Positions 1 through 36,177 of a stretch of DNA of 36,177 nucleotides are shown here, piece after piece. This DNA is from a virus, in the IMG/VR virus record IMGVR_UViG_3300030098_002445, positions 1 through 36,177 of that record; one strand, 5' to 3'. A program made the translations under genes and the position numbers. Under the pieces are notes generated by a model that had not been told where the DNA came from, did no database searches, and was given only the letters and a program-made list of their open reading frames with translations. Each line of letters begins with the position of its first letter. Positions within the stretch are counted from its first letter, which is position 1.

Positions 1-71
1 TTTGCGGTGTGATGTTTAGCATGTCTGCTCAGTGCATTTTGCTGCCGTGTCGTTAATTTTTTTGCTGGCAT
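1..71 (-). CDS. 5' part of the 52-aa basic protein (complete copy at 35959-36117)
   Basis: This is the left-end fragment of the small basic gene that crosses the circular join. Its ATG (71-69) overlaps the TAA of the 35-aa gene at 71-178 in a TAATG arrangement, which suggests translational coupling. The frame runs off base 1 and is intact in the right-end copy. It is partial only because of where the circle was opened. Confidence 0.7.
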   Translation of the reverse strand, partial: MPAKKLTTRQQNALSRHAKHHTA

Positions 72-131
72 TAGCGACCTCGTTTTTTGCTCTTTGGCTT
101 GGCTTTGTTTTTAGCTTTAGTAGCAGCTTTC
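1..131. repeat. Direct terminal repeat, left copy
   Basis: Bases 1-131 are identical to bases 36047-36177, read base by base. The simplest reading is that the contig is circular and 131 bp were reported twice, giving a 36046-bp unit. An assembler overlap is more likely than a biological terminal repeat, because the repeat cuts through two small genes that are intact only if the ends are joined. Confidence 0.95.
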
Positions 132-178
132 TTACCTTTTGCAGTATATGGATATTTTTTTCCTCCAACCATTGGCAT
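71..178 (-). CDS. Small lysine-rich protein, 35 aa
   Basis: The frame reads MPMVGGKKYPYTAKGKKAAT and then a run of Lys, Ala and Arg, ending KKRGR. More than a third of the residues are basic and there is no hydrophobic segment. It follows the 131-aa membrane protein directly in the late transcript, and its stop overlaps the start of the next small basic gene (TAATG). Proteins of this kind occur in many marine phages near the lysis or fibre end of the late operon. A DNA-binding or internal virion role is only a guess. A second, truncated copy lies at 36117-36177 because of the terminal repeat. Confidence 0.7.
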   Translation of the reverse strand: MPMVGGKKYPYTAKGKKAATKAKNKAKPKSKKRGR

Positions 179-179
179 A

Positions 180-575
180 TCAGCCTCCTTGTTTAGGTTT
201 ACCTAAGTCTAATTTATCAAGTTGTCGCTCAATTCGCAATGCGCCTAATTCATTGTTTGCCACACTCAATAATGTGCCACCTATTATAGTCCCGTCTTTG
301 TCCGTTTCATACACATAAAAAGTGGTCGATGTCAACGATGTTTTACTGATTCTTGCAGGTCTACGTTCGCCACCTACCTGTATCCAACATGTCTGATTCT
401 CGTCATATTTACTGCCAAAAAACACCGCACATCCGGCCAGTATATTCTCTATGCTGTTTTTTAAAAACAACAAAGCAAAGCCAACTACAAACAACCAACT
501 ATATTGCTCTACCAGTAATCCAATGCCAGAGCTTTCAGAAAATCTTTGTAACGCTTCTGCGGCTTCTTTTTCCAT
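180..575 (-). CDS. Membrane-anchored protein with a C-terminal beta-rich domain, 131 aa
   Basis: Residues about 22-40 (LLVEQYSWLFVVGFALLFL) form one strong membrane segment. Residues about 55-120 look like a small beta-barrel domain, with alternating hydrophobic residues around CWIQVGGERRPARISKTS. The arrangement recalls the soluble part of a mechanosensitive-channel-like protein, but this is weak and I do not assign a function. It sits among holin candidates and small basic proteins at the end of the late operon, so a role in lysis or the virion membrane phase is possible. No good ribosome binding site precedes the ATG. The 5' end overlaps the 51-aa frame at 509-664. Confidence 0.75.
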   Translation of the reverse strand: MEKEAAEALQRFSESSGIGLLVEQYSWLFVVGFALLFLKNSIENILAGCAVFFGSKYDENQTCWIQVGGERRPARISKTSLTSTTFYVYETDKDGTIIGGTLLSVANNELGALRIERQLDKLDLGKPKQGG

Positions 576-664
576 TTTTTATCTAAGCGTTGTGTTGGGC
601 TACGCTTATCCTTTAGCTTTCTACGGTTTATTAACCGCTCAAGCCAACGCCAGAAGCGGTTCAT
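509..664 (-). CDS. Very basic small protein, 51 aa
   Basis: The ATG at 664 overlaps the TAA of the upstream gene as TAATG, the pattern used repeatedly in this operon, which is the main support. The protein begins MNRFWRWLERLINRRKLKDK and stays Lys/Arg-rich, with an amphipathic N-terminus. It shares 67 bases with the start of the 131-aa gene in another frame, a larger overlap than elsewhere. It could be a lysis accessory peptide or a chance frame; function unknown. Confidence 0.5.
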   Translation of the reverse strand: MNRFWRWLERLINRRKLKDKRSPTQRLDKKWKKKPQKRYKDFLKALALDYW

Positions 665-1101
665 TACGGTTTATTTGTGGCCTTATAAACTTCAGCAAAC
701 AGAACAGTGATAAACCATACAATAACTCCATATACGGCCTCATGTTCCCAAAATGCCTGCCACTTTTTATCGGCTCCATTTCGAGCAAAAGGAAAACCGA
801 TTGTATGCCACAACTGATACATAATCGTTACACATATAGCTGCTCCACCTGACCAGGCAGCGGCTTTCTTCGACTCATCAGCAGCTTTCTGTCTTCTACT
901 TAACGTAATAATAGACCGTTTAGCAGACTTTAGTTCGCCTTTTATTTCATCGCGGTCATGTTTATACCCTTTAGCCACGATGTTTTCACTTGCCACCATT
1001 TTACGCAAATGCTCGATTTCTTTAACCGCCTCAACGTATAAACGTCTCTGACGTTCTGCCGAAGGTATTTGCTCTGGTGGTGGATAAACTGCCGGACTCA
1101 T
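664..1101 (-). CDS. Coiled-coil protein with two membrane segments, holin candidate, 145 aa
   Basis: Residues about 15-75 are charged and helical with heptad-like spacing (IEHLRKMVASEN to KSAKRSIITLSRRQKAADES), typical of a coiled coil. Two hydrophobic segments follow at about 84-103 and 122-140. A soluble coiled coil before a two-span membrane domain fits a class II holin or another phage membrane protein. The gene lies downstream of the fibre genes and upstream of other small membrane proteins, where podoviruses often keep lysis genes. There is no direct proof of holin function; the M15 endolysin is far away at 24214-24639. Confidence 0.7.
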   Translation of the reverse strand: MSPAVYPPPEQIPSAERQRRLYVEAVKEIEHLRKMVASENIVAKGYKHDRDEIKGELKSAKRSIITLSRRQKAADESKKAAAWSGGAAICVTIMYQLWHTIGFPFARNGADKKWQAFWEHEAVYGVIVWFITVLFAEVYKATNKP

Positions 1102-1114
1102 AATGTTATCTCAC

Positions 1115-1459
1115 TTAATTTTTCCAAGGCGCATCTTGTCGCACAGCATTGTTTTTTTCAGCATAAAATTTTAATCCAACCCGATTGCCCATAGATCTGT
1201 ATAAACCTGTGTTTTTTACTAAAATTTCAACATGCTCTTTTGTTAAAGAATCAAAAGTCACAAAACCGTCTGGAGTTACGCCTTCTGGCACTGTCAAATA
1301 TACATCTTCTGTAATAGATGATGTGTTTGGTCCGTTTGTCATGGTCATCGTGCATTCCACGGCCGACACATAATTACTGACTGTATCTCCTGTGCCTAAT
1401 GTTATTGTTGGCAAAACAACTACAGTGTCACCAATGGTTAATGTGTATGTTGTAGCCAT
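1115..1459 (-). CDS. Putative tail-tip or fibre accessory protein, 114 aa
   Basis: The start overlaps the stop of the LamG-like gene (TGATG at 1459), so the two are probably translated together. The protein is rich in Thr, Val and Asn with alternating strands (MATTYTLTIGDTVVVLPTIT) and ends DAPWKN. It looks like a small all-beta virion protein. No enzymatic motif is visible. Its place after the fibre and LamG proteins suggests a partner or chaperone of the host-binding structure. Function unknown. Confidence 0.75.
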   Translation of the reverse strand: MATTYTLTIGDTVVVLPTITLGTGDTVSNYVSAVECTMTMTNGPNTSSITEDVYLTVPEGVTPDGFVTFDSLTKEHVEILVKNTGLYRSMGNRVGLKFYAEKNNAVRQDAPWKN

Positions 1460-2421
1460 CAGAAACCTCCTGTCATTGCGTATACACCCTGTTTGACAAA
1501 ATCAACTTCATCTTGGTAATGTGCGTAAATTTGCATTTCCTCTGCCGTTGTAATTAATCGGCTATACACAATCACAAAACAGAGTAGGCCGAAGCCACCA
1601 TAATCTCCAGTAGTATTGTCAGTGGAAAAATTGCCTATGTTATGAAACAGTTTTACGCTCTCTGCATCGGTCATATTACTGTTTGTAGATCCAGCTACTG
1701 GGCATGTATTAATTGAACATTGAAATGTTGGTGTATTTGAAGAGTCGGTAGACTGAGTTCTCCACGTAATCATATTAGCCACATTTTCAGAGTCAGGGCC
1801 AAACTCAGGTTGCCTGTTTTGAGGGTGATCTCCACCATGTGCGCCCCATTGATCTGGCAGTCTCGTTCCACCATTATAAACGAATATCTGACGAGTGTTT
1901 GACGAAGATCCTAATTGCCATTTATATCCAATAGATTTTTTTTGGCTCAAGGCAATTCGGGTAACATAATCATCATTACCTTTTGCAACTCGCATAGGGC
2001 CACGATACCAGCCCATTACTACGGTATTAGCAGCATTACGAGTAACTCCACCACTGTTATACGCCATGTAAGATGTTGTGTTGGCAGAAAAATCAAAATA
2101 TGCTGGCGCACCCCCTGTCGCTGATGTAAACGAGGTTGCATTAACCGTAAAATCGTAATTGCCAGCTAAATCGCTCCATGTAGTGCCTGATCCACCATAA
2201 CTGGATGAGTCATTAGCGTCCAGATGTAACACTTTGCCCGAAGATGGTATGTCCTTTGGGAAATCACTACCACCACCAACCTCAACCCAGGCTCCATTAA
2301 CCCTTGAATACAATTTATTATCACTTGTATTATAATACATTTGTCCGTTAGTAGGCGTTGGGCTTGTTGGAGCAGAACTTGCTGACCCTATTATAATTTG
2401 ACCTTTTAAAAATCCACTCAT
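1459..2421 (-). CDS. Tail-tip protein with LamG-like (concanavalin A fold) domain, 320 aa
   Basis: Residues 1-51 are a short adhesin-attachment module (PTPTNGQMYYNTSDNKLYSR, then VNGAWVEVGGG). A LamG/concanavalin-like region follows from about residue 58, starting IPSSGKVLHLDANDSSSYGG and including a TWSDLAG strand, a pattern common in phage and bacterial proteins that bind sugars. This suggests a receptor-binding role at the tail tip. The N-terminal module is a diverged copy of the whole 47-aa protein encoded just upstream (2423-2566), so the two probably arose by duplication. The ATG gives the standard module start. Confidence 0.8.
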   Translation of the reverse strand: MSGFLKGQIIIGSASSAPTSPTPTNGQMYYNTSDNKLYSRVNGAWVEVGGGSDFPKDIPSSGKVLHLDANDSSSYGGSGTTWSDLAGNYDFTVNATSFTSATGGAPAYFDFSANTTSYMAYNSGGVTRNAANTVVMGWYRGPMRVAKGNDDYVTRIALSQKKSIGYKWQLGSSSNTRQIFVYNGGTRLPDQWGAHGGDHPQNRQPEFGPDSENVANMITWRTQSTDSSNTPTFQCSINTCPVAGSTNSNMTDAESVKLFHNIGNFSTDNTTGDYGGFGLLCFVIVYSRLITTAEEMQIYAHYQDEVDFVKQGVYAMTGGF

Positions 2422-2422
2422 A

Positions 2423-2566
2423 TCAACCTGCTATCGCTACCCACGCACTGTTAATACGTGCGTACAGTTTGTTTTGTGTTGTGTCGTAATAAAGTTGCCC
2501 ATTTGTTGGTGTAGGCGAAGTGGGTGCAGAAGACAAACTACCTACAATGAGTTGCCCCTTTAACAT
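2423..2566 (-). CDS. Stand-alone fibre-attachment module, 47 aa
   Basis: The frame starts MLKGQLIVGSLSSAPTSPTP and ends SAWVAIAG. Almost every residue aligns with the first 50 residues of the next gene (1459-2421), so it is a free-standing copy of that N-terminal module. Its ATG lies inside the stop region of the tail fibre (7-bp overlap), and its stop is 2 bp from the LamG gene. It may be a tail-tip adaptor or the remnant of an adhesin whose distal domain was lost or swapped. Confidence 0.75.
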   Translation of the reverse strand: MLKGQLIVGSLSSAPTSPTPTNGQLYYDTTQNKLYARINSAWVAIAG

Positions 2567-4740
2567 TTACATTGCTCCTTTAATTTATCAATTTGTTCCT
2601 GTTGCTCTTTAATCGCCTCTATTAATAATCCGACCATGTTGCCATATGCTACTGTTTTTAGACCGTCATGGTTTTCGCTTACCGCTTGAGTTAGACCAGC
2701 GGCTTCAACTTCTTGAGCTATGACACCTACGCTTTCTTTGTCAGGCGTATCTTTCTTGTTAAACGTGACACCACGTATTTTAGATACAATTTCTAAAGCA
2801 TTTTCTATGGTTTTAATGTTTTCTTTAGTGCGGATGTCAGAAGTGCTTTCTATATCACCTGCACCAGTAAAAGCCCCTGCTGATGTAATCCTAAACCGCT
2901 CTGTGGCTTCCGCTGACGTATTCGTGCTAAATACAATAGCTGTAGAATTGTTATCAGCCGCAAAAGTAGCTTCCGCTTCTGCATGTATTCTTGCTCCAAC
3001 TAATATCGCATCTGTCCCACCTGCCTCTAATGGAGCCTGAAAGTCTATTTGTCCTATGCGGTCATTGTCGTTTATGTCTGTTAATGCAGTAGAAAGTAAA
3101 AGAGTCCCTTGTGATGTAGCTGAGTCTGCGGATTTGCCTCTTAGCTCTAACGTATCCGCTGATTCATCCCACAACATATACGCCCCTGCACTTGCCCCAA
3201 AAAACTTTACGTCTACGCCAGTGTCATCAACTCCTGTTGTCACAGTGCCTGTAAAAGTTTTGTTGCCTGTAAAAGTCTGTGTGCCTGATAGATGGGCAGT
3301 GTCAGCATCCAAATATGCAGACGCTATGACCGCTCCATTCCACGTTTTATTAGTAAGCGTATCCGTAGTTGCCCTACCGATCAGAGTGTCTGTCGATGCA
3401 GGTAATGTCAGCGTTACATTGCCACTAAACGCACTGTGTGCAGGTGCCTGGATTTGAGCGTAATGTGCATTGGATGATTCACAATAAAACTTAATAGTAG
3501 ATTGTGTGCCACCATTTTTTAGCGCAATATCTCCCTGAGATATGACTACTCCGTTTGTGCTTCCACCATCCACACCCAACGTGCCAACGCCAGAAATATT
3601 ATTAGAATCGTCAATAATAACTCCAGAATTTTGTCCCGTTTTTCCACCCGTTCCGTCAAAACGAACAATAGCATTATCAGTTGATGACCCAGGGCCAAAA
3701 AAATCGCCTACTCCAGTTCCACTAACAGCCGACCATTCAGGGATGGAAGAGCCTTGTTTTAAAAAATGCCCTGCCGTCCCTTTGCCAAGTCGTGCGAGGT
3801 GTCCACTTGAGTTACGGTAGTATATGTCACCTGTAGCGTCCGATCCTACCGCTAATCCAAAATTTGTAAAAATCACATCATCGGCAGATTCATCAATTAA
3901 CACACTCGATCCGCTTGTAGCTCCAAAAAACTTGACATCATAGCCTGTATCATCGACTCCAACTGTTACCGTTCCGTCAATTTGAACTGCCCCATCTATA
4001 TCTACTGCATCTAAGTTAGTTATCCCGTCTATGTCGGCATTTCCACTGACATCCAGTGAGCCAAAATCACCTTCACCAGCTACAGTGATACCAGCAGCTC
4101 CATCTAATACCGTTAATCCTACCGCATCTCCGTTGTCCGTAAACTTTAAATCCTTACCGTTTGTAATTAGTTTAATCGTAACATCGCCTGAGTTGCTCTC
4201 TGTTATGCTTAAAACGGACGTTCCCGCATCTTTGAAGGTAAACACGCCAGTATGAGCATCGAGCGTTAGAGCGTCTCCTGAGTCGATAACAATCGGATTT
4301 CCGGCTAATGTAGCACCTGTAGTTCCATCGTGCGTAATGGAAAAATCAGACCCTGCACCTAACGACAATACGGCAGAATCACTTAACAATTTTAAATCAT
4401 CACCGATAATTGCATCCAGTGCTACGGATAAACCACCATCTGTTTGTAATGACCCGTCTGTTGTTGATGTAGCATTGGTCGTATTGTCTGTTTTTAGCAA
4501 CCCTGATACCGTAAGGTTGTTTAACTGGTTTGAAGACGATGTGTCATCAAGGTCTCGAGAACCGTCTACAACTAACGCCTTAGAAGCAGTAACCTGGCCG
4601 GCTGTTACGCCCAAGTTAGAAGCATCCAAACCGCCATTTATAGCTGACGATGTAAGTAGGTTGTCAAATTCGTTATTAAGCTGTGCAGCAGTTAAAACCG
4701 CACCTGATGCAAATGTATGTACCCTTGATACAGTACCCAT
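2560..4740 (-). CDS. Tail fibre with C-terminal S74 intramolecular chaperone domain, 726 aa
   Basis: The last 95 residues (from about 632) are a peptidase S74/endosialidase chaperone domain. They include SDIRTKENIKTIENALEIV and VGVIAQEVEAAG, and end in a coiled-coil tail (AIKEQQEQIDKLKEQ). In this family the domain trimerises the fibre and then cleaves itself off at the Ser of the SD pair. The shaft is Gly/Asp/Thr-rich and carries two copies of a module with VGVDDTGYDVKFFGA or TGVDDTGVDVKFFGA followed by a DESAD segment (about residues 255-295 and 500-540). The N-terminus would join the tail. A LamG-like tip gene follows. Confidence 0.9.
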   Translation of the reverse strand: MGTVSRVHTFASGAVLTAAQLNNEFDNLLTSSAINGGLDASNLGVTAGQVTASKALVVDGSRDLDDTSSSNQLNNLTVSGLLKTDNTTNATSTTDGSLQTDGGLSVALDAIIGDDLKLLSDSAVLSLGAGSDFSITHDGTTGATLAGNPIVIDSGDALTLDAHTGVFTFKDAGTSVLSITESNSGDVTIKLITNGKDLKFTDNGDAVGLTVLDGAAGITVAGEGDFGSLDVSGNADIDGITNLDAVDIDGAVQIDGTVTVGVDDTGYDVKFFGATSGSSVLIDESADDVIFTNFGLAVGSDATGDIYYRNSSGHLARLGKGTAGHFLKQGSSIPEWSAVSGTGVGDFFGPGSSTDNAIVRFDGTGGKTGQNSGVIIDDSNNISGVGTLGVDGGSTNGVVISQGDIALKNGGTQSTIKFYCESSNAHYAQIQAPAHSAFSGNVTLTLPASTDTLIGRATTDTLTNKTWNGAVIASAYLDADTAHLSGTQTFTGNKTFTGTVTTGVDDTGVDVKFFGASAGAYMLWDESADTLELRGKSADSATSQGTLLLSTALTDINDNDRIGQIDFQAPLEAGGTDAILVGARIHAEAEATFAADNNSTAIVFSTNTSAEATERFRITSAGAFTGAGDIESTSDIRTKENIKTIENALEIVSKIRGVTFNKKDTPDKESVGVIAQEVEAAGLTQAVSENHDGLKTVAYGNMVGLLIEAIKEQQEQIDKLKEQCKC

Positions 4741-4743
4741 TAT

Positions 4744-7467
4744 CTACCTCTGTGTCTGTCCTAATGTGGAAAGTAAATTTCTTCGTTCCTGGGCCTCTTC
4801 ACCCTGCTCTTCTGCTGTCACAGCCGACCTGCCAAACCTTGCTGCCGTTCTTGGCCTTGTTACCCTTGTTCTTCCTACATAATCGCTTGCTGCCCGATAA
4901 CCACCGCCTACTAAATTGCGTAAAGCCTTTTTTTGGTTCTCGTCTAAATTACCAAGACCCTCTTGATCCATCCTTCTGGCATCATTAAGGACACTTTCTG
5001 CATCGTTTGGAGTAACATCCTTGGGGTTCTTTTTAAACTTTTCAGCAGCCATTTTACGCAAATCATCGGTTATTTTAACGCCTCTACCAGTAACTTTTCT
5101 GCCAAACTTACCAACATCTCCAGCTATCTTACTTGCATTTCCTGGAGTGTAAAGGTAGGAAAGCAACATACCTCCATATCTTGGGCTAAAGCTGGCAAGA
5201 GCAACCGGAGCCATAATAGAGTTTAAGATATTAAAGCCTACAACCCCACGACCTATATTACTAATCTCAGATCGAACAACAAGGCCACCACCAAACACTG
5301 GACGCATGGCAAATCCGGCTATTTTGGGTATTAATGTTTTGTTTCCGGTTGCCTCAAGAATTTCTATAAGGTTCTGCATACCCAACTCTTTGTCATTGTC
5401 TCCAAAAGCATCTAACGTCTTTTTAAGAGCTTCTGTTGGGTTACCTTCGTTGCGAATAACTTCAAAATCAGTTCCACCAAACTTCTTTTGTGCGCCTTTT
5501 ACTCCTAATGTTTGCTGTATTCTTCTAATTCTTTCAACATTTCTTTCGTATTCAGCCATTGCCTTTATGTAAACATTTTCTCTTGCAGCCCCAAACTGTG
5601 CGGTTCCTTCTGGATCAACATTAATAGTTCTATCTGGCTTTACTTTTAACTTTTCAATATTTGCCGGATCTAAATACGCATTTTCAATTCTTTTGTATAC
5701 TACTTTTCTTAATGCAACTAAAGCTGCCTGAGACTCGCCTTCTGCTCTTGGAATAAGGTCATCTATTGTTCTTTTCTTTTTGTCTAAGTCAAAAACGCTC
5801 ATTTCGTCTTCTAAATTTAAAATATCTTCGTAGATGTCTTTAACATTTTTTCTGCTAACAGCTTGATCTGGAAGTTCAGCTATAGCACTGCCTTCTAAGT
5901 CAATTTCAATTTTATCTCTGTCACGAACTGTTACTAATCGTTCTGTTTTTGTTCCTAATGGGCCAAGGACTGCTTCTGATCTTGTTTGCTCTATTGGCCT
6001 AAGTATTCGTATCCCAAACTCATTAGGCACTGTCCTACCTAAATCATCCATTGGAACTGTTTCTAACTCATCGGCAATGTTGCCTGACCTTGCAATAACG
6101 TCATCCATTTGCAATGCGTCTCTGGTTGCTCTGGAAGCCTCTTTTAATCCACCTGTTCCTTCAACATATTTATTTACCTCGCCAACAAGCTCATCTGCAA
6201 TCTCTTCTCCAACAGATTTTACGCCTGTCTCTAACTTGCGGTTAGCTGCTTCAAGCATTATTTCTCGAGCAGCTTTACCGTCTTTTTTTGATGACATTCG
6301 GCTAATATCAACTATTTGGTTTATTAATTGAGAACCAAGACCTGTAGTAAAACCCATCCATTGAGAAACAAGACCATCAAACACACCTCTTGTTGTAGCA
6401 TCTTTTATGTTGCCACCTGATATTTCGTCAGCAACTGCTCCAAGCTTTTCATCTGTTACTTTTTGTGCATCTCTTGTTGCTTTTTTTAACGTATCCAAAG
6501 CACCAGAAGATGTTTCTTTAGCAGCCTCTTTAGTTCTGTTAAACATTCCGTTCCATCTGTTCATCATATCTGGAGCAGCCATGTCAGCAACGCCCTTCAT
6601 AGCCTCTACAGCATCATTCATAACCTGTTCAGCAGAAGAACCTTTATAACGAGCTTTAATAGGCTCTATGACTATTTTATTGCCAGCAGCTTTAGCTCCA
6701 CCTAATGCAAGTTTCCCTGTTCCTATTGCCGCTTTACCGCCTAATACAGCACCAATTCCGGCTGCCTTTAATCCGGCTCTTGGAACAAATGAACCAGGAT
6801 CGAAAGCCTGAGAAATCTGACCTGCTTTATCAGCACCTCGAGCTAACTTTTCAGCACCAGCAGTAAAGCCAGGCATAGATTTTCTTCTTTCGCTTCTTCT
6901 TACAGCCGCTTTTTTTCTTTGAGCTATTTTGCCTGCTTTACTTAATCTGGGCATCACTCTTGCCCCAGAAGCTATTTTACCTGCCGTTGAAAGACCTTTA
7001 GCAACAGCACCTGTCCCTCCAGCAAGAAATCCTAACGCATCAAGAGGACGTTCCTGTAACCCCCTTGCAGAAAAAGACTCACCAATACCTTCAGCCATTT
7101 GCGAAGCAAGACGCTTGTTCTCAGGGCTAATGTCAGTGCCTAAAAGATGCTCAACACCACCAGCAGCACCTCTACCAATAGCTTCGGCTGTATCAATAGG
7201 GTTGAACACCGCAGTAGCTAAATCTTCTACCACATTCTTAGCACTCGATGGTATGTTGCCCAATGTCTTTAATACGTTAAAACCCTCTTCCGGATCATAT
7301 TTAAAAGAAGCTCGATCTTCTTCTTCTCTAATCTGAATATTAGCTTTATCGCCAAACTTTTCAGAAACTTGTATCCCTAAAGACTCATTATCCCTGTCAT
7401 TATACTCAGGATTTTTCCTTTTATAAGCCTCGCCAAGTTCAGCATATGTATCAAATCGTATTGCCAT
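4744..7467 (-). CDS. Putative internal virion / DNA ejection protein, 907 aa
   Basis: A long protein with charged helical stretches and several small Ala/Gly-rich hydrophobic segments: about 90-115, 145-165, 235-265 (GLKAAGIGAVLGGKAAIGTG) and 740-780 (GGLVVRSEISNIGRGVVGFN). The gene lies between the fibre and another very large protein. Podovirus ejection proteins occupy this place and pass into the host envelope with the DNA. No lytic transglycosylase motif was seen. The family cannot be named from sequence alone. It is the last of three large proteins (917, 1000 and 907 aa) before the fibre. Confidence 0.7.
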   Translation of the reverse strand: MAIRFDTYAELGEAYKRKNPEYNDRDNESLGIQVSEKFGDKANIQIREEEDRASFKYDPEEGFNVLKTLGNIPSSAKNVVEDLATAVFNPIDTAEAIGRGAAGGVEHLLGTDISPENKRLASQMAEGIGESFSARGLQERPLDALGFLAGGTGAVAKGLSTAGKIASGARVMPRLSKAGKIAQRKKAAVRRSERRKSMPGFTAGAEKLARGADKAGQISQAFDPGSFVPRAGLKAAGIGAVLGGKAAIGTGKLALGGAKAAGNKIVIEPIKARYKGSSAEQVMNDAVEAMKGVADMAAPDMMNRWNGMFNRTKEAAKETSSGALDTLKKATRDAQKVTDEKLGAVADEISGGNIKDATTRGVFDGLVSQWMGFTTGLGSQLINQIVDISRMSSKKDGKAAREIMLEAANRKLETGVKSVGEEIADELVGEVNKYVEGTGGLKEASRATRDALQMDDVIARSGNIADELETVPMDDLGRTVPNEFGIRILRPIEQTRSEAVLGPLGTKTERLVTVRDRDKIEIDLEGSAIAELPDQAVSRKNVKDIYEDILNLEDEMSVFDLDKKKRTIDDLIPRAEGESQAALVALRKVVYKRIENAYLDPANIEKLKVKPDRTINVDPEGTAQFGAARENVYIKAMAEYERNVERIRRIQQTLGVKGAQKKFGGTDFEVIRNEGNPTEALKKTLDAFGDNDKELGMQNLIEILEATGNKTLIPKIAGFAMRPVFGGGLVVRSEISNIGRGVVGFNILNSIMAPVALASFSPRYGGMLLSYLYTPGNASKIAGDVGKFGRKVTGRGVKITDDLRKMAAEKFKKNPKDVTPNDAESVLNDARRMDQEGLGNLDENQKKALRNLVGGGYRAASDYVGRTRVTRPRTAARFGRSAVTAEEQGEEAQERRNLLSTLGQTQR

Positions 7468-7472
7468 AGTTA

Positions 7473-10400
7473 TTAAACCTTACCAAGTTGAGCCACTGAT
7501 TGATCTTTTCTTTCTTGATCTGTCATATCCATGCCTCTGGCCTTTTTATATTCCTCTAATCTTTTTTCAATCATTCCAACTCTATATTCTGATCCAAACA
7601 TATTAATCTTATCTTGCAAGCTGGCCACAAGCTCTTCTCTGAAGACGTTAGCTACCATAGATGCGGTCATTGGCGTATCATTTAAGCTAATCATTTGCCT
7701 TTCAAGTCTCTTTTGGTCTAACTCTGTTAGAACTCCAGGTACTGTTTGGGCAATACCTCTAAGCAACGCTTGTATTTGCCCTTCAGCTATTTTAGCATTA
7801 GGCCCAAAAATGTATTGCATAGGCTCATCAAGAGACAATGGGCCTTGTTCTAAAAATGACATTTTTGAAGAAGTCAAAAAGTCTTCTAAGGTATCTAATT
7901 GCCTTAAAGTTCCAATACTTGAAGCAAATTCGCCTATTTGTGTTGCTGGCAATGCCCCTGGCTTATCAGCATTTTCTTCTTTTAGATAATTAATTATAAA
8001 GTTTTTTGTATTAGCGTCATATCTTGCGTCAACATCTCTGTGCTTAACTCCAATAAGAGAATCATTATAAGCCTTTTGATTTGTTACACTAAGATTATTT
8101 ATTTCAGTTTGTCTTTCTTTGTTGGCAAGATCTCCTCTGCTGATCTCACGATCTAATTCAAGTTTTTCTTGTTCTCTTGCATCTTTTAACCTTGCAAGGT
8201 CTTCTGTGACTTTTTGTTGCCTTTCTTCTTCTACTCTGGTCAACTCATCTTGTGCTATTGCTCCACCTCCAGATATAGCTTTGCCTAACGTGTCAAGCGA
8301 GAAGAAGCCAGATGGATCGGCTGTAGCAGCTTGAACGGCTGGAGTATCACCTGTAAACGCCCCAATCATATTGGCTCTGCCTAACCTGCGCTGTGTCTCA
8401 GCATCAGCCTTTCTTTGTGCTTTGCCTTGAGCAGCACCACTAATCAAACCACCACCAAGTTGAGCGATCTGAGCAGCCACCTCGGGGTTGTCTTTTACAA
8501 GCTGGCCTATCTTACCAAAGAAACTTTGTTCTTTCTCTTCTTCGGCAACCGGAGTCTCCATATCAGGGGCAGTAACGTCTGTGACGGTTCGTGGGGTTCC
8601 TCCAAGCGTCCTGTAGCTTCCAAGCTCTCCAGGATCATTAGATGGCCCTAAGCTGTCATAATAAGTTTCTGCGCTCAATATAGAAGGATCATTTCTTCCG
8701 CTAATGTCTCCAAAAGGAACATCTTTATTGCCCCTAAAGTTGGCTATTCCTGATGTTTGATCTTCATCAAAAGAATCGCCTAACTTTTCAGATTCAGATA
8801 CTGAAGCAACCTCGTCTTCCACTGTTTCATCTGGCGGTGGGGTTGCTGCAGGTGCATCAACACCTAAATCTCTTCTTGCATTTAAAGAAGCATCTTCAAT
8901 GGATGTAAACCCAGGGGCTTTTAATACTCCAGATGACCCAGGTTGCACCTTAAGCATTGCGCCTGTGCCATAGCTTGGGTTCCTTAAATCATTCATTACT
9001 TTTTGAATTGCTCTTTCTTGCAACCTGACATGTGGAAGATTCATTTCAGCAACCACTTCTTCAGCCCTTTTTCTTAAATTTTCTTCATTAACTGCCTGCG
9101 GAGAAACTCTACCGCTTAATATGGCTTCATTTGCTGCATCCGAATACACGGCAGCAGACCCACCAGGTTGGCTATCTTCTATAATTTTACGAGTCAAAGC
9201 ATCTTCATCGCCTCTTAATATAGCAGACTCTGTTGCTCTTTCGCCTTCCCTTTCAAAATCCCTCATTCCGGTATTAGGCTCAGAAGGAAGCATCTTTTTA
9301 CCTACAGCCCTGTTCATTTCAAGGTCTGAAGCTCCAGGAAAGTCTGCAATGCTTTCTGCTGACAAAGAACCTGGCATTCCACGCCTTCCACTGTCTATTG
9401 TCATTACAGCATCTTCATTAAAAGTAGGCTCTGTAGTAGGCTCTACGGCAGATTCTACGGGTGGCTCTACAGAAGCCGTAGGACTTGTCTTCTTTAGTTC
9501 TTCTTCTACAGCTTCTTCCGGTGTAGGTGGAAACTGTTGATTTAACTGTCGGTTAACGTCGAGGTCAAACGACCCAATTTGTGGCTTACGAGAAAGCCCT
9601 TGTCTGAGAACAGGATCTGTAACCAATGAAGGCGTTCCCTGACCAACCATCGGACTCATATTAGACAAAGCATCTGTAGACTGCTCTTGTGCTATGCCTT
9701 CTAAGCGTTTCATTCTTGCTTGATCTGCCATATCTTTCATACGATCAACTGAACGCCCCATACCCTGTTTTGACATTTCAGCAAGACGCGCATTTTCTCT
9801 ATCTGCACCCATACGACTCATAGTGCCAAAATGATGGCGAACGTCTTTGCCAAATTCATCTTCCGCTCTACGCTGTTGAGATGCCTGTCTGTTTGCATCA
9901 ATTAAGTCCTGATCTGCTTGCTCTTGCGCTTGGACTTCTGCGCGATCTTGCATGATGCCTTCAAGTATTCGATCTCTGGATTCTCTATCTTGAAAATCTG
10001 ATTCCGCACCGCTTTGAGCATCTCTAAGGTTTTGACGAGACATCCTTGCTTCTTGTTCTTGACGAGACTTATCTCTTGCTAAATCTCGTCTGCTTTCGTC
10101 AAATCTACGTTTTGCAATTCTTCTATCGGCATCTTCTTTAGCTTCTCTGACTCTACGCGCATCTTCAATCCTATTGCGACCTTCTGTTCTTCTGTTCATA
10201 GCATCAAAGTTAGCGTCTTGTTGTAAATTTCTTCCTATTTCAGCAGATCGTTGAGCAGCGTCTATAGCCCCTTGAGCAGACATTTGTCCACCGCCAGTTA
10301 ATGGGCCTGTCAAATCTAAATCTGAAGGATTTAACCTGTCATTTGCCCGACCTCGAGAACGCGCACCATAATAGCCAGCAAGGGCTTCTGGAGATAATCC

Positions 10401-10475
10401 GGCAAGCGGATCTTCTTCGTCCGGCCTTCTATTTAATAAACTACCTAACGCACCTAATATATTTCTAATAGCCAT
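7473..10475 (-). CDS. Very large coiled-coil internal virion protein, 1000 aa
   Basis: Residues about 75-240 are almost all charged helix rich in Arg, Asp, Glu and Gln. A low-complexity Pro/Glu/Thr section follows (about 310-360). Near residue 680 there is an Ala/Gly patch (AAQIAQLGGGLISGAAQGKA) that could insert in a membrane, and a second coiled coil lies around 750-800. Size, composition and position, 5 bp upstream of the 907-aa gene, fit an ejection protein. A tape-measure role is less likely because no long-tail genes are present. No catalytic motif was recognised. Confidence 0.7.
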   Translation of the reverse strand: MAIRNILGALGSLLNRRPDEEDPLAGLSPEALAGYYGARSRGRANDRLNPSDLDLTGPLTGGGQMSAQGAIDAAQRSAEIGRNLQQDANFDAMNRRTEGRNRIEDARRVREAKEDADRRIAKRRFDESRRDLARDKSRQEQEARMSRQNLRDAQSGAESDFQDRESRDRILEGIMQDRAEVQAQEQADQDLIDANRQASQQRRAEDEFGKDVRHHFGTMSRMGADRENARLAEMSKQGMGRSVDRMKDMADQARMKRLEGIAQEQSTDALSNMSPMVGQGTPSLVTDPVLRQGLSRKPQIGSFDLDVNRQLNQQFPPTPEEAVEEELKKTSPTASVEPPVESAVEPTTEPTFNEDAVMTIDSGRRGMPGSLSAESIADFPGASDLEMNRAVGKKMLPSEPNTGMRDFEREGERATESAILRGDEDALTRKIIEDSQPGGSAAVYSDAANEAILSGRVSPQAVNEENLRKRAEEVVAEMNLPHVRLQERAIQKVMNDLRNPSYGTGAMLKVQPGSSGVLKAPGFTSIEDASLNARRDLGVDAPAATPPPDETVEDEVASVSESEKLGDSFDEDQTSGIANFRGNKDVPFGDISGRNDPSILSAETYYDSLGPSNDPGELGSYRTLGGTPRTVTDVTAPDMETPVAEEEKEQSFFGKIGQLVKDNPEVAAQIAQLGGGLISGAAQGKAQRKADAETQRRLGRANMIGAFTGDTPAVQAATADPSGFFSLDTLGKAISGGGAIAQDELTRVEEERQQKVTEDLARLKDAREQEKLELDREISRGDLANKERQTEINNLSVTNQKAYNDSLIGVKHRDVDARYDANTKNFIINYLKEENADKPGALPATQIGEFASSIGTLRQLDTLEDFLTSSKMSFLEQGPLSLDEPMQYIFGPNAKIAEGQIQALLRGIAQTVPGVLTELDQKRLERQMISLNDTPMTASMVANVFREELVASLQDKINMFGSEYRVGMIEKRLEEYKKARGMDMTDQERKDQSVAQLGKV

Positions 10476-10493
10476 TATATTTTCCTATATCAT

Positions 10494-10769
10494 CTAACTA
10501 AGAAATTTTGTAACGCCTTTGCCCATCAACTCTTGAAACAAATTGTCTTGCATTAACGTCTGAGGAATTGAAGGCTGTCCATATTGCTGTGGTTGAGCCA
10601 TCCCTGCAGCCGCTTGAGGGTTAAAACTGGCAATCATTCTTTGCCTTTTTGCTTGCTCTTCTTCTTCTTTTTTTGCAGCACCATTTCTTCCCAAAAAACC
10701 TGAAGCTAAATTCATAGCTATTGGAACGCCATATTTCCCTATTGTTGCCGCTGTTGCTGGATCTACCAT
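10494..10769 (-). CDS. Small virion-associated protein, 91 aa
   Basis: The N-terminus (MVDPATAATIGKYGVPIAMN) is followed by LASGFLGRNGAAKKEEEEQA. Together they give a short Gly/Ala hydrophobic segment, then a charged helix and a Gln/Pro-rich region. Similar small proteins occur next to ejection proteins in podoviruses, where they may help load the larger proteins. Function unknown. It sits tightly between the 917-aa and 1000-aa genes. Confidence 0.7.
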   Translation of the reverse strand: MVDPATAATIGKYGVPIAMNLASGFLGRNGAAKKEEEEQAKRQRMIASFNPQAAAGMAQPQQYGQPSIPQTLMQDNLFQELMGKGVTKFLS

Positions 10770-10782
10770 AATAATCCTCTTA

Positions 10783-13536
10783 TTAATTAGGTGGATTTAA
10801 TTTAGTTTTGCCTTTAAATACTTGCAGTTTCCCTGTAGGCAGTAAACGAGCTTTTATTGCCCTTTGACCTCTTACATTTCCAGTTGGATGCAACTCAACA
10901 ACAATAGTATTGTCATCTGCTGTTCTTACGCCAACTTGCGTTCCTTCGCCAAATCCCTGACTTGCTATTAAACTGTTAATTTCTCTATCAACATCACTAT
11001 TGCCAGTATTTACCCTTCCTTGCTCACTAACTTCTTTGAAGCCTGACCCGTACGCATCTCTAACTTCAGAAGTTACAGGGTTAAGACCTTTTTGAATGTC
11101 TTCAACAGATTCCTCATCAAAACGCTTTACGTCTCTTGTAAGACCAGCTAAAAGGTCTGGATCTGCCCCTGCATCTTGAGCAGCTTGTATTGCACCAATC
11201 AACCTCATGTCTGCATCTCTTCCGGCAATCGTAGCGTCACCATCCAATAAGCCTAACCTGTCGGCTCTTGCTAATTTTGCCTGCTCGGTCATTCCTTCAT
11301 CTCTAAACTCTCCGGTTTGACCAGCTTCTGTTACATCTCTCGATAATGCGCGAGTTAAGAGATCATCTTCAAAGCCTTCTTGCGCCCTTTGTTCAGCAGA
11401 AGCTAAACGCTCTTCTTGGGTTCCAAAGCCTGTAGCTGCCCTATCTTCTGCAGCGGCCAACCTGTCTTCTTGGGTTTCAAAACCTGTAGCTGCTCTTCCT
11501 TCCGCAGCCGCTAAACGATCTTCTTGTGTTTCAAAGCCTCTTGCTCTTCTACCTTCCTCAGAAGCTAATCTGTCTTCTTGCGACTCAAAGCCTGTTTGCG
11601 CTCTATCTTCTTGAGTCTGCAACAATTCGCGCCTTAACGCTTCTGAATCAAGCGCACTTCCAACCTGCTGGCCTCTTAATGTAGTATCACCTCTAAACTG
11701 ACCCGTTTGTTCTGCTTCGGCTATAAGGCGATTTAGTTCTTGATTTTCCATTTCAGACAAGAAACCTGTATTTCTTCTTGTTTCTTCTAATTCATTCAAT
11801 CTACGTCTTTGACCTTGATTTAACAGATCACTTCTTAAGGCTCGTTCAGCCCTGTTTTCCTGTAAGTCAGCGCGTTGATCTGCCCGTTCACGTAAATCTC
11901 TTCCCTGTTGCGAAGTAAGAAGGTCTTCTTCGGCTCTTCTACCTCCCAGCGTAGCTCTACCGCCAACTTCTCCAAATAACTCAGACTCTAATCCCATATC
12001 AGCCCTACGCTCACCACCTGCTAAAGCTCCAAGCTCTGCTTGTTGACGTTCAGCTTGTAAGGTCTGACCACCTTCAAACTCGCCTGTTAAGCCTGCTCTG
12101 GCTCTTTGTTCGGCTTCTTCAGCTAACCTCATGCGTTGTGCCTGCTCTTGAGCCGCTAACGTCCTACCGCCTTCAAATTCACCTGTCATTCCGGCCCTTT
12201 GAATATCACGGTTTAACGCTTGAGTCAACATATCCTGTTCAGCTTGGCTTTCTCTAAGGCCAAAATCTCCTCTGGCTATGTCCTGACGGCTACGAGACTC
12301 GCCAAACCCTTGAGCATTTAACAAGTCTTGTTGTAATCGTTGTGCAGCTTGAGCCTCGAGTGCTAACCTGTTACGCTCATCGCCTTCTGACATACGCGCT
12401 AACGCTGCCGCAGTATCACCACCACCTCTTAATACGCCAAACCTTCCAAGACGCTCTATAAGGTCGCGTTGTGCTTCTTCCTGACGCATTTGCTGATCGG
12501 CTAACTGAGAAGCTAAAATAGGATCATCTGTTCCACCTATCCTACTCATGTATTGAGCCTGCAAAGCCTCTTGTAATGGATCGCTAAACTCAGGTCTTTG
12601 TTGTTGCTGTAATTGTTGTTGCATAGGGCTAAATTCTGGTCTGCCAGAAAATGTCCGTAACCCCGTATCGGGTTGTTGAGCGGCAGCATCTGCATATGGA
12701 TTTCTGTATTCACCTGCTAAACCTTGCGCTTGTTGCATGGTAGGCTGAGTTGGAGCTTGAGCTTGCGCCATAGTAGGCTGAGTTGGAGCCTGTGCCTGTT
12801 GCATCGTAGGTGCTTGCGCCTGTTGTTGTGTAGGAGGCGCAGTAGTTACAGGTGCTTGTGCTTGCTGTTGTGTGGGCGGTGGCGTAGCTACAGGTGCAGT
12901 AGGAGTTGTTCCAACACTTGCCATCTGTTGAAACTCTGTTCCACCTAAGAACTGATCTATTTCTGCTCTAACTTCTGGAGGAACATCCATGATGCCTTTG
13001 CCATCTGCGGTTCTAAAATGACGAATGCCTGCACCCCTAAAAGCAGCAGGGTTTTTACGAATAGCATCCATTATTTCATTTTTATAGTCAGGCTGTTGAG
13101 TTGTTGCTCCACCAAAAGCTGAACTGGCCGTATCTTCAGTGTAGCCTGTTCCACCCATTGGAGGTGGCGTAGTAGTTGCACCTGTTCCTGGGGCCATATT
13201 AGCCGGAGTATTTGGAGCAAGGTTACCCGAAGGTGGTGGAGGAGGAGGTGGTGGAGGCGTAGCCACATTACCACCAGCACCAGGCGGTTGATTTGCTGCC
13301 ATATTATTTACAGGCGCATTAACATTACCGCCAGCCCCAGGTGGCATATTAGCTGCCATGTTGTTTGCACCAGTACCTGGAGGCATGTTAGCCGGAGCAT
13401 TACTGTCAACTAACGCACTTGTTAGCGGATCTTGTTGATCTGGAGTACTGCTTCCTCCAGCATACGGATTAAACGGCTGTTTCTTTTTTTTAGCTTGGCT
13501 ACCGCCTGTCATCATCTGCTGATAATTTACCGCCAT
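10783..13536 (-). CDS. Repeat-rich internal virion protein, 917 aa
   Basis: Residues about 35-140 are Pro/Gly/Asn-rich with repeated NMPPGTGAN-type units and a run of nine prolines. Residues about 200-275 are TQQQAQAP/TMQQAQAP repeats. The middle is Arg/Glu/Gln coiled coil with repeated GEFEGG(R/Q)TL motifs, and near residues 640-720 there are 18-residue tandem repeats (QEDRLAAAEGRAATGFET). The C-terminus is a more ordinary globular segment. It is the first of three large proteins after the tail hub, so an ejection or internal core role is likely. No enzyme motif is visible. Confidence 0.7.
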   Translation of the reverse strand: MAVNYQQMMTGGSQAKKKKQPFNPYAGGSSTPDQQDPLTSALVDSNAPANMPPGTGANNMAANMPPGAGGNVNAPVNNMAANQPPGAGGNVATPPPPPPPPPSGNLAPNTPANMAPGTGATTTPPPMGGTGYTEDTASSAFGGATTQQPDYKNEIMDAIRKNPAAFRGAGIRHFRTADGKGIMDVPPEVRAEIDQFLGGTEFQQMASVGTTPTAPVATPPPTQQQAQAPVTTAPPTQQQAQAPTMQQAQAPTQPTMAQAQAPTQPTMQQAQGLAGEYRNPYADAAAQQPDTGLRTFSGRPEFSPMQQQLQQQQRPEFSDPLQEALQAQYMSRIGGTDDPILASQLADQQMRQEEAQRDLIERLGRFGVLRGGGDTAAALARMSEGDERNRLALEAQAAQRLQQDLLNAQGFGESRSRQDIARGDFGLRESQAEQDMLTQALNRDIQRAGMTGEFEGGRTLAAQEQAQRMRLAEEAEQRARAGLTGEFEGGQTLQAERQQAELGALAGGERRADMGLESELFGEVGGRATLGGRRAEEDLLTSQQGRDLRERADQRADLQENRAERALRSDLLNQGQRRRLNELEETRRNTGFLSEMENQELNRLIAEAEQTGQFRGDTTLRGQQVGSALDSEALRRELLQTQEDRAQTGFESQEDRLASEEGRRARGFETQEDRLAAAEGRAATGFETQEDRLAAAEDRAATGFGTQEERLASAEQRAQEGFEDDLLTRALSRDVTEAGQTGEFRDEGMTEQAKLARADRLGLLDGDATIAGRDADMRLIGAIQAAQDAGADPDLLAGLTRDVKRFDEESVEDIQKGLNPVTSEVRDAYGSGFKEVSEQGRVNTGNSDVDREINSLIASQGFGEGTQVGVRTADDNTIVVELHPTGNVRGQRAIKARLLPTGKLQVFKGKTKLNPPN
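11371..11620 (-). repeat. 54-bp tandem coding repeats (18-aa unit)
   Basis: Four to five imperfect copies of a 54-bp unit encode QEDRLASEEGRRARGFET, QEDRLAAAEGRAATGFET, QEDRLAAAEDRAATGFGT and QEERLASAEQRAQEGFED. The length is a whole number of codons and fits about five helical turns, so copies can be gained or lost without breaking the coiled coil. Confidence 0.85.
12725..12900 (-). repeat. Gln/Ala/Pro-rich coding repeats
   Basis: Short repeats in the 917-aa gene encode alternating APTQPTM, QQAQ and TQQQAQAP units. They form a flexible low-complexity linker. At DNA level the units share 20-30 bp near-identical stretches. Confidence 0.7.
13180..13400 (-). repeat. Pro/Gly/Asn-rich coding repeats
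   Basis: Repeats in the 5' part of the 917-aa gene encode NMPPGTGAN, NMPPGAGGN, NQPPGAGGN and NMAPGTGAT, separated by a polyproline run. The composition suggests a disordered N-terminal arm. Confidence 0.7.
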
Positions 13537-15038
13537 TATTCTATGCCTGTCTTACGTTGACGCACATTCCCAATAGGTTTGTATTGAAGATTTGTACGTC
13601 GAATAGTGAATGTTTCATCTAAATTAAAATTAGTAAAACGCAACATGCTTCTTGAGTCATATCCAAATAAGTCCGTATCGCTTGTTAATGCGCTTACGTC
13701 TGGTGCAAGGTCAGACGTTCCTAAAACAAACGTGCTATCTAAAACGCTTCCGGCACTACCCATTGTAACTGTTTGAGTATTAGAAACAACTCCGGCAGCT
13801 ACTTGCGATATAGACATATCAAATGCACCTACATTGTCATACAACAATCGGTTGTATAGCCACCTACATTCTGTTGCGTCACCATACGGACTTACAGAAG
13901 CTGTTTCAAAATACGCCTTAATAGCATTTCCATCGTCATTGGTTCCACTGTCATGCTTCATTATTCTACCAGCAAAATCGCCAGCATGTGGCAAATCGTC
14001 TATTAACGCCACGCTGTCTCGTTCAAACCCGTTATAAGGCCCAAACCAAGCATTTAAACGATATGAATACACAACCACACTATTCATTCTTGTTTGAGTG
14101 TTGTCACCAAAAGGCAAAAAGAACCAAACCTGTTCCTGTGCGGGATAATACAATGCAAACGAATAAGACAATCGAGCCTTGTTTAAATTAGGCCAGTATC
14201 TATCGTCGAGCGCAAAACTGACTTTTTCAACAGATGCGCCACCTGACCATTGGTATATGCCATCGTCTCTTACAAACAACTGACGCTCACCAGGAACTGT
14301 TACAATACTTCTTCCTGCAATCGTTCCACGTTGTGTGCGCTGTTGTTGCTGAAACGGTATAGTAGAGTTACCTGTTGGCGTAAGTGTATGAATGCCCTGT
14401 TCTGTGTGAATAGACAAATAGTTTTGAAATGGGCGTAATCCCGTAATATCATAACCTAACGAATGAAAACTTAATGAACCCCAAGTTTCTATATCGCCTG
14501 CATCGCTTCTCCATATGCGGTCAGCAGCTCCATTTATGTTGCCAACCCATGCTCTGTTTTCCCAAAAAGTTACCCACTTGGGTTTCGTAAACCGAGAGCT
14601 ATCGTCAAGCGTTGCAGCGTTACCCGTTCCACCTTCCCACTTTATGCCGTCTGTGTCCTGACCGTTTACCGCTATCAGTGTGTTTCCAGCTAATACCCAA
14701 TCCCACGTATTGTCATCGCCTGCTGTTATAGTTACACTGCCTGTTCGGTCTGTTGCTGTTCCACCCGTAACGTCAAAAAATTTGTTACCTGCAAAAGCAA
14801 ACACTTTTTCTGTTCCGGCTAAAACAACTTGACCACAAGCTGTTATTGTCGCACCGCTGTTCATAGCAGTAGCGTTAAACTTTGCAAAACCGTTACGTTT
14901 TGACACTTCACCGGCCAACCCCACAGTGCAATTTTCCATTTCAAAAATGCCATCTGGAGGCATATCTTCAGCCGGAAGGCTATAGTTTACGCCACTTCGC
15001 CAAGGGCCAAGACGTAGCGATTCAGCAGATATTGGCAT
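13536..15038 (-). CDS. Tail hub / DNA stabilisation protein, P22 gp10-like, 500 aa
   Basis: The protein has repeated beta blades typical of a propeller, for example RPFQNYLSIHTEQGIHTL and SYRLNAWFGPYNGF, and a C-terminal strand-rich end (YKPIGNVRQRKTGIE). Its length is close to that of P22 gp10 (about 470 aa). It lies directly after a gp4-like adaptor, the same order as in P22-type tails. Its start overlaps the gp4-like stop (TAATG at 15038). In that family it plugs the portal channel and carries the tail needle and fibres. The match rests on architecture and position, not a motif. Confidence 0.7.
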   Translation of the reverse strand: MPISAESLRLGPWRSGVNYSLPAEDMPPDGIFEMENCTVGLAGEVSKRNGFAKFNATAMNSGATITACGQVVLAGTEKVFAFAGNKFFDVTGGTATDRTGSVTITAGDDNTWDWVLAGNTLIAVNGQDTDGIKWEGGTGNAATLDDSSRFTKPKWVTFWENRAWVGNINGAADRIWRSDAGDIETWGSLSFHSLGYDITGLRPFQNYLSIHTEQGIHTLTPTGNSTIPFQQQQRTQRGTIAGRSIVTVPGERQLFVRDDGIYQWSGGASVEKVSFALDDRYWPNLNKARLSYSFALYYPAQEQVWFFLPFGDNTQTRMNSVVVYSYRLNAWFGPYNGFERDSVALIDDLPHAGDFAGRIMKHDSGTNDDGNAIKAYFETASVSPYGDATECRWLYNRLLYDNVGAFDMSISQVAAGVVSNTQTVTMGSAGSVLDSTFVLGTSDLAPDVSALTSDTDLFGYDSRSMLRFTNFNLDETFTIRRTNLQYKPIGNVRQRKTGIE

Positions 15039-15736
15039 TAGCCTATACTTCCTTCTGTAGGCTGAAAACTAAACTTACCAGACGTATGATCGTCTGCTCT
15101 ACGCATTCGGTAAGATCGGTTGCCTTGAACATTTAAGTTTTGTCTGCCTGCCACTGCTATAACTCGTTCCATTTCCTGTCGATCCGAAACAGCACCCTGA
15201 TCGTCACCTTTTTCTTGTTTATACAAAGCAGAAATGCCATGTATTAATGCAGGTTGACAAACAGTAGCAACATAAGGGTTCATACTGTCATTATCGTTGG
15301 ATTCTGTAAAAGTAGGTATTGAAGAATAATACCTGTAAGCAATAGTGTCTGTCCCGTCAGGCTCTGGATATAGCGTAACTTCAATATTTCCACTGGCATC
15401 TACTCCATCAATAGAAACCCATCGAGGATCGCCATTTATAGAAGCATCAGGATCAGCCGCATCAATATCCTGAGTAGACATGATGAGCATAATATGATCT
15501 TCGGTAGTATTGCGAAATGAAAGAGGAGCTACTACATCACTGGCAAGAGAATACGTACGAGTTCCATTGCTTGTATTAAAAGTAGAAGATTTAAAAAGCC
15601 AGTTCCATTTTTCTCTGGACGCAATATCCTGTGCGATCATATTCATATAATCACGCGCAGAGTCTTTAAAAACAGAACTACTTGTATTCAGACCAACACG
15701 CCTAAGTGCGATCTGAATGATCTGCAAATTTGTCAT
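15038..15736 (-). CDS. Head-tail adaptor, P22 gp4-like tail accessory factor, 232 aa
   Basis: The start MTNLQIIQIALRRVGLNTSS is typical of gp4-like adaptors, which open with a helix for binding the portal. A strand-rich central part follows, including REKWNWLFKSSTF and YPEPDGTDTIAYRYYS. A C-terminal helical part includes MERVIAVAGRQNLN. These proteins form a ring under the portal and begin tail assembly. The gene lies upstream of the gp10-like hub, which supports the call. It starts 9 bp after the 75-aa gene stops. Confidence 0.8.
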   Translation of the reverse strand: MTNLQIIQIALRRVGLNTSSSVFKDSARDYMNMIAQDIASREKWNWLFKSSTFNTSNGTRTYSLASDVVAPLSFRNTTEDHIMLIMSTQDIDAADPDASINGDPRWVSIDGVDASGNIEVTLYPEPDGTDTIAYRYYSSIPTFTESNDNDSMNPYVATVCQPALIHGISALYKQEKGDDQGAVSDRQEMERVIAVAGRQNLNVQGNRSYRMRRADDHTSGKFSFQPTEGSIG

Positions 15737-15745
15737 TCGCTAACT

Positions 15746-15973
15746 CTATATCAGGTTAGCCCAGGAACCGCCTTCGTAGCCTTGAAACTTGTTGTCCGTA
15801 GAGTTGTAAATAAGCATCCCGTTAACAGCGGTAAGTGCGTTACGTTCCGTTGTCGTAAGACTTGGAAGAGTAAACGACTCAGCCGCTTTAACGGTGTCTG
15901 CCTCTACAGCCCCAATCAACGCAGAGTCTCCAAAAAATGAAGCTGCATTGACTTGTGCAAAAGTTTCTGACAT
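15746..15973 (-). CDS. Small virion protein with adhesin-type attachment motif, 75 aa
   Basis: The C-terminal half reads NGMLIYNSTDNKFQGYEGGS and then WANLI. This is the same short motif as the 47-aa protein (2423-2566) and the N-terminus of the LamG-like protein, and similar motifs end or join many phage fibre and capsid decoration proteins. The N-terminal half (MSETFAQVNAASFFGDSALI) is unlike them. It starts 1 bp from the stop of the 139-aa gene. It may be a minor head or neck protein. Confidence 0.75.
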   Translation of the reverse strand: MSETFAQVNAASFFGDSALIGAVEADTVKAAESFTLPSLTTTERNALTAVNGMLIYNSTDNKFQGYEGGSWANLI

Positions 15974-16393
15974 TTACTGATGTGCCGTAGCCGCTAACTG
16001 ATCGAGATCGTATTCAGACAGGTTATCGCCATTATTGTCCAGCCAACGTTCTGTCCATATACGAACGGCTTCTTCACCACGCTCTTTAATGCGCGATGGA
16101 GGGTCAGGCACAAAGCCAGGTTCGTGAGTGACCTCACCAACAGCACGAACATGATTTCGCACTTGGCTGTTGGTAATTGGTGATTTGCGCTGACGAGTGT
16201 GCGTCTTGTCCAAGTCTAACGCCTTACGAATTGCATTTTTAGTCTCATCGCTTCCCTTGAGTATAAGGTCAGCAATTTGATCTGGCGTAACACTGGCTGT
16301 TGGTTGTTCAACAGGTGTAGTGGACGTTACTTCTGCGATCTCATCAGGCAGGGTATGCGCTTGCTGTTTTTGCGGAGCCATACGTTTTGCCAT
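15974..16393 (-). CDS. Hypothetical head or neck protein, 139 aa
   Basis: A hydrophilic protein with a Pro/Thr-rich N-terminus and two helical parts (TPDQIADLILKGSDETKNAI and GEEAVRIWTERWLDNNGDN). It has no membrane segment or catalytic motif. It lies between the decoration protein and the tail adaptor, where podoviruses keep small connector or core proteins. Function unknown. Confidence 0.75.
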   Translation of the reverse strand: MAKRMAPQKQQAHTLPDEIAEVTSTTPVEQPTASVTPDQIADLILKGSDETKNAIRKALDLDKTHTRQRKSPITNSQVRNHVRAVGEVTHEPGFVPDPPSRIKERGEEAVRIWTERWLDNNGDNLSEYDLDQLAATAHQ

Positions 16394-16479
16394 TGTTTTC
16401 TACTTTCTTTTTAAAACGTGCAACGATGGGCTGGAGGTATTGGGTCATAAAACCCACCGCCACACGAAAAATGAACTGC

Positions 16480-17226
16480 TTACGGCAAGTTCTGCAACAC
16501 TACACCACAATATCCGGTATTGTCTGGAGCATATGCAGCATAACCAACCAATGGTTCTGTTTCTGCATCTTTAGCATGAACTGCGCCAGTTACACCATCA
16601 CTTAAAGTAAGGTTTCCACCAGCGGCAATGGTTCCATCTGCTAAGACAGTAGCAACACCGCGAGTCTGCACCCATCCGTAATAATTTACGGTAAACGATA
16701 TTGGAGTAACACCGCAAACCACATAATCTGTGGCACTTGCACCAATAAGGTTGTTCCATAAGTTACCCGTAACGGCCACATCAGTAGCAGTAGTTACAGC
16801 CACTTTTAAACCGTCATACAAAGTAAATGTAACTGCATTTGAACTTGCAGCAGTGCTTGACTTAATACGATACTGAAAACCTTCACCAGCATCATCGGTC
16901 GTGTGAAGATAACCACCAGCATACTGATTTAGCGTAGCCGATCCAACAGTGCTTGCATCGGTATATGTGACTTCAGTAGCACCAGCCGCTGCTGCCGTTA
17001 GCTTGTTATCGCTCTCAACAATAGCTGATACTGAAAGGTCTTGCGAAGTAAGCAATCCCTGTGCAGTAGCTGTGCTGAAATACGCATAACGAAACACACG
17101 ACCATCAGACAACTCTAACTTTTCACCAACCCTGTGTTTGGGCGTAGACGATTCTTCGTAGATGCTTTGACCGCCATCTCCTCCGATTCGATCCAACCCG
17201 TAGTTGGCATTGTCTATCCTACTCAT
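16480..17226 (-). CDS. Putative head decoration protein, 248 aa
   Basis: An all-beta, Thr/Ala/Gly-rich protein whose end (GYAAYAPDNTGYCGVVLQNL) resembles structural proteins encoded just after the major capsid gene in marine podoviruses. Its start MSRIDNANYGLDRIGGDGGQ has a good upstream AGGAG. It comes 68 bp after the capsid gene in the same direction. A decoration or capsid-stabilising role is inferred from position and fold. The 86 bp after its stop hold no convincing gene. Confidence 0.65.
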   Translation of the reverse strand: MSRIDNANYGLDRIGGDGGQSIYEESSTPKHRVGEKLELSDGRVFRYAYFSTATAQGLLTSQDLSVSAIVESDNKLTAAAAGATEVTYTDASTVGSATLNQYAGGYLHTTDDAGEGFQYRIKSSTAASSNAVTFTLYDGLKVAVTTATDVAVTGNLWNNLIGASATDYVVCGVTPISFTVNYYGWVQTRGVATVLADGTIAAGGNLTLSDGVTGAVHAKDAETEPLVGYAAYAPDNTGYCGVVLQNLP

Positions 17227-17294
17227 TGTTCATTCTCCTTTGTCCTTTTCTTCGGACTCAAAAGGCTCATTGGCTTGAACCTTGGAATTAACTA

Positions 17295-18281
17295 TTAACT
17301 GATACCAGTAATAACACCCTGGCGTCTACGATTGTTCGTAACTACTTGCAGGCCAACGGTTATGAAGGCTACCTTAGCCAACTGATTTGAATTTTCGCGG
17401 AATGGAGTCTTGCTAAAATTCATGCCTGACTGCATGTGCATCTTCAAGTAATTGGTATTGAAGAAATACATACGACCCGATCCACAGTCACGGTCATACT
17501 GCACCGGAATACCACGGAACGATGGCAAACGACCATCTACACCTGGTGAATCGTTACCCGAAAGACGCTGATAACCAGTGCCTTCAAATATCTCTTCAAA
17601 CGAAGCATAAATAGAGTTTGTGGTAAATATGTTTGTAGGCTGTTCATTGCCTTCGGACGTTGCATTCCAAAGGTTAGCCATACGAATCATACCTTCATAA
17701 AAGTTTGTTCCGGTAATCGTCTTAAATGACGTATCGCCAGAAGCATCTTCCGTTTTGTTTTTCCACCACGTATTGCCAGCTACCGTGATACCACCCAACG
17801 TAGTTGGAGTAGTTCCTGGTGCATCAGCAATGATGTCTTGGAAACCTAACGGAGCTTTACCTGTCTGTGCAGAATAAAGCGAAGAGTTAATCTGATCGCG
17901 CAAGGTCAACATACTCTGACGAGTTTTGGCCTCTAACAACGACATTGCTGCTTCGCGCTTACGGTTCTCTTGCTCTTCGGTAAAATTAATCGTAATAGGC
18001 ACTGCGGCATATCTAAACGGATAAAAAGCGGCTGTGATACCATCTACCGCATCCGTATTCAAAACGTCATATCCCGAGAAATATTGCGCCGAGTTACCAG
18101 CATACAAAATATCTGCTTGAATTTCTTTGCCACCGTTGTCGGTGACTAATGCTCCACCGGAGCGGAACATGTCTAAAGTTGGGTATGCGTCAAAGAAGTT
18201 ATCGGTCAATTCTTTGCGCTTGGCTCGCATCGTAAGCGTCCAGGCGGCATCCCAATTTTCTGAAGTTGTCGTTGCTGCCAT
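17295..18281 (-). CDS. Major capsid protein, 328 aa
   Basis: The gene follows a scaffold gene and has the expected size. Features include an N-terminal helix (ENWDAAWTLTMRAKRKELTD), the central segment AVPITINFTEEQENRKREAA, and a C-terminal half with GMIRMANLWNATSEGNEQPT and FRGIPVQYDRDCGSGRMYFF, the last typical of the HK97-fold A-domain of podovirus capsids. It would form the icosahedral shell around the scaffold. The ATG is preceded by an A/G-rich region (AAGGATAAATAGAAA). Confidence 0.85.
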   Translation of the reverse strand: MAATTTSENWDAAWTLTMRAKRKELTDNFFDAYPTLDMFRSGGALVTDNGGKEIQADILYAGNSAQYFSGYDVLNTDAVDGITAAFYPFRYAAVPITINFTEEQENRKREAAMSLLEAKTRQSMLTLRDQINSSLYSAQTGKAPLGFQDIIADAPGTTPTTLGGITVAGNTWWKNKTEDASGDTSFKTITGTNFYEGMIRMANLWNATSEGNEQPTNIFTTNSIYASFEEIFEGTGYQRLSGNDSPGVDGRLPSFRGIPVQYDRDCGSGRMYFFNTNYLKMHMQSGMNFSKTPFRENSNQLAKVAFITVGLQVVTNNRRRQGVITGIS

Positions 18282-18294
18282 TTTCTATTTATCC

Positions 18295-19164
18295 TTATTC
18301 AAAGCCTAACTTGGAAAGACCCGACAATACATCGGAGTCGCTAAGTGGGCCGTCACTTTCCGTTGCATCCACACCCTGCGTTCCACGAACTGATCGCTTT
18401 GAAGACTTTCGTGCGGAACTATTAGCTCCACGCAGATCAGCCGCTTTTTGAGCGGTAATGCCTGCATGTAACTCATAAGCCTCACGAACTGTATACGGAC
18501 TGCCTGTAACAGGGTTAGTAATCTTTGTAGTAGCAACAATCTGATCGGTATAAGCGTCCAGATCACCGCCATAAGCCTGCCTTGCTTCACCTACCTGGTT
18601 GGCTATATACGCAGTTTGCTGACCTTGCACATAATTATTGGCCGTAGACAGTTGTTGTTGTAACTGTTGAACTTGACTGTTCAAGTTATTAACAACATTT
18701 CCTACCCTATGCTGAATAATCTGCTCAACAGCATCTATCCCTCGAGCTTCATCTTCAGATAAGTTTGCCCTCATTGCATCTACAGGATCTAATTGTTGTT
18801 GTTGGGGTGTAACAAGGCTTTGCACCCTATTAGCCCATTCGCCCTGCTGCGCTTCAATTTGTCTACGCTGCTCTGCAAGATCCTGTTGAGTCCTTGTGAA
18901 TTGCGCCTGCATGTTTTTTGCAAGCGGAACTAACGGCTGATACTGCTCCGGCACATCGTCTGCGTTTCCACGCAACCAATCATGCCTTTGTGGGTCAAAA
19001 TCTGACGTTGCATCAGAGTGTCCAGCACTTTCAGCTTGTGCCGATTCTGGAGTGTCATCTGTAAACAATTCAAGGGAAGATTCCGTTGATTGATCCTGAG
19101 ATGATTCCGCATCGGGTGACGAGCTATCCGCACCGGAGTCCAAAGCTAGTACTGATTCGGACAT
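18295..19164 (-). CDS. Capsid scaffold protein, 289 aa
   Basis: The N-terminus is acidic and Ser-rich (about residues 1-60). A long Gln-rich coiled coil follows (about 85-190, including RTQQDLAEQRRQIEAQQGEW), then a basic C-terminal part (about 260-275, NSSARKSSKRSVRGTQG). This acidic-coil-basic layout, together with the position just upstream of the capsid gene, is characteristic of scaffold proteins, whose basic end binds the coat. Confidence 0.85.
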   Translation of the reverse strand: MSESVLALDSGADSSSPDAESSQDQSTESSLELFTDDTPESAQAESAGHSDATSDFDPQRHDWLRGNADDVPEQYQPLVPLAKNMQAQFTRTQQDLAEQRRQIEAQQGEWANRVQSLVTPQQQQLDPVDAMRANLSEDEARGIDAVEQIIQHRVGNVVNNLNSQVQQLQQQLSTANNYVQGQQTAYIANQVGEARQAYGGDLDAYTDQIVATTKITNPVTGSPYTVREAYELHAGITAQKAADLRGANSSARKSSKRSVRGTQGVDATESDGPLSDSDVLSGLSKLGFE

Positions 19165-19167
19165 TTA

Positions 19168-19566
19168 CTATTCTCCTTCGTTATATCTCTTCTCTGCCAG
19201 AGCCACTGCCTCTTCTGGTGTGTTACCAAACGAAGGCGTTGGGGTGTCTGTCGGAGTAGAGTCCGTTACATCGGAGTTAATGTGACATCGAGAACCGCCA
19301 ACTGCATCGGCACTTTCTCTTACGTTATATTTTTTTAACAACTCTTGTTTATGGCTATATGATTCTACAACCTGACCAAAACCTGCATGAAATTTACCGT
19401 ACATTCCAGAATGCGAGTTATGAATAAAGTTGCTCTTTATAAACAACATGTTAGCGTCTTTTTTGCACTGATCGCATTTAATCTTACGTTTAATATTATT
19501 AGAATCGTTTTGTATGTCAAGCTGACGATGTCCGTCTTCGCATTCATAATCGTGAAATACTAACAT
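19168..19566 (-). CDS. FmdB-like zinc-ribbon protein, 132 aa
   Basis: The N-terminal 45 residues carry a zinc ribbon: a YECEDGH knuckle and, further on, IKCDQCKK, the layout of the FmdB-type regulatory zinc-ribbon family. The rest is polar with a Pro/Thr-rich segment near residue 105. Such proteins are common next to portal genes in marine and environmental phages; their role is unknown. The start overlaps the portal stop as TAATG at 19566. Confidence 0.75.
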   Translation of the reverse strand: MLVFHDYECEDGHRQLDIQNDSNNIKRKIKCDQCKKDANMLFIKSNFIHNSHSGMYGKFHAGFGQVVESYSHKQELLKKYNVRESADAVGGSRCHINSDVTDSTPTDTPTPSFGNTPEEAVALAEKRYNEGE

Positions 19567-21605
19567 TATCCTTGTCCTGGTGCATTTTGAACCGCTTGGC
19601 TAACCTCTTGAGCCTGCGACTTAACCAAAGAAACAATATTACCTTCCGCTACACCTGCATTTGTTCCACCAGCGGCTTGAGGTGCTTGACCTTGAGCCAT
19701 TTGGTTAAGCATCTGCTGATGTTGCTGTATGTGGTTTTGCACTACGCCCATAACTTGTTGCTGTTGTTGTGGAAGCAACTGTTGGAATTGCGGAAGTTGT
19801 TGTATTTGTTGATGATACTGTATGTGCAACTGATGATCTTCAAAAGGTGTAACCCCAGGATCACCACCATTAATTAAGTAAGCTACATTTTCTAACTGAG
19901 CCGCTTTAACTGCATCGCCATCTTCAGCGTTACCCAAATATTTGTCAGGGTCTTGCACCCTAAACGATGCCAATAAACCTTTAATAGCTTCAATGCGGTT
20001 TATTTCCGGCAGGTTAATTGTCATGTTAAACAGTTGCAGTGCATCCTGACGTTCAAGCTGTTCTGTTAACGGCTGCATACTGCCAGCCTGTATTTCTATT
20101 TTGTATCGTATCCGCAAAAGATCTGCCGTAACTGCTTCAAAAACAGGATCTTCTGTATCTTGCGCTACGTTAACTAAAAAATTGTCTGGCAAATATCTTT
20201 CATCGGCCATCATCCGTAATGAGTTGCGAACAATAGCTCGATACGCATCCGCTACACGCAATTGCATCCATTCGCGGTTGACCTGTGCAAAACTTGCAGA
20301 CAAGCTGGCCTGTGTAGCCGTGACCTTTGGCCCACCACCCATTGCCATTTGCGATACGTTCAGACTTTGTTCTTCATAACTTTGTGCATCCGACTCTAAA
20401 CCCAATTGATCTGGTGGAGGGTTACCAAAATTCATTTCACGCATACTGGTATTTGGATCTTCTACCCAGATAATTTCACCGTCACGACCATTTTCTAATG
20501 TATCGCCAATGTCTTGGTTGGCTTCACGTTCTCTTTTAGAAGCTAAGACCACACGCTGGAAACGCTTTAATAAATCGGCCCTGCGTGATACGGACTCTAC
20601 TATAAGTGACTGTGTATCCTCAACATACGCCATTGGCGGTTCGCCATAAAATGATCGTTCGGTCTGGTCAAAACGCATCGCATGATACGGAAAACCACCA
20701 TCCATCAAGTATCCACCAGCAGGCTCAAACTCACCTGTCATCATTTCCTGTCCGGTAAACGGATCGGTTTCCGTAATTGGCTTCATTGCTAAAAATGGAT
20801 GATCTACTTCTTCAATAGGTTCATCCAACCCTTCAGCAAACGTAATGCGTTTTTTATGCAGACGGTCATGTATTTCATACAGGCAAACCATTTGACCTTG
20901 TTTAGCATGTTGCACCGCATTGTATTCATCGCTATGGTCAGAGTCTTGCATGTCGTAAATAAAAGAATCAGCCTGATCTTCATCAGACATCGCTTTTATT
21001 TGCCGTCTGTTTTTAAACCTGTCATCCTCTTTAACAAACTCTAACGGCACAATCATTTTTTCAATAATGTAACGTGCGCCTGACAGTTTATGTGGAGGAG
21101 TAAGCGGATCAACATAAATATTAAAAGGCGAGACTCGATGCACATATGGAAAATCATTTTCCTGGGCATCGTTAATGGTATATGGCGCAACAATATCTTC
21201 ATCGCCTAGGGGGTTGTATCCAAATTTTAGCCAACCCACACTACAGAACAGCGCATCAAAGATAACCTGCTGCACTTCGCGTTTTGCATCCATCTGTTCT
21301 AATGTAGCATTAGCCACACGTTCCAGTATTTCAGCCGCAAAGTCTCTACCAGGTTCCTCAACTTTAAAAAAAACATGAGGATAGTTAAAAGATACACTGG
21401 CAATAATTTGACGGGCAAGTGGATACATACGGGATATCTTGACGATCTTGTCTTCATCCAGACCAGGAACGTCAAAATCAAGTTCGTATGTTTTTAAAAG
21501 TCTACGCCATGTTTTATGGCGCACTTTCATATACTTGCGACCGTCTTCTATGGCTCCCTGCCAGTATTCTATTTGTCGTTCTTTCAAACTATTTGCCCTT
21601 GCCAC
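19566..21605 (-). CDS. Portal protein, P22-like, 679 aa
   Basis: Size and features fit a P22-type portal: an N-terminal clip/wing part (EYWQGAIEDGRKYMKVRHKT), the central FPYVHRVSPFNIYVDPLTPP block, the DTQSLIVESVSRRADLLKRF helix, and a long Gln-rich helical barrel at the C-terminus (about 595-640, HIQYHQQIQQLPQFQQLLPQ). The portal forms the 12-fold DNA channel. It follows the large terminase. The marked start is GTG at 21605 with a poor ribosome site; a TTG six codons later has AAGGG at better spacing and may be the true start. Confidence 0.9.
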   Translation of the reverse strand: MARANSLKERQIEYWQGAIEDGRKYMKVRHKTWRRLLKTYELDFDVPGLDEDKIVKISRMYPLARQIIASVSFNYPHVFFKVEEPGRDFAAEILERVANATLEQMDAKREVQQVIFDALFCSVGWLKFGYNPLGDEDIVAPYTINDAQENDFPYVHRVSPFNIYVDPLTPPHKLSGARYIIEKMIVPLEFVKEDDRFKNRRQIKAMSDEDQADSFIYDMQDSDHSDEYNAVQHAKQGQMVCLYEIHDRLHKKRITFAEGLDEPIEEVDHPFLAMKPITETDPFTGQEMMTGEFEPAGGYLMDGGFPYHAMRFDQTERSFYGEPPMAYVEDTQSLIVESVSRRADLLKRFQRVVLASKREREANQDIGDTLENGRDGEIIWVEDPNTSMREMNFGNPPPDQLGLESDAQSYEEQSLNVSQMAMGGGPKVTATQASLSASFAQVNREWMQLRVADAYRAIVRNSLRMMADERYLPDNFLVNVAQDTEDPVFEAVTADLLRIRYKIEIQAGSMQPLTEQLERQDALQLFNMTINLPEINRIEAIKGLLASFRVQDPDKYLGNAEDGDAVKAAQLENVAYLINGGDPGVTPFEDHQLHIQYHQQIQQLPQFQQLLPQQQQQVMGVVQNHIQQHQQMLNQMAQGQAPQAAGGTNAGVAEGNIVSLVKSQAQEVSQAVQNAPGQG

Positions 21606-21708
21606 CTTTTTTAAGGTTGTCTGACCCTGCTGGCTTTGGCGTTACTCGAGTACCTTTTTTGCCACGATTTGGTTTAGTCGTTGTTGGAGTACCGTTAAAA
21701 CCTTGCAT
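21589..21708 (-). CDS. Small basic Lys/Gly-rich protein, 39 aa
   Basis: The frame begins MQGFNGTPTTTKPNRGKKGT and ends LKKGGKGK. An upstream GGAGATAGG gives a plausible ribosome site for the ATG at 21708. It fills the gap between large terminase and portal and overlaps the portal start by 17 bp. No function is known. Confidence 0.6.
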   Translation of the reverse strand: MQGFNGTPTTTKPNRGKKGTRVTPKPAGSDNLKKGGKGK

Positions 21709-21723
21709 ATTCCTATCTCCTTG

Positions 21724-23103
21724 TTATGCCGGAGCGTATCGCCCTTTGCGAACACCCCAACCTTGTTCCATCATGTCAATAACTTCTTGTCCGGTTCCTT
21801 CGTAAGGTCTTTCTTCTTCCGGTTTATGCGGTTTATAAACGTGCATCATCGCATACCGTAATTCATCTGCTGCGTGGTCTTCTGCATGGGTATCGAGATC
21901 CTCTGGGTTTTTAGAGCTTCTTGGCAAAGAAGGCATCGTTCTAACCAAAGCATCGTTCCATCCATTAAAGCAATAAAAGCGTTCTTTTATCAACGCATCG
22001 TTAACCACTCTCCATCCAGTAATACGGTCATTGTTTGCTCTTGTCAAGTACAAACCGCGCTCGGCAAATACATCAGCAGGTGAATGGTTAACTACTTCGT
22101 TTAACCTTCTTTTAACAAACATACTTGGATCGCAATACGTTGCCTGCGGATAACGGCCACCCGTAAACGGACAACTTTCTATCATTCTTGCTATATTATC
22201 GGCATGTTGCGAAGCCGTAGCGTTCGCTTGGTAATACTCGCTAATGCGATACACATTGCCATCATAATCCACAGTGTATAAACCATAAGACGTTGGAGCA
22301 GCTTCGCCATAGTCCATGCCTCCAAATAAAGGCCAGTGTTCGGGTATCTCAAAACTGTTCACAAGTACTTGTTTTTCATGCCAGTTAGTAAAATACTGAC
22401 CTACAAAACTATCCCAATCGCCTTCTAACCACGCCTTAACTAACTGCTCATCACCTACACCTTCCAACCGTTTAATATATCCAGGATCTCGATCCAGCAA
22501 TATTTTGTTGTCGGTAACTAAACTGCGGATATACATACGGTTCATACCGTCATCACCTTCAATAACTGAAGACTCTTCTCCGGCATCAATGTAATAATCT
22601 TTTACGTTGTTATGGTTTGGCCCACCAGGGTTGCCCGATGCACGTATGCGCTTTGTTGGAACCTCTGCAGCACCTGTGCGTAAACAAGCCTTCAGCTTAT
22701 GATACGCTTTCATGTCGCTCCAGCTTGTAAGCTCATCCCATCCAATCCAAGTATACTGCTGACCTTGGAAATGGTCTGCATCTGCTTCGTTTTCTAAGTG
22801 TCGGAGCTTTAAAGTAGCTCCATTTTTAAATATCCACTGATGTGTACCCACTTTATATTCCGCATCAGGGTATGCAGCACGAAAAATCTGGCGAGAACGG
22901 TCAATAATCTCGTCCAACTCAGGGTAAGTGCGCCTAATCAGCACCCCTTTCCAGTGTTCACCATAGGTATCTACGTCTGCAAGAAAGTCTCCAAGCAAAA
23001 ATTCCGACTTTCCACCACCACGCGCACCGCCAAAGAACAATTCATCAACAAAAGATGCTCGAATTGCTTTTTCTTGCGGTCCAGGTTGCGGCATCCAAGT
23101 CAT
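21724..23103 (-). CDS. terL: Terminase large subunit, 459 aa
   Basis: The ATPase shows a Walker A loop GGARGGGKS (residues 25-33), a Walker B segment YTWIGWDE with the acidic pair at 123-124, and the coupling motif SGNPGG (156-161). The nuclease half has acidic residues expected of an RNase H fold: GGMDYG (Asp264), TYCDPS (Asp325) and HAADELRY (Asp413). The enzyme drives DNA into the prohead and cuts it. Length is normal for the family. Its ATG overlaps the stop of the 52-aa gene as ATGA. Confidence 0.93.
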   Translation of the reverse strand: MTWMPQPGPQEKAIRASFVDELFFGGARGGGKSEFLLGDFLADVDTYGEHWKGVLIRRTYPELDEIIDRSRQIFRAAYPDAEYKVGTHQWIFKNGATLKLRHLENEADADHFQGQQYTWIGWDELTSWSDMKAYHKLKACLRTGAAEVPTKRIRASGNPGGPNHNNVKDYYIDAGEESSVIEGDDGMNRMYIRSLVTDNKILLDRDPGYIKRLEGVGDEQLVKAWLEGDWDSFVGQYFTNWHEKQVLVNSFEIPEHWPLFGGMDYGEAAPTSYGLYTVDYDGNVYRISEYYQANATASQHADNIARMIESCPFTGGRYPQATYCDPSMFVKRRLNEVVNHSPADVFAERGLYLTRANNDRITGWRVVNDALIKERFYCFNGWNDALVRTMPSLPRSSKNPEDLDTHAEDHAADELRYAMMHVYKPHKPEEERPYEGTGQEVIDMMEQGWGVRKGRYAPA

Positions 23104-23258
23104 TTGGCTTTTACCTTGATTTTTTTCGGCTTTTCAACCGGAACAGTGCGCCAATCCTTGTTTTCTCGGTGCAAACTGCCCCAATTATGCACAATTTTAG
23201 CTACTCTACTATCTGTAGGGTATATTTTGGGCTGATATGTTTGTTCTTCAAGCCTCAT
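23100..23258 (-). CDS. Hypothetical protein between terminase subunits, 52 aa
   Basis: The frame MRLEEQTYQPKIYPTDSRVA continues to a Lys/Pro-rich tail (VEKPKKIKVKAK). Its TGA overlaps the large-terminase ATG as ATGA at 23103, strong evidence for a real, coupled gene. It is too short for a family assignment. Confidence 0.7.
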   Translation of the reverse strand: MRLEEQTYQPKIYPTDSRVAKIVHNWGSLHRENKDWRTVPVEKPKKIKVKAK

Positions 23259-23270
23259 CACGGTTTATCT

Positions 23271-23753
23271 TTAATAATTTTCTTCAAAATATTTAACGGC
23301 AGCATCGCCACCATCTCTTTTGATCATTTGTAATACCTGAGTTCTGCCTAATTTTTTTATAACTTCTTTAGGATTTCCCATATTGCGAAATTCGTTAAAA
23401 ACACCTCTTACAGCGTTTTGCGCTTGAAATCCTTCTTGCGTTTGATTTGGATCAGTAGTTGTGAATCTACTGCCACCTGTTGGTGTTGTAGTTGTCTCTG
23501 TGTATATCTTTCGCCTTCTATCCGGTTCATCGTTAGTAAGTGCAGTCGTTAAAGAATCTTCTTCAACTGACACTACAGGCTGTTTTGGTCTTGGTCTTGC
23601 TTTTGGTTTTGGTCTTTGCACTTCCTCTTCTTCCTCTTCCAGTTCTGCAAAAGGATCAGAGGCGTTCATTAAATCCAGTTCGCTATCCATTTCGCCAAAA
23701 GCAGCCTGAGCTTTTCTGCGTAATTTTGCTTTTTGTTCTGGTGTCATAGCCAT
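23271..23753 (-). CDS. Hypothetical protein near terminase genes, 160 aa
   Basis: An N-terminal Lys/Arg helix (MTPEQKAKLRRKAQAAFGEM) leads to a run of Glu (residues about 39-45), a Pro/Lys/Arg-rich linker, and a helical C-terminus (PKEVIKKLGRTQVLQMIKRD). The strongly charged, partly disordered design suggests a binding or assembly protein. It is located between small and large terminase. No known family recognised. Confidence 0.75.
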   Translation of the reverse strand: MAMTPEQKAKLRRKAQAAFGEMDSELDLMNASDPFAELEEEEEEVQRPKPKARPRPKQPVVSVEEDSLTTALTNDEPDRRRKIYTETTTTPTGGSRFTTTDPNQTQEGFQAQNAVRGVFNEFRNMGNPKEVIKKLGRTQVLQMIKRDGGDAAVKYFEENY

Positions 23754-23758
23754 ATCAA

Positions 23759-24214
23759 CTACTCCTTAACCGTGAAATCAGCCTCTACTGCTTGATCCAT
23801 TTTGTTGTTCTGTTTTAACCATTCTTCATAACTTTCAGCCCTTGGAGGCACATTCAACCCCTTAACCTCAACGGTATGCTCAACCTGTATGCGGTGATCA
23901 CCCACTTCTTCACGTATCTCCTTTAAAACCTTTAACTTAAGTGCTACTCGCCTGTCTTCAATCTTGTTATATAACTCTTCTAAAGCCAACACCCTGTTTT
24001 TACGCCAAGCTAAAGGCACATCATCAAAATTAGACCGATCCCGTTCAATTTCTTTTTTTAACGCTTTGTCAAACTCCGCATCTTTACGCCAGCGAAACAC
24101 CGTAGACTTATTAACGTCCAGTGTTTTAGCCACCTTGTCGTTTGCCTTGGAAGGATTCCACCTGTCCAACACAATCAACTGCACTGCTTGTTGCTGTAAA
24201 TCACTTAATGCCAT
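23759..24214 (-). CDS. terS: Terminase small subunit, 151 aa
   Basis: Residues about 25-50 form a helix-turn-helix (KVAKTLDVNKSTVFRWRKDA), and a charged coiled coil follows at about 75-105, the usual layout of DNA-recognising small terminases. I start it at the ATG at 24214, which overlaps the endolysin stop (TGATG) and has GGAG upstream; a GTG four codons earlier is less likely. It would bind the pac or cos site and recruit the large subunit. Confidence 0.8.
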   Translation of the reverse strand: MALSDLQQQAVQLIVLDRWNPSKANDKVAKTLDVNKSTVFRWRKDAEFDKALKKEIERDRSNFDDVPLAWRKNRVLALEELYNKIEDRRVALKLKVLKEIREEVGDHRIQVEHTVEVKGLNVPPRAESYEEWLKQNNKMDQAVEADFTVKE

Positions 24215-24639
24215 CAATAACTCCACAATGCAGGGCGAGGAACATGAAAATTATCGTTTGCACCTACCGTATCCAAATGCAAAAACCGCCTCGATCCACT
24301 TTGCTGAACCCCAATACCCGTAAATCCTAACTTTACAGCAGTAAATAACACCTGATAGGCAAAACCACGCTCACAAGCCACATCTACCGCTTTTCCGGTA
24401 GTATGCGACCCGGCAGGCTTGCCATCCGCTATCTTAGCCGCCTCAATCGTATGATCTATAGACCGATAACCCGAAGTAATCGTCAACGGCTTACCTACCG
24501 CATCACGTAACTTCTGCAGCTTATCCATAAACTCATCGTCCACTCGACACATACCCGTCTGTGAACAACTTAACTCAGAATGCGAAAAGTTAGGCCAGCG
24601 GTCTTCCGGCCATTCACTTTCTTTGTATTCTCTTATCAT
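24214..24639 (-). CDS. Endolysin, M15 family D,D-peptidase, 141 aa
   Basis: The zinc ligands and motifs of M15A peptidases are present: GSHTTGKAVDV (His79, Asp86) and FLHLDT (His121), with the YRS segment upstream (residues 58-60) and the common ending RPALWSY. No signal peptide is seen, so it would need a holin to reach the cell wall, where it would cut peptide bonds of peptidoglycan. It is the first gene of the late transcript, ahead of the terminase. There is no Shine-Dalgarno, and a possible -10 lies just upstream, so the mRNA may be leaderless. Confidence 0.88.
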   Translation of the reverse strand: MIREYKESEWPEDRWPNFSHSELSCSQTGMCRVDDEFMDKLQKLRDAVGKPLTITSGYRSIDHTIEAAKIADGKPAGSHTTGKAVDVACERGFAYQVLFTAVKLGFTGIGVQQSGSRRFLHLDTVGANDNFHVPRPALWSY

Positions 24640-24646
24640 AACCGTA

Positions 24647-24674
24647 AATGTAGCAAAAACAAAAATCTACGCAA
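24647..24674 (-). promoter_or_regulatory. Possible late promoter with extended -10, leaderless endolysin mRNA
   Basis: On the minus strand, TGCTACATT gives an extended -10 (TACATT at 652-647). A poor -35 (TTGCGT, 674-669) lies 16 bp upstream. Transcription would start about 24640, at the endolysin ATG, explaining the missing ribosome site. A phage-specific activator may be needed. This is a weak call. Confidence 0.35.
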
Positions 24675-24725
24675 CATAAAAAAAATAACACAGCAAAAAC
24701 GTGGGATTCCCAAAAATAAAACCGG

Positions 24726-24754
24726 TTGACAAATAAAAAACACCCCCCTATCTT
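24726..24754 (+). promoter_or_regulatory. Consensus sigma70 promoter for the gene-free region
   Basis: TTGACA at 24726-24731, a 17-bp spacer, and TATCTT at 24749-24754. The predicted start is near 24761. The spacer is A-rich then C-rich. ACCGGT (24721-24726) overlaps the first base of the -35; the same hexamer is found near the main early promoter. No open frame with a ribosome site follows for over 600 bp on this strand, so the product is probably an RNA. Confidence 0.75.
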
Positions 24755-24760
24755 CCACAA

Positions 24761-25400
24761 CACTTCGGATCAGTAGAGGACGAGTGTAGCATCGCTACCC
24801 CACTGGCTCTACAGACCGTGATACAGTCGCTACCAGGGGGTGGGTCAACAGCGACAAACCTTGGGTGAAAGCAGGGAGAGGTGACCTACGGTTCGGTGTA
24901 GAATCGACAAGTAGCCTGCAAACCGGAATGACACACCGCTCTTTCGGTAGCTATACGAGGAACTCAACGTGACGGTCAAAGTCACCTCGAGGGAAAAAGC
25001 GTAAGACAGGAGAGAGGCTAACAACCTCCTCCGTCTACAGCTAACACACATAAACCACAGGCAAAACAACCTGGGGTAAGACACCGGTGTAACTTCCAAA
25101 GAATCTAACGTTCAAGTCAAATAGCCAAACAGTAGTACAACATTCCGCAAAATGGTCAGGAACAGGGGCGCGTATGGTTGAGTATATACGGGTTCGTTTC
25201 TCTTTCTATGGGGGTCGGGTTGCTTCGCTTTGATCTACTGGCCAGAATCAAAAACAATCAAAAAAAGCAAGGCCTTATATTACGCCTTATAACGCCTCTG
25301 TAAGCTCATAGCGTCTTTTCTGGTGTGGATATAGTCCTCAAGGTCTGACGGCTGCTGACCGGCTTATTAGGCACGTAGGAATAGATTATAGATAATTGCA
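24761..25400 (+). ncRNA. Candidate large structured noncoding RNA
   Basis: This stretch holds no credible gene; a minus-strand frame at 24845-25099 is Cys/Ser/Leu-rich and unsupported. Helices read by eye: 24773-778 with 807-812 enclosing 783-786 with 801-804 and 787-790 with 794-797; 24826-831 with 850-855; 24871-875 with 915-919 around 886-889/898-901; 24935-938/945-948; 24956-960 with 985-989 enclosing 969-972/982-985; 25005-017 with 025-035, 11 bp with two single bulged A; and 25055-061 with 070-075, also with one bulged A. ACACCGGTGT (25081-090) is a 10-base palindrome. A strong promoter lies just upstream. Size and phage context recall the ornate large RNA classes GOLLD and ROOL, but I cannot confirm membership. 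The 3' end is uncertain (25400 to about 25510). Confidence 0.6.
25272..25301 (+). repeat. Three tandem GCCTTATA-like units
   Basis: GCCTTATATTAC (25272-283), GCCTTATAAC (284-293) and GCCTCTGTAA (294-303, partial match) stand head to tail inside the candidate RNA region. They could be repeated RNA elements or protein sites. Confidence 0.5.
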
Positions 25401-25420
25401 TACGTTTACAATACCACATG

Positions 25421-25476
25421 ACAACAAACACAACACAAACAAACAAACCAACACAAACCAAACCAAACACAAAAAA
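25421..25476 (+). other. 56-base tract made only of A and C
   Basis: No G or T occurs from 25421 to 25476. It would be an unstructured tail if the candidate RNA extends this far, or a G/T-only stretch just past the terminator of the minus-strand operon. No gene is present here. Confidence 0.8.
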
Positions 25477-25506
25477 GCCCACCAACCAATTTAGGCTAAT
25501 GGGCTT
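25475..25506 (-). terminator. Rho-independent terminator of the 25532-27103 operon
   Basis: On the minus strand, AAGCCCA (25506-500) pairs with TGGGCTT (25481-475), and TTTTTT follows within and after the stem. The loop is 18 bases. In the plus direction the stem lacks a good U-tract, so it may stop the candidate RNA only weakly. Confidence 0.75.
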
Positions 25507-25531
25507 CTTGTCTCCTGTTACTCTGTTTTAT

Positions 25532-25597
25532 CTAATCGCTATCGTTTAACATCCCTGCAATGGCTAAGACGATGACCAACATGATGACTTCTATCAT
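25532..25597 (-). CDS. Tiny membrane peptide, 21 aa
   Basis: The frame MIEVIMLVIVLAIAGMLNDS ends with one more Asp. It is nearly all a membrane span. Its ATG overlaps the preceding TGA (ATGA at 25597), and the operon terminator follows within 30 bp, which supports translation. It is too short for any family call. Confidence 0.45.
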   Translation of the reverse strand: MIEVIMLVIVLAIAGMLNDSD

Positions 25598-25764
25598 TTT
25601 GGCAATCCTTCCACGCCACAAGCTTCAAGGAATTTCTGTCGGTCAAAATGGCCATTAAACTGTGGCAACATCTTGGCAAATCTTAGGGCTACATTTTCTC
25701 TCTCAAATGTGTTGTCTATCTCTGCGATGGTTTCTGCGATAGCTTTAAAATGTTTACGGGTCAT
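25594..25764 (-). CDS. Small conserved phage protein, 56 aa
   Basis: The frame opens MTRKHFKAIAETIAEIDNTF and ends FDRQKFLEACGVEGLPK. The pattern of an N-terminal helix, an Asn/Arg centre and an FDR.KFL.ACGV ending is widespread in small phage proteins of unknown function. AGGAG lies 7 bases before the ATG at 25764. It is the fourth gene of the minus-strand operon. Confidence 0.8.
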   Translation of the reverse strand: MTRKHFKAIAETIAEIDNTFERENVALRFAKMLPQFNGHFDRQKFLEACGVEGLPK

Positions 25765-25787
25765 GGCTTTTTCTCCTCTTGGAATGG

Positions 25788-26189
25788 TTAGTTTGTGGCA
25801 TTCATAAAAAATTGTTCTGGGTCCGTTTCTTCCAAATTGTTTTTACACCATATAGCAAAAGCTTTTTCTAATGCTTCTCTTTTACCTCCATTTATTTTAG
25901 CCTCTATATATTCCAAACGATGTATCACCCCATCAACGTATTGACCTAATCTGTGAGCCTCTTTGTATATGGGCTTTTTGTCGATAAATAGTAAATCTTG
26001 GTAGACCCTACCGTCTGAGCCGATAGCCTCCATAGTATAAACTAATTCATTGGCAGGATCTTTAGACCTATTAAAAAAACTATTGTCGTTATTATAAGCA
26101 TGAACCTCCCAATCTGTTTTTTTCGCTGTCGTTCCCATTTCGCAAACTGCGTGAGTGGTGTGGGTGAATTTGTGGGTATCGTCAAACAT
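25788..26189 (-). CDS. Hypothetical protein, 133 aa
   Basis: I start it at the ATG at 26189 (MFDDTHKFTHTTHAVCEMGT) because GGGAG lies at correct spacing; the longer frame begins at a TTG at 26204 inside the ribosome site. A beta-rich N-terminal half (WEVHAYNNDNSFF and ELVYTMEAIGSDGRVYQDLL) is followed by a helical end (REALEKAFAIWCKNN). No family recognised. It is an early-type accessory gene beside a methyltransferase. Confidence 0.75.
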   Translation of the reverse strand: MFDDTHKFTHTTHAVCEMGTTAKKTDWEVHAYNNDNSFFNRSKDPANELVYTMEAIGSDGRVYQDLLFIDKKPIYKEAHRLGQYVDGVIHRLEYIEAKINGGKREALEKAFAIWCKNNLEETDPEQFFMNATN

Positions 26190-26190
26190 G

Positions 26191-26307
26191 TTAAAATCTC
26201 CCAATTATATAAATGGCAAATACACCACCTAAAAAATGAATAGCTAAAGCAACAGTCGAAACAACTATACATATATAGTCAATGATGTTTTTTAATTTGT
26301 CGTTCAT
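26191..26307 (-). CDS. Small single-span membrane protein, 38 aa
   Basis: The frame MNDKLKNIIDYICIVVSTVA continues LAIHFLGGVFAIYIIGRF, giving one membrane span from about residue 9 to 36. AGGAG lies at good spacing before the ATG, and the TAA is one base from the next ATG. Function unknown; superinfection exclusion is a common role for such peptides but is not shown here. Confidence 0.65.
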   Translation of the reverse strand: MNDKLKNIIDYICIVVSTVALAIHFLGGVFAIYIIGRF

Positions 26308-26345
26308 GTTGTCTTCTCCTATAGTGAGTAATGGTTTATGATACA

Positions 26346-26374
26346 AATATTATAAACTTTCTTTATACTGTCAA
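26346..26374 (-). promoter_or_regulatory. Probable promoter for the small-protein part of the minus operon
   Basis: TTGACA (26374-369, minus strand) overlaps the 3' end of the methyltransferase-like gene region. AATATT lies 17 bp downstream, and a better TATAAT at only 14 bp. The sequence resembles the other phage promoters here. Confidence 0.5.
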
Positions 26375-26377
26375 GCC

Positions 26378-27103
26378 TTATCTATTAGCGAGATAGGAAG
26401 CCTTAAAAAAGCCCCTTGGGCTAGCACTGCGAATCGTCTTAGTCTTCTCACTTTTACCCCCTAATTTTGCATGCTGTGTACTGTTGCCAAAACCCACACA
26501 TTCAACGGGGCAAGGCTTTGGCATTTTAAAGGTATCACTAGTCCAAAGACAAGTCTTTTTACTGTAGGCATCTTGGGGTGCTATGTAGTCGGGAAACTGT
26601 GGATGTTGTGCATCTTTTATATCAATGTATCCACCATACTGGTAAGGATGAAACGTATAGTCGGGTTTACGCCACAAAGTTGCCATAACCGAAACGGGAT
26701 TCTCTACGACATAAGGAATACCTAACTCATCGCATAAATGGGCTAACCATCTTGCAGGTCGTATAGCGTCAATCTGGAAATTTCGGTTTTCTTTTGCTTT
26801 ACTTTTAAACCAACGCGCACCACTGCAAGCCAAATCTGTGCATGGGAGAAAACAATAAACCAATTTTATATTTTCGCTATCGTCTGAAAGTATATCATAG
26901 ATGTTGTCGAAACTAAAAAGATCGGCATGGTGTGCAGTTATATTTTTGTGATGATGGCGAAAGCCTTTATTGTCAATATAGCCTTCTTTATGTGTTGATG
27001 GTTTCCAATGTTTAATGTCGTAGATGTGACAGTCATATCCATCATCTGCCCATGGTTGTACTGCGATTCCTGTGTAGTCGAATAGTGATATTACTTTTTT
27101 CAT
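26378..27103 (-). CDS. Cytosine DNA methyltransferase-like protein, 241 aa
   Basis: The protein begins MKKVISLFDYTGIAVQPWAD, a motif I-like start (LFDYTG in place of LFxGxG). It has FLPCTDLACSGARWF (around residue 87), like the PC motif IV of C5 methyltransferases, and IPYVVENPVSVMATLW (about 128-143), like motif VI (ENP). It is shorter than classic Dcm enzymes and lacks a clear target domain, a form common in phages. It could methylate the phage genome against restriction. An SD (GGAG) and promoter TTGACA-17-TTATAT lie upstream. A second, larger cytosine methyltransferase is encoded at 29321-30538. Confidence 0.75.
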   Translation of the reverse strand: MKKVISLFDYTGIAVQPWADDGYDCHIYDIKHWKPSTHKEGYIDNKGFRHHHKNITAHHADLFSFDNIYDILSDDSENIKLVYCFLPCTDLACSGARWFKSKAKENRNFQIDAIRPARWLAHLCDELGIPYVVENPVSVMATLWRKPDYTFHPYQYGGYIDIKDAQHPQFPDYIAPQDAYSKKTCLWTSDTFKMPKPCPVECVGFGNSTQHAKLGGKSEKTKTIRSASPRGFFKASYLANR

Positions 27104-27138
27104 GTTGTCTCCAATGGTTTAATTAAATGGTCTACAGA

Positions 27139-27167
27139 ATATAAAGGTAGTTTATATATCATGTCAA
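27139..27167 (-). promoter_or_regulatory. Sigma70 promoter for the minus-strand early operon
   Basis: TTGACA (27167-162) and TTATATT (27144-138) with a 17-bp spacer, minus strand, about 35 bp before the methyltransferase ATG. It closely resembles the rightward early promoter at 27421. Confidence 0.75.
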
Positions 27168-27280
27168 GCCTATGTACTGTTTTTTTTCGTTTTGTGTCTT
27201 TTTTTATAGTGTCGTATCTGATCCAATCAAAAAACAATCCTGACCAATTCCCAACAATAAAACAACTGTATTCAAACTCC

Positions 27281-27355
27281 GATTACGTTCCCGATTACAA
27301 TCCGGATTACGTCCTGGATTACGGCAGCATGGTGACCGATTACAATTCCGATTAC
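27281..27355 (+). repeat. Six GATTAC iterons at 12-bp spacing
   Basis: GATTAC starts at 27281, 27293, 27305, 27317, 27338 and 27350: steps of 12, 12, 12, 21 and 12 bp. Each is usually preceded by CC or CG. They lie between divergent early promoters, in a gene-free region. Iterons like these bind replication initiators or repressors. A 66-aa frame crosses them (27161-27361), but it overlaps the minus promoter and I do not accept it. Confidence 0.8.
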
Positions 27356-27362
27356 ATCTAGG

Positions 27363-27410
27363 ACCGGCCTCGAGGAATACCGGTAAATACTCGAGGCATT
27401 TATACCGGTG
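27363..27410 (+). promoter_or_regulatory. Paired operator-like sites CTCGAG and TACCGGT
   Basis: CTCGAG at 27369-374 and 27390-395 (21 bp apart, two helical turns). TACCGGTA at 27378-385 and TACCGGTG at 27403-410. The sites alternate, and they end 10 bp before the -35 of the early promoter, with an A/T tract between. They probably bind a repressor or activator. Confidence 0.6.
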
Positions 27411-27420
27411 AAAAAAATAT

Positions 27421-27449
27421 TTGACAGATCGTATAAACTGACATTATAT
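27421..27449 (+). promoter_or_regulatory. Main rightward early promoter
   Basis: TTGACA (27421-426), 17 bp, TTATAT (27444-449; or TATATT with 18 bp). An A-rich stretch lies just upstream. It drives the genes starting at 27493. Confidence 0.85.
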
Positions 27450-27492
27450 TCCTCTTACCATTTAGTCATTCATTCAAACTTGGAGGAACAGT

Positions 27493-27783
27493 ATGGTAGC
27501 CACACCACAGATTAAAGATCCGATTATAATTCCTACAATAGGTGAACCGGATTACGTATTTACAGACCGTGACCTTGCAAACCAGGCTCATTCAAATTGG
27601 GTTCATAATTGCACAGTCGATAATCTCTCCGGTGATTGGGATTACCCATTCCACGCAAAATTAATAGAAGTCGAAGGTGGATGGAAGTTGAACATCTACG
27701 AAACAGAGGACGGTAAAGAGTATTTTGTTTTTAACATCCCAAAAGATCTCGCTAAATGTATCTATCCAATGGAGACCGTATAA
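27493..27783 (+). CDS. First early protein, unknown, 96 aa
   Basis: GGAGG sits 8 bases before the ATG, the best ribosome site in the module, so the protein is probably made early and in quantity. It is acidic and Trp/Tyr-rich (VHNCTVDNLSGDWDYPFHAK, GGWKLNIYETEDGKEYFVFN) with likely beta strands and no known motif. Immediate-early phage proteins of this size often block host defences or polymerase, but nothing shows that here. Its stop overlaps the next start (TAATG). Confidence 0.8.
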   Translation: MVATPQIKDPIIIPTIGEPDYVFTDRDLANQAHSNWVHNCTVDNLSGDWDYPFHAKLIEVEGGWKLNIYETEDGKEYFVFNIPKDLAKCIYPMETV

Positions 27784-28124
27784 TGAAAACGTATAACGGT
27801 CACCGGAGTTATAGCGCATGGAATGTCGCACTATGGATCAGTAACGACTACGATCTATACCAGGACGTATATCAGCAGATCAAAATTGTCGGAGAAAATG
27901 CCTGTATGCCTTCACTGCGTATTCGTGACATTGGCTCCGGTGAAAGCCCTACCGAAGAACAGATCCAGGACATAATCAAAAACGTAACCGATACAGTCGC
28001 TGAAGGCTTGCTCAAGACATTTCCACGCACACCGGATGGGATCAAAACGAATAAACTAAACCTGTCATTAGCTATAGAGGATTTTGTAGAGGAAACCATA
28101 GAGGGGTATTTCAAAGAAGATTAA
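27783..28124 (+). CDS. Conserved phage protein of the NGxxSYxxWNVALWI type, 113 aa
   Basis: The start (MKTYNGHRSYSAWNVALWIS) matches a widespread phage and plasmid family that begins NGW.NYETWNV.LW, of unknown function. I use the ATG at 27783, which overlaps the previous stop, not one 27 bp upstream. The rest is helical and acidic (LSLAIEDFVEETIEGYFKED). It is coupled to the first early gene. Confidence 0.8.
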   Translation: MKTYNGHRSYSAWNVALWISNDYDLYQDVYQQIKIVGENACMPSLRIRDIGSGESPTEEQIQDIIKNVTDTVAEGLLKTFPRTPDGIKTNKLNLSLAIEDFVEETIEGYFKED

Positions 28125-28157
28125 TGCAGGTAAACCATTTAAAAGGAGAGTATCAAA

Positions 28158-28370
28158 ATGAAGGTCACATTAAAGTTGATGAAGCTGATGATTAAGTTGA
28201 CGAAGTTAATCTCAGGAGATCGCATAGATCAGGTAGTATTATTCGATGAGGTGCAACCACTCGCGTTTGACATCTTACATGATATGGCTGGAAATGACAG
28301 TAGCCGACACAAACTGTTAGCCAGGGAACTGCCTTGGGCGTTTAAACTCGTAAAACCACCACAATCATAA
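28158..28370 (+). CDS. Small hypothetical early protein, 70 aa
   Basis: AAAGGAGAG precedes the ATG at good spacing. The N-terminus (MKVTLKLMKLMIKLTKLISG) is an amphipathic Leu/Lys helix that could touch membrane or protein. The rest has no recognised motif. It may act as a small regulator or inhibitor; function unknown. Confidence 0.75.
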   Translation: MKVTLKLMKLMIKLTKLISGDRIDQVVLFDEVQPLAFDILHDMAGNDSSRHKLLARELPWAFKLVKPPQS

Positions 28371-28386
28371 TCATAGGAGAATAGTT

Positions 28387-28899
28387 ATGAAGGCCGGATC
28401 AGAAGAGCAGAGAAAAGTGTTGTTGATTAAGGATAGGCGAAAGCTAAAAGAGCTAAAGAAAAAGTATAAACGATTAGAAGAGGATCAGAAGAAACATCGC
28501 TATGCTGTAGGACGTTGGGCGCAAGTGTCTTACGAAGAAGAGTGGGCATGGGAAACTTTTCAGCACAATGAACAACCTAACCCTCAGACCAGGATGTATA
28601 TGCGTTGGTCATTGCAGAATGGCAATTTCTCACTTGAACTCCATCACGGAGAATTGAAGGCCGTAGTAGATACCTATCACAATAGTTATTACGCAGAGGA
28701 TGGCGTGAGAGACCATCTTCCGGCTTGTAATCTGACAAGTTTTATTATTGAGGATGCGGACGAGTTTTTTGCCGATATGCCATGGCTGGTCAAACAGCGT
28801 CAAGAATACAAAAGATTGATCAAATTAGATTGGCCACTGAGAAAAGAAATGATGAAGGTTGAGACACGTATTGGCGAGAACAAAAAACCTATCAAGTAA
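28387..28899 (+). CDS. Hypothetical early protein with N-terminal coiled coil, 170 aa
   Basis: Residues about 5-40 are a Lys/Glu-rich coiled coil (IKDRRKLKELKKKYKRLEED). A globular part rich in Trp and Tyr follows, including RMYMRWSLQNGNFSLELHHG, and a charged helix closes the protein. AGGAG precedes the ATG. No family is recognised. A terminator-like hairpin follows directly. Confidence 0.75.
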   Translation: MKAGSEEQRKVLLIKDRRKLKELKKKYKRLEEDQKKHRYAVGRWAQVSYEEEWAWETFQHNEQPNPQTRMYMRWSLQNGNFSLELHHGELKAVVDTYHNSYYAEDGVRDHLPACNLTSFIIEDADEFFADMPWLVKQRQEYKRLIKLDWPLRKEMMKVETRIGENKKPIK

Positions 28900-28907
28900 A
28901 CCCTACG

Positions 28908-28938
28908 GCCTCTCACACGATTATGTGTGGGGGGCTTT
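28908..28938 (+). terminator. Intra-operon terminator or attenuator
   Basis: An 11-bp stem (28908-918 with 28925-935, two G-U pairs) with a 6-base loop is followed by TTTACTTTT. It lies between the 170-aa gene and the next early gene, so it could lower expression of everything downstream. Confidence 0.7.
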
Positions 28939-28956
28939 ACTTTTATGGAGACAGAA

Positions 28957-29331
28957 ATGATAACAGTATATATAGTAAAAGATTTGCCTTCTGGTAATTT
29001 TTACACGATATCAGCCCACGACCGTCACCGGATAGATCAACGCATACAGCGATTAGGTGATGACCGTGAGGTAGGTAGCACTTATCAATGGTACGATCAT
29101 GGGACGGATGTAGATTGGGACACCTTGATCTACGCCAGGATTGAATTAGGGAAAGACGGGATGATTGTCGAATATGACAGACTTGAAGAGGATCTAAAAA
29201 TGATTACCCCACATCCATTCATCCCAGAACTGAGTTCGAGTGCGATTAAATTTTGGTTGGCATGGGAAAAAGATAATGCCGATTGGGGTTATTTAGAGGA
29301 AGGCGATGAGGGTTTTATCAATGAAGAGTAA
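28957..29331 (+). CDS. Hypothetical acidic protein, 124 aa
   Basis: I place the start at the ATG at 28957 because GGAGA lies six bases upstream; earlier in-frame starts (a GTG at 28927 and ATG at 28945) fall in or next to the terminator hairpin. The protein starts MITVYIVKDLPSGNFYTISA and is acidic throughout (WDTLIYARIELGKDGMIVEY). No motif recognised. It overlaps the start of the methyltransferase gene. Confidence 0.75.
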   Translation: MITVYIVKDLPSGNFYTISAHDRHRIDQRIQRLGDDREVGSTYQWYDHGTDVDWDTLIYARIELGKDGMIVEYDRLEEDLKMITPHPFIPELSSSAIKFWLAWEKDNADWGYLEEGDEGFINEE

Positions 29332-30538
29332 ACTTGCTTATTATAACGACATTGATCCCGTAGCTTGTGCGGTAGTAGAAAAAATGATTGAGGCTGACCT
29401 GATACCTGACGGAAATGTGGAATGTAAATCCATCACGGACATTGAACCGGAGGATATTTCTGATTACGGTGCTGTGCATATGTTTTGTGGTATTGGTCTG
29501 TGGCCTCTGGCATTACGTCAGGCTGGATGGCCTGATCCATCTGAAGGAATACCCAATAGTCAGGTTTGGACGGGATCTCCACCTTGTCAGCCGTTTTCAG
29601 TAGCATCCACCTCTAAATTAGGATTTAATGATGAACGACATCTCAGCCCACAGTTTGAACGACTCATCAAAGCAGTTAACCCTACAACAGTGTATTTTGA
29701 GCAAGTATCTGGAGCGTCAGGAAAAACTTGGTTCTCCGCTTTACAGGAGTCGCTTGAAGGAAAATACAGTACAATCGGGATCAGTAGTGGAGCTTGTACA
29801 GTCGGCAGTCCGATGCTCAGAAAACGCATCTACGGAGTTGCGGACAGACTCATGGCAGACTGCGAGGAGATCGGACGGCAGTGGTGGGCCAGCCCCAGTG
29901 CGGATAGTGAAAGACAGAGCCGTAAGGTTCTCCAAGACGGACGGACAAAACTACGGCTTAAAACTGGCAGACCAAGCGAGATTGATAGATGCGAACGAGG
30001 ATTCACCGATCCAAGCAGGGTGGGCGAGTCCACTACACTCAGACAAGAAAAACTCCAGACGGACAACGACAGAAGACGAGAAGTGGAACGATCCGAATCA
30101 CCGTCTAAGGTCAGCACATACTCTGTTGGACGTAGCGACACTGGCAGGGGCGAAGAAAACATGGACAACGCCAACAACAAAAAACCAAGAACAGGGCCAA
30201 GCGTTCTGGAACGAGGCAGAGAGGACGGAGAAACGCAAGGGTATCAACCTATTAAAGCAGGTAGCGAGGACGGTGACAGACCAACCCCACATTATCACAA
30301 CTTCTGGGCAAATCCAGACTATATCTACTGTAGGGACGGATACTACAGACCCATCCGCTCTGGCGGTGGGGCTGAATCCGCAACTTTCTGCTTACTTAAT
30401 GGGTATCCCGGACGCAGTGCTTCATTGCGTCTCCTTGGTAACGGCATCGTTGTCCCACAGGCGCAAGCGTTCATTGAGTCGCACATCGAAGCCAAAATAG
30501 AAATGGAGAAAATCAATGACAGCAATAACACAGATTAG
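29321..30538 (+). CDS. C5-cytosine DNA methyltransferase, circularly permuted type, 405 aa
   Basis: Key motifs: FCGIGLWPLAL (motif I), GSPPCQPFSVA (motif IV with catalytic Cys89), FEQV (motif VI position), RKRIYGVA (motif VIII) and LRLLGNGIVVPQAQAFI near the end (motifs IX-X). The motif II-like segment YNDIDPVACAVVEKMI comes before motif I, as in a permuted family common in phages. Residue numbers are from the ATG at 29321, which overlaps the previous stop; an ATG at 29306 is also possible. Methylation of the phage DNA against host restriction is the likely role. The region 29628-30500 is also open in the +1 frame (see separate entry). Confidence 0.88.
   Translation: MKSKLAYYNDIDPVACAVVEKMIEADLIPDGNVECKSITDIEPEDISDYGAVHMFCGIGLWPLALRQAGWPDPSEGIPNSQVWTGSPPCQPFSVASTSKLGFNDERHLSPQFERLIKAVNPTTVYFEQVSGASGKTWFSALQESLEGKYSTIGISSGACTVGSPMLRKRIYGVADRLMADCEEIGRQWWASPSADSERQSRKVLQDGRTKLRLKTGRPSEIDRCERGFTDPSRVGESTTLRQEKLQTDNDRRREVERSESPSKVSTYSVGRSDTGRGEENMDNANNKKPRTGPSVLERGREDGETQGYQPIKAGSEDGDRPTPHYHNFWANPDYIYCRDGYYRPIRSGGGAESATFCLLNGYPGRSASLRLLGNGIVVPQAQAFIESHIEAKIEMEKINDSNNTD
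29628..30500 (+). other. Long alternative frame inside the methyltransferase, 290 codons
   Basis: This +1 frame is open for 873 bases inside the methyltransferase. It encodes peptides typical of the variable part of phage Dcm proteins: GWASPLHSD, KTWTTPTTKN, then TTSGQ and LNPQLSAYLMGIPDAV near the end. The main frame has equally family-like text at both ends, so neither frame is obviously noise. It may be a dual-coding gene, two compensating frameshifts, or a relic. I see no convincing ribosome site for its ATG pair at 29628. Confidence 0.5.
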
Positions 30539-31418
30539 CCCTGCTCAGTGTGAGCTACAGTCGTTTTTGAACTCTCAGGTCAGCCAAGCTACGGCTACGG
30601 CGTACAGGTCTGATCTGGTGGAGTTTTTTGGAACTCAGATAGTCATAGCCGATCAGATACGTGAGGTGACTACTGAGGACATAGAGGACTTTCGGAACCG
30701 ATTGGTTGAACAACAGGTAAAACCCAACACGATAAATCGTAAGCTGACCTCACTGCGTTCTTTTTTTAAACGGTGTGTAGGTCTGCGTATCCTGGACCAT
30801 AGCCCTACAGAGCTTGTAAAAGGCTTTAAGACCAGTAAAACTGCTGTAGGCAGGGCGATAGATACGGAGATTCTCGAGACTATCCTCGAGGACGCAAAAA
30901 ATAAAAGCGACCCGTATATGTCGGCTCGGGATGTAGCCTTGATTACCGTTTTGTTGTTTGCAGGGCTGAGACGGTCAGAAGCATCTAATATGCAGTGGTC
31001 GCATATCATCAGCGATGGTGGATTCGATGTGTTGATATTGCCGGATACAAAGTCCGGTATGCAACAGCATGTCAAACTGGCCAAACGTGCCAAGGATGCG
31101 CTTGATAGATTGCGTGAGTATACGCACCCTGATGACACGTACGTCTTTACGAGTCTGAGTAAACATCAGCGATATGGCGATCAGTTACGGCCAGATTCGA
31201 TTAACCGGATACTAAAAAAGTATGGTAGGGATGCCGGAGTAAATTTGTCAGCACACTCGTTTAGGCATACCTGTTGCACCTTAGCACTTGAAGGTGGAGC
31301 TACAGTCCAACAGGCTCAGGCACACCTACGACACGCAGACATAGAAACAACTATGAGATATTACGAGGATCGAAACAAATTAGAAGACAACGCAACCGAT
31401 TACATACTAAAGGATTGA
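30516..31418 (+). CDS. int: Tyrosine recombinase / integrase, 300 aa
   Basis: All catalytic residues are visible: Arg152 (FAGLRRSEA), Lys179 (DTKSG), His247 and Arg250 (AHSFRHT), His273 (LRHAD) and Tyr282/283 (MRYYED). The N-terminal SAM-like domain (about 10-90, including TATAYRSDLVEFF and NTINRKLTSLRSFF) is XerC/D-like. Its size matches that group. It would integrate the genome or resolve dimers. The start overlaps the methyltransferase end by 23 bp. No attachment site was found nearby. Confidence 0.93.
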   Translation: MTAITQISPAQCELQSFLNSQVSQATATAYRSDLVEFFGTQIVIADQIREVTTEDIEDFRNRLVEQQVKPNTINRKLTSLRSFFKRCVGLRILDHSPTELVKGFKTSKTAVGRAIDTEILETILEDAKNKSDPYMSARDVALITVLLFAGLRRSEASNMQWSHIISDGGFDVLILPDTKSGMQQHVKLAKRAKDALDRLREYTHPDDTYVFTSLSKHQRYGDQLRPDSINRILKKYGRDAGVNLSAHSFRHTCCTLALEGGATVQQAQAHLRHADIETTMRYYEDRNKLEDNATDYILKD

Positions 31419-31420
31419 TT

Positions 31421-31705
31421 ATGGATAATGATAGGGGGCTACGCATTAAAGAAGTGCGTAACCGTATGGGAATGACCCAAACACAATTTGGAAATTTGAT
31501 TGGATTAACGCAGCCTTCAATGGCCTACATTGAAACGGGTGCAAACAAGCCGTCAGATAAAATTTGTCGATTTGTAGAGTTGATTGGATTGTGTTTTGAT
31601 CTTGTGAATGCAGAGAGAATAAAAAAGGGCAAGATACATCCAAGAAGCTATTGCAAAAAAATTGAGCGTTTCATATATTCTAAATATTCCTCTATGGATG
31701 ATTAA
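31421..31705 (+). CDS. XRE-family helix-turn-helix regulator, 94 aa
   Basis: Residues about 8-60 form an XRE helix-turn-helix (MGMTQTQFGNLIGLTQPSMA followed by YIETGANKPSD). I start at the ATG at 31421; the longer frame begins at TTG. The C-terminus is basic. It lies directly after the integrase and before a strong terminator, so it could control lysogeny or integrase expression, or bind the operator sites at 27363-27410. Targets are unknown. Confidence 0.85.
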   Translation: MDNDRGLRIKEVRNRMGMTQTQFGNLIGLTQPSMAYIETGANKPSDKICRFVELIGLCFDLVNAERIKKGKIHPRSYCKKIERFIYSKYSSMDD

Positions 31706-31712
31706 ATGGTTG

Positions 31713-31753
31713 ACGGTCAGCAGAGATGGCACCCTCTGTTGGCCGTTTTTTTT
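31713..31753 (+). terminator. Strong rho-independent terminator
   Basis: A 13-bp stem (31713-725 with 31734-746, with two G-U pairs) and an 8-base loop are followed by eight T (31746-753). It ends the integrase-regulator transcript. Confidence 0.9.
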
Positions 31754-31770
31754 CTGGAGAGAAAATTAAA

Positions 31771-31869
31771 TTGAAACTCGATGACCTACAAAAATGGATT
31801 TTACTCGTAGCAGTATTATATATTTTCACAACCCTTCTAATCCCGTTTCTAAAGGAGATGTTAAAATGA
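31771..31869 (+). CDS. Small membrane peptide with TTG start, 32 aa
   Basis: GGAGAG precedes a TTG at 31771. The peptide begins MKLDDLQKWILLVAVLYIFT and ends LIPFLKEMLK, one membrane span. Its TGA overlaps the next ATG (ATGA at 31866), and the SD of that next gene lies within it. Coupling supports it, but the unusual start lowers confidence. Confidence 0.5.
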   Translation: MKLDDLQKWILLVAVLYIFTTLLIPFLKEMLK

Positions 31870-32342
31870 ATGATTCACCAACAATGGAATACCCACCTAC
31901 CATTAAATGGGTTCCTGGCATCAAAAGCATTACGCACGGAGAGGACGCTAAGGGCCGACCTCAGTTGCTTTTACCCGATAATCAGTATATCAGTGTCCAT
32001 TTCCCGTGGGGCGATTTCCAAGAACTAAACAATCAATGGGGCGTAAGCTACAAATTTAACGTCAACATTGACAATCAAAGATACACGATGTTTGCTGACA
32101 AGAAACTATATCAGGCTATTTTTGATTACGGTATTCGCGAAAATCAAACCATCCAGATCAAACGAACGATGACTGATTTTGAGAAAAATGGTGAGGCTCG
32201 TAAGTATAAAACCTATGACTTGATTCCACCGGAAGGCGAACAGAAGCCTACAGGCGAGGCTACTCCGACCCAAGAAGATTCAGTAGATAACTTTATTAAA
32301 AGCGAAGAAGGTTCAGACGATTTGCTTGGGGGTGATTTATAA
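31866..32342 (+). CDS. Putative ssDNA-binding protein (OB-fold-like), 158 aa
   Basis: AAAGGAGA lies at proper spacing before the ATG at 31866. The core (about residues 40-115, NNQWGVSYKFNVNIDNQRYT to NQTIQIKRTMTDFEKNG) alternates strands like an OB fold with aromatic residues. The C-terminus is acidic and ends DDLLGGDL, as in SSB proteins whose acid tail recruits partners. The next gene encodes a similar protein. The call is by pattern only. Confidence 0.6.
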   Translation: MNDSPTMEYPPTIKWVPGIKSITHGEDAKGRPQLLLPDNQYISVHFPWGDFQELNNQWGVSYKFNVNIDNQRYTMFADKKLYQAIFDYGIRENQTIQIKRTMTDFEKNGEARKYKTYDLIPPEGEQKPTGEATPTQEDSVDNFIKSEEGSDDLLGGDL

Positions 32343-32854
32343 TGGACTTGGATGAAAAGAATGCTTTGCCTCAGTTGGGATTTCGTGCTGATGTTCCCGC
32401 AGACCTTACGATTTTGGATATGGGGGCGTGGCCGTGGGTTGTCGGAGTAAACGATACGCGCTACAAATTTCATGCAGACAAACACGTCCAAGTTCTGGAG
32501 CAGATGCGACATGCTCATCTCGGTGTAGGCGATACAATACAGGTCACGGCCAGTGTGACTAAAGACAAAAAAGTAAAATTTGTTTGCAACATACTGGCTC
32601 GATACTCTCCTCCCGAAGGTAGCGAAGAGCATACGTTCTGGGTATATGAGGCACTATGTAGGCATCAGTTAAGGTGTATGAACTCAACTATTTTGAATGT
32701 CAAAAAATCGTGCATGGAAAATGGATTAGAATTTAAAATCACGCCAGAACTGCTACCTGCTATCCTATCGTCTGCTACTGGATTGGCGATAGAGTCGCAC
32801 AAACGGTTTAACTGCACTGCGTTTCACAGCGACCCAATGGATCTGCCATTCTGA
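32342..32854 (+). CDS. Second OB-fold-like protein, 170 aa
   Basis: Residues about 30-90 (MGAWPWVVGVNDTRYKFHAD followed by KHVQVLEQM, then GVGDTIQVTASVTKDKKVKF) match the layout of the upstream protein: W, RY, AD, then GDTIQV and a strand. The C-terminal half is helical (TFWVYEALCRHQLRCMNSTI). It could be a paralogue that binds ssDNA or the first protein. It starts in the previous stop (TAATG). Confidence 0.6.
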   Translation: MDLDEKNALPQLGFRADVPADLTILDMGAWPWVVGVNDTRYKFHADKHVQVLEQMRHAHLGVGDTIQVTASVTKDKKVKFVCNILARYSPPEGSEEHTFWVYEALCRHQLRCMNSTILNVKKSCMENGLEFKITPELLPAILSSATGLAIESHKRFNCTAFHSDPMDLPF

Positions 32855-33228
32855 TGCAAAAATTGATTGTCAAGGGTGATCTTCCATCGCTTAATCAAGT
32901 GATTGCTGCCTCTAAAAAACATTGGTCGCACTACGCAAAAGAGAAAAAGCGATGGACTAACACGGTCTACATCGAAGCTCTGTCGCAGGGATTAAAACCT
33001 GTGGCAGAGCCAGTGTGGATTCGATGTGAACATTACCTAAAAAATCGTAGAGTCGATCCCGACAATAAAGCTATCGGTCTAAAATATGTTCTCGACGGCT
33101 TACAGGTCGCAGGGGTTTTACCAGAGGACAACATGGATTGGATCATCGGCTTTATTCATACGTTTCAAATTGATAAAGAAAACCCGAGACTAGAAGTATT
33201 GCTACAACCAGAGCCAGAGGGAATATAG
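32854..33228 (+). CDS. rusA: RusA-type Holliday junction resolvase, 124 aa
   Basis: The acidic active site of RusA is visible: RRVDPDN (Asp68, Asp70) and KYVLDGLQVAGVLPEDN (Asp81, Asp92), with Lys77 between. The N-terminal SLNQ segment is also typical. The length matches E. coli RusA (120 aa). RusA is a homodimer that cuts Holliday junctions and helps resolve recombination intermediates or trim DNA before packaging. The start overlaps the prior stop (TGATG). Confidence 0.9.
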   Translation: MQKLIVKGDLPSLNQVIAASKKHWSHYAKEKKRWTNTVYIEALSQGLKPVAEPVWIRCEHYLKNRRVDPDNKAIGLKYVLDGLQVAGVLPEDNMDWIIGFIHTFQIDKENPRLEVLLQPEPEGI

Positions 33229-33231
33229 TTT

Positions 33232-33308
33232 CGATAGATGAGTGATGGGACACTCATAGGGGTCTATCGGGACTACGGGTAGGTCAGTGACACCACATTG
33301 GCCTACCC
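33232..33308 (+). promoter_or_regulatory. Two adjacent stem-loops between genes
   Basis: The first: 33232-237 with 264-269, enclosing 238-244 with 251-257. The second: 33277-289 with 296-308, 13 pairs including two G-U, loop of 6 bases, then ACTTTTAA. The second may be an attenuator or weak terminator; the pair could also be an RNA control or processing element. A fresh AGGAG and gene follow. Confidence 0.6.
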
Positions 33309-33338
33309 ACTTTTAACCATTAATCATAGGAGAATAAA

Positions 33339-33557
33339 ATGTTAGAAATTGAAACGGACATAAAAATCACTGTAACGGCTACAGGAGAGCAGGCCGGAGA
33401 AGATGTATCAGCTACTCGTTTAACACCTGCTGAATATAAATTTGCCGATAACATCAAAGTTTTTTTCGGTAAAATCGACATTACCTCAGAAATTTATCCT
33501 CACGACATGTCTGTCATAGAAGACCTTTTACAGGATGAAATTTATGAACAGTATTAA
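33339..33557 (+). CDS. Small acidic hypothetical protein, 72 aa
   Basis: AGGAG lies 6 bases before the ATG. The protein is acidic (MLEIETDIKITVTATGEQAG to SVIEDLLQDEIYEQY) with strand-then-helix character. It is the first gene after the double stem-loop. Function unknown. Confidence 0.7.
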   Translation: MLEIETDIKITVTATGEQAGEDVSATRLTPAEYKFADNIKVFFGKIDITSEIYPHDMSVIEDLLQDEIYEQY

Positions 33558-33717
33558 TAGCCACGATAAGGCACTTCTAAAAAAGATACAGGAATCTCGA
33601 TACGCTTTAGATCAGTTCACCGTAATGAACATGGAAGCTGAAAACAGAGATGATCTACATGATCTTGCTCATAAAATCCGTAACCTGATGGCTGAATTGG
33701 AAGAGATCGTGATATGA
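33544..33717 (+). CDS. Small helical hypothetical protein, 57 aa
   Basis: The protein is almost all helix (MNSINSHDKALLKKIQESRY and MEAENRDDLHDLAHKIRNLM). I use ATG 33544, nine bases after AGGA; an ATG three codons earlier is possible. It overlaps the 72-aa gene, and its stop overlaps the next start (ATGA). Unknown role. Confidence 0.65.
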   Translation: MNSINSHDKALLKKIQESRYALDQFTVMNMEAENRDDLHDLAHKIRNLMAELEEIVI

Positions 33718-34445
33718 TAGGTCATATAGATACGTATGATCAGGCGGTAGCTTTTATTGATCAACTGGAGCTACCGTCCGGCACAAAAATGGCAATGCTT
33801 AAGGATATCAAATACGGTTGGACCTGGGCTTGCTGTAACCCAGAATTAGCACGTAACAGAAAGAAAGACATACCTCGATACACTATCCAAACCCTCAACG
33901 ATGATTACATCCACATAAGCAATCAGTGCTTACAGGAGATGGTAGCTCATGCCAGAAAACGAGTGCGGTCAACCGACAAGCGAATCAGCGACTTTGAACG
34001 AGGTTCCAGCAAACATTTATCACCTGCACGAATTGCACAAACTATTTCCAGACGATATCCCAGAAAGTGTCCGCGAGAGCAATATGACTATGCTATGGGC
34101 TTGCAAAAGTATTTTTCGGATGCTGGATATGGGCGAACCGAGGTCTTCACCCAAGATACAATTATTGGTGACTTTGATAGATACCGAGCTAAAATGGATG
34201 AAGGAAAATCGAGAAGAAATCAAGAGGCAGGTGGCGAAAGCACCGACATTCGCAGTGAGATTCGAGAAGAGGGGCCGACCACCACTGGAGCTACCAAGCT
34301 CGTATTATCAGAAACTAAAAGCAGTGGGGCTGACGTACAACCACAAAAAACAGGCGTGGTGCGGTTGGCAGACAGACGAGATGGTTATAGTGGCAAACGA
34401 ACTGTTGACTACTCAGGGACAGCTACTGTAGACGGAGATCTATGA
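33714..34445 (+). CDS. Hypothetical early protein, 243 aa, C-terminal half overlaps a second frame
   Basis: Both ends are coupled: ATGA with the previous stop and ATGA with the next start. The N-terminal 95 residues look genuine (MIGHIDTYDQAVAFIDQLEL and YGWTWACCNPELARNRKKDI). The C-terminal half is hydrophilic and odd, rich in Arg, Gly and Ser (EGKSRRNQEAGGESTDIRSE), and shares its DNA with a better-looking 160-aa frame. A +1 frameshift into that frame near 33950 would give a more usual protein. No family recognised. Confidence 0.55.
   Translation: MIGHIDTYDQAVAFIDQLELPSGTKMAMLKDIKYGWTWACCNPELARNRKKDIPRYTIQTLNDDYIHISNQCLQEMVAHARKRVRSTDKRISDFERGSSKHLSPARIAQTISRRYPRKCPREQYDYAMGLQKYFSDAGYGRTEVFTQDTIIGDFDRYRAKMDEGKSRRNQEAGGESTDIRSEIREEGPTTTGATKLVLSETKSSGADVQPQKTGVVRLADRRDGYSGKRTVDYSGTATVDGDL
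33949..34431 (+). CDS. Nested protein in +1 frame, 160 aa
   Basis: GGAGATGG precedes the ATG at 33949. The protein looks well ordered: helical and charged in the middle (LLVTLIDTELKWMKENREEI), ending LTYNHKKQAWCGWQTDEMVI and VANELLTTQG. It is fully nested in the 243-aa frame. Either it is a real nested gene or the true continuation of the upstream frame. Function unknown. Confidence 0.6.
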   Translation: MPENECGQPTSESATLNEVPANIYHLHELHKLFPDDIPESVRESNMTMLWACKSIFRMLDMGEPRSSPKIQLLVTLIDTELKWMKENREEIKRQVAKAPTFAVRFEKRGRPPLELPSSYYQKLKAVGLTYNHKKQAWCGWQTDEMVIVANELLTTQGQLL

Positions 34446-34813
34446 AAAACCGAAAACATGGATGGAAAGATAAAACTTCCGGTTACCGTTCCTGGAGATA
34501 TCAGTGGAATATAGGTGCCGTCCATGATGCAGATCAGATCGAATGGCGTAACGGCAAACCTGTGGCTGTATTAGAGTTGACCACGAACCCTGACATGAAC
34601 GAACATGTCCAAAAAGCGGTCAGGCATAGGCTCTGGACGCAGTTCTCGGGCAGGTCGTTACGCAAAGTAGCCCAAGCCTTAAATGTCCCGTTTTATATTG
34701 TGCTTTTTACTCACGATTTAAAGGATTTTGCCATATGCAAATTAGAAAGCGAAAAAAGCGAATGGTTAGATATGGGAAAAGAGGACTACAAGCGATGGTT
34801 GTCCTCACTTTGA
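34442..34813 (+). CDS. Putative PD-(D/E)XK-like nuclease, 123 aa
   Basis: The segment AVHDADQIEWRNGKPVAVLE followed by LT resembles the D, then ExK core of PD-(D/E)XK nucleases (Asp, then Glu in a hydrophobic strand), but a Thr stands where a Lys is usual. The N-terminus is basic (MKNRKHGWKDKTSGYRSWRY) and could bind DNA. It sits between recombination genes and a SWIM zinc-finger gene. The nuclease call is tentative. Confidence 0.55.
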   Translation: MKNRKHGWKDKTSGYRSWRYQWNIGAVHDADQIEWRNGKPVAVLELTTNPDMNEHVQKAVRHRLWTQFSGRSLRKVAQALNVPFYIVLFTHDLKDFAICKLESEKSEWLDMGKEDYKRWLSSL

Positions 34814-34881
34814 TTGCGATTGCTAAAAAAACCTATGACAGGATAACCCGTTTTGATTACGAGGAGCCTTTAGGATTATGA
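34795..34881 (+). CDS. Tiny hypothetical protein, 28 aa
   Basis: The frame MVVLTLIAIAKKTYDRITRF ends DYEEPLGL. AGGA lies 9 bases before the ATG, and the stop overlaps the SWIM gene start (ATGA at 34878). It may serve mainly to couple translation. Confidence 0.45.
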   Translation: MVVLTLIAIAKKTYDRITRFDYEEPLGL

Positions 34882-35075
34882 TAAAATTTGTTATAGCAAG
34901 TCAGACCAACCCTGACGAGCCATATGAGGTGTGGGCTAAAAGGATGGACGATGGATTTGTAGCATGGCAATGTAAATGTAAAGGCCATAAATACAGGGGC
35001 ACTTGCAAGCATGTGCTACTGGCTCAAAAATGTATTGAGGATGGATTACGGGAAATGGCCCAGGTTGATGATTAA
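34878..35075 (+). CDS. SWIM-type zinc-finger protein, 65 aa
   Basis: WQCKCKGHKYRGTCKHVLLA shows the CxC...CxH pattern of the SWIM zinc finger (residues about 30-49). Such domains bind DNA or proteins. Only the finger and a short acidic tail are present, so it probably acts with a partner. It is the last gene of the plus-strand module and is followed by a terminator. Confidence 0.8.
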   Translation: MIKFVIASQTNPDEPYEVWAKRMDDGFVAWQCKCKGHKYRGTCKHVLLAQKCIEDGLREMAQVDD

Positions 35076-35083
35076 GGTAAAGA

Positions 35084-35145
35084 CCGTGACAGGCGTGACC
35101 CCAACCCGTAGAGAGGCCACAATGTAGTAAAGCCCGTCACGGCAT
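35084..35145. terminator. Bidirectional terminator between convergent modules
   Basis: CCGTGAC-A-GGC (35084-094) pairs with GCC-C-GTCACGG (35132-142), ten pairs with one A/C mismatch and a long loop, followed by CATTTTGATT. It separates the ends of the plus and minus modules, both of which stop here. Confidence 0.65.
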
Positions 35146-35155
35146 TTTGATTACC

Positions 35156-35326
35156 TTATTTGCTATGAGCGTCTACATATGCCTGACCAAGCACATAGGC
35201 TGATGCTACCAGTGCGATAGGCCATGTCACCTCTACGGCTCCAGTGCCTGCTGCTGCTCCGATTGCAGCGGTAACGCCCAACTTGCGACTACCGAGTTTT
35301 TCTTTTAAATCATTAAGAAGTTTCAT
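35156..35326 (-). CDS. Small membrane protein, holin candidate, 56 aa
   Basis: A charged N-terminus (MKLLNDLKEKLGSRKLGV) precedes an Ala/Gly-rich hydrophobic stretch (about 18-50, including IGAAAGTGAVEV and WPIALVASAYVLGQA). It is the last gene of the late transcript. Small basic-start, one- or two-span proteins here are often holins. It overlaps the coiled-coil gene by 14 bp. Confidence 0.7.
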   Translation of the reverse strand: MKLLNDLKEKLGSRKLGVTAAIGAAAGTGAVEVTWPIALVASAYVLGQAYVDAHSK

Positions 35327-35501
35327 CTTCTGTTCCTTCTGCCTTAGAAAGCTCTATAAGCTCTTCTAATGCGGTTATAGCACCCGATTGACGTTGTATG
35401 AGTGCTGTGAGTTCTTGGACACGGGTTTGAGCCTCTTGTAAGCCTTGTAGGGCTTCTTGGCGATTACCCTTAACTTCTTCAAGTTTGTTTTCTACAGACA
35501 T
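35313..35501 (-). CDS. Coiled-coil protein, 62 aa
   Basis: Nearly the whole protein is a Glu/Gln-rich coiled coil (GNRQEALQGLQEAQTRVQEL). It lies directly upstream of the membrane protein at 35156-35326. It could be an antiholin or spanin-like partner, but no signal or lipobox is seen. Function unknown. Confidence 0.7.
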   Translation of the reverse strand: MSVENKLEEVKGNRQEALQGLQEAQTRVQELTALIQRQSGAITALEELIELSKAEGTEDETS

Positions 35502-35518
35502 CGCCTGCCTTTCATGGG

Positions 35519-35671
35519 TTATTTGCGCTTCTTAGCCGTCTTAGCCGATTGCTTAAATGCTTTAGCTGTAGGCGCACCTTTAGTGCCTGGTTTACGCATC
35601 TTTTCGCCACTGCCTTTAGCTATCCTTTTTCGTTTGGCATGGATATTAGCATATAGTCCTCTTTTAGCCAT
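35519..35671 (-). CDS. Conserved small basic protein, 50 aa
   Basis: The frame MAKRGLYANIHAKRKRIAKG leads to KMRKPGTKGAPTAKAFKQS and ends AKTAKKRK. I recognise this GLYANIHAKR...KMRKPG...AFKQSAKTAK pattern as a very common marine and environmental phage protein of unknown function. It is strongly basic, so a DNA- or RNA-binding or internal virion role is possible. It starts 4 bp past the stop of the 94-aa gene. Confidence 0.85.
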   Translation of the reverse strand: MAKRGLYANIHAKRKRIAKGSGEKMRKPGTKGAPTAKAFKQSAKTAKKRK

Positions 35672-35674
35672 AAA

Positions 35675-35959
35675 TCACCATTTCGTTTTATGCGACCAAT
35701 ATCGAGCCGACAATTTAGATGGTTTACTGTCTTGAGCATTATGCCTTGCGTAATAAGACTTACGCCTTGCTTTTTGCTTTGCTGTTTTTGGACTGCTTCC
35801 GGCCCCTTTGACACCCTGTTGGCCGAATCTGATTGTCTTTGTCTGACCTCCGCTTTTTGCGACAACCACATGACTCTTGGTTTTGTGATTCGGAGTCCTC
35901 TTGGGCTTGTTGTAACCGCTTACCCCTGCTCGTACAAGCTTGGGATCTCGTTTTGCCAT
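35675..35959 (-). CDS. Conserved basic phage protein, 94 aa
   Basis: The protein (MAKRDPKLVRAGVSGYNKPK to SARYWSHKTKW) belongs to a small family frequent in marine phages: a GVSGYNKPKRTP start, a FGQQGVKGAG centre and a SA.YW...KW end. It is basic with no membrane segment. Its ATG overlaps the TAA of the preceding basic gene (TAATG at 35959). Function unknown. Confidence 0.85.
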   Translation of the reverse strand: MAKRDPKLVRAGVSGYNKPKRTPNHKTKSHVVVAKSGGQTKTIRFGQQGVKGAGSSPKTAKQKARRKSYYARHNAQDSKPSKLSARYWSHKTKW

Positions 35960-36117
35960 TAGCGACCAACCTTGCTCATTGCTTTTTTATGTGCCTCCGT
36001 AAAAGTAGACCCTGAACGCATAGACTTTTTCATCTCAGCCATGTGTTTTGCGGTGTGATGTTTAGCATGTCTGCTCAGTGCATTTTGCTGCCGTGTCGTT
36101 AATTTTTTTGCTGGCAT
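35959..36117 (-). CDS. Small basic protein, 52 aa
   Basis: The frame MPAKKLTTRQQNALSRHAKH continues to HKKAMSKVGR and is His/Lys/Ala-rich. It is linked by TAATG to genes on both sides (35-aa upstream across the circular join, 94-aa downstream). It is the intact copy of the fragment at bases 1-71. Unknown role; together with the neighbours it forms a cluster of four small basic proteins. Confidence 0.75.
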   Translation of the reverse strand: MPAKKLTTRQQNALSRHAKHHTAKHMAEMKKSMRSGSTFTEAHKKAMSKVGR

Positions 36118-36177
36118 TAGCGACCTCGTTTTTTGCTCTTTGGCTTGGCTTTGTTTTTAGCTTTAGTAGCAGCTTTC
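36047..36177. repeat. Direct terminal repeat, right copy
   Basis: Identical to bases 1-131; see the left copy. It implies a 36046-bp circle. Confidence 0.95.
36117..36177 (-). CDS. 3' part of the 35-aa basic protein (complete copy at 71-178)
   Basis: This is the duplicate, cut by the window end, of the gene at 71-178. Only the last 20 or so codons are present. It is not a separate gene if the genome is circular. Confidence 0.7.
   Translation of the reverse strand, partial: KAATKAKNKAKPKSKKRGR

Follow-up and report, generated by a model that had tools for sequence, protein, structure and literature searches.

A structured RNA gene very probably occupies the same slot across a family of phages (we put the probability at roughly 85%), behind a sigma-70-type promoter and ahead of a short conserved core. 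The phage through which we describe it is an IMG/VR virus record of 36,177 bp, here called the window, and its own form of the RNA domain is referred to as type A. Few large structured RNAs are known from phages, and what they do is unexplained; this appears to be an undescribed example from a small genome. The locus is clean, consisting of a promoter, the RNA, the core and a probable attP. In distant relatives, a strongly covarying RNA lies in the same place.

Genome setting and promoter

The window is probably a near-complete genome, since a relative runs contiguously over both ends of the record, save about 285 bases. The genes of the left arm, including those for a P22-like portal, the small and large terminase subunits and an M15-type endolysin (24,214-24,639), are read leftward. 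To the right of the intervening desert are small leftward genes and then a DNA methyltransferase, followed from 27,161 by rightward early genes that include a second methyltransferase, a Cro/CI-like regulator, a RusA-like resolvase and an integrase (30,516-31,418). The gene desert that the first-pass annotation saw between phage modules is real, with no credible gene at 24,640-25,593. Its two listed frames, of 84 and 59 amino acids, are both on the minus strand; the longer was rejected as a protein because it is not conserved, having 51 codons in two relatives (L003 and L004) after net indels of 2-3 nt.

The promoter reported there, TTGACA-17-TATCTT on the plus strand (24,726-24,754), is present, and its slot and spacing are kept in most relatives. 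In most phages of the three RNA types described below (A, B and C), a TTGAC-type promoter with a spacing of 17-18 stands at the RNA start, and the spacer letters differ. In a promoter scan, promoter-like sites were as numerous in shuffled sequences as in the window. A host-type sigma-70 promoter at this place would start a plus-strand transcript whose first ~350 nt would form a domain of several hairpins, with a linker and then the conserved core behind it. The transcript size of 650-750 nt suggested earlier is unproven: the stem-loop at 25,472-25,509 has its T-run on the minus strand and is weak on the plus strand, as an intrinsic terminator serving the leftward genes to its right, and the structured part comes to ~350 nt. 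No plus-strand gene lies within 1.6 kb after 25,509, the next early gene being the one at 27,161, and a leader or riboswitch role is therefore unlikely.

Two relatives show further features behind the promoter. In L003 (about 3140-3239, minus strand), an insertion of some 95 nt, which contains a T-run and a strong hairpin, separates the promoter from the type A RNA. In the close relative L008 (1-25, minus strand), the type A promoter is directly followed by different letters and then by the contig end; this phage perhaps holds a further RNA type.

The probable RNA domain of the window

Relatives were gathered via the neighbouring endolysin, which gave 24, and type A is kept in eight of these, so that the alignment comprises nine related sequences, window included. 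The domain (24,758-25,109, plus strand) has a mean column identity of 95% across the nine. Its identity to the window is 89-98%. The endolysin gene reaches 86-91%, and the linker that follows the RNA (25,110-25,160), which carries indels and has no conserved structure, 61-96%. None of the nine phages keeps a conserved reading frame through the region, and the variation that does occur falls in loops or keeps pairs.

Several hairpins, all on the plus strand, are predicted within the domain. Two that had been singled out from the window alone, a three-tier hairpin at 24,773-24,812 (GTAGAG/CTCTAC, AGTG/CACT, TAGC/GCTA) and an 11-bp stem with two bulged A residues at 25,005-25,035 (25,005-25,017 with 25,025-25,035), are exactly as they were written. 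In both, the arms are invariant in the nine phages, including all 11 pairs of the long stem, while the loops vary, from ATC to GAT in the former and from CAA to TCG or CCG in the latter. The helix GTCGCT/AGCGAC (24,826-24,855) has a two-sided change from U-A to C-G at 24,827/24,854. The hairpin at 24,879-24,917, with the loop GGUGUA, changes from G-U to G-C at 24,891/24,904, and the hairpin at 24,922-24,948, with the loop ACACC (24,933-24,937), changes from G-U to A-U at 24,926/24,944 and has one unstable end pair. A further hairpin, CC.CAGG/CCTG.GG, is drawn from the alignment at 25,055-25,076. As read off the sequence, ACACC (24,933-24,937) may form a kissing loop with GGUGU (24,895-24,899); one phage (L007) has one mismatch within this putative pairing. 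A long helix between GAGGTGAC and GTCACCTC (24,878/24,981) was discarded, since it is broken in L003 and L004.

The fold of a single sequence is no evidence on its own (PMC8250186). The ornate folding noted in the first-pass annotation is not extraordinary by sequence alone, with folding-energy z-scores of -1.8 to -2.5 for the 5´ 320-350 nt, -0.36 for the whole 756 nt and +0.1 for the distal part, and structure in the distal half (25,110-25,510) is not beyond chance. In the alignment, type A has 98.2% paired cells versus 97.4% in shuffles, for a structure that was drawn with the alignment in view. Its covariation score exceeds 497 of 500 shuffles, and the two-sided pairs number only two, which about half of the shuffles reach. 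The conservation, the missing frame and the pair-keeping changes suggest that type A is probably a conserved, non-coding, folded RNA, and we consider it likely that the window itself carries a structured RNA gene of this type.

Other RNA modules and the constant core

Distant phages were gathered by an endolysin profile together with the core motif. Eleven of them have a different RNA, type B, of 301-377 nt in the same slot, with a TTGAC-type promoter ahead in most. Here 19 pairs change on both sides (five in P1, four each in P2 and P5, three in P6, two in P7 and one in a loop-loop helix), where P5, P6 and P7 were counted on hand-aligned arms because MAFFT had misplaced a gap, and where the cells are not independent events, as the type B phages fall into few lineages. 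In P1, P2 and the loop helix together, 97.5% of cells are paired and 10 pairs are two-sided, more on both counts than in any of 500 shuffles and more than in every slid register; type B thus has what is generally looked for in a structured noncoding RNA, covarying pairs above shuffled and slid controls. The kissing loop itself covaries, reading TTGCAC:GTGCAA in most phages and ATGCAC:GTGCAT in three, and the pairing could be within or between chains. With 21 G-U cells versus no A-C cells, the type B RNA is read from the plus strand. The earlier proposal of a structured noncoding RNA in the phage desert therefore gains support from comparison, by type A conservation and type B covariation, for the part next to the promoter and not for the distal half; covarying helices were found among the type B sequences, and in type A two-sided changes amount to the two pairs mentioned.

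Type B RNAs also contain a direct repeat, its copies about 90-100 nt apart, that changes in step between phages: both copies read CCGATGTATTAG in L064 (4355-4655, minus strand), ACGTATAGG in L072 and ACGTAAAGG in L074. The type B RNA of L074 (4492-4868, minus strand) has an insertion of ~50-60 nt behind a GAAAG hairpin.

A third group, type C (L017-L025 and L098), has neither the type A nor the type B domain, and no convincing fold was found in any of its members. Upstream of the core, L017-L025 have G-runs, GGGGGGGTAAGGGGGGG, where the transcript would be expected to start, and then repeats of the GTGTACCC type; L098 has GTAC-rich repeats like these. The same order of elements, including two adjacent hairpins with pairable loops, is seen in types A and B, a likeness that we take as a lead only. 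Type A was rejected as a homologue of type B: the covariance model R1 gave only chance matches in the window (best E 1.1, in an unrelated place) and no match in relatives, and A/B alignment scores equal those of shuffles. The promoter slot and the downstream core are the sole elements common to types A, B and C. Given that A and B have no detectable homology and that type C has no convincing fold, the RNA domain appears to be exchangeable or losable, while the core stays.

This core, GTATATACGGGTTCGT-N24-GCTTCGC (25,182-25,228 in the window), or a close variant of it, is found in all types, with a spacing that is constant save one case of 23 and with variable letters between the halves. RNAalifold found no conserved RNA fold at the core. 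A hairpin spotted by eye around GCTTCGC was rejected, since arms exchanged between phages pair at least as well as its own. A distance of 31 bp, or roughly three turns of the helix, separates the two TTCG steps of the core. From its fixed spacing and the lack of a conserved fold, the core would seem to behave like a DNA site, and the 31-bp step would suit protein binding. Candidates L026 and L032 were set aside as chance matches within a coding gene. The core is also a sharp border: close relatives (L006, L007, L009, L011 and L012) are ~85-96% identical before it, some of them at about 95-96%, and unrelated after it, which makes the small leftward genes on the right of the core look like an exchangeable cassette.

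Behind the core, the window has an inverted repeat, GGCCTTATA-TTACGCCT-TATAACGCC (25,271-25,296), that is a probable attP crossover site. In the integrase-bearing lineages, the scanned records have a repeat with an ATA-N8-TAT centre, located 98-133 bp past the beginning of the core. Its arms match at 8 of 9 positions in the window, a level that only this one of the 12 such sites there reaches, and at 5-8 of 9 in relatives, some having just 5-6. The stretch 25,271-25,296 thus shows what is looked for in the attP of a tyrosine integrase, namely inverted core sites that flank a short overlap and occur along with the integrase. The repeat is absent from four integrase-less records (L064, L065, L067 and L075), which form one clade, so that the absence may be one event. 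These records keep both the RNA and the core, neither of which is thus tied to integration. The same clade has, right of the core, a 492-aa protein (L097, 6895-8373, plus strand) that has the P-loop GPAGSGKT and, at its N terminus, a long acidic part of repetitive sequence.

Known RNAs and possible functions

The RNA matches no catalogued family and looks like an undescribed phage RNA gene. None of 4227 Rfam families scored at or above its gathering threshold in the window or in any of seven related loci, and up to E=10 nothing relevant, ROOL, GOLLD, OLE and HEARO included, appeared at 24,500-25,700. The Rfam model of the phi29 pRNA had no match. By ARAGORN and Rfam, no tRNA or tmRNA genes are present in the window or the seven related loci, and a tRNA-like reading of GTTCAAATCC in L037 was dropped, there being no tRNA, tmRNA or Rfam match. 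Searches with blastn returned a 33-nt terminator-like match only, and no convincing relative, among isolated phages, and no relevant match among plasmids.

ROOL and GOLLD, of which the first-pass annotation was reminded, are phage RNAs held together via kissing loops (PMC12286853). The RNA described here resembles ROOL in being a phage-borne, stand-alone, large structured RNA with kissing loops, and GOLLD in being a phage-borne ornate RNA with loop-loop contacts (PMC12286853). It differs from ROOL in lacking an Rfam match and neighbouring tRNA genes and in its structured part of ~350 nt, compared with 659 nt for the solved ROOL, and from GOLLD, which is often > 800 nt and near tRNA genes, again in lacking an Rfam match. 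The likeness is at most one of kind.

Our preferred, still tentative, reading is that the RNA acts in trans in the lytic cycle, as a folded molecule that may associate with itself through loop-loop contacts. Such oligomers, perhaps formed by the kissing loops, would be like those of ROOL and GOLLD, whose RNAs build homo-oligomeric cages, without kinship to either.

The strongest of the other readings, though unlikely, is an RNA-primed replication origin. The RNA II pre-primer of ColE1, from which DNA synthesis is primed once RNase H has cleaved it, has its own promoter, a folded, variable 5´ part and a conserved downstream element, and the locus is laid out in the same order, as promoter, variable RNA and constant core. 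In an origin of this kind, the exchangeable 5´ part would control an RNA-DNA hybrid, and the core would mark where host enzymes start synthesis. Fitting with this, no replication protein is recognisable: across ten records of the phage family nothing above cut-off matched DnaB, PolA or DnaC-type families, and the window's named proteins include none. The locus also lies at a change in GC skew, with the cumulative minimum at 25-28 kb. However, divergent transcription also yields GC skew, several early proteins without an assigned identity could be initiators, the distal RNA is G-poor, unlike R-loop formers, and, in a difference from ColE1-type RNA II, blastn shows no similarity to any plasmid record. 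A broader idea, which we hold to be rather improbable, is that interchangeable and apparently non-homologous RNA modules (A, B and C), each transcribed from one promoter slot, act on one invariant core as an initiator-free origin or a packaging switch. These phages have no recognisable replication proteins, and their swapping of unrelated modules next to an unchanging core makes the function of the RNA concretely testable.

It is quite improbable that the locus controls the late operon, with the core as a leftward late promoter and the convergent plus-strand RNA antisense to, or interfering with, the late leader. Late genes do run leftward, and the minus strand of the core has TATACT with TAGAAA 16 bp upstream, conserved upstream letters and fixed spacing. 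Still, strong pair covariation with G-U on the plus strand shows selection on a folded plus-strand RNA, which plain antisense action or interference would not need, and the implied leader would be 400-850 nt long.

We are very doubtful, too, that the locus is a packaging element, in which the core would be the site of the terminase small subunit (pac) and the RNA would act in packaging like the phi29 pRNA, likewise a phage RNA with loop-loop contacts. The locus adjoins the genes for the endolysin and both terminase subunits, the core has its fixed spacing and two TTCG steps, and type B has kissing loops. The RNA is, however, longer than the pRNA and unmatched in Rfam, the phi29 pRNA included, and its packaging role is only putative; moreover, pac sites are often inside the small-subunit gene. 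Cohesive ends at the core were rejected as unlikely, since no contig ends there and a relative is continuous over the ends of the window record.

Equally doubtful is a function in DNA only, in which the region would serve regulation and integration and type A would fold like an RNA by coincidence: the probable attP in the distal half, the lack of clear RNA structure in type C and the modest energy z-scores would fit, but the 5´ domain is conserved as well as or better than the endolysin gene, its arms stay constant while loops change, and the RNA is retained in phages that have neither integrase nor attP.

Two early proteins were compared with solved structures and had no relative, and their predicted models are of low confidence. 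The early protein at 32,342-32,854 (plus strand) ends in DPMDLPF, which is conserved in four relatives and resembles the tip of single-strand DNA-binding proteins.
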